A stretch of 64,000 nt of DNA. It comes from Sinomicrobium oceani. GTDB lineage: Bacteria; Bacteroidota; Bacteroidia; Flavobacteriales; Flavobacteriaceae. A program made the position numbers and the translations under genes. The stretch is taken from contig NZ_FPJE01000005.1 in the NCBI RefSeq assembly GCF_900119185.1, positions 124,001 to 188,000 of the forward strand. The letters run 5' to 3'. The notes under the pieces were generated by a model that was not told where the DNA came from, did no database searches, and saw only the letters and a list, made by a program, of their open reading frames with translations. Each line of letters begins with the position of its first letter. Position 1 is the stretch's first letter. Positions 1 through 64,000 of the stretch are shown here, piece after piece.

Positions 1-2186
1 CCATTCGGCCCGTAAACCCTAAGATGATAATTTTCATTTTCGAAATGATCCAGGGGCCATTCTTCCCGTATAGTGTCTCCCGCCTTTACTGCAAAAGGCC
101 ATGCTTTTACGGCTTCCATAGAGACGCTGCCGTCCTGGACCTCCTGTTTGTACTTTCCGGGTGCATAGACGTGAAAAGGTGCTCCTGCGGCCCTATTTCC
201 AAAAACGGCATCGGCCGCCCGGAATGCGATCTCAAAAGTCTTACGATCCTTTCCGAGTTTACCGTCTGCATAAAGCTCGTATGGTAATGCACAGGACTCC
301 TTAGTCCCTTTTTCCTGCACAGGCATATAAGGTACATCCGGATTTTCCCTGGCTTCACGTATCTGCGCATCGGACAAGGGACTGAAATTAGAAGGCACAT
401 CTTTAAAAGATGCATTATATACTTTCTGCATCCACAGGTTCCGGTCTACGAATTCATCATAACGAAAACCGGAAGGATCATAGGGTCGGAATGCCGAGGT
501 CAGATCGCTGCATATGGCACGCCGCCAGGAGCTGATATTGGTTTCCCGCACCTGTTTCCCCATGCGTTTCTCCAACCACTGTTCCATAAACATCAGGGTA
601 GAAGTTATATCACAGACCTCGGAATTCACCCAGCCTCCCCGTGTCCATGGAGAGGCCACGATCAGCGGCACCCTGTATCCGAGCCCTGCAGGACTCTCCC
701 GCGCATCTTCGGGCTTCATACCTTCTTTCCGGAGCTCCTCTTCCATCGTCACGAAATCCTGTGCCGTATCCAAACCTTCGGAATACGCATTTTTATGCCT
801 TGGGTCAGGGGCTACAAAAGGAGGTACATGATCGAAATACCCGTCGTTCTCATCATAGGTAAGTATAAAAACGGTCTTTTTCCATACTTCCGGGTTCCTG
901 GTAAGGATATCCAGCACTTCCGACACATACCATGCACCGTACCAGGGTGCGCTGGGATGGTCCGAAAACTTCTGCGGGGCGACCAGCCAGGAAACGGCAG
1001 GCAGCTCCCCGTTATTCACATCGGTCCGGAATTGATGCAGGATGTCTCCCTTCGGGATTTTCAGCGTACGTTCCTCCCCTTTTTCGGAATACGTAATGGT
1101 TTCGGTCTTGTGATAATCCGGATCTTCAATATTAGTGGTAAAAGCTTTTCTATGCAGGTTTTTCTGAAAATCGGAAAGCTTTTCAAAATTATCGGGGTTC
1201 CACACCCGGAGTTCTTCCGTAATTTTTTCGAGCTGGTTCTTTTTCTGATCCAGCGTATTGCGAAGCTTCTGTGTCTGTGCGGCCGGCAGTCTGCCGATCT
1301 CTTTCTGCAACGCTTCGATCTCGCCCGGAAGTTCTTCCCTTCTCTTCTTCAAAAACTGCTGGTGGCCCTTGCTATATCGTACATTAAACTGGGAGAACCA
1401 CTCCAGGTTGTTGTCTGTAAAATTGGCCAGAAGCGATTCGTCCTCACCTTCCAGTTCGGTTTGCAGACTGATCTCATTTTGGTACACCCGCCAGGATACT
1501 CCGTTTTCCTCCAGCCGTTCCGGAAAGGTTTTCCAATTCGCCTCTTTAGTATAGTACACCTCCGAGTTCCTTACATTGGGCGATGCCGTTGGGGATGCCC
1601 TGTGCGTTCCGCTCCAGAAAAAAAGACGATTGGTCGTAGTTCCTGTCAGTGATGAGCAAAAATGCTGGTCGAAAACCGTAAAAGCATCGGCAAAGGCATA
1701 GTAAAACGGAATATCTTCCCTGTTGTAATATCCGAGCGTAAAAGGAATGTCCTTATATGCTTTTCTCCAGGTTTGTTTTGCAACCAGCCATTTATCGTAT
1801 TTTCCATGATTACGGGCATCTACCTGGTTTTCCCATGAATGTGGCAGGTCGCCCATCCAGGTTGCTTTGGTTTCCTGCATGTTCAGACGGAACGGCACAT
1901 AGGTCTCTCCTTTGCTGTTCCGCTGCATCCAAACAGGATTTTTATCGGGCAATGCTATGGCTCGCGGATCGTTGTATCCCCTGACTCCTTTCAACGTGCC
2001 GAAACAATGATCAAACGACCTGTTTTCCTGCATCAGCAATACTACGTGTTCCGCATCTTCAAAAGAAGTGCCTTCGTCCGGGTTAATAGCCAGGGCTTTC
2101 TGGATAGAAGGTGGGAATGCCATGGTTACCCCCACTCCTCCAGTAAGCAGAGCGGCTTTTTTCAAAAAATCTCTTCTCGTATCCAT
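1..2186 (-). CDS. Phosphocholine-specific phospholipase C, Tat-exported (3' end outside window)
   Basis: Probable exported phospholipase C of the AcpA/PLC phosphoesterase family that cleaves the head group from phosphatidylcholine-type lipids. The frame is open from an ATG at 2186 to the window edge (728 codons), so the C-terminus is missing. A Tat signal is visible (RRDFLKK at residues 4-10, then a hydrophobic stretch). Family motifs are ENRSFDH at 54-60, a GTTTNR stretch near residue 180, and TYDENDGYFDH near residue 440. The last part in the window, with FHVYAPGKY and YHLRVYGPNG, resembles the DUF756 C-terminal domains typical of bacterial PC-PLC. It lies 86 bp downstream of a SusCD pair on the same strand, suggesting the enzyme releases what the transporter imports, or the reverse. 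Substrate (choline, ethanolamine or sphingolipid head group) is not determined by sequence alone. Confidence 0.9.
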   Translation of the reverse strand, partial: MDTRRDFLKKAALLTGGVGVTMAFPPSIQKALAINPDEGTSFEDAEHVVLLMQENRSFDHCFGTLKGVRGYNDPRAIALPDKNPVWMQRNSKGETYVPFRLNMQETKATWMGDLPHSWENQVDARNHGKYDKWLVAKQTWRKAYKDIPFTLGYYNREDIPFYYAFADAFTVFDQHFCSSLTGTTTNRLFFWSGTHRASPTASPNVRNSEVYYTKEANWKTFPERLEENGVSWRVYQNEISLQTELEGEDESLLANFTDNNLEWFSQFNVRYSKGHQQFLKKRREELPGEIEALQKEIGRLPAAQTQKLRNTLDQKKNQLEKITEELRVWNPDNFEKLSDFQKNLHRKAFTTNIEDPDYHKTETITYSEKGEERTLKIPKGDILHQFRTDVNNGELPAVSWLVAPQKFSDHPSAPWYGAWYVSEVLDILTRNPEVWKKTVFILTYDENDGYFDHVPPFVAPDPRHKNAYSEGLDTAQDFVTMEEELRKEGMKPEDARESPAGLGYRVPLIVASPWTRGGWVNSEVCDITSTLMFMEQWLEKRMGKQVRETNISSWRRAICSDLTSAFRPYDPSGFRYDEFVDRNLWMQKVYNASFKDVPSNFSPLSDAQIREARENPDVPYMPVQEKGTKESCALPYELYADGKLGKDRKTFEIAFRAADAVFGNRAAGAPFHVYAPGKYKQEVQDGSVSMEAVKAWPFAVKAGDTIREEWPLDHFENENYHLRVYGPN

Positions 2187-2272
2187 TTCATATCGTCTTA
2201 TATATGAAATCAGGAAATGCCGGAGACCAACATTTTGCATCCTCCCGGCATTCCCCGACTCATCACATTATA

Positions 2273-3826
2273 TTATTGCAATATCCACATCAGCTCATTC
2301 ACATTGTCATTACCGCTGTACTGCCTGTCTATAGCTTCATTCAGATGGGTACTGTTGTAATCCAGTTCATTCTGCGGGTATAGCCACCGAACTGGTAGCC
2401 TGTCTGAAGGTATATTTTCGTTGGTTGCAGGATTGACAGGAAATTCCGGATATCCCGTTCTGCGGTTTTCGTAAAACCCTTCCCTCGGCGCCTGCATAAA
2501 TGTACAAATATATTTTTGCGTAATAATCTGCTCCAGCTGCGCTTCAAAAGTCCCTGCAAACTGTACGGCAGGGGTATTGTCATAATAATTATCAATATAA
2601 TCCGCATCCATGAGGCGACCGTGATTGAATGCTGCTCTTTCCGGCGTATTTTCAGCTACAAAACTCATGGCAGCCCGAATACCTTCCCGATAAAAACTTT
2701 CGGCATTCCCGGAAATCCATCCGCGAATATTCCCTTCGGCAAGCATAAACTGTACTTGTGCATAACTCATTATAAATACCGGTTCTCCTTCCGGGATCTC
2801 CTTATACCTGTCATTGATATCCGAATAATCATCGGTAGCGTGAATAGACTGCATATCGGCATAAGGCATGGAGGGGTCCGTTCCTTTATAAGCATCATAA
2901 TCCGAAACATCGGCGCCTCCTTCTATCGCTACGGGTGAAGGAGCAGCATAGTAGAACAGGCGAAAGTCTTCGAATTCTTTTAACTTATCGATAATAACAC
3001 TGGACACCATCGGATATATGACCGACTGGTTTCCCAGCTTATAAAAAGGATACATCTGGTTGGCAGCATTGACATAATTCAACTCAAAATTATCCTCATT
3101 TCCCTGTATTAACGGGCGATTAGCGACTATATCCGCAAAACGTTCCCGCACCCTCAGGTCCGTGTCGGCAGTTTTCTTATACAAGTATAGCAAGACCTTC
3201 AATTCGAAAGCATTTACCGCTTTTCGCCATTGCCCGACATTTCCTTCATAGATCATATCACCTGTAAAATCTTCCCCGGCTGCGAAAAGGGCATCTGCTT
3301 CATCCAATTCGTCCAGGATCCCTGCAAATACCTCCTTCTGAGTATCGTATAAAGGGCGAAGATTGCTCTCGCTCTCTCCTTTAAGGGCATCGCTATACGG
3401 AATATCCCCGACCTCTATAGACATATTAAAAAAATTGACAGCTCTGACGAAATGTCGTAACGCCCGGTACGAATTGACTATACCTTCGCCCAGCCCTTCG
3501 GTAGATTCTGCATATTCCACCATCTTGTCTGCATCGACCAACCGGCTCATCTTATTAAAATCTGTCCGGCTGAACCTGTTATACTGTTCGTTTCGGGGAA
3601 ACTCGCTCCACAGAATATATTTGCTATACATGTGTTGCCCCATAAAATTACTCGCAATGTCTTCTCTGGTTATATTGAGGATAACCTGTGAGGCCAGAGT
3701 CTCCGGACTTCCGGAAGTGATTCCGTCCGGATTGGTATTGATTTCATCAAAATCGCCTGTACATGCGGTATGAAGAAGAAGTAACAAAGCACTCCCCAAA
3801 GCCGCTTTTTTATATATACTTTTCAT
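2273..3826 (-). CDS. SusD/RagB-like outer-membrane lipoprotein (SusD-like_2 type)
   Basis: Surface lipoprotein that would act as the substrate-capturing lid of a SusC transporter. The 517-residue product starts with a lipoprotein signal (KKAALGSALLLLLHTAC, lipidated Cys at 22), followed by DFDEINTNPDG, typical of the SusD-like_2 group. Many aromatic residues and an alpha-helical TPR-like pattern follow, and the C-terminal region has the usual GYPEFPVNPATNE-type stretch. It starts 5 bp after the susC stop, so the two are surely co-transcribed and probably translationally coupled. No glycoside hydrolase is nearby; the nearest enzyme is a phospholipase C, so a carbohydrate ligand should not be assumed. 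Confidence 0.93.
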   Translation of the reverse strand: MKSIYKKAALGSALLLLLHTACTGDFDEINTNPDGITSGSPETLASQVILNITREDIASNFMGQHMYSKYILWSEFPRNEQYNRFSRTDFNKMSRLVDADKMVEYAESTEGLGEGIVNSYRALRHFVRAVNFFNMSIEVGDIPYSDALKGESESNLRPLYDTQKEVFAGILDELDEADALFAAGEDFTGDMIYEGNVGQWRKAVNAFELKVLLYLYKKTADTDLRVRERFADIVANRPLIQGNEDNFELNYVNAANQMYPFYKLGNQSVIYPMVSSVIIDKLKEFEDFRLFYYAAPSPVAIEGGADVSDYDAYKGTDPSMPYADMQSIHATDDYSDINDRYKEIPEGEPVFIMSYAQVQFMLAEGNIRGWISGNAESFYREGIRAAMSFVAENTPERAAFNHGRLMDADYIDNYYDNTPAVQFAGTFEAQLEQIITQKYICTFMQAPREGFYENRRTGYPEFPVNPATNENIPSDRLPVRWLYPQNELDYNSTHLNEAIDRQYSGNDNVNELMWILQ

Positions 3827-3831
3827 GTTTT

Positions 3832-6800
3832 CTATTTTTTGGATTTATCGGGATTGGCTATATGCAGATTAATATTCAACCCTACAAACCGTTGTGAAGG
3901 GGAAGAAAGCTCACTGTCGTTATTGGAATCCGGATCTGCAAAACGGAAATCCTTGGTCCACAAAAATACGTTCTGCGCCGTCAGGGATACTCTCGCCCTG
4001 CTCATCCCCCAACGTTCGCTAACCGATTTCGGAAGCGTGTACCCGATAGCTATTTCACGCAACTTGAAAAAGGTCGCGTCCGAAGCACCGAGCGTTCCGT
4101 CTCCATACCTACGGGCATACGTTTCGTAAGACACCTTGGTATCGTTGGAAGCATACGTACGGGTATCCTCTGTAATGCGACCGTATTGATCGTAAGTAAC
4201 AGTACCGGAGACCACCTGCACCCCATTACCCACATAAGACGTATTTCCGTTCACCACTTCATCGTACCGCCATTGGTTATCACTATCGGGATGCGATCCG
4301 GTATCCCACATTTTATACGATGTATAGTTGTACAATGTACCGCCTACGCGACCGTCAAAGCTAAGATGAAAATCAAAGTCCTTCCAGGTCAGCGCGTTGG
4401 TAAAACCCCAGATAAAATCGGGGTCCGTATATCCGAAAACCGAACCATAATCACTCCGTACAGGAAGCCCCCCGGTATTATGGATCACATTGCCATCCGG
4501 ATCCCGTAACCAAGCATTTCCGGTATAAACATCTACCCTTCCTCCGGATTTTGTCCAAAGATTGTTTGCCGAATAATCCGGATCGAGATCTTTGTAGTAC
4601 AGATGTGTCTTCGACCAGTTGATACTCATATCCCAGGTGAAGTCTTCTTTTTTGATTATCCCTGCATTCAGCGTTATTTCCAACCCTTTTCTCAACAGGG
4701 TTTCTTTGGTATTTACAAGGATCCCCGAAAATCCGGAAGAACCTGCTATAGACGCATATATCTGCCTGTCGTAATTATAAACGTTGTAGTAAGCGACATC
4801 CACGTTCAGGCGGTTCTGTAAAAAATAGGCTGCTGTTCCGATCTCCCAGGTCCTTTTTATCTCCGGAGAGATATCTTCATCTCTTCGGATGTTTCTCGTA
4901 TAGGAGGCACTGTTATAATCTCCCCAGGTACCGATATTCAAACTGTAATTGATATTGGTATCATATACATCGAGATCTTCTTTGGACTGTGTCCAGGACC
5001 CTCTTACTTTCCAGAGATCCATCCATTCGGGCAGGGTAGCCAGTTCATTGATCAGTACACTTCCCGCTACCGACGGATAAAAGAAAGACCTGGTGGAAGC
5101 CGGCAGGGATGAACTCCAGTCATTACGTCCGGTAACATCGACAAAAACGGCATCTTTCCAGGAAAAAGAAGCCAGCCCCAACAAACTGTTTACCTGTTTT
5201 TCTGTTCTGGACGAAGACACATTAGGCCTTTCTTTGGAATTATTCAGGGAGTATATTCCCGGAACCACCAATCCGTTCCTGGTAGAACTACCAAGGTATT
5301 CGTTTTCCCATTTAAACATGGATGCCCCTGCAGTCAGATCGATATCAAAATCGGTCCATACATCTTTTTTCTCGTAATTGAAGAGCAGGTCCGTATTCAG
5401 ACTGTATCCTTTATATTGGTTCACACTATACATTCCGTTGGCATGCCAGCCGCGGGTAGAGTTGATCCCGGGCGGATTTCTCCTCCTGTTGGTATTGGAA
5501 TAAAAATCGTAACCTACACGAGCTGTAATTTTCGCTCCCGAGAAAGGTTTGTACGAAGACGTTATATTACCATTAAGCATATTATTCTCCTGCCCGTTCA
5601 GTTTTTCGTAAGCGATGAGATAAGGATTATCGTACCAGGCTTTGTAATGCCAGTTCTGCTCCTGGTTTGGAACCACCCAATAATCCCGGAACTTCCTGAC
5701 ATCGTATTCGGGGCCGGTCCACATCAACAACTGATAGATATACCCCTGGTCTCCGTATCCCGCTCCTGTAGTCTGCGGAGCCGTGCTGCGATTATATCCC
5801 AGGGTACTTTGAAGTTCGAAATCATCGCCGAGTTTCAGCTTCCCGGTTACGTTGGCATTGAGCCTGTTGAGACGCAGGTTGGGATACTGTCCTTTATTAT
5901 ACACGTGGGTGATGGAGGTGCGTATGGACCCGATATCACCGGTTCGGGCAAAACTTACGTTATTGTTGGCTATAAAACCGGGTTCGAGGAAATTCTTAAA
6001 ATTATTTTTCCCCCTTGAGGTCAGCTCCATAACCTCGAGTTGCTTGGTTTCGGGATTCCATTGCTCTTCCATAATTCCCGCATCGAGTTTGTTCCCCCAA
6101 ACATAATCTACAGCATTGTATTCTCCGCCGATACCAGCACTGTAAGAATGCTGTACTTTGGGAAGTGCGAGATAACCGGCAAACATCATATTGTTGCTGT
6201 TTACGGAAATCCCGTTACCTCCGCTCTTGGTCGTAATCACTATAGCTCCTCCGCCTCCACGTATACCATATAAGGCGGATGCCGTTGCCCCTTTGAGTAC
6301 ATCCATACTTTCTATATCGTCAGGTGCGATCTGCTGAAGTGTCATATTACTATACGGAACGCCATCTACCACAAGTAACGGATTCTGAGTTCCTCCCCGA
6401 AGGCGTATCTGGGGCGCCTGGTTAAACTCCGTACTATTCTGTATACGAAGTCCTGCTACCTTTCCGGTAAGTGACGTAGCCACATCAACGCCTTTCACTT
6501 CCTGAACAGCATCTCCGCTCACACGCTGTACCGCATACCCGAGTTTTTTCTCTTCTCTTTTGATACCCAGCGCAGTAACCACTACATTCTCGAGAGCCTG
6601 TACGTCCTCCTGCATCGCTACGTTGATGGATGTACGTGTCCCCACGGTTTCTTCTTTTCGTTGAAAACCGATGTAACTGAACACCAGAATGCTCTCCGTA
6701 TCCGGAACAATCAGTTCGTATTTACCATCCATATCGGTAATAGCTCCCTGTGTCCCGTTTTTCACGAAGACAGACACACCCGGCAGGGGAAACCCGTCTC

Positions 6801-6966
6801 CCTCTGAGGTTACCTGTCCGCTAACCTGAATTCCCTGATCTGCCTGTTCATACCCGTTGCCACGTTCACCTTTTGCAGCAAACAACAAGGCGACATGCAG
6901 CAACGAGGCCAGTAGAAAACCTGTCTTTCCCCAAAACAGGATCCCTCGTTTAGTTTTGTTTCTCAT
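3832..6966 (-). CDS. SusC/RagA-family TonB-linked outer-membrane transporter
   Basis: TonB-dependent outer-membrane channel, 1044 residues, partner of the SusD gene downstream. Order seen: signal peptide (to about residue 32), a carboxypeptidase-regulatory-like domain (about 46-122, with GVSVFVKNGTQGAITDMDGKY), a TonB-box-like stretch ENVVVTALG at 126-134, the plug (about 140-245, with LLVVDGVPYSN and ESMDVLKGATASALYG) and a long beta-barrel to the C-terminus. Length is normal for SusC. It depends on ExbBD-TonB energy; such a set lies at 36569-38685. No sigma/anti-sigma pair is adjacent and there is no extra N-terminal signalling domain, so regulation is probably not of the FecIR type. A perfect 36-bp palindrome sits 100 bp upstream of its start. 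Confidence 0.95.
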   Translation of the reverse strand: MRNKTKRGILFWGKTGFLLASLLHVALLFAAKGERGNGYEQADQGIQVSGQVTSEGDGFPLPGVSVFVKNGTQGAITDMDGKYELIVPDTESILVFSYIGFQRKEETVGTRTSINVAMQEDVQALENVVVTALGIKREEKKLGYAVQRVSGDAVQEVKGVDVATSLTGKVAGLRIQNSTEFNQAPQIRLRGGTQNPLLVVDGVPYSNMTLQQIAPDDIESMDVLKGATASALYGIRGGGGAIVITTKSGGNGISVNSNNMMFAGYLALPKVQHSYSAGIGGEYNAVDYVWGNKLDAGIMEEQWNPETKQLEVMELTSRGKNNFKNFLEPGFIANNNVSFARTGDIGSIRTSITHVYNKGQYPNLRLNRLNANVTGKLKLGDDFELQSTLGYNRSTAPQTTGAGYGDQGYIYQLLMWTGPEYDVRKFRDYWVVPNQEQNWHYKAWYDNPYLIAYEKLNGQENNMLNGNITSSYKPFSGAKITARVGYDFYSNTNRRRNPPGINSTRGWHANGMYSVNQYKGYSLNTDLLFNYEKKDVWTDFDIDLTAGASMFKWENEYLGSSTRNGLVVPGIYSLNNSKERPNVSSSRTEKQVNSLLGLASFSWKDAVFVDVTGRNDWSSSLPASTRSFFYPSVAGSVLINELATLPEWMDLWKVRGSWTQSKEDLDVYDTNINYSLNIGTWGDYNSASYTRNIRRDEDISPEIKRTWEIGTAAYFLQNRLNVDVAYYNVYNYDRQIYASIAGSSGFSGILVNTKETLLRKGLEITLNAGIIKKEDFTWDMSINWSKTHLYYKDLDPDYSANNLWTKSGGRVDVYTGNAWLRDPDGNVIHNTGGLPVRSDYGSVFGYTDPDFIWGFTNALTWKDFDFHLSFDGRVGGTLYNYTSYKMWDTGSHPDSDNQWRYDEVVNGNTSYVGNGVQVVSGTVTYDQYGRITEDTRTYASNDTKVSYETYARRYGDGTLGASDATFFKLREIAIGYTLPKSVSERWGMSRARVSLTAQNVFLWTKDFRFADPDSNNDSELSSPSQRFVGLNINLHIANPDKSKK

Positions 6967-7340
6967 CTTTAATTTGGTTTTAGTTAATTAGCATTAATTA
7001 GTCCTCTGCTATTACTGTTTCCGTATCGGCCGGTTTGCCCGCACAAAAAACAGCCCGATAGCATTATTCTTATAGGTGTTATCGATAACACCTATAAGAA
7101 TTTTCCTTCTGGTTACAAGTATAAATGATGCTTTAATTTCCCCCGCAAAGGTGTCTATAAATCCCTGTTTTCCGGGTTTTCTTAAAGTGATCAAAAAGTT
7201 ACGATTACATCACTCCTCATTGCAATCATCTTCCTTACGGACGTTAATCTGTTATGCAAACCCACTAAAAATCAACAACACAAACAGGTTATTCTGTTTT
7301 CTCACCCTTTTTTCTTCTTAATATTCGGTTAACACGGTCT
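6967..7340. other. 374-bp spacer between the amine operon and susC
   Basis: No convincing gene. It must hold the end of the aldehyde dehydrogenase operon transcript and the susC promoter, both on the minus strand. The only strong structure is the perfect palindrome at 7066-7101. I found no clear TAnnTTTG box for susC. Confidence 0.6.
7066..7101. repeat. Perfect 36-bp palindrome (18-bp arms, no spacer)
   Basis: The two 18-base halves meet at the central ATCGAT and pair without mismatch; pairing stops at 7065/7102. It is 240 bp downstream of the aldehyde dehydrogenase stop and 100 bp upstream of susC. It could be a hairpin terminator for the upstream operon or a binding site for a dimeric regulator of susCD. 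There is no clear T-run right after it on the minus strand, which argues against a standard intrinsic terminator. Confidence 0.75.
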
Positions 7341-8711
7341 TTACGAAGGTTTTCTCCAATGATATGCTTTGGGCCGTGTAAATGCCCTGATCCCTTGTAC
7401 GGAAAGTGTCGCTCCGAGTCCGGAATTCCTTCGTCCCGACCAGGGAACATAAGGACTCACCCGATCACAGCAGTTCCAGTACACGGTACCTGTATCCATG
7501 ACATCAAGAATGGCCTTGGCCCGTTGTTCGTCTGCGCAGAAAACGGCTGCCGTAAGTCCGTAACCGGTATCCTGCATGAGCCTTACAGCCTCTTCGTCTG
7601 AGCTTACTTTCTGTATCCCTATGACCGGACCAAAAGACTCCTCTTTCATAATATCCATTTCGTGATTACAGTTTATGAGTACGGCAGGCTCTATATAATA
7701 GCCTTTTCCCGGAACACGCTCTCCTCCTGTTCTGAGCGTTGCTCCTTTATGCACGGCATCTTCCACCTGTTTGGCAAGCACTTCGAGTTGTGCTTCGCGG
7801 GTCACGGGGCCGATAAAGGTATCGGGCGACGCGGGGTCTCCCATAGTGTAGGTTCCCACCTCCTGCACAAAAGCTTCTACGAATTCATTATAAATACTTT
7901 CGGCAACATAGATCCGCTCTACAGCACAACAACTTTGTCCGTTGTTATAAAAAGCCCCTTCGGCAGCATGGATTGCAGCCTGTTTCACATCTGCCACATC
8001 ATCTGCGATGTACAACGGGTCTTTCCCTCCCAGTTCCAGTTGTAGCGGAACAAGTTTACGGGCGACCGTTTCTGCAATATGGACCCCGGTCTTATAGGAC
8101 CCGGTAAAAAAGTAACCGTCAAAGTTCAGCTCCAGCATGGACTGCCCCAATTTTCCATCACCGATAACACATTGAAAGACATCCCGGGGAACTCCGGATA
8201 AATGCATGTACTTTTCAAACTGCTTTCCCGTCATCGCCGCATATTCCGAAGGTTTGTACATGACGGCATTTCCTGCAACAAGAGCATATAAGAACACATT
8301 GTATCCTACATTATACGGGAAATTCCAGGCAGATATATTTGCTATCACCCCCAAAGGTTCGTAGGTAATTTTCTCATGTGTATTTCCCGTATCGGTCATC
8401 ACCTCATCCGCAAGTACACGCACGGCATATTCCGACAGGTGTTCTATCCTGTTATGGGCACCGTTTATTTCGTTTAACGACTGCTGTATGGGCTTACCGG
8501 TCTCGGCCGTAAGCACAGCGGCAAGCTCATTCTTATTTGTTCTTACCAGATCTCCGAATTTCCGGATACACTCCAGGCGCTCCCCCGGGGTACGCAATGC
8601 CCATGCTTTCTGACCGGCCTTCAAGGCACTGAACTTACCGGAAAGCGTCTCGGCAGTATCTTCCTGATATTCGGCAATGATTGCTTCCGTTGCAGGATTA
8701 CATATTTTCAT
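7341..8711 (-). CDS. NAD(P)-dependent aldehyde dehydrogenase of the gamma-glutamyl amine operon
   Basis: Aldehyde dehydrogenase superfamily member, 456 residues, cytoplasmic. It has the NAD-binding and catalytic order expected: WNFPYNVGYNVF near 129-140, catalytic Glu in LELGGK (E226) and catalytic Cys in GQSCCA (C261), then the EEsFGPV-type stretch near residue 370. It is the last gene of a five-gene operon and begins 2 bp after the hydrolase stop. In this context it would oxidise a gamma-glutamyl aldehyde, made by the iron alcohol dehydrogenase two genes upstream, to the gamma-glutamyl acid, the role PuuC plays in putrescine breakdown. The family alone (succinate-semialdehyde type) would not give the substrate; that comes from the neighbours. 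Confidence 0.9.
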   Translation of the reverse strand: MKICNPATEAIIAEYQEDTAETLSGKFSALKAGQKAWALRTPGERLECIRKFGDLVRTNKNELAAVLTAETGKPIQQSLNEINGAHNRIEHLSEYAVRVLADEVMTDTGNTHEKITYEPLGVIANISAWNFPYNVGYNVFLYALVAGNAVMYKPSEYAAMTGKQFEKYMHLSGVPRDVFQCVIGDGKLGQSMLELNFDGYFFTGSYKTGVHIAETVARKLVPLQLELGGKDPLYIADDVADVKQAAIHAAEGAFYNNGQSCCAVERIYVAESIYNEFVEAFVQEVGTYTMGDPASPDTFIGPVTREAQLEVLAKQVEDAVHKGATLRTGGERVPGKGYYIEPAVLINCNHEMDIMKEESFGPVIGIQKVSSDEEAVRLMQDTGYGLTAAVFCADEQRAKAILDVMDTGTVYWNCCDRVSPYVPWSGRRNSGLGATLSVQGIRAFTRPKAYHWRKPS

Positions 8712-8713
8712 AA

Positions 8714-9454
8714 TTAAGATTTTACGTGTTCGAGAAATGCATTGTACAGCGTATCTTCACTGATCAGTTCTCCCCGAAGGGTATGTGTAAATTCCGGATG
8801 CCATTGTACACCGAGTACCTTACCTTCCGGTGCTTTTTTATATCCGAAAGCCTCTACAAGCCCGTCCCGGGATGTGGCATAGATCTCCAGGTTTTTCCCC
8901 AGATCTTTCACAGCCTGGTGATGCACGGTATTGACATAAGGTTCCGGTACATCCCGATACAATGTATCCAGGTAGGTCCCCGGCACAAATTCTATACGAT
9001 GTTTTATGGTATCGTAGCGTTCGGCCGAACGGTGAATATCCTTCCCGGTCGTCTGGGTCGCAATATCCTGGTATAAGCTACCTCCGAAATATACATTCAT
9101 CAGTTGCATCCCACGGCAAATCCCGAAAACAGGTTTGCTGTTTTTCATCGCAAAGTCGAGCATATACAACTCATACCGGTCCCTGTAGGCATCTCCTTTC
9201 CAAGGACCTACAGGGGTTTCCCCATAAGTTTCCGGAGCGAGATCCGTTCCTCCCTGAAATACAAAACCGTCCATTTCGGATAAAATATCATCCAGAAAAT
9301 CCTTTTTTACGTCGGGGATCAGCACCGGCAATATCCCTTTCCGCGTAATATAGCGTGCCATATCGTTCTCCAGGTAATTCAGCGATTTCGGTCCGAAAAC
9401 ATTACGTTGTTTGTCCGGATACATAAAGCAGGAGGAAATCCCTATCTTTCTCAT
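8714..9454 (-). CDS. Gamma-glutamyl amide hydrolase, PuuD-like class I glutamine amidotransferase fold
   Basis: Peptidase C26 family hydrolase that splits a gamma-glutamyl-amide bond and releases glutamate. The 246-residue protein shows the nucleophile motif FGICRGMQLMN (C113), the FQGGTDLAPETY substrate-loop motif near residues 66-77, and the His-Glu pair in GVQWHPEF near residue 220. There is no signal peptide. It lies 2 bp from each neighbour in the operon. Acting last, it would release the product acid (glycine if the substrate is ethanolamine) and regenerate glutamate for the ligase. A role restricted to gamma-glutamyl-GABA, as in E. coli PuuD, is possible but fits poorly with the alcohol dehydrogenase and permease here. 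Confidence 0.88.
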   Translation of the reverse strand: MRKIGISSCFMYPDKQRNVFGPKSLNYLENDMARYITRKGILPVLIPDVKKDFLDDILSEMDGFVFQGGTDLAPETYGETPVGPWKGDAYRDRYELYMLDFAMKNSKPVFGICRGMQLMNVYFGGSLYQDIATQTTGKDIHRSAERYDTIKHRIEFVPGTYLDTLYRDVPEPYVNTVHHQAVKDLGKNLEIYATSRDGLVEAFGYKKAPEGKVLGVQWHPEFTHTLRGELISEDTLYNAFLEHVKS

Positions 9455-9456
9455 AT

Positions 9457-10608
9457 TTAAAACGCTTCTTTATACAGGCTTCTGAAATCTTCCCTTGTCA
9501 CTGGCTTCGGATTATTGGGGTGACAAAAATCGGCTATGGCCAGATCGGAGAGCGTTTCCAGATGTTGTTCCCCGACCCCTATTTGGGAAAGTTTTGACGG
9601 TAATCCGAGTTTGTCATTGAGCTCAAAAAGGTAAGTCACAACCTGGTCTCCCTTTCCGGCTCCGATTCCCAGGGCATAAGCCATGTTATCAAACCGGTCT
9701 TCGAAACCGTTATAATTAAATTTCATACCATAGGGCAGGTTCACGGCATTGGCCAGCCCGTGGTGCGTATCGAGCAAACCGGAAAGCGGATGTGCCAGGC
9801 TGTGTACAACGCCAAGGCCTTTCTGAAAAGCTACTGCTCCCATAAGAGATGCCAGCAGCATGTGCGCACGCGATTCCACATCGGGACCTTTAGTGGCCTT
9901 TTCGATTGCGCCTGCAATCAACCTCATCCCTTCCAGGGCTATACCGTCACACATGGGGTGAAATCCCCTGGCGAGGTACGCTTCCAGATTATGTGTCAGG
10001 GCATCCATACCTGTTGCTGCAGTAACAAAAGGGGGTAATTCCATAGTAAGTAAAGGATCGGCAAAGACTGTTTTTGCCATCAGTTTCGGACTGAAAAGAA
10101 TTCTTTTCTTTTTGGATTGGTCTTCAGATATAATAGCACTCCTTCCTACTTCACTACCGGTTCCGGCCGTAGTAGGTATGGCTACAAAATGAGGGACTTC
10201 TCCGGTTACATACCGGTCTCCCCCGATAAGATCATCATAATCAAAAAGATCCCTTCGATGGTTTACCCGCAACACGATGGCCCGGGCAACATCGAGAGCA
10301 ACACCTCCCCCGATCCCCACAACACTGTCCCTACCGGTCTTCTCGTACATATCCCCTCCCTTGAGCACATCCGATTTTACCGGGTTTTTATGCATCTCAC
10401 TAAATACTTCCACACTCAGCCCTGCCTGTGCAAGATCTCGGATGATGCTCTTGAAAAAACCGAGTTCTTTCACAACCGGATCCGTAACCAGCAGCGGACT
10501 GCGAAGATCATTCGCTTTCAAATAGGCTCCGAGCTCACTAACCGCACCGGCACCAAAACGGATAGGGGCAGGAAAGTTAAATCCGCAAATTTTATTTATA
10601 TCTATCAT
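9457..10608 (-). CDS. Iron-containing alcohol dehydrogenase of the gamma-glutamyl amine operon
   Basis: Group III (iron-type) alcohol dehydrogenase, 383 residues. Seen are the nucleotide-binding GIGGGVALDVAR near residue 97, TTAGTGSEVG near 148, and the metal-site motifs GMDALTHNLEAYLARGFHP and HSLAHPLSGLLDTHHG. It sits between the glutamine-synthetase-like ligase and the hydrolase with gaps of 2-6 bp. Its position corresponds to the FAD oxidase PuuB in the putrescine pathway, but an alcohol dehydrogenase acts on an OH group, not an amine. This points to an amino alcohol as substrate, whose free hydroxyl is oxidised after the amine is capped with glutamate. Confidence 0.9.
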   Translation of the reverse strand: MIDINKICGFNFPAPIRFGAGAVSELGAYLKANDLRSPLLVTDPVVKELGFFKSIIRDLAQAGLSVEVFSEMHKNPVKSDVLKGGDMYEKTGRDSVVGIGGGVALDVARAIVLRVNHRRDLFDYDDLIGGDRYVTGEVPHFVAIPTTAGTGSEVGRSAIISEDQSKKKRILFSPKLMAKTVFADPLLTMELPPFVTAATGMDALTHNLEAYLARGFHPMCDGIALEGMRLIAGAIEKATKGPDVESRAHMLLASLMGAVAFQKGLGVVHSLAHPLSGLLDTHHGLANAVNLPYGMKFNYNGFEDRFDNMAYALGIGAGKGDQVVTYLFELNDKLGLPSKLSQIGVGEQHLETLSDLAIADFCHPNNPKPVTREDFRSLYKEAF

Positions 10609-10614
10609 ATTACG

Positions 10615-11970
10615 TTAAATAATCTCAAAATATCGTTTTGTTTCCCAATCGGTAACTTCGGCAGAAAATTGCCTCCATTCCCATTCCCTGGTTCCGGTAA
10701 AATGTGCTATAAAATCTGTCCCGAACATTTCCCTGGCCAACGCGGAATTCTTCATGCGTTGTGTCGCTTCATACAGGTTTGCAGGGAGTACCCCGTGCTT
10801 CTTATCCTCGTAACCATTACCTGTTGTTGCGGGAATTTCGAGTTTCAATCCCTTTTTAATCCCGTATAGCCCGCTGGCCAGGCAACCGGCCATAGCGAGA
10901 TACGGATTGACATCCGATCCTACTACCCTGTGCTCTATACGGGCCGATTTCTCGGAAGCTGTCAGGGTCCGAAGTGCTACGGTACGGTTATCTTCGCCCC
11001 AGGTTACGGTGGTGGGCGCCCAGGCTCCCTCTACCAGTCGCTTATAGCTGTTTATGGTTGGGGCGAACAAGGGCAGTATTTCAGGAAGACAATGGAGTTG
11101 TCCGGCCAGAAAACTCTTCATAAGATCACTCATATTGGCAGGATCGGAAGCTTCGAAAAACAGGTTTTTCTTCTTATCAGCATCCCACAGACTCTGATGT
11201 ATATGTCCGCTGCACCCCGGCAATTGCCTGGACTGCTTGGCCATGAAGCTCGCTATAATACCGTGTCTACAGGCAATTTCTTTAGTGGCCGCCTTAAACA
11301 GTGTTGCCCTGTCCGCCGATTCGACGATATCCCCGTACAAAATAGCTGCTTCCGTAACCCCCGGTCCCGTTTCGGTATGTAACCCTTCGAGAGGCACACC
11401 GAAACTTTCGAGCAAATCGAACAGGTCGTGAAAAAAACTACTGTTTTCAGACATTTTTAATACGGAATATCCGAACATCCCGGGCATCATGGCCTGTGGA
11501 TGCTTAAAATCCTTTTCGTGCAACGCGTCGGTGGTTTCGCGGTAATTAAACCATTCGAATTCCTGTGAATACATAGGTTTATATCCCAGACCTTCGGCCT
11601 CGGCAGTTATTTTTCTGAGCAGGCTGCGGGGACACAAAGCCCGCCCGGGGCCATCCAGATCAAAATCTGCGAGAAATAAAGGAATATTCCCCTCCCACGG
11701 CACGGTCCGCTCCGTATCCGGATCTATCCGGGCATCGAAATCACCGTATCCCATGTGCCAGCCTACCGCCCCGGTATTATCGTATGCGCCGTCATTGACA
11801 TCCCACCCGAATACTACCGAACAGAATCCGAAGCCATTCTCTAAAGCGGAAATAAATTTGTCGCGATGCATAAATTTTCCACGGAGCACACCGTCTATAT
11901 CCGTGATGGCAACTTTCACCTTGGTATGTTTACTTTCTTTTAGTCGGGTAATTAGCTCTTGTTTGTTCAT
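10615..11970 (-). CDS. Glutamine-synthetase-family gamma-glutamylamine ligase (PuuA/GlnA4-like)
   Basis: ATP-dependent ligase, 451 residues, with the glutamine synthetase fold but not a housekeeping GlnA. Motifs: ITDIDGVLRGKF in the N-terminal beta-grasp domain, YSQEFEWFNY (metal-binding Glu), ETGPGVTEAAI, the PGCSGHIHQSLWD metal/glutamate site, and NSYKRL with TWGEDNRTVALR. This family includes gamma-glutamylputrescine synthetases and the Streptomyces gamma-glutamylethanolamide synthetase GlnA4. Its start overlaps the permease stop by 4 bp, so the pair is translationally coupled. With an ethanolamine-type permease next door, ethanolamine is the best predicted amine, but putrescine, alaninol or other amines cannot be excluded from sequence. 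Confidence 0.9.
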   Translation of the reverse strand: MNKQELITRLKESKHTKVKVAITDIDGVLRGKFMHRDKFISALENGFGFCSVVFGWDVNDGAYDNTGAVGWHMGYGDFDARIDPDTERTVPWEGNIPLFLADFDLDGPGRALCPRSLLRKITAEAEGLGYKPMYSQEFEWFNYRETTDALHEKDFKHPQAMMPGMFGYSVLKMSENSSFFHDLFDLLESFGVPLEGLHTETGPGVTEAAILYGDIVESADRATLFKAATKEIACRHGIIASFMAKQSRQLPGCSGHIHQSLWDADKKKNLFFEASDPANMSDLMKSFLAGQLHCLPEILPLFAPTINSYKRLVEGAWAPTTVTWGEDNRTVALRTLTASEKSARIEHRVVGSDVNPYLAMAGCLASGLYGIKKGLKLEIPATTGNGYEDKKHGVLPANLYEATQRMKNSALAREMFGTDFIAHFTGTREWEWRQFSAEVTDWETKRYFEII

Positions 11971-13292
11971 AATGCTGAATAACTCATTTTTTTGTTGAGG
12001 AATACTAGAAAATATACATAGGAAAGTCCTACGATGCCAAAGAAGATCAGGGCGAGAACGGGATAATTATAAGACATTGCTATGAGGGCAATAACAGCAA
12101 TGACCAGTGCTGTTAACGGAAACAGAGGATAAAGAGGTACACGGAACGGACGCTCCATTTCCGGTTCCTTCTTCCGGAGTGCAAAAAAAGAGATCATAGA
12201 TACGATATACAGCCCCAGCGCACCAAAGCAGGCAATGGTTATGATATCGCCTGTTTTTCCTGTAATCAATGCCACGATCCCTACCAGCATATTGGCTATC
12301 AAGGCATTGGCCGGAGTCCGGAATTTAGTATTTACTTTTCCAAGCAATTGCGGTGCATATCCTACCCGGCCAAACTCGAAAGTGGCCCTTCCCCCCGCCA
12401 GGATGATACCGTGAAAAGATGCTACGAGGCCCAACAGGCCTATACCGATAAGTAATTTGTACAGCACATGTCCTTCTGCAATGATCCGGGATAAAGCCAG
12501 GGGAAGCGGAGAATCGGATGCTATGTTACTGCCCTGGGGATATACGATAGCTTCCCATCCCGCCACCCCTACGGCAGAAACAAAGGTAAGTACACATAAG
12601 AGGACCAGTGTAACAATGGCAGAACCAAATCCGAGCAGCACATTACGTTGCGGATTGATCGTTTCTTCGGCAACATTCGCGACACCTTCTATGGCAAGAA
12701 AAAACCATATAGCAAATGGAATGGCTGCGAAGATACCCGCAAAACCATTGGGCATGGGGTTGATCTGTAAATGGGTAATATCAAATTCCGGAAGGGCCAC
12801 TCCTGCAAAGATCAGGAGTTCGATAATAGCCAGTACAGTAATGACAAGTTCGAAAGATGCCGCAAATTTTACCCCGAGAATATTAATACCGGTGAATATG
12901 ATATATGCCCCGATAGCAAAAACCAAAAGATCTACAGATGGATACAACAGGTTCAGGTAAGCACCGATAGCTGCCGCAATAGCAGGAGGGGCAAACACAA
13001 ATTCGATATTCTGTGCAATGCCGGCAACAAAACCCAGATGACGTCCCAGCCCGCGATTGGCATACTCAAAAGCTCCTCCCGCTTTCGGAATGGCACATGC
13101 CATCTCGGTATAACTAAAAGTAAAGGTGCAGTACATGATAATAATGAAAAAGGTAGCGATGGCCAGGCCGTATGTTCCTCCTTTTTCCAATCCGAGATTC
13201 CATCCGAAATACATTCCGGAAATGACATACCCTACTCCCAGCCCCCATAACATCAAAGGGGTCAGAGCCTTATTCAACTGAACTTCACTCAT
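11967..13292 (-). CDS. Ethanolamine-type amino acid/amine permease (APC superfamily)
   Basis: Inner-membrane permease, 441 residues, about 12 hydrophobic helices, APC superfamily. The N-terminal part (LGVGYVISGMYFGWNLGL, then AGGAFEYANRGLGRHLGF) matches my knowledge of the ethanolamine permease family (Eat type) more than putrescine carriers. It is the first recognisable gene of the operon and overlaps the ligase gene by 4 bp. Imported amine would be captured immediately by the ligase. No eutBC ammonia-lyase or microcompartment gene is present in the window, so if ethanolamine is the substrate it is handled by the gamma-glutamyl route rather than the cobalamin route. Confidence 0.88.
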   Translation of the reverse strand: MSEVQLNKALTPLMLWGLGVGYVISGMYFGWNLGLEKGGTYGLAIATFFIIIMYCTFTFSYTEMACAIPKAGGAFEYANRGLGRHLGFVAGIAQNIEFVFAPPAIAAAIGAYLNLLYPSVDLLVFAIGAYIIFTGINILGVKFAASFELVITVLAIIELLIFAGVALPEFDITHLQINPMPNGFAGIFAAIPFAIWFFLAIEGVANVAEETINPQRNVLLGFGSAIVTLVLLCVLTFVSAVGVAGWEAIVYPQGSNIASDSPLPLALSRIIAEGHVLYKLLIGIGLLGLVASFHGIILAGGRATFEFGRVGYAPQLLGKVNTKFRTPANALIANMLVGIVALITGKTGDIITIACFGALGLYIVSMISFFALRKKEPEMERPFRVPLYPLFPLTALVIAVIALIAMSYNYPVLALIFFGIVGLSYVYFLVFLNKKMSYSAL

Positions 13293-13301
13293 GGTTGGTT
13301 A

Positions 13302-13445
13302 TTAATTTACCGTTTCCGGTTGATTATCATGCAAAATTCCAGGCTCAGGGCTTTCAAAATGTTCTTTCTGCCCGATATTGTTTTTCAGAATCCTTTCCAA
13401 ACAATAAAGAGCTTCATCCGTAATTCCGGGAGCATCAGGTAACAC
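13302..13445 (-). CDS. Possible 47-codon ORF just before the permease (GTG start)
   Basis: A short open frame ends 9 bp before the permease start. It can be read from a GTG at 13445 preceded by AGGAGAGGT, to a TAA at 13302-13304. The product would begin VLPDAPGITDEALYCLERIL and end DNQPETVN; it is hydrophilic and its composition looks coding rather than random. The frame is open 8 codons further upstream to a TGA but has no ATG. It could be a small operon protein, a leader ORF or the tail of a decayed gene. I do not recognise a family. Confidence 0.3.
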   Translation of the reverse strand: MLPDAPGITDEALYCLERILKNNIGQKEHFESPEPGILHDNQPETVN

Positions 13446-13633
13446 ACCTCTCCTTTTTGAAGCCTCTCAGCTATCGATCCCGTGTAAAACTACCACAAAA
13501 TGCGATTAAACAACAATTATAACCATATTTTTTACTATTTTTAGAATATAAATCTATTTATTTAACTATATAAGTTCATAAAAACCAAATAAAACCCGCA
13601 AACACTTTAAATTCAGAATAAAACTACTACGAT
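13446..13633. promoter_or_regulatory. Divergent control region between amine operon and lrp-like gene
   Basis: The stretch from about 13490 to 13630 is strongly AT-rich and must carry the promoters of the permease operon (minus) and the Lrp/AsnC gene (plus). Divergent placement suggests the regulator binds here. I could not pick out a clear operator or TAnnTTTG box. Confidence 0.5.
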
Positions 13634-14098
13634 ATGAAACTGGACGATAAAGACCTGAAGATATTGTCTCTTTTACAGGAAGACGCCAACATCAGTAACA
13701 AGGAACTCGCAGCAGCTACAGGGCTGACTGTAACACCGGTATATGAACGCATCAAAAAGCTGCATTCCTTGTCACTACTTAAAAAGAAGGTATTTATACT
13801 CGACAGAAAAAAGCTCGGGCTAAGTGTTATGGCGTTGGTCTTTGTAAATCTCGAAAAACATTCGGATGAAGGAGCACTTACTTTTATGAACGGCATAAAA
13901 AAGTATCCCGAAGTGGTGGAATGTCTGCACATTACAGGCGCATATGATTTTTTACTAAAGGTGTATGCCCGGGATATAGACCATTTTCATGAGTTTAACT
14001 TTAAAAAACTGGCTTCCATAAAAAATGTCCGCCACATGGAAAGTCATTTTGTGATGAACGAAGTCATCAACACGACAAGCTTCCCCTTGCTTAGCTGA
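13634..14098 (+). CDS. Lrp/AsnC-family transcriptional regulator
   Basis: DNA-binding regulator of 154 residues with the two standard Lrp parts. The N-terminal helix-turn-helix (LDDKDLKILSLLQEDANIS, then VTPVYERIKKL) covers about residues 3-50; the C-terminal RAM ligand-binding domain covers about 65-140, with FVNLEKHSDEGA and ITGAYDFLLKVYARD. Lrp proteins usually sense amino acids. It is transcribed away from the amine operon, 341 bp apart, and is the obvious candidate for its control. If the pathway yields glycine and glutamate, one of these or the amine itself may be the effector; this is inference. Confidence 0.93.
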   Translation: MKLDDKDLKILSLLQEDANISNKELAAATGLTVTPVYERIKKLHSLSLLKKKVFILDRKKLGLSVMALVFVNLEKHSDEGALTFMNGIKKYPEVVECLHITGAYDFLLKVYARDIDHFHEFNFKKLASIKNVRHMESHFVMNEVINTTSFPLLS

Positions 14099-14176
14099 TG
14101 TACCTATATAGTCCAAACCTATATCCCATTCATCAGAACAGACATTGCTCATACGTTATGCCAACCAAAAATTGAA

Positions 14177-14184
14177 TACTTTTG
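14177..14184 (+). promoter_or_regulatory. Candidate -7 box (TACTTTTG) of the tetR gene
   Basis: Exact match to the Bacteroidota -7 consensus TAnnTTTG, 36 bp before the TetR start. The upstream -33 element is weak (a TTA about 18 bp earlier). Confidence 0.45.
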
Positions 14185-14220
14185 CCTGACCCGGAACACT
14201 TGTAGTACTATATTCTACGT

Positions 14221-14784
14221 ATGGAAAAAAGAGAACGAATACTCTACGCCGCCCTGAACCTTATCATAAAACAGGGTTTACAGCATACCCCGATGTCACA
14301 GATCGCCGAGACAGCCGGAGTTGGCATGGGAAGCGTCTACAAACGTTTCAGGAACAAGGAAGATATTGTCAATGGTATCTATGTAAAGATCAAGACCGAA
14401 GAAGCGGAAATAATCTTCGTTAACTACGACGAAAAGCTCGGTGTTGCCGAAACATTCAGAGATGTTTACGGGAGAATGATTGCCTATTTCCTGGAAAACC
14501 CGTTAAAATTTAATTTTATCAGTCAGTATGCTTTTTCTCCTGTTATTGAGAAAAAAACGCAGCAGGAAGCCATGTCGCTTTTTTATCCTTTTGATGACAT
14601 GTATGCCCGTGGGCATGCCCGGGGACTTTTTAAAGATATCAAACCGCAACAGCTTACGTATTTTGTATTCGGTTCGTTGTGTTATTGGTTAAAATGTGCT
14701 TCGGAACTCGGCCTTTTGATTAACGACCATCTCAAAGAACAATTTCTGCAAATGGCATGGGACTCCATTAAAAAACAAGACTAA
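14221..14784 (+). CDS. TetR/AcrR-family transcriptional regulator
   Basis: Repressor-type protein of 187 residues. The N-terminal helix-turn-helix is clear (RERILYAALNLIIKQG, then MSQIAETAGVGMGSVYKRFRNKEDI, residues about 4-50); the rest is a variable ligand-binding helical domain. The gene ends 91 bp before a short-chain dehydrogenase on the same strand. An inverted repeat typical of TetR operators lies between them and overlaps the dehydrogenase promoter, so the dehydrogenase is the likely target. The ligand cannot be inferred. Confidence 0.92.
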   Translation: MEKRERILYAALNLIIKQGLQHTPMSQIAETAGVGMGSVYKRFRNKEDIVNGIYVKIKTEEAEIIFVNYDEKLGVAETFRDVYGRMIAYFLENPLKFNFISQYAFSPVIEKKTQQEAMSLFYPFDDMYARGHARGLFKDIKPQQLTYFVFGSLCYWLKCASELGLLINDHLKEQFLQMAWDSIKKQD

Positions 14785-14809
14785 AACCTTTAACTTTTCT
14801 TTAACAAAT

Positions 14810-14827
14810 ACTGAACGAATATTCAGT
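14810..14827. promoter_or_regulatory. TetR-type operator dyad
   Basis: ACTGAA, 6-bp spacer, TTCAGT: perfect 6-bp arms. It occupies the place of the -33 element relative to the TAATTTTG box at 14838, so bound TetR would block polymerase. The link to the neighbouring TetR gene is inference from position. Confidence 0.65.
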
Positions 14828-14837
14828 CTGTCCCTCT

Positions 14838-14845
14838 TAATTTTG
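14838..14845 (+). promoter_or_regulatory. Candidate -7 box (TAATTTTG) of the SDR gene
   Basis: Exact TAnnTTTG match, 30 bp before the chosen ATG at 14876. This supports 14876 as the start rather than an upstream in-frame codon at 14843, which would lie inside the promoter. Confidence 0.6.
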
Positions 14846-14875
14846 GTTACACGTCTAATTAAAAACACTATACGC

Positions 14876-15631
14876 ATGGCTAAAATTGCATTAAAAGACA
14901 AAGTAACGGTAGTGGCCGGTGGTGCCAAAAACCTCGGCGGTCTTATCAGTACCACGTTTGCCCGGGAAGGATCGGATATATTAATCCATTATAACAGCGA
15001 CTCCACGAAGCAAGCTGCAGAAGAAACCCGGAAAGAAGTAGAAGCTCTCGGACGGAAAGCGGTAATTTTCCAGGCAGATCTGACCAAACCCGACAATGTC
15101 ACCAGATTATTTGAGGTCGCCAGGGCAGAGTTCGGACGGGTGGACATCGCGGTCAATACCGTAGGTATGGTACTTAGAAAGCCTATCTCGGAAACCACGG
15201 AAGAAGATTATGACATCATGTTCGGAGTTAACTCCAAGGCCGCGTATTTTTTCATTAAAGAGGCCGGGAAAAACCTGGAGAAAGACGGAAAAATCATTAC
15301 CATAGTCACTTCCCTGCTGGCCGCTTTCACCGATGGATACTCCACCTATGCCGGAGGTAAAGCCCCCGTAGAACATTTTACCCGTGCAGCAGCCAAAGAG
15401 TTCGGCACCAAAGGAATCTCTGTAACTGCTATTGGCCCCGGACCTATGGATACACCGTTCTTTTATGGCGAAGAGACTCCGGAACGGGTAGAGTTTCACA
15501 AGTCTCAGGCTATGAACGGCTTCCTCACCGTTATCGAGGACATCGTACCTATCGTAAAGTTTCTGGCAACGGACGGCTGGTGGATTACGGGGCAAACCAT
15601 TTTTGCAAATGGCGGATATACCACCCGGTAA
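14876..15631 (+). CDS. Short-chain dehydrogenase/reductase (SDR)
   Basis: NAD(P)-dependent oxidoreductase of 251 residues with a Rossmann fold. Seen: nucleotide-binding VVAGGAKNLGG near residues 12-22, NTVG (NNAG-like) near 90, catalytic Ser in IVTSLLA and the YxxxK pair in YAGGK near 158-162. A C-terminal GGYTTR ends the protein. I place the start at MAKIALKDK because the promoter box lies just upstream. It appears controlled by the adjacent TetR protein. The substrate is unknown; SDRs paired with TetR regulators often handle small carbonyl compounds or quinones, but nothing here decides this. Confidence 0.9.
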   Translation: MAKIALKDKVTVVAGGAKNLGGLISTTFAREGSDILIHYNSDSTKQAAEETRKEVEALGRKAVIFQADLTKPDNVTRLFEVARAEFGRVDIAVNTVGMVLRKPISETTEEDYDIMFGVNSKAAYFFIKEAGKNLEKDGKIITIVTSLLAAFTDGYSTYAGGKAPVEHFTRAAAKEFGTKGISVTAIGPGPMDTPFFYGEETPERVEFHKSQAMNGFLTVIEDIVPIVKFLATDGWWITGQTIFANGGYTTR

Positions 15632-15641
15632 TTCTTAACCA

Positions 15642-15677
15642 AACAAGGCGGGTCCCGTTGCCCGCCTTGTTTTTTTA
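15642..15677 (+). terminator. Rho-independent terminator after the SDR gene
   Basis: AACAAGGCGGG pairs with CCCGCCTTGTT around an 8-base loop, followed by a run of T. Confidence 0.93.
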
Positions 15678-15838
15678 ATACAGTATCATTATTCGGATAA
15701 CGGGTTACGGATCTTTCCGGATACAGCTCTTCCGCAAGCCAAGTAACCAGATGCGGGTTCTCCCGGATTTCTCAAAAAACAACAGCTCTTCATTTCTCTT
15801 TTCCGGCGGCTTACATAGTATTTTAATTCAATTTCCTT

Positions 15839-15846
15839 TAAGTTTG
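15839..15846 (+). promoter_or_regulatory. Candidate -7 box (TAAGTTTG) of the carbonic anhydrase gene
   Basis: Exact TAnnTTTG match, 63 bp upstream of the start; no convincing -33 element. Confidence 0.4.
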
Positions 15847-15908
15847 TCATAGCAATGGTCATACCCTCTGGGATAAACGGAATACTAACGTAACATATAA
15901 TAGCGCCA

Positions 15909-16538
15909 ATGGAATTATCTAAAGTTTTTGAAAACAACAAAAATTGGATTACCAAAAAACTGGAAACGGATTCCGGTTATTTTGAAAACCTGTCTAAAGG
16001 CCAGAACCCGGAAATTCTTTATATCGGCTGTTCCGACAGCCGGGTAACGGCAGAAGACCTGATGGGAGCACAGCCGGGTGAGGTGTTCGTTCACCGAAAT
16101 ATTGCCAACATGGTCATCAGTATAGACCTCAACGTCATGTCGGTGGTCAACTACGCTGTTAACCATTTAAAAGTTAACCATGTCGTCGTATGCGGACACT
16201 ATTTCTGTGGAGGTGTAAAGGCTGCTATGCAGGCGGAAGACCTGGGTATTCTCAATCCCTGGCTCCGCAATATACGCGATGTCTACCGGCTTCACAAAAA
16301 GGAACTGAATGCCATCCCGGACGAAACCGAGCGATACAACAGGCTCGTCGAGCTCAACGTGCAGGAGCAATGCGTAAACCTCATAAAAACTGCCGCGGTA
16401 CAAAAAGCTTATAAAGAACGCGGACTTAAAGTTCACGGTTGGGTATTTGACATTCACAGTGGTAAACTCATCGACCTTCAGATAAATCTCGATAGCCTGC
16501 TTAAGGATATTATGGAGATCTATAACCTGGAAGATTAA
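15909..16538 (+). CDS. can: Beta-class carbonic anhydrase
   Basis: Zinc enzyme interconverting CO2 and bicarbonate, cytoplasmic, 209 residues (typical length). Zinc ligands are visible: Cys in YIGCSDSRVTAEDL (with the Asp-Arg dyad) near residue 40, and the His and Cys of VVCGHYFCGGV near residues 96-100. HRNIANMV follows the first motif as expected for the class. It is a single-gene unit between a strong terminator and a 305-bp spacer. Bicarbonate supply for carboxylations is its usual role. Confidence 0.95.
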   Translation: MELSKVFENNKNWITKKLETDSGYFENLSKGQNPEILYIGCSDSRVTAEDLMGAQPGEVFVHRNIANMVISIDLNVMSVVNYAVNHLKVNHVVVCGHYFCGGVKAAMQAEDLGILNPWLRNIRDVYRLHKKELNAIPDETERYNRLVELNVQEQCVNLIKTAAVQKAYKERGLKVHGWVFDIHSGKLIDLQINLDSLLKDIMEIYNLED

Positions 16539-16843
16539 AACTTTTTTTGCATATCACCGGGAAGATAACCACAGGTGTTTTCCCGGTTTCCCTTCGCTTT
16601 TCCGTCCACACATCGTGTACGCCCCGTAAACCGGCGAAACCAAAATATAATTTTGTGCTTCATTAAAATTTAGTATATTCGCTATACTTATTGTGTTCGT
16701 GCACATTTAATTTACAGAAAAACCGGGAAAAGTTCCCGATCTTATAAAAGCATGTGTGTTGAGTAGAGATCAGGTGTGGGAATATTTTGTGCGTTCCTGC
16801 CCTGATCTTTTAAATTACGGTCTTAGTTAACAATCTTCAGATC
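16539..16843. other. 305-bp spacer before the metallophosphoesterase gene
   Basis: No gene seen. It contains an exact TAATTTTG box at 16648-16655 and a hairpin at 16767-16808, so the phosphoesterase mRNA probably has a long structured leader. Confidence 0.5.
16767..16808 (+). promoter_or_regulatory. Hairpin in the leader of the metallophosphoesterase gene
   Basis: AGATCAGG pairs with CCTGATCT, and the stem continues inward with an imperfect TGTGGGAA / TTCCTGC part. A short TTTT follows. It ends 35 bp before the start codon. It could act as an attenuator or a weak terminator; no known riboswitch is recognised. Confidence 0.5.
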
Positions 16844-17749
16844 ATGAAACGAAGAAATTTTATCGGACTTGCCTCCGCCGGATCGGTAACTTTATCCGCT
16901 GCACCGCTATTTGCAGGCAGCGTCACTGCCGACATGAAAACTGTGAAAAAACCGGTATTAAAAATTGCGCATATCACCGATGTACACATTCGTCCGGAAG
17001 AAAATGCTCCCTTACGTTTCCGGAAATGTCTGCGGGAAATCAGCGGACTCGGTATCGATTTTTTTCTTAACGGAGGCGATGCTATCTACGCCGCAGATTA
17101 CGACGGCATTCCCCGGGAACGGGTCAGAGCGCAATGGAAAATATGGAAAGACTGTCTTATCGAAATCAGCGATTACCCTGTATATAGCTGTATCGGCAAC
17201 CACGATATATGGTGGGATGCTCCGGATCAAGACGATCCCATGTATGGTAAAGACTTTGTGGTGCAATCTTTAGGCATCCCACATCGGTATTACAGTTTCT
17301 CTGCGAAGGGATGGCACTTTATCATACTGGACGGCAACAATCCTTCGGTCTCCCTCGATGAAGAACAATTCGGATGGCTGGAAAACGAACTGGCACAACT
17401 TCCCGCAAACACCCCTGTACTTCTGATGTCTCACTACCCCATACTGGGCGTTACCCCGTATTGGGAAGGCGGGATGCATTCGGATTACAAGAGGCTAAAA
17501 ACCTTGTTTTACAAACACAAAGACAACGTAAAATTATGTCTTAGCGGGCATCAGCATCTTCTTGACAGTGTTACGTACAACGGAACTTCATACTTCTGCA
17601 ACGGGGCACTGAGCGGGTTTTGGTGGGAGAAAGGGGACGATTATTCCGCCGGAAAGGGATATTGCCAGGAAACCCCTCCGGGCTATGCCATCATCGAACT
17701 CTATTCGGACGGGACTTTCTCCAATACCTATATTCCGCATCGTTATTAG
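16844..17749 (+). CDS. Tat-exported metallophosphoesterase (calcineurin-like)
   Basis: Binuclear-metal phosphoesterase of 301 residues. The N-terminus has a Tat-like signal (KRRNFIGLASAGS at 2-14). Metal-site motifs follow in order: ITDVH near 44, NGGDAIY near 76, GNHDIWW near 124, MSHYP near 197 and SGHQH near 232. The domain resembles phosphodiesterases such as the CpdA/3',5'-cyclic phosphodiesterase and glycerophosphodiester groups, but the substrate is not decided by sequence. The next gene, 29 bp on, encodes another exported phosphatase-fold protein, so the two may work on the same periplasmic substrate. Confidence 0.9.
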   Translation: MKRRNFIGLASAGSVTLSAAPLFAGSVTADMKTVKKPVLKIAHITDVHIRPEENAPLRFRKCLREISGLGIDFFLNGGDAIYAADYDGIPRERVRAQWKIWKDCLIEISDYPVYSCIGNHDIWWDAPDQDDPMYGKDFVVQSLGIPHRYYSFSAKGWHFIILDGNNPSVSLDEEQFGWLENELAQLPANTPVLLMSHYPILGVTPYWEGGMHSDYKRLKTLFYKHKDNVKLCLSGHQHLLDSVTYNGTSYFCNGALSGFWWEKGDDYSAGKGYCQETPPGYAIIELYSDGTFSNTYIPHRY

Positions 17750-17778
17750 CCTATAGTATCCACGTAAACACAAGTATT

Positions 17779-18588
17779 ATGAAAACTTCACCTTTAAAAA
17801 TTTTATACATCCTGTTGACATTGTGTCTCCTGGCCTGTAAAGACGACGAAAGTACTACCGAATTTACCCTGATGACCTATAATATATACCACGGAGAGCA
17901 CTACTATAACCGGGGCGAAAGTAACCTTAAAGGCCTTGCATCCGTCATCAACCGTGTACAACCCGATTTTATAGCCATGCAGGAAGTAGACAGTATGACA
18001 GTGCGAACGGCAGGCTTTAACCAGGGCCTGAAAAAGGATCTCGTGAAAGAACTGGAAAAGCTGACCCGGATGCACGGTTTATTCGGAAAGGCCATAGACT
18101 ATAACGAAGGGGGTTACGGAGAAGGTTTGTTAAGTGCCGAACCGGTAGTGAGCGGCATTGTTCACCTGCCTACTCCCGAAGGCGGGGAAGGACGTGCGCT
18201 CATCTATGCCACTTATACCTATGACGGAAACAAGAAAGTAACATTTGCCGCAACACATCTGTGCCACGAATACGAAAAAAACCGTGTTGCCCAGATCCGG
18301 GTAATCAGCGATTTTCTCCTGAAACTCGGACATCCTGTTGTACTTGCAGGCGACCTTAATTTCAGGGAAGGTTCTGCTCCCTATAATATTCTGGCAGCTC
18401 ACTGGACCGATGCTGCCAAAGCTTTCGGTAACCCGGAAAACACCATTCCGGCAAATGCTCCGAAGTCGAGAATAGATTATATATGGGTGGATAAAAACAG
18501 CGCATGGGACATCAGGTCGGTCGATGTTCCGAAAGAAGACTACTCCGATCATATGCCTGTTGTAGTCAAAGCTAAGCTGAAGCAATAA
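17779..18588 (+). CDS. Endonuclease/exonuclease/phosphatase-family lipoprotein
   Basis: Exported protein of 269 residues with the DNase I-like fold used by nucleases, inositol phosphatases and sphingomyelinases. A lipoprotein signal ends at LLACKDDE (Cys about 20). Catalytic motifs: LMTYNIYHG near 33-41, FIAMQEVDS near 68-76, LAGDLNF near 190, SRIDYIWV and YSDHMPVV at the end. An in-frame start further upstream (17620) overlaps the previous gene and would spoil the lipoprotein signal, so I chose 17779. It is probably co-transcribed with the metallophosphoesterase. A phospholipid or phosphodiester substrate is plausible but unproven. Confidence 0.9.
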   Translation: MKTSPLKILYILLTLCLLACKDDESTTEFTLMTYNIYHGEHYYNRGESNLKGLASVINRVQPDFIAMQEVDSMTVRTAGFNQGLKKDLVKELEKLTRMHGLFGKAIDYNEGGYGEGLLSAEPVVSGIVHLPTPEGGEGRALIYATYTYDGNKKVTFAATHLCHEYEKNRVAQIRVISDFLLKLGHPVVLAGDLNFREGSAPYNILAAHWTDAAKAFGNPENTIPANAPKSRIDYIWVDKNSAWDIRSVDVPKEDYSDHMPVVVKAKLKQ

Positions 18589-18590
18589 AA

Positions 18591-18614
18591 AAAGGCCGGG
18601 ATGATCCGGCCCTT
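18591..18614. terminator. Bidirectional terminator between EEP-family gene and gltD
   Basis: GGCCGG, 6-base loop, CCGGCC. On the minus strand it is followed by seven T, a strong gltD terminator; on the plus strand the tail is weaker. Confidence 0.85.
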
Positions 18615-18672
18615 TCCACTTACACTAACACAAATAAAATAGAGGAAAAATAACTCTCTATTAAAATCTTTC

Positions 18673-20130
18673 TTACGCTGCGGGGAGGTCTCCTTTTTCC
18701 TTAACCGGAAGGGAAGACGATCCCATAAGGAATTTATCTACATGATGTGCAGCTTCCCTGCCTTCGGATATCGCCCATACGATAAGAGACTGCCCTCTTC
18801 GCATATCTCCGGCTACGAAGACATTCGGCACATTGGTCTGGTAATTATTACCTTTTATATTAGTTCTGAAATCCGTGGCAAGACCCAGTTGGTCTACCAG
18901 TGTATTTTCAGGTCCTGCAAATCCGAGTGCCAGCAAGGCAAGGTCGCAGGGCCACTCTTTTTCCGTACCTTCTACTTCCTTCAGTTGCGGGCGTCCCCCG
19001 GGAACTTTCACCCATTCCACTTCTATGGTCTTAAGGGCTTTGAGATTACCCTCCGCATCTTTTATAAATTCTTTGGTAGCGATACTCCAGTTACGCTCAC
19101 AACCTTCTTCGTGCGAAGAACTGTTTTTCAGCGTAAACGGCCAGAAAGGCCATGGGTTTTCGGCGGACCTTTCCTTGGAAGGCATAGGAAGTATCTCGAA
19201 ATTGGTAACGGATGCAGCCCCGTGACGGTTTGAAGTCCCTACACAATCAGATCCCGTATCTCCTCCACCGATAACGATAACGTGTTTTCCTTCTGCATAA
19301 AGTGCTTCTACGGGTTTCTCCAATCCATCCACCACTTCATTATTTCGCTTCAGAAATTCCATAGCCTGCACGACACCTTTGGCATCTGCTCCGGGAATAG
19401 GCAATCCTCTCCTTGAAGTAGCCCCTCCGCAAAGCACTATAGCATCGAATTCCTTCAACTTCTCCGCATCATAATTAACGCCTACATGAACCCCCGTACT
19501 GAATGTTATCCCCTCTTCTTCGAGAACCTCGACCCTTCGGTCTATGATATGTTTCTCGAGTTTAAAATCGGGAATTCCATAACGCAGTAATCCACCTACT
19601 TTTTTATCTCTTTCAAAAACAGTGACCATGTGTCCTGCCCTGTTTAACTGCTGAGCAGCAGCCAGCCCTGCCGGACCGGAGCCGATAACAGCTACTGTTT
19701 TACCTGTGCGTTCCTGAGGTGGTTCGGGTTTGATCCAGCCTTCTTTAAAGCCACGCTCCACAATGTATTTTTCGATGAGTTCTATAGACACCGGGGGATT
19801 GATAATCCCGAGAACACATGCGGATTCACAGGGTGCCGGGCACAATCTTCCGGTGAATTCCGGGAAATTATTGGTGGAATGCAATATATTAAGTGCTTTA
19901 ACCCAGTTGTTCCTGTATACAGCGTCATTGAAATCGGGGATCAGGTTACCCAGCGGACATCCGCTGTGGCAGAACGGAATCCCGCAATCCATACATCGTG
20001 CTCCCTGCTCATTGAGTTCGCTTTCGGTAAGGTCTACGGTAAACTCTTCGTAATTCTGTACCCTTTTTTTAACTTCTATATAATCTTCTACTTTTCTGTC
20101 GTATTCTAAAAAGCCTTTTAGTTTTCCCAT
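18673..20130 (-). CDS. gltD: Glutamate synthase small subunit
   Basis: NADPH-oxidising subunit of glutamate synthase (GOGAT), 485 residues. The N-terminal cysteine-rich part carries the two iron-sulfur sites (RCMDCGIPFCHSGCPLGN and CPAPCESACVLG). FAD-binding VIGSGPAGLAAAQ is near residue 148 and the NADPH site VIGGGDTGSDCVG near 285; the C-terminal VFVAGDMRRGQSLIVWAI is also typical. It passes electrons to GltB, encoded 39 bp upstream in the same operon. Length is normal. Confidence 0.97.
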   Translation of the reverse strand: MGKLKGFLEYDRKVEDYIEVKKRVQNYEEFTVDLTESELNEQGARCMDCGIPFCHSGCPLGNLIPDFNDAVYRNNWVKALNILHSTNNFPEFTGRLCPAPCESACVLGIINPPVSIELIEKYIVERGFKEGWIKPEPPQERTGKTVAVIGSGPAGLAAAQQLNRAGHMVTVFERDKKVGGLLRYGIPDFKLEKHIIDRRVEVLEEEGITFSTGVHVGVNYDAEKLKEFDAIVLCGGATSRRGLPIPGADAKGVVQAMEFLKRNNEVVDGLEKPVEALYAEGKHVIVIGGGDTGSDCVGTSNRHGAASVTNFEILPMPSKERSAENPWPFWPFTLKNSSSHEEGCERNWSIATKEFIKDAEGNLKALKTIEVEWVKVPGGRPQLKEVEGTEKEWPCDLALLALGFAGPENTLVDQLGLATDFRTNIKGNNYQTNVPNVFVAGDMRRGQSLIVWAISEGREAAHHVDKFLMGSSSLPVKEKGDLPAA

Positions 20131-20169
20131 GGTCGTTGTCTTTTTTTGCCCTTACTTGTTTAACTTCGA

Positions 20170-23100
20170 TCAGCCGTTTACATTGGCCATTAATGCTTCA
20201 CTGTCCAATGCCTTTTCCCTGGCGAGTCTTTCAAGCGCTTTCTTGTATTCTACAGGCATCACTTTGATAAACTTGCCCTGTTGCGCCTGCCAGTCTTCCA
20301 GAAGTCTCTTTGCCAGAGGACTTTCGGTATAGGCATAATGGTTTTCCACTAATTGCCTTACCTCGGTCAGGTCATCGGCAGAGGGCTCTTCCAGCCCGAC
20401 CATTTCCATGTTGAAACTGTGCTCTTCTATATCGTTGGAACCATTGTATATATAGGCTATACCTCCACTCATTCCGGCAGCGAAGTTCCTGCCTATTTTT
20501 CCGAGAATAACTGCTGTTCCTCCGGTCATGTATTCGCAACCGTGATCTCCGATACCTTCCACTACGGCTTTTGCTCCCGAGTTCCTTACGCAGAAACGTT
20601 CTCCCGCAATGCCATTGATATAAGCTTCCCCGGTTATGGCTCCATACAAGGCCACATTACCGATAATAATGTTTTCTTCGGGTTTGAATGTCGCTTTCTC
20701 CGGCACACGAACTACCAGTTTACCTCCGGAAAGTCCTTTCCCGAAATAGTCGTTGGTATTACCGTTTACTACCATGGTGAGTCCATGTGTAGCGAATGCT
20801 CCGAAACTCTGTCCGGCCGACCCGGTAAACTTCAAAGTTAAAGTGTCTTCAGGCAATCCCTCGGCCCCGTGTATCTTGGAGATCTCATTACTCAGTATAG
20901 CTCCCGTAGTACGGTTCGTATTATTTATAATGAAGCATTGCTCCATTTTTTCTTTTCTGTAGACCGCTGGGTGTGCTTTGCTCAGAATATCAAAATCCAG
21001 TACGTTTTCCAGTTCGTGATCCTGTTTTTTGGTATTGTATAATGCTACATGATCTCCTACCTGAGGTTTGTACAATATTTTGGAGAAGTCAAGTCCCTGT
21101 GCCTTGTAATGCTCTACAGCACTATTCATATCGAGTTTCTCGCTCTTACCGACCATTTCATTAATACTTCGGAAACCGAGATCCGCCATGATCTGGCGAA
21201 GTTCCTGAGCCACGAAATACATAAAATTGATCACGTGTTCCGGGGTCCCTTTAAAGTTTTTACGCAATTCGGGGTCCTGCGTAGCAATACCTACCGGACA
21301 GGTGTTCAGATGGCAGGCTCTCATCATAATACAGCCGGAAGCAACCAGCGGTGCGGTAGCAAAACCAAATTCTTCGGCCCCCAGTAAACAGGCGATAGCC
21401 ACATCGCGACCGGTTTTCAATTGTCCGTCACACTCCAGAACGATCCTGTTTCTCAAATCGTTGAGTACCAGAGTTTGTTGTGCTTCAGCAATACCAAGTT
21501 CCCATGGAAGCCCCGCATGCCTTAATGAAGTAAGTGGTGAAGCCCCCGTACCTCCGTCATATCCCGAAACAAGGATAACATCGGCTTTGGCTTTGGCCAC
21601 ACCCGCAGCAATAGTACCGACTCCTACTTCCGACACCAGTTTTACATTCACCCTGGCTTCCCGGTTGGCATTCTTGAGATCGTAAATAAGTTGCGCCAGG
21701 TCTTCGATAGAATAGATGTCGTGATGCGGGGGCGGGGAAATCAGACCTACATACGGGGTCGAGTTCCTTACTTTGGCTACCCAAGGGTATACTTTTGGCC
21801 CCGGTAATTGCCCTCCTTCTCCGGGTTTTGCACCCTGGGCCATTTTTATCTGTATCTCCTTGGCATTGGATAAATAGTTTATAGACACTCCGAACCTTCC
21901 CGAAGCAACCTGCTTTATCGCACTGTTCTTCCAGGTTCCGTTCATATCTTTATGAAACCTTTGCGGATCTTCTCCTCCTTCTCCGGAGTTACTTTTCCCC
22001 CCTATACGGTTCATCGCAACAGCAAGGTTCTCGTGAGCTTCCTGACTGATAGATCCGAAAGACATCGCTCCGGTTTTAAACCTTTTTACAATTTCTGTCC
22101 AGGGTTCTACCTCTTCCAGCGGAATAGGATTCAGGTTTCTGAACTTGAACATTCCACGAAGTGTCATCAGACGCTCGCTCTGCTCATTGATAATATCCGA
22201 GTATTCCTTAAAACTTTCGTATTTGTTATTCCGTACCGCCTGTTGAAGTTTTGCAACGGAAGCAGGATTGAACATGTGGCGCTCCCCGTTCCTTCTCCAT
22301 CGGTAATCTCCTCCTATATCCAGGCTGAGATCAGCGGCTATTTTTTCTTTTTCAAACGCTTTGTCGTAACGCTTGCGTATTTCTTTCTCTATTTCGTAAA
22401 GACCTATACCTTCTACCCGTGTTGCCGTATTACAGAAGTATTTATCGACAAACTTCTTATTGAGCCCAAGGGCTTCGAATATCTGTGATCCTCTGTATGA
22501 GTGCAGCGTAGAAATTCCGATCTTGTTCATGATCTTCACTATTCCCTTACCTATGGCTTTGTTAAAGTTCTTAACCGCTTTCTCTGCACTTTCGGCCACG
22601 ATATCCTCATTGGCCACAAGTTCTGCGATGATCTCATTGACCATATACGGGTTAATGGCACTGGCCCCGTAACCGAAAAGCATTGCAAAATGATGTGGTT
22701 CTCTCGGTTCCGCAGATTCTACGATAATTCCTACGGAAGACCTTTTTCCCAGTTTTTTCAGGGAGTGATGTACAAAAGAACAGACGAGTATCGCCGGGAT
22801 AGGCGCATAGCCTTTTTCTATATTCCTGTCGGAAAGAATGATCACATTTGCCCCTTCGCGAATAGCGACATCTATTTCGGAAATGATGGCTTCTAATCTT
22901 GATTCCAACCCGTTCAGCCCTTTCTCTACATCGTATAGTGCGGATATCGAACTGGCTTTAAAATCCGGATGTTCTATATATTTTATTTTGTCGAGGTCTT
23001 CGTTGGAAATCACCGGGTTCTGTATACGAAGCTTTTTGGCCTGCTCCGGAACCACATCAAATATATTGCGGTCACCTCCTATAGACAAACTGATATCGGT

Positions 23101-24702
23101 GACGATCTCTTCCCGTATTCCATCGAGCGGTGGGTTGGTAACCTGCGCAAAAAGTTGCTTAAAGTAGTTGTATAGCAGTTGTGGTTTTTCGGAAAGTACG
23201 GCCAGGGGCGTATCAAACCCCATAGATCCGATAGCTTCTTTACCTTCGGTTGCCATCGGGGTAATGATGGTCTTGATATCTTCCAGCGTATACCCGAAAA
23301 GTTTTTGCCGGGTATGAATATCTTCTTTCTCGACCGGGGTTTTATTTCCGGTATAAGGAATACTCGCAAGCGGCAGCAGGTTATCATTCAGCCACTGACG
23401 GTAAGGTCGCTGCGACGTGATTTCCTTTTTCACCTCTTCATCTCCAATGATACGTCCTTCATTCATGTCTACCAGAAACATACGTCCGGGTTCCAGACGG
23501 CCGTGATACTCTACATTTTCCGGTTTTATATCAATAACCCCGGTTTCGGAAGACATCACCACATAACCGTCTTTGGTCACCGTGTATCGCGAAGGCCTCA
23601 GTCCGTTTCTATCGAGCAGTGCACCGATATAATTTCCGTCGGTAAACGGTATGGAAGCAGGTCCGTCCCAGGGCTCCATAATACAGGCATTGTATTCATA
23701 AAACGCCTTTTTGGTATCATCCATCGACTGATGTTTCTCCCAGGCTTCCGGCACCATCATCATCATAGCTTCCGGCAATGATCTCCCGGTTTGCAACAGT
23801 AGTTCCAGTACCATATCCATAGATGCGGAATCGGATTTTCCTTCCAGGACGATCGGAGGAATATTTTTCAGGTCATCCCCGAAAATCTCGCTTTTAAAAA
23901 GCTCTTCCCTTGCCTTCATGCGGCTGAGATTTCCTTTGAGGGTATTGATCTCACCATTGTGACACATATAACGGAAAGGCTGGGCAAGATCCCAGGTAGG
24001 GAAGGTATTGGTAGAGAACCTTTGGTGTACCAGAGCGAGCTTGGTAACTACATCGGGCTCGTTAAGATCTTTATAGTACCTGTTAATATCCTGAGGCATT
24101 AACAATCCTTTATATATAATAGTTGTTGTCGAAAGGCTTGCGAAGTAAAAATAATCGGCTTCGGAAAAATTGGACTGAAGAACCTGGTGTTCCGCAATCT
24201 TCCGGGCCGCATATAGCTTGGCATTGAATTCGCTCTCGGAAAGCTCCTGCCCGTTTTTGCCTACGAATACCTGCATTACGGTAGGTTCTGACTCTGCGGC
24301 AATGGTTCCTATACAACCGTGATCGACGGGAACTTTTCTCCAGCCTATGATATTCAACCCCTGCTTTGCTATATTATCTTCGAATATCCTGGTACATACC
24401 TTGACCTGGTTAGGCGATTTGGGTAAGAAGAGCATTCCTACGGCATACTCCTTGGATTCAGGAATTTCAAAACTACACGCTTTCTTGAAAAAATCATGGG
24501 GTATTTCGATCAATATACCTGCACCATCTCCTGTTTTACCATCCGCACTAACAGCTCCCCTGTGTTCCAGCCGGATCAGGATATCAAGGGCCTTATGAAT
24601 AATATCATTGGTCCTTTTCCCTTTGAGGTTACAAATAAAACCTGCTCCACAATTGTCATGTTCAAACTCCGGGGAATAAAGTCCTTGCTGTTTAAGTTTC
24701 AT
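20170..24702 (-). CDS. gltB: Glutamate synthase large subunit
   Basis: Large GOGAT subunit, 1510 residues, converting glutamine and 2-oxoglutarate to two glutamates. Domain order: class II glutamine amidotransferase whose nucleophile is Cys18 in HDNCGAGFI, so a 17-residue propeptide must be removed; a central domain; the FMN/iron-sulfur synthase domain ([11 protein letters not shown], then [11 protein letters not shown], and the Cys cluster in [17 protein letters not shown]); and the C-terminal GXGXG beta-helix (GHDHG-like [13 protein letters not shown]). It is the first gene of gltBD. Ammonia released by the amino-acid dehydrogenase or amine operon in this window would pass to glutamate through this enzyme. 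Confidence 0.98.
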
Positions 24703-25018
24703 ATCTTCTGAGTGATTGGTGTTACAAAATCATCAACGAAATTAACACATATACATAAATATATGCATACGAATATAAAATTGACACAAATTAATTGGAG
24801 TTTCTTAAAATATCATTGACGATAATCTAAAAACATTACTGTAAACAGAAGAAATTACAGATATGCTATTTCAGACCCCATTTTAAACACCACCCCTCAA
24901 AAAAACACCACTTACCACTCCTTAAAACAAAATAAAACCCAACACCCCCTATAAATAAAAAATAAAATCCCCTAAAAAACACACTAAAAACACAACAACC
25001 CCTCAACAAAACGAGGTT
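24703..25018. other. gltB upstream region with a G-free tract
   Basis: No gene seen. The region is very AT-rich next to gltB and contains 138 consecutive bases without G on the plus strand (24875-25012). It should hold the gltB promoter, but I cannot point to a clean TAnnTTTG box. Confidence 0.6.
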
Positions 25019-25068
25019 ACTAAAAATAAAAAGGGAGAAAAGCGATGATTAATCACCTGCTTTTCTCC
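25019..25068 (-). terminator. Terminator of the RND efflux operon
   Basis: On the minus strand GGAGAAAAGC pairs with GCTTTTCTCC around a 15-base loop, followed by a T-rich tail. It closes the operon about 100 bp after the outer-membrane factor stop. Confidence 0.88.
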
Positions 25069-25169
25069 ATAGGATTCACTATCCACTTGAATGGATCCTT
25101 CTTTATTATTAAATCTCAAAAGTCGTATTATCTCACCAATATATGATAAAAATACTACTTCTCTGTGAC

Positions 25170-26648
25170 TTATTGCCAACCTCCTCCCAGGCTCCGGTAC
25201 AATTCGATATTGGCAAGTAGTATTTGCATTTTGATATCGATAAGTCCGAGTTCACTATCCAGCGCATCACTTTGTGCGGTGATAACTTCCAGGTAATTGG
25301 CAAAACCACTTCTGAAGAGAAGTGCGGCATCCGTAACTCCTCTCTGGGTCGTATTCAAACGTTCTTTTGTAAGTACATATTCTTCTTCGAGTTTGTCGAG
25401 TGTGATCATGGCATCGGAAACTTCTCTTACCGCATCAATGATCTTCTCTTTAAAATCGAGCTGAGCCATTTGCCGCCTTGCCAGGGCTTTCTTGTAATTA
25501 GTCTTCAGTTTTCGCTGTTGAAATATGGGCTGGAAAATAGCCCCGTTAATCAAGGCAAACAGGGATTCGGCCGGGGTGGAAAACAATCTATTAGACTGAT
25601 AGGAATCGAGCCCCATACTGGCATCGATGGTCAGGGTCGGGTATTTCAGAGCCTGTGCTATCCCTACCTCAGCGTTACTCGCTATCAGCTCGTATTCCGA
25701 AGCCGCAACATCGGGTCGGTTTTGCAACAACTCCATAGGCACTCCCGTATTGTAATTTCCATTAAATGCAGCGTTGTCCAGATGTCCCCGGATTTCAATG
25801 GGTTGCGGCTCCCTTCCCAACAGGGCATTCAACCTGTTTTCCTGAAGTGCATATTCTCTTTCTATCTGTGGTATCAGGGCTTCAAATCTCAGCTTTTGGG
25901 ATTTGGTTTGACGTACCGCCAGTGAAGTAGCCTCTCCGGCATCGTATTGCAGTTCTACGATTTTTAATGTATTCTCATTGAGACTGAGGTTTCTTTTGGC
26001 CACGGCCAGTTCCGATTTTAGTCTAAGCAATTCGTAATATGTAGAAGCTACTTCTGCAACGAGTGCAGTTTGTACGGCCTTCTTGAATTCCTCATTTTGC
26101 ATATAGGCCGCACGGGCAGCATCTTTTTTCCATCGAAGCTTTCCCCAAAGCCCTATCTCCCAACTGGTACTAACCCCTATATTATAAGACAGCCGCTCTG
26201 TGTACAGGCTTCTCGGCGGATTTTCTCCGTGAATTCTACGCCCGCGGTTAGAGCCGTAGTTATTGTGATAAAAACCCCGGTAATCCCTGGTATATCCGGG
26301 CCCACCTCCCAGCGAAGGATAAAAATTGGCTCGTGCCTGTAACAAATCCTGCCGGCTCATTTCGAGGACCTGAACTGCTCTTTGCATATCCAGGTTATTA
26401 ATCAGTGCCGTATCAATCAGAGAAACCAGATCATAATCCCCGAAAAATTCTATCCATTTCATACGTGCCATAGGAATGCTATCCAGACTATCGGTGGCAA
26501 TACTATCCAACCTGCTCAAACTTCCGTGATATTCTTCCGGGAGCACATCAAAATCGGGCCTTTCATACGGGTCTCCTACCTTACATCCTGTTACAGCTGC
26601 CAGGAGGAAAACAACAACACCTAATCTTTTTATATTTTTCGAAAACAT
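25170..26648 (-). CDS. RND efflux outer-membrane lipoprotein (TolC/NodT family)
   Basis: Outer-membrane channel of a tripartite pump, 492 residues. I use the ATG at 26648 (MFSKNIKRLG), which gives a clean lipoprotein signal ending LLAAVTGCKVGDPYERP; an upstream in-frame ATG at 26672 would put eight polar residues before it. Two repeats of the outer-membrane efflux domain are visible, with the typical NNLDMQRAVQVLEMSRQDL and SWEIGLWGKL in the first and LQNRPDVAASEYELIASNAEVG in the second. It is the last gene of the MFP-RND-OMF operon. Confidence 0.94.
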   Translation of the reverse strand: MFSKNIKRLGVVVFLLAAVTGCKVGDPYERPDFDVLPEEYHGSLSRLDSIATDSLDSIPMARMKWIEFFGDYDLVSLIDTALINNLDMQRAVQVLEMSRQDLLQARANFYPSLGGGPGYTRDYRGFYHNNYGSNRGRRIHGENPPRSLYTERLSYNIGVSTSWEIGLWGKLRWKKDAARAAYMQNEEFKKAVQTALVAEVASTYYELLRLKSELAVAKRNLSLNENTLKIVELQYDAGEATSLAVRQTKSQKLRFEALIPQIEREYALQENRLNALLGREPQPIEIRGHLDNAAFNGNYNTGVPMELLQNRPDVAASEYELIASNAEVGIAQALKYPTLTIDASMGLDSYQSNRLFSTPAESLFALINGAIFQPIFQQRKLKTNYKKALARRQMAQLDFKEKIIDAVREVSDAMITLDKLEEEYVLTKERLNTTQRGVTDAALLFRSGFANYLEVITAQSDALDSELGLIDIKMQILLANIELYRSLGGGWQ

Positions 26649-26721
26649 GTATTTTATTGTTTTTATCGTCAATTAGTTTTTCAGGAACTACTACACTACG
26701 GGCTTATATTATTCGTCATCC

Positions 26722-29700
26722 TTAATCCTTAATCTCCATCTTAAACCTGTCCTGCAGCTGCTGGAAGATATAAGCGAGTACTGGAATGAAAATGATACCG
26801 AGGAAAATACCGAATATCATCCCTCCTGCAGTACCTATACTTACGGACCTTGTACCCTGTGCGGATGAACCTACCGAAAACATCAGTGGCACTAATCCGG
26901 CCGTAAAGGCAAAAGAGGTCATCATAATCGGGCGTATACGCAGGGCACAGGCCTCTATGACCGCATCGCTCACCTGCAATCCGGCCCTTCTTTTCTGGGC
27001 GACAAATTCCACAATAAGAATAGCGTTTTTGGCAAGCAACCCGATAAGCATGATCACACCGATCTGTACATAAATATTATTATCAACCCCTGCCAGATTA
27101 ATGGCTGCAAATACCCCGAGAATACCTGCGGGAAGGGAAAGGATCACCGCCATAGGCAACCAGAAACTTTCGTACTGCGCAGACAGGATAAAGTAAATCA
27201 ATACAATACTCACTATAAATACCAGAATAGTATCGGATCCGGACTTTCGTTCCTCCAGGCTCATCCCCGTCCACTCGAAACCAAGGTTAGCAGGCAGTTT
27301 TTCCTCACTCAATTCTTCTATGGCACCCATCACATCCCCGGTACTGTATCCTTTGGCAGGAGAGATGTTGATCCGCGCAGCGTTATAGAGGTTATACCGG
27401 AACACGGTTTCCGGTCCGAATGTCTGTTCCAATCGTACGAAAGCACTTAAGGGCACCATCTCACCTTTATCGTTTTTAACCATAATAGAATTGATGGCTT
27501 CCGGAGTCTCTCTGTATTGCACATCAGATTGCATATACACCATATACTGACGGGTAAAACGGTTGAAATCCCCTACCCTTGTACGTCCGAAGTTCGATTG
27601 CAGGGTAAACATCATCTCTTTTACACTCACTCCCAACGCTTTGGCTTTATCATAATCAATTTCAATACGCAACTGGGGGAAATTGGTGTTAAAAGAGGTA
27701 AACGCCTTCTCAATCTCCTTACGGTCTGTAAGTTCACGGATAAATTCATTGATCAGCAGGCCGAATTCTCCCATATCACCGTCGCTCATATCCTGGAGTA
27801 CGATCTGCACCCCGTCGAAATCACCAAATCCCTGAACGGTAGGCCTCGGATACATATTTACCTTAGCCTCGCTAACCACTCCCATTTTTTCGGTAAGGCT
27901 CCGTATTACTTCTTCTATATCACTTATTTTACCACGATCTGCAATATCCTTGAGCATCACATATCCCAAACCTGTGGAGGAGCTTTCGGACCCGTCTACG
28001 ATATTGTATCCGGAAACCGTGTTAACACTGGCTACGGCTTCTTCCTGCTGTAATATGGAATCCATCTCTTTGAGCACTTCACTGGTGCGGTGCAGGGAAG
28101 AACCCTCGGGCATGGTAAGGGCAAAGATCAGGAAGTTATCGTCTTCCGTAGGCACAAATCCCTTGGGCGTACGGCCAGACAGGAAGACAGTCAGCAAAGC
28201 TACCACGAGCAATGCTCCCATAGTCCACCATTTATGTACCAAGGACCATTTGACTATACTCAGGTACTTGGCCGTAAATTTATCGAAAAGCGAATCGAAT
28301 TTCTTCAACCCCTTATCTCTTACTTTTTTGGCTTTTTGTAATTTCCTGGAATTACTGATACGTTGCATCAGTGTGGACTTCCCTGTATTCTTTTCTTCCT
28401 TTTCTCCGTTTTTCAGGATCAGTGCACTTAGTACAGGTACGAGGGTAAGTGCGTTTATCGCAGATATGAGTACCGCAAAAATAATGGTATAGGCAAATTC
28501 CTTGTAGAATACCCCTACCGGTCCTTCGAGAAACCCTACGGGCAGGAATACTGCAGCGATCACAATAGTAATGGAAATAATGGCTCCGGTAATTTCATCC
28601 ATAGCAGCATTTACAGCCTGCTTAACCCCCATACCGTGATCTTCCATTTTTTCGTAAATGGCCTCGATGACCACAATGGCATCATCCACCACAATACCGA
28701 TAGCCAGTACTATAGAGAGCATACTCAAGACATTCATGGTAGCCCCGATAAACTGCAGGAAGAAAAAGGTACCAACCAGTGAGACCGGAATTGAGATAGC
28801 CGTAATAATGGTGGCCCGAAAATCCTGCAAAAAGATAAACACTACGAGAAACACCAGGATAAAGGCTTCCACCAAGGTTTTTTTCACGTGATGCATGGAT
28901 TCGTCGATCTGATCCCGGACACTATAAGAAATACTGTAATCCATACCTTCGGGAAAGGCCTGCGCCTGTTTTTCCAGAACTGCACGTACACCTTCGTCGA
29001 TCTCCACGGCATTTGCTCCCTGTTGCTGTACGATATCGATAGTCACGGCCGATTTGCCGTTCAGTTTATTGTCACTGGCATAGTTTGTTGCTCCGAATTC
29101 CAGTCGCGCCACATCTTTAAGATGCAACTGCGTTCCGTCCTTTTCTGTTTTTATAACCAGGTTTTCATATTGCTCCGGCTCACTAAAACGTCCGTCGTGT
29201 TTTAATACGATCTCAAATACCTCATCGGAATTTTCTCCGAACTTCCCCGGCGCTCCTTCAAAACTCTGATCTCTTACCTGGTTGTAGACATCACGGGGAG
29301 TGAGCCCGTACACAGCGAGTTTTTCCGGATTGATCCATATCCTCATGGCATAATCCCGGGAACGTAATATGGAGGCCTCTGCGATACCGCTTACTCTTTT
29401 GAGCTCCCGCCGGATCTTCATACGGGTATAGGCATTCAGGAAAGTCTCATCATACGTACCGTCCTCACTGTATATATTGATGGTCATCAATGTCCCCTTC
29501 AACCTTTTGAGCACTACAATACCTGCTTCCACTACCTCCGGAGGAATCTGTTCCATAACCTGTGAAATACGGTTCTGGACTTCTACGGCTGCCGTGTTCG
29601 GGTCTGTTCCCGGCTCGAAATATACGGTAGAACGCCCTCTACCGGAGCTGGTAGCGGTGGAGTTGATATAACTCATATTTTCCGCCCCGTTGATCGCCTC

Positions 29701-29898
29701 TTCCAGCGGCACCAATACGGATTTGGCCACAGTTTCGGCGTTAGCACCCGGATAATACACCTGCACACTCACACTCGGCGGAGCGATCTCCGGAAAACGT
29801 TCAACGGGAAGTTTTAAGATACTCGCGGCCCCGGCCAGTACAAGGAGTATGGATATCACCATGGCCAGTACTGGCCTTTTAAGAATCTTTTTAATCAT
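26722..29898 (-). CDS. RND multidrug efflux transporter (HAE1/AcrB-like)
   Basis: Proton-driven inner-membrane pump, 1058 residues. Twelve membrane helices and two large periplasmic loops are evident. The proton-relay residues are present: the Asp pair in IVVDDAIVVIEAI (TM4) and the Lys in IGLLAKNAILIVEF (TM10). N-terminal LPVERFPEIAPPSVSV and GTDPNTAAVEVQNRI match the HAE1 branch, which exports hydrophobic or amphiphilic drugs, rather than the metal-exporting CusA branch. It follows the adaptor gene by 108 bp and precedes the outer-membrane factor by 73 bp. Substrates are not predictable. No local repressor gene is seen beside the operon. Confidence 0.96.
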   Translation of the reverse strand: MIKKILKRPVLAMVISILLVLAGAASILKLPVERFPEIAPPSVSVQVYYPGANAETVAKSVLVPLEEAINGAENMSYINSTATSSGRGRSTVYFEPGTDPNTAAVEVQNRISQVMEQIPPEVVEAGIVVLKRLKGTLMTINIYSEDGTYDETFLNAYTRMKIRRELKRVSGIAEASILRSRDYAMRIWINPEKLAVYGLTPRDVYNQVRDQSFEGAPGKFGENSDEVFEIVLKHDGRFSEPEQYENLVIKTEKDGTQLHLKDVARLEFGATNYASDNKLNGKSAVTIDIVQQQGANAVEIDEGVRAVLEKQAQAFPEGMDYSISYSVRDQIDESMHHVKKTLVEAFILVFLVVFIFLQDFRATIITAISIPVSLVGTFFFLQFIGATMNVLSMLSIVLAIGIVVDDAIVVIEAIYEKMEDHGMGVKQAVNAAMDEITGAIISITIVIAAVFLPVGFLEGPVGVFYKEFAYTIIFAVLISAINALTLVPVLSALILKNGEKEEKNTGKSTLMQRISNSRKLQKAKKVRDKGLKKFDSLFDKFTAKYLSIVKWSLVHKWWTMGALLVVALLTVFLSGRTPKGFVPTEDDNFLIFALTMPEGSSLHRTSEVLKEMDSILQQEEAVASVNTVSGYNIVDGSESSSTGLGYVMLKDIADRGKISDIEEVIRSLTEKMGVVSEAKVNMYPRPTVQGFGDFDGVQIVLQDMSDGDMGEFGLLINEFIRELTDRKEIEKAFTSFNTNFPQLRIEIDYDKAKALGVSVKEMMFTLQSNFGRTRVGDFNRFTRQYMVYMQSDVQYRETPEAINSIMVKNDKGEMVPLSAFVRLEQTFGPETVFRYNLYNAARINISPAKGYSTGDVMGAIEELSEEKLPANLGFEWTGMSLEERKSGSDTILVFIVSIVLIYFILSAQYESFWLPMAVILSLPAGILGVFAAINLAGVDNNIYVQIGVIMLIGLLAKNAILIVEFVAQKRRAGLQVSDAVIEACALRIRPIMMTSFAFTAGLVPLMFSVGSSAQGTRSVSIGTAGGMIFGIFLGIIFIPVLAYIFQQLQDRFKMEIKD

Positions 29899-30006
29899 TA
29901 TTACCTTGTGGGTTTGTTATTTTAAGATTATGGTTTTCCGGCCTGTTTGTTACAGGATATCAGGAAAGCACAGATTACGGGATGCACAGAAGAAAAAATG
30001 CGGGAA

Positions 30007-31167
30007 TTATTCCAGATCATTCCTGGACAACAACCTTCCCTGCTGAATGGGTTTCACCTTGACCCCTTCGGTGAGCTTATCCAGACCGGAAATTACCAGA
30101 CGATCTCCCGGAACAAGGCTTCCGCGCTTGATGATATACTCTTTACCGGACCTGCCTTCGATCTCAATCTCTTTTCGTTCGACGGTATTGTCCTGCCTGA
30201 GGGTATATACAAATTTCTTATCCTGAACCGATGTAGCTGCCCCCTGAGGGATAAGCACTGCCTTAGGATAAATCTGCTCCATTAATATCTTACCGGTATT
30301 CCCGGATCTCAACAACGTATCGGGATTCTGGAATTTTGCACGAAGTGTTATCGAGCCTGTAGAGCGGTTAATCTGTCCTGAAGTGGCATCTATAACTCCG
30401 GCTCTGTCGTATATCGATCCGTCTGCAAGCACAAGTTTTACATCCGAACTCATGCGGCGGGAAGTGGAATCCTTTTTCATCCTTTCGTAATAAAGGTAAT
30501 CGGATTCACTCATGGAAAAGTACACATATACATCATTAACATTGGAAAGTACGGTTAATGGCTCACTATCGGTCTGTTTCACCACATTACCCACAGATTT
30601 GGGAAATCGTCCTACGAACCCGCTTACCGGCGCCTTGATCGTAGTAAACTCCATTTTAATACGCATGTTTGCCGCCATGGCTTCCGCACGATCCAGTGAG
30701 GACTTGGCCACCTCGTAATCTGCCTGGGCTGTTTTTTGCTGTACATCAGAGATCACCTCATTATCAATGAGAGGTTGCAGACGATCGAGCTCTGTCTTGG
30801 CTTTTCTGAGTTTCGCTTTCTCCAGTTGCACATTAGCCTGTGCATTTTTTAAATCTTCAAGATAGGGCTGCTGATTTATCTTGAACATGGGTTGCCCCTT
30901 TTCTACGAAGTCCCCCTCATCCACATAGATCTCTTCCAGGATCCCATCGACCTGAGGACGGATATCTACATCCTCCACCCCCTCCACAGATCCGAGATAA
31001 TGTGTTTTTGCCGAAGCCGATTCTTCTTCCAGTGTAATTACGGGAAGCGGGATTCCTTCGTCTTCCTTTTCCTTTTCTTTGCACCCTGTAACGAAAAGCG
31101 TGAGCAGAAGCATTACAAATGCAGAAAATCCGGTGTTTACCAATAAGGTGTTAGTATTCTTTTTCAT
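30007..31167 (-). CDS. RND efflux periplasmic adaptor (membrane fusion protein)
   Basis: Adaptor linking the inner-membrane pump to the outer-membrane channel, 386 residues. The N-terminus is a lipoprotein-type signal (VMLLLTLFVTGCKEKE, Cys about 29). Then come the lipoyl half-motifs (VDIRPQVDGILEEIYVDEGDFVEKGQPMFKI), an alpha-helical hairpin (about 100-170), the second lipoyl half (TIKAPVSGFVGR) and the beta-barrel/membrane-proximal domains ending GLDKLTEGVKVKP. It is the first gene of the operon. Confidence 0.95.
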   Translation of the reverse strand: MKKNTNTLLVNTGFSAFVMLLLTLFVTGCKEKEKEDEGIPLPVITLEEESASAKTHYLGSVEGVEDVDIRPQVDGILEEIYVDEGDFVEKGQPMFKINQQPYLEDLKNAQANVQLEKAKLRKAKTELDRLQPLIDNEVISDVQQKTAQADYEVAKSSLDRAEAMAANMRIKMEFTTIKAPVSGFVGRFPKSVGNVVKQTDSEPLTVLSNVNDVYVYFSMSESDYLYYERMKKDSTSRRMSSDVKLVLADGSIYDRAGVIDATSGQINRSTGSITLRAKFQNPDTLLRSGNTGKILMEQIYPKAVLIPQGAATSVQDKKFVYTLRQDNTVERKEIEIEGRSGKEYIIKRGSLVPGDRLVISGLDKLTEGVKVKPIQQGRLLSRNDLE

Positions 31168-31813
31168 TTTAATGTATATGAGTATAAGGCTATTTCAGGC
31201 TCATCTAAAACACAAGATAAGTGCCATACCACACCTACCCTTTAACATATTAATAAAATATACTGAAAAACAACAATTTACGAAAAATCCTATTCATAGG
31301 AAAATTTTATACGGTGTATAAATACTGGGAAACGATCGGAAATACATGGGTAATTTTTACACATTTTCAAGTCCTGGAGCACTTATTCCTCATTAAGGGA
31401 AACCACATTCAACACCGTAACAGACAGAATATATTTGCCTGCTCCGGTATAAAAACACTTCGGCAAGGCCTCATCATTTTCCTGTTATAAAGATAAAAAC
31501 AATTTTTTCTTTTCAGCACGTGAACATCGTTTATAATTACAACGAAACAAAAGGCAGGAGGTAGCTACGGAAAAATTGACAACACATCTGCTTGAAAATT
31601 TAAAAATCAACAAAATACTGTATATTTTTTACACGAATTCACAATAAATACACATAAAACTACACACTTCCGGATACTCAGCATAAGCCCAAAAATAATT
31701 AAAACAATGAATATCAATGAATTAAAAAACAAACACCTCTGACTTCCGGTCATGGCATTAAATTTTCAATGTAATAATCACAAACAAAGTTTAACCTATA
31801 AATCTTAATAGTC
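31168..31813. other. 646-bp AT-rich divergent spacer
   Basis: I see no gene. It separates the RND operon (minus) from a small secreted-protein gene (plus) and should carry both promoters. No strong inverted repeat or exact TAnnTTTG box was found; an 11-codon frame at about 31707 is too short to support. Confidence 0.5.
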
Positions 31814-32110
31814 ATGAAAAAGTTAGTTTTAGCCGCAGCATTGGTTTTTGGAGGATTTGCAACCCAGGCAGCAACAATCATAGATTCTAATGAAAATGTT
31901 GTCATTGCAGTTAACCAGGAAGAATTTACTGAAATATCCGCTGATGAGGTTCCCTCTGCTATTACCGAGGCTTTAGAAAGAGATTATGCCGGAGCTTCTA
32001 TAGATAAGGCATATAAGAACGAAGCAAAAGAGTACAAACTGGAGATTTCCATGGGTGAACAATCCGGAGTACTTTATGCCAACGAAAACGGTGAGTGGAT
32101 ACAAAAATAA
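31814..32110 (+). CDS. Small secreted PepSY-like protein
   Basis: Product of 98 residues. The first 19-20 residues form a signal peptide (KKLVLAAALVFGGFATQA). The mature part has the pattern VPSAITEALERDYAGASIDKAYKNE, then YKLEISMGEQSGVLYANENGEW, which matches the single beta-alpha-beta repeat of the PepSY-like (DUF2874) periplasmic proteins common in Bacteroidota. Function is not established; members are often induced with envelope-stress or metal-response genes. It stands alone between a long spacer and a strong terminator. Confidence 0.8.
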   Translation: MKKLVLAAALVFGGFATQAATIIDSNENVVIAVNQEEFTEISADEVPSAITEALERDYAGASIDKAYKNEAKEYKLEISMGEQSGVLYANENGEWIQK

Positions 32111-32142
32111 GAAGTATCCCAGTATTAGAGTAAGTCAGTAAA

Positions 32143-32177
32143 AAACAGGTCGTTCTTCCGAACGACCTGTTTTTTTA
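32143..32177. terminator. Bidirectional terminator
   Basis: AAACAGGTCGTTC pairs with GAACGACCTGTTT around a 4-base loop; both strands have a T-run after the stem. It serves the PepSY-like gene and the convergent acyl-CoA dehydrogenase gene. Confidence 0.95.
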
Positions 32178-32190
32178 TATGTTCCCAACA

Positions 32191-33333
32191 TTAATCCTGG
32201 AGAAGTCCCCTCGAAATCACAATTTTCTGAATTTCAGAGGTCCCTTCATAAATCTGGGTGATCTTGGCATCACGCATCAACCGCTCTACATGATATTCTT
32301 TTACATAACCATTACCTCCATGGATCTGCACTGCCTCTATAGTCGTATCCATAGCCACCTGTGAAGCATATAATTTAGCCATGGCACCGGACATATCATA
32401 ATTCTTCCCCTGATCCTTATCCCACGCAGCTTTGAGCACGAGGTAACGGGCGGCTTCGATTTGGGTATGCATATCTGCCAGTTTAAACGCTATGGCCTGG
32501 TGGTTGCAGATTTCCGTTCCGAAAGACTTTCGTTCTTTCGAATATTTCCTGGCCAGTTCATAAGCCCCGGAAGCAATACCAAGCGCCTGACTGGCAATAC
32601 CTATACGACCTCCGGCCAGGGTTTTCATCGCAAATTTAAACCCGAAACCATCTTCTCCTATCCTGTTTTCCTTCGGGATTTTCACATCGTTAAAAATAAG
32701 GGAATGTGTATCGCTACCGCGAATCCCAAGCTTCTGTTCTTTCGGCCCGATCTCAAATCCGTCCATACCCTTTTCAACGATAAGAGCGTTGATACCGCGA
32801 TGTTTTTTATCCGTATCCGTCTGTGCGATCACAAGATAAATGTCTGCGGTCCCCCCGTTGGTAATCCAGTTTTTGGTTCCGTTAAGGATATAATGATCGC
32901 CTTTATCTATAGCTGTAGTTTTCTGGGACGTGGCATCACTTCCTGCTTCGGGTTCGGATAGACAAAAAGCACCTATGACCTCGCCTGAAGCCAAACGGGA
33001 TAAATATTTCTGCTTTTGTTCTTCGGTACCGTAGTGCTCCAATCCCCAACACACCAGAGAATTGTTCACACTCATCACTACCGAAGCAGATGCATCGATC
33101 TTAGAGATCTCTTCCATAGCCAATGCATAAGATATCGTATCCAGGCCACTACCGCCATATTCCGGAGAAACCATCATCCCCAAAAATCCCAGTTCTCCCA
33201 TTTTACGAATTTGCTCCGCGGGAAAAATTTGTTTTTCATCCCTTTCGATAACACCGGGCAGCAGCTCATTCCGAGCAAAATCTCTTGCTGCATCGCGGAT
33301 CATAACCTGTTCTTCGGTAAGTGTAAAATCCAT
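32191..33333 (-). CDS. Acyl-CoA dehydrogenase
   Basis: FAD flavoprotein of 380 residues carrying out the first beta-oxidation step. It has the standard three-domain pattern: N-terminal helices (MDFTLTEEQVMIRDAARDFA), the middle beta domain with AFCLSEPEAGSDA and NGTKNWITNGG, and the C-terminal helical domain with QIHGGNGYVKEY and the catalytic Glu in IYEGTSEIQKI. Length and motifs fit the short/medium-chain group. It is transcribed alone, convergent with the small secreted-protein gene. Confidence 0.95.
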   Translation of the reverse strand: MDFTLTEEQVMIRDAARDFARNELLPGVIERDEKQIFPAEQIRKMGELGFLGMMVSPEYGGSGLDTISYALAMEEISKIDASASVVMSVNNSLVCWGLEHYGTEEQKQKYLSRLASGEVIGAFCLSEPEAGSDATSQKTTAIDKGDHYILNGTKNWITNGGTADIYLVIAQTDTDKKHRGINALIVEKGMDGFEIGPKEQKLGIRGSDTHSLIFNDVKIPKENRIGEDGFGFKFAMKTLAGGRIGIASQALGIASGAYELARKYSKERKSFGTEICNHQAIAFKLADMHTQIEAARYLVLKAAWDKDQGKNYDMSGAMAKLYASQVAMDTTIEAVQIHGGNGYVKEYHVERLMRDAKITQIYEGTSEIQKIVISRGLLQD

Positions 33334-33613
33334 TTTTATATACTGCTTTTTTGTTTCAAACCTTACAAATTAATGAAAAATATGTACAAAAATATCAAAT
33401 CATCCCTTTCAAAATTAATTTTTCACAAAAAAATACGGGTATTTTTACACAGAACTCATTTGAACTTATCCCGATATATGGCATAAATTTCTTTATTTTA
33501 GGCCGGAAAAAATAAAACCGCTTTACATCTTGCTAAAAATAAGATATAAAATAGTATCCCTTTGTTCTTTTTAACGAAACCGGGTAAAAACTAACTACAC
33601 TAACGAATCAAAT

Positions 33614-35068
33614 ATGGAGGAAATTATCAAAAGCGTTGATGGCATTGTATGGAGCAATGCACTTATTGTTCTGTGTCTCGGAGCCGGAATATATTTTTCG
33701 GTTGCCACCCGCTTTTTACAGATCCGGTACATCCGGGAAATGGTGAGGCTGCTTTTTTCAAAAGAATCGTCCGGGAAGGGCGTTACTTCATTTCAGGCTT
33801 TTGCCATAGCAATATCGGGGAGGGTCGGTACCGGTAATATTGCCGGGGTTGCCACTGCTATTGCTTCCGGAGGTCCCGGGGCGATCTTCTGGATGTGGGT
33901 TATTGCGCTTCTCGGCGCCGCCTCTGCCTTCGTAGAGGCCACACTGGGACAGATCTACAAGGAAGTTAAGGACGGACAATATCGCGGAGGACCGGCTTTT
34001 TATATCGAAAAAGGACTGAATACCAAAACATTCGGCATCTTGTTTGCCATTGTCACCATTATTTCAACTGCTTTTTTTCTGCCAGGCGTACAAAGCAACA
34101 GTATAGCTCAAGGGATGCAGGAAGCCTTTGGAATTTCGACCTGGATAACCGGTATAGGAATATCTGTTATGCTCGCCCTTATTATTTTCGGTGGAATAAA
34201 AAGGATCAGTAAAGTTGCTGAGATCGTCGTTCCCTTTATGGCCCTCGGCTATATGATTATGGCTGTCATTATTATCGGGATGAATATGGAAAGAGTACCG
34301 GAAATGTTTTCCCTGATTTTCAGGTCGGCTTTCGGTACCGAAGAAATTTTCGGCGGAATTCTCGGGTCTGCCATCGCCTGGGGCGTCAAAAGGGGAATTT
34401 ATTCCAACGAAGCCGGGCAGGGAACAGCTCCCCATGCAGCCGCAGCCGCCGAAGTAAGCCATCCGGCAAAACAAGGCCTCGTACAGGCGTTTTCCGTGTA
34501 TATAGATACGCTCTTTGTCTGTACGGCAACAGCCCTGATGATCCTTTTTACCAACTCATACAACGTGCAATATCCCGAACCGGAGCGGGAAGGGCAATTC
34601 ATTGTTCAGAACCTGGATGCTACAGTAAAGGCAGGACCGGCATATACCCAAACCGCTATAGCCCACCACTTCCCTACTGCGGGTGCTCCGTTTGTCGCTA
34701 TCTCTCTCATGTTTTTTGCCTTTACCACTATTATGGCCTATTACTATATTGCCGAGACCAACCTGAGTTATCTCGACAAAAAAGGATCGGTCATAGGATT
34801 AACGTTATTACGTGGCGTTTTGCTGTTTGCCGTATTTTACGGCACGATAAAAAGTGCCAAACTCGCCTGGGCTATGGGTGATATCGGTGTGGGACTGATG
34901 GCCTGGATCAATGTGATATTCATCCTCATATTACAAAAACCCGCCTTAAAGGCTTTCAGAGATTACGAACGGCAGCGGAAACAGAAGAAAGACCCGGTTT
35001 TCGATCCGGAAAAACTCGGTATCCGTAATGCGGATTTCTGGAAAACCTACGGAAAAGAAGAACAATAG
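33614..35068 (+). CDS. Alanine or glycine:cation symporter (AGCS family)
   Basis: Inner-membrane sodium-coupled amino-acid carrier, 484 residues, about 10-11 helices. The family signature is clear: GRVGTGNIAGVATAIASGG followed by GAIFWMWVIALLGAASAFVEATLGQ, and later RGIYSNEAGQGTAPHAAAAA. Substrates of the family are alanine or glycine. The gene for an amino-acid dehydrogenase follows 68 bp downstream on the same strand, so import and oxidative deamination are probably coupled. Confidence 0.94.
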   Translation: MEEIIKSVDGIVWSNALIVLCLGAGIYFSVATRFLQIRYIREMVRLLFSKESSGKGVTSFQAFAIAISGRVGTGNIAGVATAIASGGPGAIFWMWVIALLGAASAFVEATLGQIYKEVKDGQYRGGPAFYIEKGLNTKTFGILFAIVTIISTAFFLPGVQSNSIAQGMQEAFGISTWITGIGISVMLALIIFGGIKRISKVAEIVVPFMALGYMIMAVIIIGMNMERVPEMFSLIFRSAFGTEEIFGGILGSAIAWGVKRGIYSNEAGQGTAPHAAAAAEVSHPAKQGLVQAFSVYIDTLFVCTATALMILFTNSYNVQYPEPEREGQFIVQNLDATVKAGPAYTQTAIAHHFPTAGAPFVAISLMFFAFTTIMAYYYIAETNLSYLDKKGSVIGLTLLRGVLLFAVFYGTIKSAKLAWAMGDIGVGLMAWINVIFILILQKPALKAFRDYERQRKQKKDPVFDPEKLGIRNADFWKTYGKEEQ

Positions 35069-35136
35069 AAGGATTTTCTGTTTGCAAAAGAATTTTATAG
35101 TTTTAATACACAATCAACACTTACACAAAAAATAAT

Positions 35137-36363
35137 ATGAAAGAATTACTTAAACAATACGAGAATAAGTCTCCTGAGATCGTATTTCACTGGCAGGACC
35201 AGGAAACGGAAGCAGAGGGCTGGACCGTTATCAACTCTCTCAGGGGAGGAGCAGCCGGGGGCGGAACCCGCATGCGAAAAGGGCTCGACGTCAACGAAGT
35301 CTTATCACTGGCCAAAACCATGGAAGTGAAATTTACCGTCTCGGGCCCTGCCATAGGCGGAGCCAAATCGGGAATCAACTTCGACCCTAAAGATCCCAGA
35401 AAAAAAGGAGTCCTGGAAAGATGGTACAAAGCTGTTTCCCCCTTGCTGAAAAGTTATTATGGTACGGGTGGCGATCTCAATGTAGACGAAATCCATGAAG
35501 TGATTCCCATTACGGAAGATTGCGGAGTATGGCACCCGCAGGAAGGTGTATTCAACGGGCACTTCAAACCGTCCGAAGCCGATAAGATAAACAGGATAGG
35601 CCAATTGCGCCAGGGCGTTATCAAAGTGATAGAGAGCGACACCTTTTCTCCGGATATACGCCGGAAATACACTGTTGCAGATATGATCACCGGCTATGGC
35701 GTGGCCGAAGCGGTAAAGCATTATTACGATATTTACGGTGGCACCGTAGAAGGCAAAAAAGCTATTGTTCAGGGGTTCGGTAATGTTGGCGCCGCGGCGG
35801 CCTTTTACCTTTCACAGATGGGAGCCCGTATCGTCGGGATTATGGATATCTCCGGGGGCGTCATCCGTGAAGAAGGCTTCTCTTTTGAAGAGATCAGGTC
35901 TATGTTCCTGGACAAAAACGGGAATAGCCTGGTACACCCCGAAGCCATTTCTTTCGAAGAAATGGACGAAAAGATCTGGGGACTTCATGCCGAAATCTTT
36001 GCACCATGCGCGGCATCACGACTCATCACCAAAGACCAGATCACACAACTCATCACATCAGGCCTCGAAGTTATTTCCTGTGGTGCCAATGTTCCCTTTG
36101 CAGACCAAGAGATTTTCTTCGGCCCTATCATGGAATACACCGACAAACAGGTAAGCCTTATACCGGACTTCATCTCGAATTGCGGTATGGCCAGAGTATT
36201 TGCGTATTTTATGGAAAGAAGGGTTGCTATGGATGACCGTGCCATTTTCGAAGATACCTCCGGGATTGTGAGAAAAGCCCTGTTACAAACTTTCAGACAA
36301 AGTGCGGCCAAAACCAACATCAGCAGCACGGCATTTGAAATCGCACTGCGCCAGTTGGTGTAA
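35137..36363 (+). CDS. Glu/Leu/Phe/Val dehydrogenase family protein
   Basis: NAD(P)-dependent amino-acid dehydrogenase, 408 residues. Seen: GGAAGGGTRMRKGL and MEVKFTVSGPAIGGAKSGINFDP (substrate Lys residues), TGGDLNVDEIHEV (catalytic Asp), and the Rossmann motif VQGFGNVGAAAAF near residue 212. Members deaminate an amino acid to its 2-oxo acid and ammonia. The divergent N-terminal half does not allow me to decide between glutamate and branched-chain substrates. It ends at a strong terminator and follows an AGCS symporter. Confidence 0.9.
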   Translation: MKELLKQYENKSPEIVFHWQDQETEAEGWTVINSLRGGAAGGGTRMRKGLDVNEVLSLAKTMEVKFTVSGPAIGGAKSGINFDPKDPRKKGVLERWYKAVSPLLKSYYGTGGDLNVDEIHEVIPITEDCGVWHPQEGVFNGHFKPSEADKINRIGQLRQGVIKVIESDTFSPDIRRKYTVADMITGYGVAEAVKHYYDIYGGTVEGKKAIVQGFGNVGAAAAFYLSQMGARIVGIMDISGGVIREEGFSFEEIRSMFLDKNGNSLVHPEAISFEEMDEKIWGLHAEIFAPCAASRLITKDQITQLITSGLEVISCGANVPFADQEIFFGPIMEYTDKQVSLIPDFISNCGMARVFAYFMERRVAMDDRAIFEDTSGIVRKALLQTFRQSAAKTNISSTAFEIALRQLV

Positions 36364-36395
36364 CGCACTTTTTCATTCTAACATCACTATCGAAA

Positions 36396-36432
36396 GAATT
36401 GCCCCCGCACCTGTACGGGGGCAATTCTTTTT
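36396..36432 (+). terminator. Rho-independent terminator after the amino-acid dehydrogenase
   Basis: GAATTGCCCCCG pairs with CGGGGGCAATTC around an 8-base loop, then TTTTT. Confidence 0.95.
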
Positions 36433-36435
36433 AAT

Positions 36436-36443
36436 TATCTTTG
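36436..36443 (+). promoter_or_regulatory. Candidate -7 box (TATCTTTG) of the exbB operon
   Basis: Exact TAnnTTTG match directly after the terminator; would give a leader of about 120 nt before exbB. The -33 position falls inside the terminator hairpin, so support is modest. Confidence 0.3.
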
Positions 36444-36568
36444 GTCCACGGAAGTCGTATATAATTAACTTTACTATTGCTGTTTTCCGGATCGTGATCC
36501 CGGATATTTCAGGATATATAATTTTATACACACTTTATCGTTTTATTATCAAAAATACTTTATAAACT

Positions 36569-37258
36569 ATGATGCTATTTCAAGACGTTGCTCAGCAAGT
36601 AGCTGAAGAAGCGCTTTCCGAGGAGAAGACCCTCTCTATTGCCGACCTCATCGTAGGCGGTGGCCCCGGGAGTATTATAATCGTGCTGATTCTTTTTATA
36701 CTGCTTTTCATCGCACTTTACATCTATTTCGAACGGATATTTGCCATTAAGGCGGCTTCGAAGATCGATAAGAATTTCATGAACCAGATCAGGGATCATG
36801 TGAGTAACGGCAAACTGGAAGCAGGCAAAATTCTGTGTGCCCAGACCGATGCCCCTGTAGCCAGGCTGATCGAAAAAGGCATTTCCCGTATCGGGAAACC
36901 CCTGGAAGATATCAATAAAGCCATAGAAAATGCCGGTACGCTCGAAGTTTATAAACTCGAAAAAAATGTTAGTATTCTTGCCACGGTAGCCGGTGCGGCC
37001 CCGATGATAGGATTTCTCGGCACGGTTATAGGTATGATTATTGCATTCCACGAAATGGCCACCAGTGGCGGACAGGCCGAGATAGGCGCATTGGCATCGG
37101 GTATTTATACAGCTATGACCACAACCGTTGCAGGACTTGTTGTAGGGATTATAGCCTACATAGGATACAACCACCTCGTGGTACGTACGGATAAGGTGGT
37201 CCACCAGATGGAAGCCAATGCCGTCGAGTTTCTCGACCTGCTCGACGAACCGGCATAG
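36569..37258 (+). CDS. exbB: ExbB/TolQ-type proton channel subunit
   Basis: Inner-membrane MotA/TolQ/ExbB family protein, 229 residues, with three membrane helices: about residues 32-52, 135-160 and 178-200. The core motif VSILATVAGAAPMIGFLGTVIGMI and the third helix GIYTAMTTTVAGLVVGIIAYIGYN are typical. It forms the proton channel that drives TonB. exbD and tonB follow on the same strand, though an unusual 183-bp gap separates exbB from exbD. Confidence 0.93.
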   Translation: MMLFQDVAQQVAEEALSEEKTLSIADLIVGGGPGSIIIVLILFILLFIALYIYFERIFAIKAASKIDKNFMNQIRDHVSNGKLEAGKILCAQTDAPVARLIEKGISRIGKPLEDINKAIENAGTLEVYKLEKNVSILATVAGAAPMIGFLGTVIGMIIAFHEMATSGGQAEIGALASGIYTAMTTTVAGLVVGIIAYIGYNHLVVRTDKVVHQMEANAVEFLDLLDEPA

Positions 37259-37441
37259 ACAACGCTGCAATACTGTACGGACCCGGAGAATATCATCGGA
37301 ACGTCCGGCACAATATGAAAGCCATACGTATGTTTTTTTTCACAGAAATCCTCAAAAGGATTTAACCGGCAAACATCATACGGTGTCTCAAGGTGCATAA
37401 ATTTTTGGCAGATCATTCTGCAGTCAGAAAAATTTAAATAA
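37259..37441 (+). other. 183-bp gap between exbB and exbD
   Basis: No convincing coding sequence. A 60-codon frame overlapping the end of exbB has no family features and a biased composition unlike neighbours. Such gaps are unusual inside exbBD and may carry an internal promoter or an RNA element. Confidence 0.4.
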
Positions 37442-37828
37442 ATGAAATTAAAAGGAAGAAATAAAGTGTCACCGGAATTCAGCATGTCCTCTATGACAGA
37501 CATCGTATTCCTGCTGCTCATATTCTTCATGCTTACTTCAAGTGTTCCCAATGCGCTCGACCTGCTCCTGCCCAAGGCCAAAGGGAAATCTACCAACGTA
37601 CAGAACGTATCGGTTAGCATCAACAAGAAGCTGGAGTATTACATGGACAGTCAGAAAGTAAATCCGGAATTTCTGGAGACCGAACTCAAGCGAAAACTGA
37701 AAGGCCAGGAAACACCTACCATAATTCTCCGGGCCGAAGAAGGAGTCCCGATAGAAAAGGCTGTTGACGTTATGGATATAGCCAACAGAAATAACTATAA
37801 AGTGATCCTGGCGGTAAGACCTAAATAG
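37442..37828 (+). CDS. exbD: ExbD/TolR-type biopolymer transport protein
   Basis: Partner of ExbB, 128 residues. One N-terminal membrane helix with the proton-carrying Asp in SSMTDIVFLLLIFFMLTSS (about residues 16-36), followed by a periplasmic domain ending VMDIANRNNYKVILAVRPK. Length is normal for the family. It is followed by tonB after 5 bp, so they are translated from one message. Confidence 0.94.
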   Translation: MKLKGRNKVSPEFSMSSMTDIVFLLLIFFMLTSSVPNALDLLLPKAKGKSTNVQNVSVSINKKLEYYMDSQKVNPEFLETELKRKLKGQETPTIILRAEEGVPIEKAVDVMDIANRNNYKVILAVRPK

Positions 37829-37833
37829 AACCT

Positions 37834-38685
37834 ATGTCATTTCTCGATACCAGACATAAAAAGAAATCTTTCACCCTTACCACGGTATTGCTTGCCATGC
37901 TCGTGGTGCTGCTGTTTTTTATGGGACTCCGGTATATGGACCCTCCCCCCGAAAACGGTATCACGGTAAATTTCGGAATGACCGAATACGGTTCGGGTAA
38001 CGTACAACCGCTCGAAAAAATAAAATCTGCCCCTCAGGAAAAGGTTCAGGAGCAGCAACCACAGGAAACACCGGCGGACGAAACACCAGCCGAAGTAGAG
38101 AAGCCCCAGGAGGAAGTCCTCACCAATGATAAGGCCGAGGACGTTCCTGTTATTCCCCCGAAAAAAGAAGTTAAAAAACCGGTAGTAAAAGAAACCACGC
38201 CCAAGCCTGTAGAAGAAAAACCTAAGGAAGAGCCTAAGAAACCCTCAAAATCAACTGCAGATGCTGTTTCCAATATCCTCAACAGCAAAAAATCGGACGG
38301 TAAAGAAACGCAGGGCGAAGGCAATGACGACAAGCCCGGAGACAAGGGGAATCCCGATGGAGACCCTTATGCCAGCAGTTACTACGGGACACCCGGCGCC
38401 GGGTCCGGCGGCGTCGGATACGGACTGAGCGGACGCTCCTTATTATCGAGGGGAAAAGTACAACAGGACTGCAATGAAGAAGGACGTGTAGTGGTCCGGA
38501 TAGAAGTAGATAAAAACGGAAACGTTATAGAAGCAACTCCCGGGGTTAAAGGAACCACAAACAATCATCCCTGTCTGCTCGAACCTGCCAAGAAAACCGC
38601 ATTGATGTTTAAATGGAACCAGGACTCCGATGCTCCCTCAAGACAGATCGGTTTTGTAGTGATAAACTTTAAACTGGGAGAATAA
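37834..38685 (+). CDS. tonB: TonB-like energy transducer
   Basis: Periplasm-spanning protein of 283 residues that carries energy from ExbBD to outer-membrane transporters such as SusC. One N-terminal helix (about 13-31), a long Pro/Glu/Lys linker (about 65-150, for example KKPVVKETTPKPVEEKPKEE), a Gly-rich stretch and a C-terminal domain with GRVVVRIEVDKNGNVIEATPG. Two Cys flank this domain (QQDCNEEG and HPCLLEPA), likely a disulfide. The same Cys pair appears in a second TonB-like protein at 58651. Confidence 0.88.
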   Translation: MSFLDTRHKKKSFTLTTVLLAMLVVLLFFMGLRYMDPPPENGITVNFGMTEYGSGNVQPLEKIKSAPQEKVQEQQPQETPADETPAEVEKPQEEVLTNDKAEDVPVIPPKKEVKKPVVKETTPKPVEEKPKEEPKKPSKSTADAVSNILNSKKSDGKETQGEGNDDKPGDKGNPDGDPYASSYYGTPGAGSGGVGYGLSGRSLLSRGKVQQDCNEEGRVVVRIEVDKNGNVIEATPGVKGTTNNHPCLLEPAKKTALMFKWNQDSDAPSRQIGFVVINFKLGE

Positions 38686-38712
38686 GACTTCAACACTAAA
38701 AATCTTCCTTTT

Positions 38713-39924
38713 ATGACATACCAGCAAGTACTGCAATGGATGTTTGGCAGACTTCCTATGTATCAGCAACAGGGAAAAACCGCATTAAAACATAAACTGG
38801 ACAATATCCGTGAATTCTGTGATCACCTCGGAAATCCGGAAAAACAACTCAAAACCATACACGTTGCCGGAACCAATGGAAAAGGATCGGTAAGCCATAT
38901 GCTGGCTTCCATATTACAGGAAGCAGGATATAAAACCGGACTTTACACCTCTCCGCACCTCAAGGATTTCAGGGAGAGGATCAAGATTGACGGCATTGAC
39001 GTTCCCGAAAATTTTGTCGTGGAGTTTATCACCCGGAACAAAGCGTTTCTCGAAGCCCACGAACTTTCTTTTTTTGAAATGACCGTTGGAATGGCTCTCG
39101 ATTTTTTTGCCAGAGCACACACCGATATAGCCATCATTGAAGTAGGACTGGGTGGACGGCTCGATTCGACCAACATCATTACCCCCGAAGTATCGGTTAT
39201 TACCAATATCGGATATGACCATACGGATATACTCGGTGATACCCTCGAAAAAATAGCCTTAGAAAAAGCAGGGATTATCAAACCCGGTATTCCGGTAGTG
39301 ATCAGTGAACACCATCCGGAGACCTTTCCCGTCTTTCAGCGGATCGCAGCAGAAAACGGTTCGACGCTGCATCTTGCCGAAGCATTGCCTTCCGAAACTA
39401 TAATGAGCGATCTCAAAGGCATATACCAGACCCGGAACATCAAGGCTGTCCTCGCCGCTATAGAACAACTCGATCATTACAATATCTCCCGAGCACATAT
39501 CGTCTCCGGGCTATCTCATGTCGTACGCAACACCGGACTCAAAGGCCGGTGGCAGCAATTGCGGACCGAACCTAAAGTAATCTGTGACACAGCACACAAT
39601 GCGGAAGGGCTGAAACTCGTTTTGAACCAGGTAGAAAACGAGGTTTTTGAAAAATTGCATATAGTCATCGGGGTGGTACGCGACAAAGATCTCAAACTCA
39701 TCCTCCCGCTTTTCCCCGAAAATGCCGAATATTATTTTGCCGCCCCCGAAATTTCCCGCGCGCTTCCCGCCGAGGAATTACAGGCACAGGCTCATGGATA
39801 CGGACTGAAAGGAGCCTCATACCCCTCTGTAAAACAAGCCTATAAAGCAGCCTTATCCAGGGCCGGAAAAAAGGATTTTATCTATGTAGGCGGAAGCACA
39901 TTTGTAGTGGCTGAAATATTATAG
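38713..39924 (+). CDS. folC: Folylpolyglutamate synthase / dihydrofolate synthase
   Basis: ATP-dependent Mur-ligase-family enzyme that adds glutamate to folates, 403 residues. ATP-binding VAGTNGKGSVSHML is near residues 52-65, TSPHLKDFRERI near 77, the metal-site EVGLGGRLDSTN near 142 and the C-terminal ligase domain with CDTAHNAEGL near 291. It lies 27 bp after tonB and ends the run of plus-strand genes before the tRNA pair. Confidence 0.95.
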   Translation: MTYQQVLQWMFGRLPMYQQQGKTALKHKLDNIREFCDHLGNPEKQLKTIHVAGTNGKGSVSHMLASILQEAGYKTGLYTSPHLKDFRERIKIDGIDVPENFVVEFITRNKAFLEAHELSFFEMTVGMALDFFARAHTDIAIIEVGLGGRLDSTNIITPEVSVITNIGYDHTDILGDTLEKIALEKAGIIKPGIPVVISEHHPETFPVFQRIAAENGSTLHLAEALPSETIMSDLKGIYQTRNIKAVLAAIEQLDHYNISRAHIVSGLSHVVRNTGLKGRWQQLRTEPKVICDTAHNAEGLKLVLNQVENEVFEKLHIVIGVVRDKDLKLILPLFPENAEYYFAAPEISRALPAEELQAQAHGYGLKGASYPSVKQAYKAALSRAGKKDFIYVGGSTFVVAEIL

Positions 39925-39941
39925 AAAAATAGCATAAATAT

Positions 39942-39972
39942 TTTGCACGTGTAAAAAACAATTGTATTTTTG
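39942..39972 (+). promoter_or_regulatory. Promoter of the tRNA-Val pair
   Basis: TTTG, 19-bp spacer, TATTTTTG: a full match to the Bacteroidota housekeeping promoter (-33 TTTG / -7 TAnnTTTG), about 87 bp before the first tRNA. This is the clearest promoter in the window and supports the phylum assignment. Confidence 0.8.
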
Positions 39973-40058
39973 CATCCGCGATTTACAACAAGGGCAGCCG
40001 TTTCAAGGCGCTGCGTGCTTGAAAGTTCATACGTATTTTGACAGATCGTAATATGTGA

Positions 40059-40133
40059 GGGCTCTTAGCTCAGCTGGTTCAGAGCACCTGCCTTACAAGC
40101 AGGGGGTCACTGGTTCGAATCCAGTAGGGCCCA
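40059..40133 (+). tRNA. tRNA-Val (anticodon UAC), copy 1
   Basis: 75 nt, complete cloverleaf. Acceptor GGGCTCT pairs with AGGGCCC (one G-U type pair); the anticodon stem CCTGC/GCAGG encloses CTTACAA, giving anticodon TAC; the T-arm has GGTTCGAATCC. The 3' CCA is not encoded. Identical to the copy 27 bp downstream. Confidence 0.97.
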
Positions 40134-40160
40134 CATTTTTTTTTCAGATCTATTATTTCC

Positions 40161-40235
40161 GGGCTCTTAGCTCAGCTGGTTCAGAGCACCTGCCTTACAA
40201 GCAGGGGGTCACTGGTTCGAATCCAGTAGGGCCCA
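40161..40235 (+). tRNA. tRNA-Val (anticodon UAC), copy 2
   Basis: Base-for-base identical to copy 1 across all 75 nt and processed from the same transcript, which ends at the terminator just downstream. CCA is not encoded. Confidence 0.97.
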
Positions 40236-40237
40236 CA

Positions 40238-40275
40238 AAAAAACCGTTCTAAAATTATTTGGAACGGTTTTTTTA
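40238..40275 (+). terminator. Terminator of the tRNA-Val operon
   Basis: AAAAACCGTTC pairs with GAACGGTTTTT around a 12-base loop, with a T-run after the stem; starts 4 nt after the second tRNA. Confidence 0.92.
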
Positions 40276-40470
40276 TTGGTTTCTATATCAATTCTCCTAT
40301 GCAGTAGCCAGGGTAGTTTTAAATAGCAATACATCAACCCCGCATAGTGCAAGTTGTCCCATGCAGAGTAAAAAACATTATACGTTGCAGTCTACAGGTC
40401 TTTAGCCGATTCTCTTTCCGTATCTCCCCCTCTAAAAGCCGCTATACCATAACTTCTGAAATTGGCACAA

Positions 40471-40836
40471 CTACAATGCAGCGACCTCTTCTTCAGGAAA
40501 AATAAGTTCATCCACCGAAAAATCCAGGGTTTCCGCCTCCGAAACACTTCTCATAATTTCATCTATACCTTTACTGAGCCTTAATTCGGTAGAGTATTTC
40601 CGGCTGGTTGCCAGGACCAATCCACCTTTGGAGAGCCTGAAAAAAAATTTTCCGGAAACCGTACACTTTCTGGTGATCGTAAATACGTCGATATGTTCGC
40701 GGATTGCATGGATAATCATCTCACAATCCGATTTCTGTTTACAACTGATACTGGTAAAAACAGGTTTCCCCTTCCTGGATGTAAAAACAAACTGATAGTT
40801 ACCGTTATACCGTTTACTGATGACGAACATCCCCAT
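40471..40836 (-). CDS. YegP-like (DUF1508) domain protein
   Basis: Small protein of 121 residues with two tandem copies of the DUF1508/YegP unit: one starting MFVISKRYNGNYQFVFTSRKG, the next near SGKFFFRLSKGGLVLATSRKY. The C-terminus is acidic (FPEEEVAAL). The family is widespread and its biochemical role is not known. It is the gene nearest the PAS-LuxR regulator, 144 bp apart on the same strand. Confidence 0.8.
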   Translation of the reverse strand: MGMFVISKRYNGNYQFVFTSRKGKPVFTSISCKQKSDCEMIIHAIREHIDVFTITRKCTVSGKFFFRLSKGGLVLATSRKYSTELRLSKGIDEIMRSVSEAETLDFSVDELIFPEEEVAAL

Positions 40837-40980
40837 AATTGCACTTTGATCTTTATAGCGTTATTATACCTATTTCAGGGGCGCAAATCTAAAAAAAATA
40901 AGACACCCCCGAAACTGGTATATAAAAGGGTAATCGCTTATATTACGGGAGCTGCAGGAGCTGTCTTCCCTACCCGCATA

Positions 40981-41772
40981 TCACAACCAGCCTTTTTCTA
41001 CCGTAAGTGCTATGAGATCAAAGACCGAATTCACTCCGGCTTTTCGGAAAATATTCTTCCGGTGTGTAGCTACGGTCTGGGGACTTATATGTAATAGTTC
41101 AGCTATTTCGGAGGTCCTGCGGTTTTCCGAAAGATAATATACGATCTCCTTTTCTCTTCTGGTAAAAATTTCTGCGGCGGGTATAAATTTCCGGATAGGC
41201 TGTACATCCACATACGAGGGCTCTCCTTCAAGCCCGATGAACGACAGTACCATACGGTTATCTTTCTTTAAATGCGAAATATCGGTATGCACCACGAAAG
41301 TCCTGAGAACGGCTCCCTCCTCATCGCTCTGAATGGTTACTATCTGTTGAAGAACACGCTTAAAACTACCATCCCGGGTCCGAAGACGATAGTCATACCG
41401 CGATTTGTATTTCATTACTTTTTCCGGGGGTAGCTGTGTAAAAAACGCTGTCACCGTAGCTTCGAAATCCATGAAATAAGGCAAATCGTCCGGGTGAATG
41501 ATTTCCGTGAGCAGTTCCAGTGAAAACATTTCAGGTTCATAACCCAACACCCGGGCAATGCCCGGACTGGTATATTCGATAATCATTTCAGGAGGATTAA
41601 ATACCATATAATAATATTCCCCTACCTGGAATACGTTGAGCAACTTCCTGTAAAGTTCCACTTCGAGTTTAAAATCACCAGGTGTCTTATTTTTAGCTAT
41701 TTCACTCCATATTTTCTGAGCTTCATCGAAAATAAGCCTTTCCATGAATGTATGAGTTGGTTGGTTGAGCAT
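40981..41772 (-). CDS. PAS-domain LuxR-type transcriptional regulator
   Basis: Cytoplasmic regulator of about 263 residues. A PAS-like sensor domain (about 45-160, with IIEYTSPGIARVLGYEPEMF, IIHPDDLPYF and the PAC-like YDYRLRTRDGSFKRV) precedes a C-terminal LuxR helix-turn-helix (IFTRREKEIVYYLSENRRTS, then ISPQTVATHRKNIFRKAG). I chose the ATG at 41772 (MLNQPTHTF); 41745 is an alternative, and the frame stays open far upstream without sense. No kinase or receiver domain is fused. Its signal is unknown. An inverted repeat 47 bp upstream may be a binding site. Confidence 0.88.
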   Translation of the reverse strand: MLNQPTHTFMERLIFDEAQKIWSEIAKNKTPGDFKLEVELYRKLLNVFQVGEYYYMVFNPPEMIIEYTSPGIARVLGYEPEMFSLELLTEIIHPDDLPYFMDFEATVTAFFTQLPPEKVMKYKSRYDYRLRTRDGSFKRVLQQIVTIQSDEEGAVLRTFVVHTDISHLKKDNRMVLSFIGLEGEPSYVDVQPIRKFIPAAEIFTRREKEIVYYLSENRRTSEIAELLHISPQTVATHRKNIFRKAGVNSVFDLIALTVEKGWL

Positions 41773-42104
41773 GTTAAAATAATCGCAAAATGCATAAAAA
41801 ACAATTTTTCCGTAAAAAAATACCCTAAAAAGGGTATTGATTACCTCGTATGATTTTAAAATCTTTGTCATAAAGTTTGTAATTTCTGATAGCAAAAGAT
41901 GTAAAACTGCATACCCGGTTTTCGATCTCATATTTTCCCCACTCCCCTTTTCCTTATTCATCAGACATTTTATCGCGTAAGATCTACACCCGCGTGCTCC
42001 GAAACAGCACGGAAACACCCGTATTTAAGGTTATTGGCAGTACCGGGTACGATCTTCACCAACGCATAACCGATAAATCAGGTACAACTCTTAAAACCAA
42101 CATC
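41773..42104. other. 332-bp divergent spacer with a dyad
   Basis: Separates the PAS-LuxR gene (minus) from the frameshifted secreted-protein gene (plus). No gene seen. The notable element is AATACCCT-AAAA-AGGGTATT at 41819-41838, perfect 8-bp arms. Confidence 0.55.
41819..41838. promoter_or_regulatory. Operator-like inverted repeat
   Basis: Perfect 8-bp arms with a 4-bp A spacer, 47 bp upstream of the PAS-LuxR start. Could be an autoregulatory site of that protein; inference from position only. Confidence 0.5.
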
Positions 42105-43909
42105 ATGAAAAAATTACTACTCCTTCTTTTGCCCGCTTTATTATCTTCAGTCTGCTCGGCACAGCACACCCAAAAATCACCAAAAGACACCTCTCCGTTA
42201 AACACGGAAGAGAATAAGGTCAACCGGAGTGTGGATCACTCAAAAACCAATACGTATGAGGTGACATACAATTTCAGGACCGGGGTTTATGAAAACAACA
42301 ACATCCCGCTTAAAGTTCATGTTCCGACAGTTTTCAGGATTATAAACATTAATCGCTGGGCCTATGATATCGATATAAAGCTCAGAGATTCCGTACTCGC
42401 ACTTTCCTATTCCATGGAAGAACTCAGCAAGGAACTTTCCAGGGACGATAACATCCTACCCGAAGACGGCGAGAAAAAAAATACTTCACCCGGCGAGGAA
42501 AGCTCTCCGCTACTCAGTGAAAAAGATTTATCGGATGATACGGATAAAAACAACACCACACAAAAGGGAGATTATGTAAAACTCCTTAATCAGGCACTGA
42601 GGGCTCAGGCAGAACGCAATTACATCGAGGAACTCCGTTCACAACTCAAACGATTACAGGAAAGCCTGCTGTCACAAAACGCTGCACTCCTTACCGACCC
42701 GAAACAATCCGTTCAGGAACTGGATCGGGAGATCGCATCCCCGAAGAGCGCTGAGGAAAACGACAGTCTTGTCTTACTGCGTAATAGGCTACAAGATATC
42801 TTACTGAAAGATTCCCTTATAAAAACCCGGGAAGAAGAGTTAAAATCATTGGAAACTACAGAAAAAGGCGTAAAGATTTTTATGACTAATGCTGACCTTG
42901 TAATAAAGAATTTCGAAAAGTTAAGAGGCCATTACCGGAACTTAATCCGGATCAAGGAGTACAGCTATAGCCTGTACACTATTGCCAACGACCCGCAACT
43001 GACTTACGACAGGTTCACCCAAAAACACAAGGAATACTGTACCGAAATAACCAGCTCCTTACCATGGCTCAGCAACGAAATCGACCTCTTTAAAGAGGTG
43101 TATTACGATCTGGTCCATAATTATGACGAAATGAAATACAACTACGAACTTCGAAATATGCTTAAAGAGGGGGGCTGGGACAAGATGCACGACAGGGTCA
43201 ATCAATTGAAAAAAAGAGCCGACAACATGAATTCGAAGGTGGAAGGTGACAAACTCAAAAAAGAGATCGCCGGGATACAGTACACCGCCGGAAGTCTTTC
43301 CCATGAAGATACTTACCAATGGATTTCTACCCCTTTTCAGGCGACCAAGGATGTGGTGATATTTGATGTCGAGATCAAAAAAAAGAACAATGACCACCAG
43401 GACACCCGGAAACCCAGAAAATTCCGTCACGAGGAATTTACCAAAGGCGGGATCCGGACAGACCTGGGCATAGGGCTCGCCATGAGTTAGGACGCAATGA
43501 CGATGATCAGATCATCATCACACAGCAAAGCGATTATCAGGCTGTACCCTCGCTCATAGGCATGTTTACAGTCAGCCACCGAAGCCCCGAATACGTTACC
43601 TGGGGAGGCAGCGCAGGACTGGGAATAGATGTGGTTAACGGAAAAATACAACTAAGCAATTTCTTTGCAGGCCCGAGTATAATCTTTGGCAAATACGAAA
43701 GAATAACCCTGTCTGTCGGAATATCAGTGAGAAATGTGGGGCGTCTGAAGTCGGGGTATGAGAAAGAAACATACATTATCTCCGATCCGCTCAGTGATAT
43801 TAAAGACTATATGACCGACAGGTATAAGATCGGATCTTTTATGTCCATCACATACAACCTCACCAAAGGTATAAAAAGCAACGTTAAAAAAATATATTCT
43901 CTGTTTTAG
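42105..43909 (+). pseudogene. Secreted coiled-coil protein, interrupted by a -1 frameshift
   Basis: The first frame runs from ATG 42105 (signal peptide KKLLLLLLPALLSSVCSA, about 20 residues) to a TAG at 43490, 461 codons. It is rich in heptad-like charged helices (about residues 160-300). The reading then clearly continues in the -1 frame (LGRNDDDQIIITQQSDYQ, then WGGSAGLGIDVVNGKIQLSNF and further beta-rich, barrel-like sequence) to a stop at 43909. One extra T next to 43487 would restore GLAMS-LGRNDDD, so a single-base deletion explains the break. No -1 slippery heptamer is visible. I do not recognise the family; it looks like an envelope protein with a long coiled coil and a C-terminal beta domain. 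It may be a true mutation or a sequencing error. Confidence 0.8.
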
Positions 43910-43929
43910 AGGTTTCTTCCTTACTGAGC

Positions 43930-45051
43930 TTACAGGATAACACGTCTAATTTCCAGTTGATGATCGAGCACGACCATTTCGGCATGATACCCCGGAGCAA
44001 TATATCCCAGGGTATCGTCCCCGATAAGTCTTGCAGGATAGGCCGAAGCCATCCGGAAGGCCTCTTCCGGAAGTATTCCCACATGCCGCACGCCATTGCG
44101 GATGCATTGTACCATACTGAGTGCAGATCCGGACAGCGTTCCGTCCGGCAACACATACCGGTCTCCCTGCAGACGATGCGGATACTCTCCCCCGGAGGCA
44201 GCGGTAACCGCATCGGTTATAAAAAACAGCCGGTTTCCCATTACTTTTTTCGCAATACGGGCTGTAGCATAATCCACATGGACTCCATCACAGATAATGC
44301 TTGCCATAACCGAAGGATGGTCCATGACAGCCCCAGGCAGCCCCGGATCCCGATGATGAAAAGGGGACATGGCGTTAAACAGGTGAGTGGCGGCGGGTAT
44401 TCCCACAGAAAAACCTCTCATAGCCCGGGCATATGTGGCGTTGCTGTGCCCGGCAGAAATCACAACACCGAGCTCCTGCAGGAGCCCGATGATATCATCA
44501 CGACACTGCTCCGGTGCCAGGGTCATCATCCTGAAAAGCCCTTTGCCTTTTTCGGCAAAAAGCCGTATTTCATCAGGGTCGGGTACCCTTATACAATCTT
44601 CTATGTGCGCTCCTTTTTTTTCAGGGTTAATATAAGGCCCTTCCAGGTGTACACCGAGCAATCCCCTTCCACCGTTCTTCACATATGCTGCAGCCACTTC
44701 CAGCCCATGTACAAATTTCTCCCGGGTATTGGTGGCAAGTGTGATCATAAAGCGGGTACATCCGCCCCGCAAGGCATAATGGTATGTAGCTTCCAGCGAT
44801 GCCACACTCAGCTCGTCGGAAAACAGCTTGCCATCACCGCCGTAAATCTGGAGATCTATAAAAGACGGAACAAGATAGTGCCCGTCCAGGTCATCTTTTG
44901 TATAATCCGCAGGTATTTCCCCGTCCGGAACGAGGTCAATAATAAAGCCGTCCCTGACCAGGACGGCTTTATCTTTTTCTATTGAAGTTCCGGTAAAAAT
45001 CAGGGCATTGGTATAAGCTACTCTCACGATGCTGCAAAATTTGTTTTGCAT
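43930..45051 (-). CDS. nagA: N-acetylglucosamine-6-phosphate deacetylase
   Basis: Amidohydrolase-superfamily enzyme of 373 residues that removes acetate from GlcNAc-6-phosphate. Metal and substrate motifs: GVHLEGPYINPEKKGAH near 138, ISAGHSNATYARA near 197, ATHLFNAMSPFHHRDPG near 222 and catalytic Asp in FITDAVTAASGG near 281. The usual metal HxH is replaced by QIY (IDLQIYGGDG), as in the QxN of the E. coli enzyme. A GTG at 45027 (VRVAYTNAL) is a good alternative start. No nagB is adjacent. It probably serves aminosugar or cell-wall recycling, together with anmK in this window. Confidence 0.93.
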   Translation of the reverse strand: MQNKFCSIVRVAYTNALIFTGTSIEKDKAVLVRDGFIIDLVPDGEIPADYTKDDLDGHYLVPSFIDLQIYGGDGKLFSDELSVASLEATYHYALRGGCTRFMITLATNTREKFVHGLEVAAAYVKNGGRGLLGVHLEGPYINPEKKGAHIEDCIRVPDPDEIRLFAEKGKGLFRMMTLAPEQCRDDIIGLLQELGVVISAGHSNATYARAMRGFSVGIPAATHLFNAMSPFHHRDPGLPGAVMDHPSVMASIICDGVHVDYATARIAKKVMGNRLFFITDAVTAASGGEYPHRLQGDRYVLPDGTLSGSALSMVQCIRNGVRHVGILPEEAFRMASAYPARLIGDDTLGYIAPGYHAEMVVLDHQLEIRRVIL

Positions 45052-45094
45052 AAAGGTACAAAAACAAATGGCCCGGCAATCTCTCCGAAATACA

Positions 45095-46345
45095 TCAACG
45101 GGTGACCAATTGTACGGTGTTTTGAAGCCGTTGCTTTAAGAGAATGTCCTTACCGTTTTCCAGTTCTTCCAGAGAATCCTGGGTAGCGTGTCTTACCGTA
45201 TACAGAGAAACCCCTTCTTCACAATCTACCTTAAACTTGGCCTTCAGGATATTGAGCAGGTCCTTCAGATTGTTGAACTTGTTGTCCGCACATACCGAGA
45301 AACTGATCGCGGAGTTCTGAATGACATCCACTTTCATACGGTGATCGTGCAGAAGCTTAAAGATCTCGCTGATATTCTCTTCTACGATAAAAGAAAAATC
45401 CAGTGAAGAAAGCGATATCAGTACCTGGTCTTTTTTCACGATAAAGCAGGGTACTTTAGGCTCCAGATCCTGCCCCTTACTTACACTTGTTCCTGCTCCC
45501 GTGGGATTGATAAACGACTTAACATAAAGCGGAATTTCTTTGCGCTGCAACGGTTGCAGGGTTTTCGGGTGTATTACGGACGCCCCGTAGAAAGCCAGCT
45601 CTATAGCTTCGGTATAGGATATCTGGTTGAGCAGGCGTGCATTCTCAAAATACCTTGGATCTGCATTTAAAACCCCCGGAACATCTTTCCAGATCGTTAC
45701 GCTCTCCGCATTGAGACAATAGGCAAAGATAGCTGCCGTGTAATCGGAGCCCTCCCGCCCCAGGGTGGTTGTAAAATTATTGGGATCGCTGCCCAGAAAG
45801 CCCTGCGTTATATTCAGTAATCCTTTGTTCACACCTTCGTTGATATTCTGCTGTGTACTCTCCCAGTCCACATTCGCATCGCGATACGTAGCATCAGTCT
45901 TTATGAAATTCCGGACATCGAGCCAGGTGTTTTTAATTCCCGTTTCCAGAAGATACTGGCTGATGATCGTCGTAGATATCAGCTCGCCAAACCCAATAAC
46001 CTGATCATAGACAAAATTGTAGTTAGGCGACTTGTTTCTTCCGAGAAACGAACTTAACTCAGCGAACAGGCCGTCTACTTTCCAGAAGACCGGGTGGCTT
46101 TCTTTTTCAAAAAGCTCCAGCAGTATCTCATTATGATATTTTTTGACTTCCTGAATGGAACTCTGTAATTCGTCTTTATTCTGGAAATAATTTTTGATAA
46201 CCTCCTCTAAAGCATTTGTTGTTTTTCCCATGGCCGAAACAACCAGAAGCGTATTGTCATACCCCACTGTTTCCAGTACTTTCACCACATTCTTTACGCC
46301 TTTTGCATCTTTGACCGATGCCCCTCCGAATTTAAATATTTTCAT
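45095..46345 (-). CDS. lysC: Aspartate kinase (monofunctional)
   Basis: First enzyme of the aspartate family of amino acids, 416 residues. N-terminal KFGGASVKDAKGVKN is the kinase signature; SDYTAAIFAYCLNAE and TEAIELAFYGASVIHPKTL are also typical. The C-terminal part (about 290-400) shows ACT-type regulatory sequence (VDVIQNSAISFSVCADN), where lysine or threonine feedback usually acts. It is not fused to homoserine dehydrogenase. Confidence 0.94.
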   Translation of the reverse strand: MKIFKFGGASVKDAKGVKNVVKVLETVGYDNTLLVVSAMGKTTNALEEVIKNYFQNKDELQSSIQEVKKYHNEILLELFEKESHPVFWKVDGLFAELSSFLGRNKSPNYNFVYDQVIGFGELISTTIISQYLLETGIKNTWLDVRNFIKTDATYRDANVDWESTQQNINEGVNKGLLNITQGFLGSDPNNFTTTLGREGSDYTAAIFAYCLNAESVTIWKDVPGVLNADPRYFENARLLNQISYTEAIELAFYGASVIHPKTLQPLQRKEIPLYVKSFINPTGAGTSVSKGQDLEPKVPCFIVKKDQVLISLSSLDFSFIVEENISEIFKLLHDHRMKVDVIQNSAISFSVCADNKFNNLKDLLNILKAKFKVDCEEGVSLYTVRHATQDSLEELENGKDILLKQRLQNTVQLVTR

Positions 46346-46438
46346 AGATTTCTCGTCTCTTTATTCTTCGTGAACCCTCTCTGTAATTGCCTGTTTGCAG
46401 GGGATCACTTTTTAAATACACCTTATTGGCCCGTATCA

Positions 46439-46921
46439 TTACAATGCGGACAGATAGTTTTCTATCCCCTGTTCATCGAGCTGAACGACATTCCATTCTC
46501 TCATGACTTGTGCTCCGTGCTGCTCATAAAATTTTATCGCGGGTTCATTCCAGTCCAGCACTTCCCAGTTCACCCTTCGTACACCAAGTTTCTTACCGTA
46601 CCGGACCACTTCCGAAAGGAGTGCCTTTCCCAGACCTTTCCCCCGGTATTTTTCTGAAACCACAAGGTCTTCCAGGTGAAGAGCGATACCTTTCCACGTG
46701 GAATAGCGCGGATACACCAGGGCAATCCCTGCAATCTCTCCATCGACCTCCGCTATAAAGCAATGAAAGGCCGGATTGTCCCCGAAACCGTCACGCTCAA
46801 GGTCTTCTACCGTAATCTCTACGGCATCGGGTTCTTTTTCATACAGGGCCAGCTCCCGTATCAATGCCAGCACACCTGGCATATCACGGATAACAGCATC
46901 CCTGATTGTGTGTGATACCAT
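46439..46921 (-). CDS. GNAT-family N-acetyltransferase
   Basis: Acetyl-CoA-dependent acetyltransferase of 160 residues. The start at 46921 (MVSHTIRDAVIRDMPGVLAL) is preferred because a longer frame would extend through the promoter boxes. The CoA-binding motif LEDLVVSEKYRGKGLGKALLSEV is at about 84-106, followed by NEPAIKFYEQHGAQV. The arrangement resembles the diamine (spermidine/spermine-type) acetyltransferase subgroup, but substrate is not decided. It lies 93 bp upstream of lysC on the same strand. Confidence 0.9.
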   Translation of the reverse strand: MVSHTIRDAVIRDMPGVLALIRELALYEKEPDAVEITVEDLERDGFGDNPAFHCFIAEVDGEIAGIALVYPRYSTWKGIALHLEDLVVSEKYRGKGLGKALLSEVVRYGKKLGVRRVNWEVLDWNEPAIKFYEQHGAQVMREWNVVQLDEQGIENYLSAL

Positions 46922-46948
46922 ATTATTGTGTTCGTTTTGTAAGTGTTC

Positions 46949-46967
46949 CAAATATAACACAAAGTTA
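46949..46967 (-). promoter_or_regulatory. Two candidate -7 boxes of the GNAT gene
   Basis: On the minus strand TATATTTG (46956-46949) and TAACTTTG (46967-46960) both match TAnnTTTG, 28 and 39 bp before the start codon. One of them likely drives GNAT and perhaps lysC. Confidence 0.45.
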
Positions 46968-46999
46968 TATAAGGTTTTTCTAACCTGAAATAAAAACCC

Positions 47000-47017
47000 A
47001 ACGAAAACGTTTTCGTT
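47000..47017. promoter_or_regulatory. Perfect 18-bp palindrome, LacI-family-like operator
   Basis: AACGAAAACGTTTTCGTT, self-complementary around a central CG, the form typical of LacI/GalR-family operators. It lies in the divergent region between the GNAT gene and fbp. No LacI-type gene is present in the window. The rest of the 46922-47259 spacer holds no gene that I can support. Confidence 0.6.
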
Positions 47018-47259
47018 TCACAATTTTACCGATATTTGTGACCTAATCGACGTTTGTAATTTCCACATACCCCAAAGTCCGGAAAAACCAAAATATAAAA
47101 CGGAAACATGGAGCGTACAAAGTGTACCGAATATTCCCCTAAGAATAAGATAAAACCACGACGACGCCCCGGACTCCTTTATATTCTTACCGACGTCTTC
47201 TCCCGTTTAACCAGTTATTGATAACCGTAAAACCAAAACTGATTTCGAAACATATACTT

Positions 47260-48267
47260 ATGAAAAAAAACAAGACTTTAGGAGAGTTTATCATTGAGAA
47301 GCAAGCTGAGTTCAAATATTCCTCAGGTGAATTGTCGAAACTCATCAACGCGATCAGGCTCGCGGCCAAGGTGGTAAATCACGAAGTCAATAAAGCCGGA
47401 TTGGTAGACATTATAGGCGCATCGGGAGACACTAATATTCAGGGCGAAGACCAGCAGAAGCTGGACGTCATGGCGAATGAAAAATTCATTCAGACCCTGA
47501 GCAACCGAGAAATTGTATGTGGTATAGCTTCCGAAGAGGAAGACGATTTTATTACTATAAACAGCCACGACCAGAACCATCAGAACAAATATGTTGTGCT
47601 TATCGACCCTCTTGATGGCTCCAGCAACATTGATGTCAATGTCTCTGTCGGCACTATCTTTTCCATTTACCGGCGTATCACTCCCATAGGCACGCCGGTT
47701 ACCATGGCAGACTTCCTGCAACCCGGCAGAAATCAGGTTGCCGCAGGCTATGTGGTCTACGGCACCTCTACCATGCTGGTGTATACGACCGGGCACGGAG
47801 TCAACGGTTTTACGCTCAATCCTGCCATAGGCACTTTTTACCTGTCTCATCCCAACATGCAATTCCCCGAAAACGGTAATATCTATTCGGTAAACGAAGG
47901 CAACTATATCCATTTCCCACAGGGAGTCAAAGACTACATCAAATATTGCCAGGCCGAGGAAGACAACCGCCCTTACACCTCGAGATATATCGGCTCGCTG
48001 GTTTCCGACTTTCACCGGAACATGATCAAAGGAGGTATTTACCTCTATCCAAAAAGCAGCAAATCTCAGAACGGGAAATTGCGGTTACTCTACGAATGTA
48101 ACCCCATGGCTTTCATTGCGGAACAGGCCAACGGAAAAGCCAGTGACGGCTTCGGAAGAATCCTCGATATCCAACCGGACGAGCTTCATCAGCGCACTCC
48201 TTTTTTCTGCGGAAGTACAAAAATGGTTGACAAACTGGAAGAATTCATGGTTAAGTCCCATATTTAA
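47260..48267 (+). CDS. fbp: Fructose-1,6-bisphosphatase, class I
   Basis: Gluconeogenic phosphatase, 335 residues from the ATG at 47260 ([15 protein letters not shown]); an in-frame start at 47218 would add 14 residues not expected for the family. Metal-binding and catalytic motifs: [35 protein letters not shown] near residue 110, and [23 protein letters not shown] with [17 protein letters not shown] in the C-terminal part. Length fits class I. Confidence 0.96.
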
Positions 48268-48299
48268 AGGGAATTGACTCTTTGTTATCTGATTTTTGC

Positions 48300-48307
48300 T
48301 AACTTTG
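48300..48307 (+). promoter_or_regulatory. Candidate -7 box (TAACTTTG) of the small-GTPase cluster
   Basis: Exact TAnnTTTG match 23 bp before the start of the small coiled-coil gene; a TTTG lies 15 bp further upstream, a slightly short spacer. Confidence 0.5.
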
Positions 48308-48330
48308 CCCCAAATTCATACCGTACAACC

Positions 48331-48687
48331 ATGTCTAAGGAAAAAAATCACCCTGAAGCCAATGGCGCTTCCGTAGATCCTATGTCGAAGATAGACGCGA
48401 TCAGGAATCTCATATTCGGTGAGAACATACAGGAATATAATTCCGAATTCGAATCCGTTAAAAAAGACATCCTTCAGAAGAAAAAAGAACTGGAGACTTT
48501 GATCGAAGATACCCGCACAGAGCTTATGCAGACTATTGACAGTCTCGGCACGGATGTCAACATCAGGATCACCGAACTTGAGAATTCCCTACAGGAAAAA
48601 GCAGATACGCTTGACCAGAACAAAGTGGACAAAGCCACGCTGGGAAAACTCCTCATTCAAATTGGAGAAAAAATAAAGGATAATTAA
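48331..48687 (+). CDS. Small coiled-coil protein of the GTPase/kinase cluster
   Basis: Soluble protein of 118 residues with no signal peptide or membrane helix. Residues about 40-105 are a long charged heptad pattern (SVKKDILQKKKELETLIEDT, then LENSLQEKADTLDQNKVDKA), so it is probably a coiled-coil oligomer. The C-terminal ATLGKLLIQIGEKIKDN is short and amphipathic. I recognise no catalytic domain. The next gene begins 120 bp downstream and opens with a similar small helical N-terminus (KLNILKDILLTDDREY versus KIDAIRNLIFGENIQEY), which suggests the two share an N-terminal unit or partner. Confidence 0.75.
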   Translation: MSKEKNHPEANGASVDPMSKIDAIRNLIFGENIQEYNSEFESVKKDILQKKKELETLIEDTRTELMQTIDSLGTDVNIRITELENSLQEKADTLDQNKVDKATLGKLLIQIGEKIKDN

Positions 48688-48807
48688 TTTGGAGATACAT
48701 ACTCCGGTAGGTATCCGTACAACGAGCTGGCCATCTTCCGGGGTGAGCCTATTACCTGTTTTCAGATAGTTTGTATACTACAACAGGTTTGACCTGCAAT
48801 TATCTTT

Positions 48808-49644
48808 ATGTTTATGATGAATGAGAACGACAAATTAAACATCCTCAAAGATATTCTCCTTACCGATGACAGGGAGTATGCAGAAACCATTGCCAACAAA
48901 ATAAAGGCCTTGGAAGAGGTCCTTCATACCCGTTCGGAACTCGCAGGAAAGGTCGACCCTATTATAGACAGCAAACTGGAAGAATTTATCGAGGAGATCC
49001 CCAAAACCCTCGGACCGACTATTACGGAAACACTTAAGATCGAAATCAAAAATTCCAAAGATCAGGTTGTGGAAGCCCTTTACCCCATTATGGGACGAAT
49101 GATTAAAAAGTACGTCTGGCAGGAAATAAAGTTACTATCCGAGCAGGTCAGCTCTCAGGTAGAAAACAGTTTTTCGCTCGCCGCATGGAAACGGAGGCTA
49201 AAATCCTGGATCACCGGGGTTAAGGAACACGACCTTATTTTATCGGAATTGGGAGACGTCTCTATCGAACAGGTTTTTGTCATCGAAAAAAATTCCGGGA
49301 TCCTTCTCGGAAACTATGCCAAAAGGGAAACCATAGATAAAGAGATGTTCTCCGGAATGCTAACGGCAATCAAATCGTTTGTCGAAGACGCATTCCGGCA
49401 AAAAGCCCAGAATCTGGAACTTATAGAATATGAACTGTACCATATTCACATACAAAGTTTTGTTTCGTATTACATTGCCGTAGTGGTCTCAGGACAATAC
49501 AACACCCCGTTAAAAAACAAACTACAGGACACCATTTTCAAATTTTCGGAAAATTTCCTGAGCCTGATGCTCTACAATCCGGAAATCACACAAGATGATA
49601 TTGTAAACGAACTAAATTTTTATTTTAACGATGATCACATCTAA
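48808..49644 (+). CDS. Roadblock/longin-like regulatory protein paired with a small GTPase
   Basis: Soluble protein of up to 278 residues (start may be 48814 or 48817, as ATGs are clustered). The N-terminal half is helical (about 1-130, with KVDPIIDSKLEEFIEEIPKT). The C-terminal half (about 150-265) reads IEQVFVIEKNSGILLGNYA, then DKEMFSGMLTAIKSFVEDAF and SFVSYYIAVVVSGQY, a pattern I associate with roadblock/longin folds that bind small GTPases (MglB-like). This is an inference from pattern, not a search. The gene overlaps the GTPase gene by 14 bp, so the two are tightly coupled and probably act as G-protein and regulator. Confidence 0.65.
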   Translation: MFMMNENDKLNILKDILLTDDREYAETIANKIKALEEVLHTRSELAGKVDPIIDSKLEEFIEEIPKTLGPTITETLKIEIKNSKDQVVEALYPIMGRMIKKYVWQEIKLLSEQVSSQVENSFSLAAWKRRLKSWITGVKEHDLILSELGDVSIEQVFVIEKNSGILLGNYAKRETIDKEMFSGMLTAIKSFVEDAFRQKAQNLELIEYELYHIHIQSFVSYYIAVVVSGQYNTPLKNKLQDTIFKFSENFLSLMLYNPEITQDDIVNELNFYFNDDHI

Positions 49645-50116
49645 AAAAATTGTTCTTTTGGGGCATTTTGGTGTCGGAAAAACGTCTTTGGTAAGACGTT
49701 TTGTAGAAGACTCCTTTTCGGACAATTACAAAGTTACCATTGGAGTACATATCCTAAAAAAAGAAGTTACTCTGCCCGAAAACCAGGTAAACCTGATTAT
49801 CTGGGACATAGAGGGTAATGAAGATATTACGAAAACACGCTCCTCATACCTCCTGGGATCTCACGGCTTTATTTACGTGTTTGATACTACCCGGAAAACA
49901 ACTTATGAAAATCTCGCTTCAGACCTGGAACACTTAAAGACTACATATAACAATGTCCCTGTGGTTGTGGTCGGGAACAAAAGTGACCTGGTCACCAGAA
50001 GTCACATGAAGGAGAACAAGGCTTATTTCAAACCGGTAGATTACTTCTCCAGTGCCAAGACAGGGGCCAATGTGGACACTATTTTTGAAGAACTTACCAA
50101 AAAAATAATCCTGTAA
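49631..50116 (+). CDS. Ras/Rab-like small GTPase
   Basis: Bacterial Ras-superfamily GTPase, 161 residues, no other domain. G motifs in order: P-loop GHFGVGKTSL (10-19), switch I Thr in YKVTIGVHILKK (Rab-like TIGV), G3 WDIEGNED instead of WDxxGQE, G4 GNKSD and G5 SSAK. The switch II Gln that activates water in Ras is replaced by Asn (GNE), so intrinsic hydrolysis may be slow or depend on a partner. No lipidation Cys is present at the C-terminus. The start codon lies inside the preceding gene and the stop is 1 bp before the kinase gene, so all three genes are probably one translational unit. Confidence 0.92.
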   Translation: MITSKKIVLLGHFGVGKTSLVRRFVEDSFSDNYKVTIGVHILKKEVTLPENQVNLIIWDIEGNEDITKTRSSYLLGSHGFIYVFDTTRKTTYENLASDLEHLKTTYNNVPVVVVGNKSDLVTRSHMKENKAYFKPVDYFSSAKTGANVDTIFEELTKKIIL

Positions 50117-50117
50117 T

Positions 50118-51626
50118 ATGCTTGAATCCTATAAAGAGCAATTCTTATATCCCAAAGTTCAGTTTATTGTGATTTCGGGAGAAGGCAAGATCCTGGCTTC
50201 TGACGATATCCTTTTTCCGTTTGCGGAAAAGGAAAACATAGCAGATTGCCATCCCTTTTTCGAAAGTATCCTCCCGCTTATGGAGCCCAAAGAAGATGCA
50301 CTCTCTTTTTCCTGTGTACATATAGGTGAAAAAATATGCGATATTAATTGCAGGACCTTTAAAGACAAACATCCCCTGATCACTATTCACGATCTGTCCG
50401 AACACTACGAATCGCTGCAGACCGTCGCACAGAAGCGGAACGAAACCCTCATCGAATCCGAAATACTGACACTGCAAAACACATATCTCAAAGAAAAAGA
50501 GGCTTTTAAACGAACGTTTATTGCTAATTTCAGTCATGAGATACGCAACCCCCTTACCGGGGTATTTTCCTTTACGGAAATGCTCGAAAAAACCAGTTTG
50601 TCCGACGAACAGTTCGACCTGGTTGAAGTGATCAAATCGCTCTGTCAGGATTTGAACATCATGATCAACGACATTCTTGACCTCTCCAAAATAGAAGTAG
50701 GCAAATTCGTGGTAAATAATGAAATATTCGATTTTTCCGAGTTACTGCACTCCACGGAATTTATCTACACGACCAAAGCAAGGCAGAAAAACCTCAACTT
50801 CCGGATGCATGTCGACAAAAAACTGCCCAAATATATCGAGGGAGACAAAACACGCATAAAACAAATACTTACCAATGTCATAGAAAATGCCATCAAGTTC
50901 ACGGAAAAAGGCGACATAGACCTGCATATAACATTAAATCACAAACGGGCGAACAAGGCGAATATACAATTTCGAATCACAGATACCGGAATAGGGATAC
51001 CCAAAGAAGCTATTCATGATATTTTCACCAGTTTTTCCCAGGTACACAAAGACAACAAATATCCGGGAACTGGACTGGGGCTGACCATCGTAAAAAATCT
51101 CGTCACCCTGATGCAGGGAGATATCTCGGCAGAAAGCGAGCCGGGTCGGGGAACTACTATTTCTTTCAATCTCAAACTCAGGTTTCCTCTCCATTACAAA
51201 GAAACCGCCAGGAAAGAAAAGGTGGAGAAAAAAGTGCTCTTCAACACAAAGAAAAAATACAACATCCTGTTGGTTGAAGACAATAAGATCAGTCAGATTA
51301 TCGTATTGAAGATACTCTCTTCGCAGGGTTCTTTTTTTCTGGATATTGCCGAAAACGGCACTCAGGCCATGGAAAGAACCGAGGAAACCCGTTACGACCT
51401 TATTCTCCTGGATATAAGATTACCCGATGTAACAGGGTATGAACTTGCACCTGCACTGCGGAATCACGCAGAGAAAAAACATACCAAAACACCGATTATA
51501 GCCCTATCGGGAAGTATGCTCGGCGACGGAAAGCAAAAATACAGAAAAGCAGGAATTAACGATGCACTTCAGAAGCCTTTCCAGGAACAACAATTGCTGC
51601 AAAAGCTTCATAAACACCTGAAGTAG
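50118..51626 (+). CDS. Soluble hybrid histidine kinase with C-terminal receiver
   Basis: Hybrid kinase of 502 residues without membrane segment. About 1-115 is a PAS-like sensor region (VQFIVISGEGKILASDDILF). Then a HisKA box with the phospho-His in FSHEIRNPL (about 140), a HATPase with N-box NVIENAIKFTEKG, G1 DTGIGI and G2 GTGLGLTIVKN, and a C-terminal receiver (about 383-500) with VEDN, phospho-Asp in LLDIRLPDVTG and Lys in LQKPF. It starts 1 bp after the GTPase stop. No separate DNA-binding regulator or Hpt gene is nearby, so the output is unknown. It would be controlled by the upstream GTPase module, which is an inference from gene order. Confidence 0.93.
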   Translation: MLESYKEQFLYPKVQFIVISGEGKILASDDILFPFAEKENIADCHPFFESILPLMEPKEDALSFSCVHIGEKICDINCRTFKDKHPLITIHDLSEHYESLQTVAQKRNETLIESEILTLQNTYLKEKEAFKRTFIANFSHEIRNPLTGVFSFTEMLEKTSLSDEQFDLVEVIKSLCQDLNIMINDILDLSKIEVGKFVVNNEIFDFSELLHSTEFIYTTKARQKNLNFRMHVDKKLPKYIEGDKTRIKQILTNVIENAIKFTEKGDIDLHITLNHKRANKANIQFRITDTGIGIPKEAIHDIFTSFSQVHKDNKYPGTGLGLTIVKNLVTLMQGDISAESEPGRGTTISFNLKLRFPLHYKETARKEKVEKKVLFNTKKKYNILLVEDNKISQIIVLKILSSQGSFFLDIAENGTQAMERTEETRYDLILLDIRLPDVTGYELAPALRNHAEKKHTKTPIIALSGSMLGDGKQKYRKAGINDALQKPFQEQQLLQKLHKHLK

Positions 51627-51639
51627 AAGCGTTGAACAA

Positions 51640-51660
51640 CCCCGGTTCAAAAAACCGGGG
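51640..51660. terminator. Hairpin between the kinase and TerB-like genes
   Basis: CCCCGGTT, 5-base loop, AACCGGGG. There is no T-run on the plus strand; the convergent genes may share it as a weak bidirectional terminator. Confidence 0.6.
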
Positions 51661-51665
51661 AGATC

Positions 51666-52097
51666 CTATCTGTTCATATGCTTCATCTCTTCCTTAAATG
51701 TATCCAGGTCTACACCATGAGATACCAGGTCATACGCTTTGGCTATAATATATTTGATGTTGCCGGGAGTGAAGCCGAGTCCTACTGCCAGTTTAGACAA
51801 TACACTGGTTTCTTCTTCATCTGCAATATGATCGGCATAAACCATACGGGTCAGATCATAAAGCCTTTCCAGCCGTGAATCGTAGAAAAAAGGAGGGTTG
51901 ATCGGATACTTCTCCGGGTTTTTAAGAACCGCGGCATAATCTTCTTCCGAAATATTAAGATTATGAGCAAGGCGATCGAGGAACGCTTTTTCTTCCGGGT
52001 TTATAGCTCCGTCAGAAAGTGCCACACGGACTATCGCCGCGAAATGATCCCTGTTACGCTCCAAAAATGCATTCGAATATAAATCTAAGATTGACAT
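51666..52097 (-). CDS. TerB-like (tellurite-resistance-family) protein
   Basis: Cytoplasmic helical protein of 143 residues. The start at 52097 (MSILDLYSN) is preferred; the longer frame begins with an unlikely leader. The TerB/DjlA N-terminal fold is suggested by FAAIVRVALSDGAINPEEKAFLDRLAHNL, with paired acidic residues that often bind metal, and the second YADHIADEEETSVLSKLAVGLGF. Despite the family name, most members are not shown to act in tellurite resistance. Confidence 0.8.
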   Translation of the reverse strand: MSILDLYSNAFLERNRDHFAAIVRVALSDGAINPEEKAFLDRLAHNLNISEEDYAAVLKNPEKYPINPPFFYDSRLERLYDLTRMVYADHIADEEETSVLSKLAVGLGFTPGNIKYIIAKAYDLVSHGVDLDTFKEEMKHMNR

Positions 52098-52254
52098 ACC
52101 TCTTATTGTTAAATCTTCAAATTTTGCGCAAATATACATCTTTATACCAAACACGAACAAGATACATCTCCAATATTAAACCGTATCGCAGAACAGGCAA
52201 CTCCCCTCCCCGTTCATATTTAATCCGTTAATACGGTTACAAATCGGTTTTTAT

Positions 52255-52262
52255 TACCTTTG
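52255..52262 (+). promoter_or_regulatory. Candidate -7 box (TACCTTTG) of mfd
   Basis: Exact TAnnTTTG match 15 bp before the GTG at 52278. It overlaps an in-frame TTG at 52260, which rules that codon out as the start and supports the GTG. Confidence 0.55.
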
Positions 52263-52277
52263 CACAAAATTTATAAT

Positions 52278-55200
52278 GTGAGCAAGACCCATGCCTCGCC
52301 AGTTTCACTCCCGCCATCCATCGGGACAATGGGAACAGAACAGTCTCCGCAAACGCGAAAACTGCAGGACGCTATTGCCCGGATCCAACCTCCGCAACGC
52401 ATATATCTCAACGGACTCATAGGATCTTCGCTTTCGTTTGTCATTGCCGACAGTTTTAAAAACAACGACCTTCCCTACCTGTTGATACTCAACGACAAGG
52501 AAGAAGCAGCCTATTACCTCAACGACCTGGAACAACTTATCGGCGAAGAACACGTGTTGTTTTATCCCGGAAGCTACCGAAGGCCCTACCAGATCGAAGA
52601 GACGGATAATGCCAACGTACTGCTTCGGGCAGAAGTACTGAACCGCCTGAACTCGCGTAAAAAACCTGCGTTGATCGTCACCTATCCCGATGCCCTCTTC
52701 GAGAAGGTTGTTACCCGGAAAGAGCTGGAAAAAAATACGCTGAAAATGAAAGTAGGCGAAACCATTGCTCCCGATTTCATCAATGAAGTCCTGTTCGAAT
52801 ACCGTTTTAAGAGAGTGGACTTCGTTTCCGAACCCGGCGAATTTTCGGTACGTGGCGGGATCATAGATGTGTTCTCCTTTTCCAATGACGAACCCTACAG
52901 GATTGAGTTTTTCGGTGACGAAGTAGACAGTATCCGAACCTTTGATGTGGAAACACAGCTTTCCGTACACAAGCTCAACAAAATTACGATTATTCCGAAT
53001 GTAGAGAATAAAGTCCGGAATGAATCCAGAGAAGGTTTTCTGGAATATATTTCACCGAAAACCGTTGTTTTCTTCCAGAGTTACGAAATTTTGTCATCGC
53101 GGATAGATTCGTTATTCCGGAAAGCTGAAGAGGCTTTTGCATCACTTTCTACCGAAACAAAGCACGCTTCTCCTCATGAACTTTTCTGTACTCCAAAACA
53201 CATTCACGAGCAATTGTCCCGTTTGGTCGTAGCGGAGACCGGAAACCAGTCCGGAATCGCATTCCGGCATAAAGCGAAGGAAAAACACGGAGAGATCATT
53301 ACGTTCCGCACCAGACCACAGCCTTCGTTCAACAAACAGTTTGACCTCCTGATCGAAGATCTCGACAGGAACCGGGCCGATGGCTACACCAACTACATCT
53401 TCTGTGTCAGCGAGCAGCAGGCCAAACGCTTTCACGATATTTTCGAGGAGATCGAGGGTGAGGTCTATTACAAAACGATCGTTTTCCCCATATACCAGGG
53501 TTTTATCGATGATGACCGAAAGATGGTCTGTTATACGGACCATCAGATCTTTGAACGTTATCATAAATTTCACCTCAAGAATGGTTATGCAAAAAAACAG
53601 GCCATAACCCTCAAAGAACTGACCCAGCTCGAGATCGGCGATTATGTAACCCATATAGATCACGGTATCGGTAAGTTCGGCGGACTACAGAAGATACAGG
53701 TGGAAGGCAAACTCCAGGAAGCCATAAAACTCGTGTATGGCGACGGGGATATCCTGTATGTAAGTATTCACTCCCTGCACAAGATCACCAAATACAACGG
53801 TAAGGACGGCAAACCTCCCAAGATATTCAAACTGGGAAGCAGTGCTTGGAAAAACCTGAAAAAGAAAACCAAAAGCCGGGTCAAGGAAATAGCATTCAGC
53901 CTTATAAATTTATACGCCAAACGACGGACAGAAAAAGGATATTCCTACGCTCCGGACAGTTACCTGCAACACGAACTCGAAGCCTCCTTCATTTATGAGG
54001 ACACCCCCGACCAGAGCAAAGCGACACAGGATGTTAAAAACGACATGGAAAGCGAACATCCGATGGACCGGCTTGTTTGCGGCGATGTAGGGTTCGGAAA
54101 AACGGAAGTTGCCATCAGGGCCGCATTCAAAGCGGTAGACAACAGCAAGCAGGTGGCTATTCTGGTCCCTACCACCATACTTGCCTTTCAGCATTACAAG
54201 ACTTTCAGTGAGCGGCTCAAAGATCTGCCCGTCACCGTAGATTACCTCAATCGTTTCCGTACAGCCAGAGAAAAAAGGGATATCCTTGAAAAGCTCGGAA
54301 CAGGACAGATCGATATTATCATCGGAACGCATCAGTTGGTTAATAAAAATGTACAATTCAAAGACCTGGGATTGCTCATCGTAGATGAAGAACAAAAATT
54401 CGGGGTAGCCGCCAAGGAAAAACTAAAGAACCTGAAAGAAAATGTCGACGTTCTTACGCTAACGGCCACGCCTATTCCCAGGACACTGCAGTTCAGCCTT
54501 ATGGCTGCAAGGGATTTATCCGTGATCACCACCCCCCCGCCCAACCGTTACCCTATAGAGAGCCATGTGATACAGTTTAACGAAGAGATCATCCGCGATG
54601 CGGTATCCTATGAAATACAACGCGGAGGGCAGGTCTTTTTTATTCATAACCGCATAGAAAACATCAAGGAAGTCGCCGGCATGATCCAGCGGCTGGTCCC
54701 CGATGCCAAGGTAGGTATAGGACACGGCCAGATGGAAGGAAAAAAACTGGAACAGCTCATGCTCGGTTTTATGAACGGAGAATTTGATGTCCTGATCTCC
54801 ACAACCATTATCGAAAGTGGTCTTGATGTTCCTAATGCCAATACGATCTTTATCAATAATGCCAATAATTTCGGGTTGAGCGACCTGCACCAGATGCGGG
54901 GACGTGTCGGCCGGAGTAATAAAAAGGCTTTTTGTTATTTCATTACCCCGCCCTATTCGGCCATGACCGAAGATGCCCGTAAACGAATACAGGCGCTGGA
55001 ACAATTCACCGAACTGGGAAGTGGTTTTAATATTGCCATGAAAGACCTGGAAATCCGTGGTGCGGGTGACCTACTCGGCGGAGAACAAAGCGGATTTATT
55101 AACGATATCGGTTTTGACACTTACCAGAAGATACTGAGCGAAGCCATAGAGGAACTCAAGGAAAACGAATTCAAGGACCTTTATCCGCAGGATGAAGAAA

Positions 55201-55709
55201 CACGGGAATATGTCAAAGATACCCAGATCGATACCGATTTCGAACTGCTCTTCCCGGACGAATACGTCAACAATATTACCGAAAGGCTCAACCTGTACAA
55301 CCGTCTGAGCACGATTACGACCGAAGAAGAACTCGAAAAGTACGAAACAGACCTCATTGACCGTTTCGGTCCCCTTCCCCGACAGGTAAAAGACCTCCTG
55401 AACAGTGTACGGATCAAGTGGATTGCTTCGGAAGCCGGGCTGGAAAAAGTAGTACTTAAACACGGTAAAATGGTCGGTTATTTCATTGCCGATCAACAGA
55501 GCAGTTTTTACCAGAGTAAAACCTTCAACCGCGTGATCCGGACCGTACAGCAAAACCCGGCCCTGTGCAAAATGAAAGAAAAGAATACCCGTCTCGGCGG
55601 ATTGAGGCTTTTACTTACTTTTGACCATATCACCTCGGTCAACAAGGCTTTGAAGGCCCTGAGCCCTTTTGTGGTCAAAGAAGCAGCACACTCCGAAACC
55701 GGATATTAA
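52278..55709 (+). CDS. mfd: Transcription-repair coupling factor
   Basis: ATP-dependent translocase that removes stalled RNA polymerase and recruits UvrA, 1143 residues from the GTG at 52278 (read as MSKTHASPVS). Domain order: UvrB-like N-terminal part (DDLEQLIGEEHVLFYPGSYRRPYQ, EPGEFSVRGGIIDVFS), the CarD-like RNA-polymerase-interaction domain (IGDYVTHIDHGIGKFGGL), helicase with Walker A CGDVGFGKTEVA and DEEQKFG motif, RecG-like second helicase half (IGHGQMEGKKLEQLML, GLDVPNANTIFI, MRGRVGRSNKKAFCY) and the C-terminal TRCF domain. The motif DEEQKFG has Lys where DEEQRFG is more common. A normal-length, intact gene. Confidence 0.97.
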   Translation: MSKTHASPVSLPPSIGTMGTEQSPQTRKLQDAIARIQPPQRIYLNGLIGSSLSFVIADSFKNNDLPYLLILNDKEEAAYYLNDLEQLIGEEHVLFYPGSYRRPYQIEETDNANVLLRAEVLNRLNSRKKPALIVTYPDALFEKVVTRKELEKNTLKMKVGETIAPDFINEVLFEYRFKRVDFVSEPGEFSVRGGIIDVFSFSNDEPYRIEFFGDEVDSIRTFDVETQLSVHKLNKITIIPNVENKVRNESREGFLEYISPKTVVFFQSYEILSSRIDSLFRKAEEAFASLSTETKHASPHELFCTPKHIHEQLSRLVVAETGNQSGIAFRHKAKEKHGEIITFRTRPQPSFNKQFDLLIEDLDRNRADGYTNYIFCVSEQQAKRFHDIFEEIEGEVYYKTIVFPIYQGFIDDDRKMVCYTDHQIFERYHKFHLKNGYAKKQAITLKELTQLEIGDYVTHIDHGIGKFGGLQKIQVEGKLQEAIKLVYGDGDILYVSIHSLHKITKYNGKDGKPPKIFKLGSSAWKNLKKKTKSRVKEIAFSLINLYAKRRTEKGYSYAPDSYLQHELEASFIYEDTPDQSKATQDVKNDMESEHPMDRLVCGDVGFGKTEVAIRAAFKAVDNSKQVAILVPTTILAFQHYKTFSERLKDLPVTVDYLNRFRTAREKRDILEKLGTGQIDIIIGTHQLVNKNVQFKDLGLLIVDEEQKFGVAAKEKLKNLKENVDVLTLTATPIPRTLQFSLMAARDLSVITTPPPNRYPIESHVIQFNEEIIRDAVSYEIQRGGQVFFIHNRIENIKEVAGMIQRLVPDAKVGIGHGQMEGKKLEQLMLGFMNGEFDVLISTTIIESGLDVPNANTIFINNANNFGLSDLHQMRGRVGRSNKKAFCYFITPPYSAMTEDARKRIQALEQFTELGSGFNIAMKDLEIRGAGDLLGGEQSGFINDIGFDTYQKILSEAIEELKENEFKDLYPQDEETREYVKDTQIDTDFELLFPDEYVNNITERLNLYNRLSTITTEEELEKYETDLIDRFGPLPRQVKDLLNSVRIKWIASEAGLEKVVLKHGKMVGYFIADQQSSFYQSKTFNRVIRTVQQNPALCKMKEKNTRLGGLRLLLTFDHITSVNKALKALSPFVVKEAAHSETGY

Positions 55710-55722
55710 AAAAACAGAGTAC

Positions 55723-55758
55723 AACAGGAGTGATTTCTTTCGGAATCCTCCTGTTTTT
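55723..55758 (+). terminator. Terminator of mfd
   Basis: AACAGGAG pairs with CTCCTGTT, with an inner GATT/AATC stem, followed by TTTTT. Confidence 0.85.
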
Positions 55759-55801
55759 ACATTAAACCGTTATCTTAGCAATATCCGAATTCCTAATTCG
55801 C

Positions 55802-55809
55802 TATATTTG
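55802..55809 (+). promoter_or_regulatory. Candidate -7 box (TATATTTG) of the ftsX-truB operon
   Basis: Exact TAnnTTTG match, 30 bp before the ftsX start and after the mfd terminator. Confidence 0.55.
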
Positions 55810-55839
55810 CATGAAAGCCGGATAAATATGTCATAAGCC

Positions 55840-56718
55840 ATGAGCAAATCTTTTGAAAGATATCAAAAACGGAGACTGATCTCTTCGTATTTCTCTGTTA
55901 TCTTAAGTATTTCTTTAGTCCTTTTCCTTTTGGGAATGCTCGGTCTTCTGGTCATCAACACCAAGAAACTCGCAGATCATTTCAAGGAGCAGGTCGCTGT
56001 TTCTATATTCCTGAAAGACGATGCCAAAAAAGTAGAAATAGACCAGCTACAAAAAGGCCTGGCCCTGGCAGAATACACAAAGTCGGTAGAATTTGTCTCT
56101 AAAGAAGCTGCCGCGGAAGCCCAGAGTGCCGAGATCGGGGAAGACTTCATGAAATTTCTGGGGTCAAATCCCCTGCAAAACTCTATAGATGTACGGCTGA
56201 AAGCGGATTATGTCGATGCTGTAAAATTAGAAGAAATTGCCACTGAGATCGCTGCTAAGGATTTCGTAGACGAAGTCTCTTATGACCGCCCGTTGATAAC
56301 ACTACTTAACGACAACATCAGAAGACTTAGTTTCTGGATACTTCTGGTCAGTGCAGCCTTTACGATCATAGCGGTTCTGCTTATTAACAGCTCCATCCGC
56401 CTGTCTATTTACTCCAAACGTTTTATCATAAAAACCATGCAAATGGTAGGGGCCACAAAACAATTCATCCGGCGTCCTTTTATATGGACCAGTGTAAAAC
56501 TCGGCATGATTGGTGCCGTAATAGCTGTAATAGCCATGGGAATATGCCTTTACTATTTCAATGAAAGATTCCCGGAACTCAACCTCATGCAAGACCCGAC
56601 CTGGTTGGTCCTTCTGTTTATCGGCATCTTCCTGATGGGCGCGATAATAAGCTGGATAAGTACCTATTTTGCCGCGCAACGGTTCCTGAACCTGAGAACG
56701 GACGACCTGTATTACTAA
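55840..56718 (+). CDS. ftsX: Cell-division ABC-transporter permease FtsX
   Basis: Inner-membrane protein of 292 residues with the FtsX plan: one N-terminal helix (about 20-42), a periplasmic domain (KEQVAVSIFLKDDAKKVEI, and FVSKEAAAEAQSAE, VDEVSYDRPLITLLN), then three helices. Motif VGATKQFIRRPFIW follows the second helix, as in the family. FtsE, its ATPase partner, is not in this window. Acts in peptidoglycan remodelling at division. It starts a plus-strand run with DUF3098, uppP and truB. Confidence 0.93.
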   Translation: MSKSFERYQKRRLISSYFSVILSISLVLFLLGMLGLLVINTKKLADHFKEQVAVSIFLKDDAKKVEIDQLQKGLALAEYTKSVEFVSKEAAAEAQSAEIGEDFMKFLGSNPLQNSIDVRLKADYVDAVKLEEIATEIAAKDFVDEVSYDRPLITLLNDNIRRLSFWILLVSAAFTIIAVLLINSSIRLSIYSKRFIIKTMQMVGATKQFIRRPFIWTSVKLGMIGAVIAVIAMGICLYYFNERFPELNLMQDPTWLVLLFIGIFLMGAIISWISTYFAAQRFLNLRTDDLYY

Positions 56719-56737
56719 ACCCGGAAAAAGCTAAAAA

Positions 56738-57004
56738 ATGCAAAAAAAAGATAAGAACACTACACCTCAGGAATTTATATTCGAGAAAAAAAACTATACG
56801 ATTATGTTTGCCGGGCTGGCCTGTATTGCCCTGGGCTTTATTCTCATGAGCGGGGGAGGTACGGATAACCCGGATGTCTTCAACCCCGAGATCTTCAGCT
56901 TCAGACGTATCCGCCTGGCCCCCACCCTTGTTATTCTGGGTTTTGCCCTGGAGATTTACGCCATTTTGGTGCCCGCGAAAAAAAAGAAAGCACAGGACAA
57001 ATAA
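56738..57004 (+). CDS. DUF3098 membrane protein
   Basis: Small inner-membrane protein of 88 residues with two hydrophobic helices (about 26-46, YTIMFAGLACIALGFILMSGG, and about 64-82). The N-terminus has the typical EFIFEKKNY stretch and the middle has DNPDVFNPEIFSFRRI, as in DUF3098 proteins of Bacteroidota that lie between ftsX and uppP. Its function is unknown; genomic position suggests envelope biogenesis. Confidence 0.85.
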   Translation: MQKKDKNTTPQEFIFEKKNYTIMFAGLACIALGFILMSGGGTDNPDVFNPEIFSFRRIRLAPTLVILGFALEIYAILVPAKKKKAQDK

Positions 57005-57068
57005 AACCTGAAAACTTTCGTTTTGGCTTGAGCAGCCATATTTTCCGCACCAAAAACGATTAAGACAC

Positions 57069-57869
57069 ATGGATATTATCGACGCTATCATCCTTGGGAT
57101 CATCCAGGGACTTACCGAATTTTTGCCTGTCTCCTCCAGCGGACACCTGGAACTTGGAAAAGCACTGCTTGGTGACAATTCCATCCCCCAGGAGAGTCTT
57201 ATTTTTACCATTGTCCTGCACTTTGCTACGGCTTTGAGCACTATCGTGGTATTCCGTAAGGAGGTTCAGGAAATTGTCGGGGGGTTATTCCAGTTTCGCT
57301 GGAACGAAGAGACCCGGTTTTCACTGAAGATCATCATATCCATGATCCCTGCGGTTTTTATTGGCCTGTTCTTCGAAAAACAACTCGAACAGCTTTTCGG
57401 AGAAAACATACAGCTGGTAGGTTTTATGCTGCTCATCACAGCCCTGCTGCTGTTTCTTGCCGACCGGGCCAAAGACACTTCGAAAAACGTTACTTACGGC
57501 AACGCTTTTATCATCGGAGTATCACAGGCCATTGCCATGCTTCCGGGAATTTCGAGAAGCGGTTCTACCATTTCGACCTCCGTATTGCTTGGAATCGATA
57601 AATCAAAAGCAGCCAGGTTTTCTTTTTTAATGGTCGTCCCACTGATCTTCGGAAGCATTGCCAAAGAAATCATTTACGGCAAGATAAGTTACGATTCCCA
57701 GCAATTTACTCCGCTGGCCATAGGTTTTGTCGCTGCATTTATTTCGGGACTCTTTGCCTGTACCTGGATGATAAAGCTGGTTAAAAACAGTAAGCTGACA
57801 TATTTCGCCATATATTGCCTCATCGTAGGAGCCATTACTATTGTCTATTCCTTTTTTACCGGTTTATAA
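57069..57869 (+). CDS. uppP: Undecaprenyl-diphosphatase
   Basis: Inner-membrane phosphatase (UppP/BacA family) that recycles the carrier lipid of peptidoglycan synthesis, 266 residues, about eight helices. Active-site motifs are present: GLTEFLPVSSSGHLELG near 15-30 and MLPGISRSGSTISTS near 158-172. Its stop codon overlaps the truB start by one base (TAATG). Confidence 0.96.
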   Translation: MDIIDAIILGIIQGLTEFLPVSSSGHLELGKALLGDNSIPQESLIFTIVLHFATALSTIVVFRKEVQEIVGGLFQFRWNEETRFSLKIIISMIPAVFIGLFFEKQLEQLFGENIQLVGFMLLITALLLFLADRAKDTSKNVTYGNAFIIGVSQAIAMLPGISRSGSTISTSVLLGIDKSKAARFSFLMVVPLIFGSIAKEIIYGKISYDSQQFTPLAIGFVAAFISGLFACTWMIKLVKNSKLTYFAIYCLIVGAITIVYSFFTGL

Positions 57870-58561
57870 TGTATTCGGAAGAAGAATTTAAAAACGGAAC
57901 GATATTACTCATCGACAAGCCCCTCCACTGGTCGTCTTTCCAGGCCGTCAACAAAATCAAATGGGCCATCCGTAAAAAGTACGGTCTAAAAAAGATCAAG
58001 GTAGGTCATGCCGGGACTCTGGATCCGCTCGCAACAGGGTTACTGATTATATGCACCGGAAAATTCACGAAAAAAATACCGGAACTGCAAGGGCAGGTCA
58101 AAGAATATACGGGTACGATATCAATAGGGGCTACTACACCATCTTATGACCTGGAAACCGAAACGGACCAGACCTATCCGACCCAACATATTACCGAAGA
58201 AAAGATACATCATACTACTGCCGGATTCATTGGTGATATCGAACAGGTGCCCCCGGTATTCTCAGCGATTAAAAAAGACGGTAAACGCCTTTATGAACAT
58301 GCGAGAAAGGGAGAGCATGTAGAAATAGCCTCCCGAACCATAAATATCAGTGTTTTCGATATCACTACCATCCGCTTTCCGGAATTGTCATTTCGCGTGG
58401 TTTGCAGCAAAGGAACATATATTCGTTCACTGGCACACGATTTTGGAAAAGCGCTACAATCCGGCGCGCACCTCTCTTCCCTGCGACGAACCGGAATAGG
58501 TGAATACCGTGTGGACAACGCCATCTCTCCCGAAGAATTCGTAGCCCGGCTGAATCCGTAA
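57869..58561 (+). CDS. truB: tRNA pseudouridine-55 synthase
   Basis: Makes pseudouridine 55 in the T-loop of tRNA, 230 residues. The start ATG shares its A with the uppP stop codon, so translation is coupled. Family motifs are ILLIDKPLHWSSFQAVNKIK, KVGHAGTLDPLATGLLIICTGK with the catalytic Asp, and later VPPVFSAIKKDGKRLYEHAR and SKGTYIRSLAHDFG. Length is near the short end of TruB, lacking a long C-terminal extension. Confidence 0.96.
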   Translation: MYSEEEFKNGTILLIDKPLHWSSFQAVNKIKWAIRKKYGLKKIKVGHAGTLDPLATGLLIICTGKFTKKIPELQGQVKEYTGTISIGATTPSYDLETETDQTYPTQHITEEKIHHTTAGFIGDIEQVPPVFSAIKKDGKRLYEHARKGEHVEIASRTINISVFDITTIRFPELSFRVVCSKGTYIRSLAHDFGKALQSGAHLSSLRRTGIGEYRVDNAISPEEFVARLNP

Positions 58562-58650
58562 AACTATTTTTTAATATCTTAGTTTCCTGCCCCGGAAACT
58601 GATAATTAAAATTCAATCCAATTATTTTACGGTTTGAGCGTTTATATACT

Positions 58651-59403
58651 ATGAAACTGAACAGGAAACAATGGTCTCTGCTCATATCATTTTTTATAAT
58701 GATGCTGGTATTGCTTACCCTGTTCAATATTCACCTTTCCGCAAAAGAAGATAAAGAAATCCTCTACGAACTGCGTTTCGAAGATCCGAAGAAACCTGAA
58801 AAAACCTCATCTCCCGAAGAAGACAAACTCGAAACCCACATGGCCTATAACGAAAGCGTTAAAAGCCGGTTCGATAAAGAGGTCAGGGAATTTAAAACCC
58901 TTGAAGAACTCAAAGAAGGAAAAAAGTCGGACGAAGCCGAAGAAAACGAAGAAAACGAAGAAGCGGAAACCAGCGACGAAATACCTTCCGAACCCCAGCA
59001 AGACTACATGAGTTCGGAGACAGGTGAATCTGTGGCTTCCCGGGCCACCCGAAACAAAAAACAACAAGCGGAGAAATCGGAGGGCGATAATACTTCAGAC
59101 ACCAAAGTAGAAAACAATAGTGTCAATCACCATAGCTCAATTTCCTATTCTTTGGTAAACCGGGTACACCGCAGCTTACCCAACCCGGTGTACACCTGCT
59201 CGGCCAGGGGCAAAATCGTGATCAATATCAAAGTCGATGCTCTGGGTAATGTTACGGATGCTTCGTTTAACAAGCGTAGCTCCACCTCCGGCAACGGTTG
59301 TCTTGTCGAACACGCTATAACTTATGCCTTACGTGCAAAATTTGAAGAGAAGGAAGGTAACGACTCCCAGGTAGGCACGATCACCTACTTGTTTCAGGGC
59401 TGA
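58651..59403 (+). CDS. TonB-like protein with an acidic linker
   Basis: Protein of 250 residues with one N-terminal membrane helix (about 8-28) and no cleaved signal. In place of the usual proline-rich spacer it has a strongly acidic, low-complexity linker (SDEAEENEENEEAETSDEIP, about 92-112). The C-terminal part (about 165-250) reads YTCSARGKIVINIKVDALGN and later GNGCLVEHAITYALRAKFEE. It matches the C-terminal domain of the tonB product at 37834, including two Cys at equivalent places. No exbBD is adjacent. Function may be energy transduction or a structural periplasmic role; not certain. Confidence 0.7.
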   Translation: MKLNRKQWSLLISFFIMMLVLLTLFNIHLSAKEDKEILYELRFEDPKKPEKTSSPEEDKLETHMAYNESVKSRFDKEVREFKTLEELKEGKKSDEAEENEENEEAETSDEIPSEPQQDYMSSETGESVASRATRNKKQQAEKSEGDNTSDTKVENNSVNHHSSISYSLVNRVHRSLPNPVYTCSARGKIVINIKVDALGNVTDASFNKRSSTSGNGCLVEHAITYALRAKFEEKEGNDSQVGTITYLFQG

Positions 59404-59418
59404 ATCGCTCCCAAAGAC

Positions 59419-60615
59419 TTAATCGGGAAAACTGATTTTCCCCATACTCACCCACGGATACCCTTTTTTGCCCTGAAAATGATGCTCTCCACTTACCATT
59501 TCGTTGGCAAGAAGGGCAAATAATACTGCTTCTTTGGCATCGGGATTCAGTCCCAGTGTCGAAGTATTCGTAAACTCCAGAGTGGGTAATGCTTCTTTAA
59601 GCAAGGCCATCACCAGCGGATTTGACGCACCACCACCGCTTACATAGCCACGTACCGGCGTGTCGGAGGAAAGGCATTCCTCCAAGCTGCGCAATATGGC
59701 GCGTACCGTAAAATGTGCAAGGGTATGCATTACATCCCCGTGCGGTATACAATCTCCTCCGGATGTAGTGTTCATCGCCTTTGCCAGATAATCGAGATTA
59801 AACAACTCCGGGCCGGTGGTTTTCGGGAAGGGCCATTCGAAAAAGGGATGCGACATCAGATTCTGTAAAAGCTCCTCGTGCAATTGCCCCTGCATGGCAA
59901 TCCCGGCATCCGCATCATACGGAATATCAAAATACTTTTGAACATAAGCATCCATAAGGGTGTTTCCGGGGCCCGCATCTGTAGAGAATACGGCATCAAA
60001 ACCTTTTCCTGCCGGAAGAAATGTAAAGTTGGAAATGCCTCCCATATTGAGCAATAATCTCGACATACCTGGGTCGCTGAAGAGCAGGTAATCTCCGTAC
60101 GGAGCCAGGGGAGCCCCTTCGCCCCCGGCAGCAATATGTTTTTGCCTGAAATCTGAAATCGTAATAATGCCCGTAGCACAGGCCAGGTGATCTCCGTCGC
60201 CCAGCTGTAAAGTGGCATCCGGATATCCCGGCACATCGTGAAAAGAACGGGGAGCGTGATATACCGTTTGCCCATGACTGGCGATAAGGTCTACCGTTTC
60301 GGGACTTACATTCCAGTTCTGCAGTGCCTGTAGTATCATTTGCGCATGCTCGGCAGCGATCCAGGGATGGAGCAGACATATCTTTTCGAGTTCACCGTCC
60401 GGCCTGGCAAAAACCTCGCGTACACGCCTTCCGAAAACAGGTTCGTACGGAAAGGTTGCGAATTCCAGGAGTTCTACCTGCGTTTCTCTTCCGTTCCCCG
60501 AGACCCTGCACAGGGCGATATCAAGTCCGTCCAGGGAAGTCCCGCTCATCAATCCGATAATAACACGGGATTTCCGGTTGGCTATGCGATATAATTTCTC
60601 TATTGAATTTCTCAT
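59419..60615 (-). CDS. anmK: Anhydro-N-acetylmuramic acid kinase
   Basis: Cytoplasmic kinase of 398 residues that opens and phosphorylates 1,6-anhydro-MurNAc released during peptidoglycan turnover. ATP-binding IGLMSGTSLDGLDIALC follows the N-terminus. The central LLNMGGISNFTFL and DAGPGNTLMDAYVQ, and the C-terminal VSGGGASNPLVMALLKE are typical of the family. An upstream in-frame start at 60660 adds 15 residues and is less likely. It is convergent with the TonB-like gene, 15 bp apart. Confidence 0.94.
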   Translation of the reverse strand: MRNSIEKLYRIANRKSRVIIGLMSGTSLDGLDIALCRVSGNGRETQVELLEFATFPYEPVFGRRVREVFARPDGELEKICLLHPWIAAEHAQMILQALQNWNVSPETVDLIASHGQTVYHAPRSFHDVPGYPDATLQLGDGDHLACATGIITISDFRQKHIAAGGEGAPLAPYGDYLLFSDPGMSRLLLNMGGISNFTFLPAGKGFDAVFSTDAGPGNTLMDAYVQKYFDIPYDADAGIAMQGQLHEELLQNLMSHPFFEWPFPKTTGPELFNLDYLAKAMNTTSGGDCIPHGDVMHTLAHFTVRAILRSLEECLSSDTPVRGYVSGGGASNPLVMALLKEALPTLEFTNTSTLGLNPDAKEAVLFALLANEMVSGEHHFQGKKGYPWVSMGKISFPD

Positions 60616-60737
60616 GGTATTGTCGGACTTTACACGGGCAGTGAACCTGTAATATATCACAAATATATGTTATGCCCGCTTTCCTGCCGGAAAAAATTAA
60701 ATCCTTACTTTTACGGAAATAAACTTCAAAAATTCTT

Positions 60738-63575
60738 ATGTCAGCACAGAAACGCCTTTTCTTACTGGACGCTTACGCCTTGATATTCCGAGGATATTAT
60801 GCTTTTATCAAGAATCCGAGAATCAACTCCAAGGGCATGGACACCTCGGCTATTATGGGATTTACAAACTCCCTGCTCGATGTGATAAAGCGTGAAAAAC
60901 CGGATCATCTCGCCGTAGCTTTCGACAGGGGAGGTTCTGTCGCCAGAACCGAAATGTTCGAAGCGTATAAAGCTAACCGGGACGAAACACCGGAAGCCAT
61001 CCGTACTGCTATTCCATATATCCAGGATATCCTGAAAGCCATGCATATTCCGGTGATCGAAAAAGAAGGTTTCGAAGCGGATGACATTATCGGCACCCTG
61101 GCCAAACAGGCCGAAAAACAGGGATACCTCACCTATATGGTTACTCCGGATAAGGATTTTGCACAATTGGTATCGGAAAATATCTTTATCTACCGACCGG
61201 CAAGGATGGGGAATGGCATTGAAATATGGGGGATCCCGGAAGTACAGAAGAAGTTTGAAGTGGAAACTCCGGAACAGGTCGTCGATTACCTCGGCATGAT
61301 GGGAGATTCCGTAGATAATATCCCGGGATTTCCCGGAGTCGGAGAAAAGACAGCAAAGAAATTTCTCAAAGAATTCGGCAGTGTGGAGAATCTCATCGCC
61401 AATGCAGATAGCCTGAAGGGCAAAATGAAAGAAAAAATCAAGGAAAATGCCGAGCAGGGACTCCTCTCCAAAGAACTCGCCCGGATCATGCTCGATGTCC
61501 CCGTGACTTTTCACGAGGAAGATTTTGAATTGAGCACTCCTGATTTTGACAAAGTGAAAGATATTTTTCACGAACTGGAGTTCCGTCGTCTTACCGAAAA
61601 TCTCATGAGGATTTTCGGGCAGGACAGCAGTTCGGAAACCTTACCTGTCAACCAGGGAAATCCCGCTACAAAAACGACAAAATCACCGGATAATATCCAG
61701 TTCGACCTCTTCGGAGCCCCGGCGGAAGAAGAAACCAACACTTCTTCTACACCTTCTCCGTACAATACCCTGCTTACAAACCGGCACTTTTATCAGTATA
61801 TCGACACTCCTATCGGGCGAAAATTGTTACGGGAAAAAATGATGCTTTGTACCAGCGTGTGTTTTGACACGGAAACGACCAGTATCAAATCGCTCGAAGC
61901 AGAGCTGGTAGGTATCGCCTTTTCCTGGGAGCCCGGCAAGGGATATTACGTCACATTTCCCGAAGATCAGGAAGAGACCAGGACCATACTGGAAGAGTTC
62001 CGCCCTTTTTTCGAAGCAGAACACGTCGAAAAGATCGGACAGAATCTCAAATACGACATCAAAGTACTATCTAACTACGACATGCCTGTCAAAGGGAAAC
62101 TCTTTGACACCATGATAGCACATTACCTCATCAACCCCGATATGCGCCATAATATGGATGTGCTGGCAGAAACCTATCTCAATTACCAGCCGGTTCCGAT
62201 AGAAAGCCTTATCGGCAAGAAAGGGAAGAACCAGAAATCAATGCGCACGGTGGAGATCGAAAAACAGACTGAATATGCCGTAGAAGATGCCGATATCACC
62301 CTACAGCTCAAACAATTATTCCAGGGAGAACTTCCCAATCGGAACGCCCTGAAACTCTTTGAAGAAATCGAAGCTCCCCTGGTGCAGGTACTGGCCGACA
62401 TGGAAATCGAAGGGATCCGGGTGGATACCGGATTTCTGAAATCGCTTTCACAGGCGCTGGACAAGGACGTCAAAGAACTGGAAAAAAGTATTTATGAACA
62501 GGCCGGAGAGGAATTCAATCTCGCTTCTCCCAAACAGCTTGGCCCCATTCTGTTCGACAAATTAAAGCTGGTCGACAAGCCCAAAAAAACCAAAACCGGA
62601 CAGTATTCTACCGCGGAAGATGTACTGTCTTACCTTTCCAAAGATCATAAGATCATAGCGGACATCCTGATGTGGAGACAGCTTCAGAAACTCCAGAATA
62701 CCTATGTAGATGCCCTCCCGAACGAGATCAATCCCAAAACAAACCGGGTGCATACCGTGTACAGCCAGGCTGTCGCTGCTACCGGGCGTTTGAGCAGTAA
62801 TAACCCTAACCTTCAGAACATCCCGATCCGTACGGAAAGAGGCCGGCAGGTTCGTAAAGCCTTCGTTCCGCGAAATGAGGAATACACGCTTCTGGCAGCT
62901 GACTATTCGCAGATAGAACTGCGCATTATCGCTGCGCTGAGTGAGGAAGAGAACATGATCAGGGCCTTCCGCGACGGGGAAGATATTCACGCATCTACAG
63001 CGGCGAAGGTTTTCGGTGTTCCGCTGGAAGAGGTCACACGCGAACAACGTAGCAATGCGAAAACCGTAAACTTCGGTATCATCTACGGGGTCTCTGCTTT
63101 CGGGCTTAGTAACCAGACTACGCTGTCCCGAAGTGAGTCGAAAGAACTTATAGATACGTACTACAAGACCTACCCGAAGCTAAGGGCTTACATCAATAAT
63201 CAGATACACTTCGCCCAGGATCACGGTTATGTAGAAACCATTCTCGGCCGAAGGCGTTATCTGCCGGATATCAACTCCAGAAACCAGGTGGTACGGGGTG
63301 CCGCCGAAAGAAACGCAGTAAATGCCCCGATACAAGGGAGCGCTGCGGATATCATAAAAATGGCAATGATCAATATTCACCGGAAACTGAACGAAGGGAA
63401 TTACCAAACAAAAATGCTGCTGCAAGTACATGACGAACTTGTTTTTGACGCACACAAGGCCGAACTGGAAGAGATAAAACCCCTGATAAAGTCCGAAATG
63501 GAAACTGCCTATCAACTGGCCGTTCCTCTTGAGGTGGAAATCGGACTGGGTGATGATTGGCTCACCGCACACTAA
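60738..63575 (+). CDS. polA: DNA polymerase I
   Basis: Repair and replication polymerase of 945 residues with three activities. The 5'-3' nuclease domain covers about 1-290 (YKANRDETPEAIRTA, DSVDNIPGFPGVGEKTA). The 3'-5' proofreading domain (about 350-545) keeps its acidic residues: VCFDTETTS, GQNLKYDIKVL and YAVEDADITL. The polymerase part has ATGRLSSNNPNLQNIP, motif A LLAADYSQIELRII, the O-helix RSNAKTVNFGIIYG and motif C LLQVHDELVFD. So proofreading appears intact, unlike in Taq-type enzymes. Starts after a short spacer divergent from anmK. Confidence 0.98.
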   Translation: MSAQKRLFLLDAYALIFRGYYAFIKNPRINSKGMDTSAIMGFTNSLLDVIKREKPDHLAVAFDRGGSVARTEMFEAYKANRDETPEAIRTAIPYIQDILKAMHIPVIEKEGFEADDIIGTLAKQAEKQGYLTYMVTPDKDFAQLVSENIFIYRPARMGNGIEIWGIPEVQKKFEVETPEQVVDYLGMMGDSVDNIPGFPGVGEKTAKKFLKEFGSVENLIANADSLKGKMKEKIKENAEQGLLSKELARIMLDVPVTFHEEDFELSTPDFDKVKDIFHELEFRRLTENLMRIFGQDSSSETLPVNQGNPATKTTKSPDNIQFDLFGAPAEEETNTSSTPSPYNTLLTNRHFYQYIDTPIGRKLLREKMMLCTSVCFDTETTSIKSLEAELVGIAFSWEPGKGYYVTFPEDQEETRTILEEFRPFFEAEHVEKIGQNLKYDIKVLSNYDMPVKGKLFDTMIAHYLINPDMRHNMDVLAETYLNYQPVPIESLIGKKGKNQKSMRTVEIEKQTEYAVEDADITLQLKQLFQGELPNRNALKLFEEIEAPLVQVLADMEIEGIRVDTGFLKSLSQALDKDVKELEKSIYEQAGEEFNLASPKQLGPILFDKLKLVDKPKKTKTGQYSTAEDVLSYLSKDHKIIADILMWRQLQKLQNTYVDALPNEINPKTNRVHTVYSQAVAATGRLSSNNPNLQNIPIRTERGRQVRKAFVPRNEEYTLLAADYSQIELRIIAALSEEENMIRAFRDGEDIHASTAAKVFGVPLEEVTREQRSNAKTVNFGIIYGVSAFGLSNQTTLSRSESKELIDTYYKTYPKLRAYINNQIHFAQDHGYVETILGRRRYLPDINSRNQVVRGAAERNAVNAPIQGSAADIIKMAMINIHRKLNEGNYQTKMLLQVHDELVFDAHKAELEEIKPLIKSEMETAYQLAVPLEVEIGLGDDWLTAH

Positions 63576-63598
63576 TAATCCCACTCTCCGGAATAAAA

Positions 63599-63635
63599 AA
63601 ACAGCAGCTCTCCATGATAAGAGCTGCTGTTTTCA
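63599..63635 (+). terminator. Terminator between polA and the macroglobulin-like gene
   Basis: AAACAGCAGCTCT pairs with AGAGCTGCTGTTT around an 8-base loop. Poly-A before the stem means it can also work on the minus strand. Confidence 0.9.
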
Positions 63636-63673
63636 CATCAGACATTTTCGTTACCATATCAATACATAGTACA

Positions 63674-64000
63674 CTATTCTATGCGAACCCGGATACCTTC
63701 GGAATTCGCACCCATTTCGGGAGCATACATACATTGCAGAGAAGTAATCCCGTTAGAAAAATCTCCCCCGTTATTTGCTCTGAGATCATACTCAAAAACG
63801 TAGACCCCCTTTGGCATATAGTCTGCAAAGAAATTGGTGGCTGCATCTCTTGTACTCTCATAATACCCCATTCCTCCCTGCCAGCGATACCCGGAAAGTA
63901 CATTTACGGGTTCAAAACCACTCGCACGCATATCTTTGATATGTACAAACTCCATATCCCTGTCGTTCCTGATCTCCAGGCGCACGGTAACCAGGTCTCC
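63674..64000 (-). CDS. C-terminus of an alpha-2-macroglobulin-like envelope protein (5' part outside window)
   Basis: Only the last 108 codons are in the window; the frame is open to the edge. The sequence GDLVTVRLEIRNDRDMEFVH, then KDMRASGFEPVNVLSGYRWQ, GGMGYYESTRDAATNFFADY and YEYDL-like VFEYDLRANN matches the C-terminal end of bacterial alpha-2-macroglobulin-like (MG10/thioester-free or thioester) proteins of Bacteroidota. These are large periplasmic protease-trapping proteins. Start and signal peptide lie beyond 64000. Confidence 0.82.
   Translation of the reverse strand, partial: GDLVTVRLEIRNDRDMEFVHIKDMRASGFEPVNVLSGYRWQGGMGYYESTRDAATNFFADYMPKGVYVFEYDLRANNGGDFSNGITSLQCMYAPEMGANSEGIRVRIE

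What the first reader, a model, noticed from the sequence alone, without database searches (positions are those of the whole stretch)
48331..51626. Ras-like GTPase / roadblock-like / hybrid kinase module
Four consecutive genes encode a small coiled-coil protein, a roadblock/longin-like protein, a free-standing Ras/Rab-like GTPase and a soluble hybrid histidine kinase. The last three overlap by 14 bp or are 1 bp apart. A GTPase with a putative MglB-like partner feeding a phosphorelay would be a signalling circuit combining G-protein and two-component logic. The kinase has no transmembrane sensor and no cognate output gene nearby. I know of MglA/MglB as a bacterial precedent for a Ras-like GTPase with a roadblock partner, but not of this four-gene arrangement.
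Basis: partly seen in the sequence, partly recalled or inferred. Interest (0 to 1): 0.82.

Follow-up and report, generated by a model that had tools for sequence, protein, structure and literature searches.

The report
Rup GTPase–kinase signalling operon
Four neighbouring genes encode a bacterial signalling unit in which a Ras/Rab-like GTPase probably sits on a hidden roadblock/longin-type partner and steers a histidine kinase; this gene set was described in 2014 without a known function, and the hidden partner domain appears to be new.

Summary
Genes at 48331-48687, 48808-49644, 49631-50116 and 50118-51626 encode a coiled-coil-like protein, a 278-aa protein without a Pfam family, a Ras-type GTPase and a soluble hybrid histidine kinase. 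The order is kept in 28 of 28 distinct Bacteroidia loci found through the 278-aa gene. The arrangement is not new: PMC4316618 described it as the neighbourhood of Group 1 Rup GTPases. This member meets the criteria tested: no catalytic G3 glutamine, the same four components, an invariant glutamine in the kinase's N-terminal region. That paper found no Rup coupled to MglB. AlphaFold2 plus Foldseek put residues ~150-273 of the 278-aa protein in the roadblock/longin fold (the 50 listed PDB hits all appear to be of that fold), but model confidence is moderate to low and sequence support weak. This gene and rup occur in the same 14 of 395 genomes. Proposed, not shown: Rup docks on a roadblock/longin platform, and Rup-GTP acts on the PAS-like N-terminus of an exchangeable output (here a hybrid kinase; elsewhere a simple kinase or sigma-54 activator). 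A member of a little-studied known system, plus one apparently new clue about a bacterial Rab-like GTPase.

The parts
48274..48307 (+). promoter-like element TTG-N23-TAacTTTG, 23 bp before the ATG of gene 1
   Evidence: Pattern scan: with spacing 17-23 the pattern occurs 2 times on + and 4 times on - in the whole 64-kb window. Similar elements lie near the start of gene 1 in the 4 Sinomicrobium loci printed (L012, L013, L014, L029) and in none of the 16 other loci printed. The Bacteroidota consensus is recalled, not from a call.
48331..48687 (+). gene 1, 118-aa coiled-coil-like protein (Rup-system coiled-coil component)
   Evidence: Only weak Pfam matches to helical families, no coiled-coil program was run; profile relatives beside gene 2 in 28 of 28 Bacteroidia loci and 10 of 11 OmpA-type loci
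48808..49644 (+). gene 2, 278-aa protein: helical N-terminal half (~1-135) plus C-terminal roadblock/longin-type domain (~150-273)
   Evidence: AlphaFold2 order b-b-a-b-b-b-a-a; block pLDDT 73-76 at 151-170, 37-57 at 171-210, 67-84 at 211-278; Foldseek against PDB; no Pfam family; relatives with hydrophobic segment and OmpA domain
49631..50116 (+). gene 3, 161-aa Rup-type Ras-like GTPase; G1 GHFGVGKT, G3 WDIEGN (Asn at the Gln61 position), G4 NKSD, G5 SAK
   Evidence: Pfam Ras 3.9e-36; the 60 PDB relatives shown are mostly Rab/Ypt proteins; no Gln at the G3 position in 26 of 26 aligned sequences, window included; motifs
50118..51626 (+). gene 4, 502-aa soluble hybrid histidine kinase: PAS-like N-terminus (1-~93), helix with invariant Gln105, HisKA (His140), HATPase_c, receiver domain
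   Evidence: Pfam; AlphaFold2 of residues 1-131, mean pLDDT 91.9; Foldseek hits; Gln105 invariant in 20 of 20 close relatives and 21 of 21 outputs of several types; motifs

Best explanation
This is a Group 1 Rup signalling operon. Gene 2 uses a cryptic roadblock/longin domain, probably as a dimer, as the platform that binds the Rup GTPase and sets its GTP/GDP state. Rup-GTP, or the Rup-gene 2 complex, acts on the PAS-like N-terminus and following helix of the hybrid kinase and switches its autophosphorylation; the phosphate then passes to the kinase's receiver and on to unlinked partners. Because Rup lacks the catalytic G3 glutamine, hydrolysis must be helped from outside; the invariant Gln105 of the output protein is the candidate, as PMC4316618 suggested for its invariant Gln, so the effector would also end the signal. 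Gene 1 would be a coiled-coil scaffold. Shown: gene content, synteny, co-occurrence, missing G3 Gln, invariant output Gln. Predicted: the folds. Inferred: every binding and catalytic step.
For: Same four components as the published Group 1 Rup neighbourhood. No Gln at the G3 position in 26 of 26 sequences. Gene 2 fold: the 50 PDB hits listed (of 700 at E<=10; 16 at E<=1e-3) all appear to be roadblock/longin-fold chains or complexes that contain them, including MglB-MglA and Ragulator; the same pipeline on the PAS-like domain gave phytochrome, chemoreceptor and PAS hits first. Gene 2 (E<=0.001) and Rup (E<=1e-15) occur in the same 14 of 395 genomes (exact coincidence by chance 4.9e-26, which ignores relatedness). 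In 3 of the 14 the two lie on different contigs, so co-occurrence is not only linkage. Outputs differ (hybrid kinase, kinase with Hpt, simple kinase, sigma-54 activator), yet the one column invariant in all 21 aligned N-termini is Gln105. Genes 2 and 3 overlap by 8-20 bp in 22 of the 27 Bacteroidia loci where both ORFs were called (mechanical starts; 4 do not overlap, 1 is unclear; recounted), which suggests coupled translation.
Against: No binding or activity is shown. The gene 2 model has mean pLDDT 52, no residue above 90, and blocks of 37-57 inside the domain; Foldseek rmsd values are large (4.3-9.6 A for the small targets). Profile-profile comparison with MglB is weak: 22% and 41% probability with the Flavobacteriaceae-led profile, 5% and 36% with the OmpA-type-led one; score 25.4 against a best of 24.7 in 200 column shuffles. 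The gene 2 domain scored nearly as high against the unrelated Rup profile (15.5%, over only 15 columns). No PDB chain of the fold is found by sequence with two gene 2 profiles. Output N-termini of kinases from OmpA-type loci are barely linked to this one by profile (1-4%), so the 21-of-21 Gln rests partly on the MAFFT alignment. Nothing shows which way the signal flows.
Confidence: 0.6

Rival explanations
1. Reverse flow, as proposed for actinobacterial conservons: the kinase is the input, its action on gene 2 or gene 1 protein shifts the Rup nucleotide state, and Rup-GTP is the output through an unknown effector.
For: Conservon authors suggest that the kinase phosphorylates another system protein and that the GTPase is the output (PMC13343842 section 17; PMC4316618 section 18). 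No cognate response regulator lies nearby.
Against: The kinase position is filled by a sigma-54 activator in L045 (Pfam) and, by similarity of the first 190 residues, in L046: an output and not an upstream kinase. This kinase has its own receiver domain.
Confidence: 0.2
2. Gene 2 is a scaffold or envelope sensor whose roadblock/longin-like domain only dimerises and does not regulate Rup; regulation of the GTPase is by something encoded elsewhere.
For: Relatives outside Bacteroidia carry a hydrophobic segment and an OmpA domain, and in 3 of the 14 genomes gene 2 is not beside rup.
Against: Co-occurrence with rup in the same 14 of 395 genomes and overlap of the two genes in 22 of 27 loci. Longin and roadblock domains share a mode of GTPase binding (passages of PMC3521125).
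Confidence: 0.15
3. The C-terminal domain of gene 2 is some other PAS/profilin-like alpha-beta domain and the roadblock/longin match is an artefact of a low-confidence model.
For: Low mean pLDDT, weak sequence evidence, and a comparable profile score against the Rup family.
Against: The 50 listed structural hits appear to be of one superfamily and no PAS domain is listed. Pfam's longin model PF19036 hits the same domain below cut-off in 2 relatives, and in 24 whole genomes its only matches with E<1 are those 2 genes.
Confidence: 0.12

Closest known systems
Group 1 Rup GTPase neighbourhood (Wuichet & Sogaard-Andersen 2014, PMC4316618)
   Same: Rup GTPase without G3 Gln; coiled-coil protein; conserved unknown-domain protein; kinase or other output with an invariant N-terminal Gln; Bacteroidetes among the taxa
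   Different: Here gene 2 has no TM or OmpA tail, the output is a soluble hybrid kinase, and gene 2 is assigned a roadblock/longin-type domain. Sigma-54 activators as output (in relatives) are not among the outputs named in the sections read (16-18).
Actinobacterial conservon / AGPS (CvnA-D)
   Same: Histidine kinase, roadblock protein, protein of unknown role and Ras-like GTPase in one operon
   Different: The GTPase belongs to the MglA family there, the roadblock protein is MglB-type, the kinase is membrane-bound in the form described, and no response regulator is included (PMC4316618 section 18; abstract of PMC13343842)
MglA/MglB polarity module
   Same: Small GTPase with a roadblock-fold partner, linked to two-component proteins
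   Different: Gene 2 does not match Robl_LC7; the GTPase fits Rup and not MglA; the kinase is in the operon
Tri-longin RabGEFs (Mon1-Ccz1, Fuzzy-Inturned, HPS1-HPS4)
   Same: Roadblock/longin-type fold beside a Rab-like GTPase; sub-threshold Pfam matches to their first longin domain in 2 relatives
   Different: One such domain and not three; bacterial; no match in the window's own protein; exchange activity unknown

Membership tests
Group 1 Rup system | Ras-superfamily GTPase lacking the catalytic Gln of G3 | tested here: met
   Asn in the window; no Gln in 26 of 26 aligned sequences
Group 1 Rup system | Neighbouring coiled-coil protein and conserved unknown-domain protein | tested here: met
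   28 of 28 Bacteroidia loci; relatives of gene 2 with OmpA domain. Coiled coil of gene 1 judged from weak Pfam matches only.
Group 1 Rup system | Output protein whose N-terminal region has an invariant Gln | tested here: met
   Gln105, 21 of 21 outputs aligned; whether it is the same Gln as in the paper's logo could not be checked, figures are not held
Group 1 Rup system | GTPase falls in the Rup Group 1 clade of a tree | not tested
   No tree with reference Rup and MglA sequences was built
MglB / Robl_LC7 | Match to Pfam PF03259 | tested here: not met
   No match in gene 2 (E<=1) nor among the 19 families listed for 18 relatives incl. the window (E<=0.1); none in the genome at E<=0.01
Roadblock/longin fold superfamily | b-b-a-b-b-b-a order and structural match to members | tested here: met
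   model confidence moderate to low, sequence support weak
Longin versus roadblock | Second helix after strand 5 (longin) or a helix before strand 1 (roadblock) | tested here: inconclusive
   The model has both a short helix 140-147 and a helix 262-273; the distinction is partly recalled, the circular permutation is in a passage of PMC3521125
Actinobacterial conservon | MglA-family GTPase with Robl_LC7 CvnB | tested here: not met
   Rup-type G3 motif, no Robl_LC7
RabGEF | Nucleotide exchange on the partner GTPase | not testable with these tools
   Needs biochemistry

The most novel reading that the evidence does not exclude
[quoted passage not shown] The Rab-longin partnership thought typical of eukaryotic membrane traffic would then have a bacterial counterpart, here wired to a histidine kinase whose PAS-like region supplies the missing catalytic glutamine in trans.
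Probability: 0.2. Interest if true: 0.85.

Novelty: new member of a known kind. Interest (0 to 1): 0.5.

Why it matters
[quoted passage not shown] PMC4316618 stated in 2014 that no Rup member had been characterised by experiment, and the paper searches here listed no such study since (listings only). Giving their constant partner a roadblock/longin-type fold would fill a gap: Rup was reported as never coupled to MglB. It turns an unnamed protein into a testable GEF, GAP or platform and bears on where eukaryotic longin-Rab pairs came from. The Sinomicrobium version, with no strongly hydrophobic segment in any of the four proteins, is convenient for biochemistry.

Tried and rejected
Robl_LC7 membership of gene 2: rejected. 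Chance neighbourhood: rejected by synteny and co-occurrence. Mutual exclusion of Rup and Robl_LC7: no overlap between 31 and 14 of 395 genomes, but zero overlap has probability 0.31 by chance, so no claim. PDB sequence search with two gene 2 profiles gave nothing of the fold.

Most weak Pfam matches of gene 2 relatives are scattered and treated as noise. The two longin models are quoted only because they fall on the predicted domain and a reverse search returned the same genes; they are below cut-off. In that reverse search all 24 genomes carry gene 2, yet 22 of 24 gave no match with E<1, and the same model also gave matches at E<=10 in 3 of 14 control genomes, so the support is thin.

A first hhalign test used wrong-frame ORFs in the MglB set; its MglB part is discarded and one search replaces it, but its control of gene 2 domain against the Rup profile (15.5%, 15 columns) stands and is told. 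One ORF given to Pfam (L055:2764-3846) was in the wrong frame and gave nothing; the right ORF (2802-4139) was used. L051 and L054 have no output beside gene 2 and were left out, as were L102-L104. PMC7159879 passages concern other GTPases.
Full report
What is there. Genes 2 and 3 overlap by 14 bp, genes 3 and 4 are 1 bp apart, genes 1 and 2 are 120 bp apart. A TTG-N23-TAnnTTTG element, the kind of promoter recalled for Bacteroidota, sits at 48274-48307. The nearest relatives are Sinomicrobium genomes. The neighbours are FBPase upstream and TerB and Mfd downstream.

Domains. Gene 3 is a Ras-type GTPase (E=3.9e-36); the 60 PDB relatives shown are mostly Rab/Ypt proteins. Gene 4 has HisKA, HATPase_c and a receiver domain with the expected H, N, G and D motifs and no strongly hydrophobic stretch. 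Gene 2 has no Pfam match above cut-off.

Conservation. Gene 2 relatives were found in 11 of 60 relatives searched, in 14 of 395 genomes of the phylum (both counts include the window's genome), and as 19 named loci. In all 28, genes 1, 2, 3 and 4 follow in order on one strand: genes 1-3 by profile, with gene 3 of L027 by tblastn; gene 4 (cut off by the locus end in L003; split into two ORFs in L024). Genes 2 and 3 overlap by 8-20 bp in 22 of the 27 loci with both ORFs called, do not overlap in 4 (L058, L060, L061, L062) and are unclear in L059, whose mechanical start is extended (recounted).

Outside Bacteroidia 12 gene 2 relatives were found in 11 genomes; 11 of them were fetched with wide flanks. 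They are 589-636 aa. The 8 checked for hydropathy have maxima of 1.9-2.5 at residues 298-362. The 9 scanned whole by Pfam have an OmpA match, 8 above the cut-off and L050 at 27.0 against 27.2 bits. Gene 1 adjoins gene 2 in 10 of 11; rup follows on the same strand in 5, is divergent in 4 and lies elsewhere in the genome in 2.

Co-occurrence. A profile of the GTPases (26 sequences) hits, at E<=1e-15, exactly the 14 of 395 genomes that hold gene 2 (at most 9 candidates per genome were scored). In 3 of the 14 (G071, G092, G188) the two genes are on different contigs. Under independence the exact coincidence would be 4.9e-26, which ignores shared ancestry. Some profile rows came from these genomes, so hits there are expected; the informative part is that none of the other 381 genomes passes. 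Robl_LC7 occurs in 31 of 395 genomes and in none of these 14, which is not significant (0.31).

Known system. PMC4316618 (passages, and sections 16-18 read) defines Group 1 Rup GTPases, without the G3 glutamine, found among others in Bacteroidetes, none of them coupled to MglB. It describes a four-gene neighbourhood: a predicted coiled-coil protein; a protein with a conserved unknown domain, often followed by a TM helix and OmpA; the GTPase; and an output, typically a diguanylate cyclase/phosphodiesterase or a histidine kinase, with an invariant N-terminal Gln. The window meets these points. A search for papers with two of 'Rup family', 'Rup GTPases', 'MglA' returned only this paper; the listings of the other searches showed no experimental study of a Rup protein and no title or abstract start on a longin or roadblock domain in a Rup system. 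The library holds only open-licence papers, so such work may exist elsewhere.

Gene 2 fold. AlphaFold2 on 20 aligned sequences gave mean pLDDT 52; the helical N-terminal half is mostly below 50, and the C-terminal part has blocks of 73-76 (151-170), 37-57 (171-210) and 67-84 (211-278). The order is b152-160, b166-171, a178-195, b203-208, b211-217, b221-228, a233-256, a262-273. Foldseek against PDB gave 16 matches at E<=1e-3 and 700 at E<=10. The 50 listed are AP and COPI adaptor subunits, Ragulator, Rag GTPase complexes, TRAPP, MglB, Asgard roadblock and axonemal doublet complexes; as far as titles and recalled composition tell, all are roadblock/longin-fold chains. TM-scores normalised to the targets of up to 147 residues are 0.43-0.73, with large rmsd (4.3-9.6 A). 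The PAS-like domain of gene 4, folded the same way (mean pLDDT 91.9), matched phytochrome, chemoreceptor and PAS structures first, with longin-containing entries only from rank 38 down, so the two assignments differ.

Sequence support for that fold is weak. hhalign between the gene 2 C-domain and 11 MglB-type proteins aligned 86 columns at probability 22%, score 25.4; the best two of 200 column shuffles scored 24.7 and 23.8. With 17 MglB-like proteins the probability was 41%. With an OmpA-type sequence as master the values were 5% and 36%; in global mode the four values were 4%, 6%, 25% and 29%. Gene 2 N-terminal half, PAS-like domain and Rup against MglB stayed below 7%. Against this, the gene 2 domain compared with the Rup profile gave 15.5% over 15 columns, so local scores of this size are not decisive. 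Pfam's first longin domain of FUZ/MON1/HPS1 matched L057 (residues 180-224, E=0.0012, 19.5 bits against a cut-off of 26.1) and L049 (E=0.047) within this domain. Run over 24 genomes that carry gene 2, that model had two matches with E<1, both inside gene 2 of those two genomes; the other 22 gave none, and 3 of 14 control genomes gave some match at E<=10.

Outputs. In relatives the place of gene 4 is taken by a kinase with receiver and Hpt (L057), simple kinases (L048, L052) or a PAS-sigma54-Fis activator (L045). L046 and L047 have similar-sized proteins there whose first 190 residues resemble L045's. In L102-L104 rup overlaps a 307-aa protein (no Pfam match in the one scanned, L102) with a QQANE stretch, followed by a kinase-type ORF. 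Of 21 output N-termini aligned (5 of the 20, plus 16 others), the one invariant column was Gln105 of the window kinase, in the helix after the PAS-like core; the next best column was 18 of 21. The profile link is firm between the Flavobacteriaceae set and other Bacteroidia (100%), modest to the sigma-54 group (17-44%) and weak to kinases of the OmpA-type loci (1-4%).

Mechanism. I propose that gene 2 is the platform, and perhaps the exchange or activating factor, for Rup; that Rup-GTP acts on the PAS-like N-terminus of whatever output is fitted; and that Gln105 supplies the missing catalytic residue, as PMC4316618 speculated. Because very different outputs share this region, the flow Rup to output is likelier than output to Rup, but conservon work leans to the reverse for a related layout (PMC13343842, abstract and section 17). 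None of these steps has been measured.

Verdict. What appears to be new is the fold of the constant partner and a sigma-54 activator as output; the invariant glutamine is an independent confirmation.

Noticed in passing
L102:4023-6680, L103:2522-5271, L104:2334-5143: rup overlaps a 307-aa protein (no Pfam match in L102, the one scanned) that has a QQANE stretch, followed by a kinase-type gene; gene 2 (OmpA type) is on another contig. Possibly a stand-alone adaptor form of the output N-terminus.
   Followed up: partly
L045:1902-3656, L046:8002-9756: A PAS-sigma54-Fis activator (Pfam for L045; L046 by similarity of its first 190 residues) takes the place of the kinase next to rup.
   Followed up: partly
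G310 (L052, L053): One genome carries two gene 2 (OmpA) plus rup pairs.
   Followed up: no
L024:11326-12867: The kinase gene of a Maribacter MAG is split into two ORFs, a broken gene or an assembly error.
   Followed up: no
window 47218-55709: In the Sinomicrobium and Kordia loci long enough to show it, the module sits between FBPase and TerB/Mfd genes; the long loci L024, L026, L027 and L030 from other Flavobacteriaceae lack these neighbours.
   Followed up: partly
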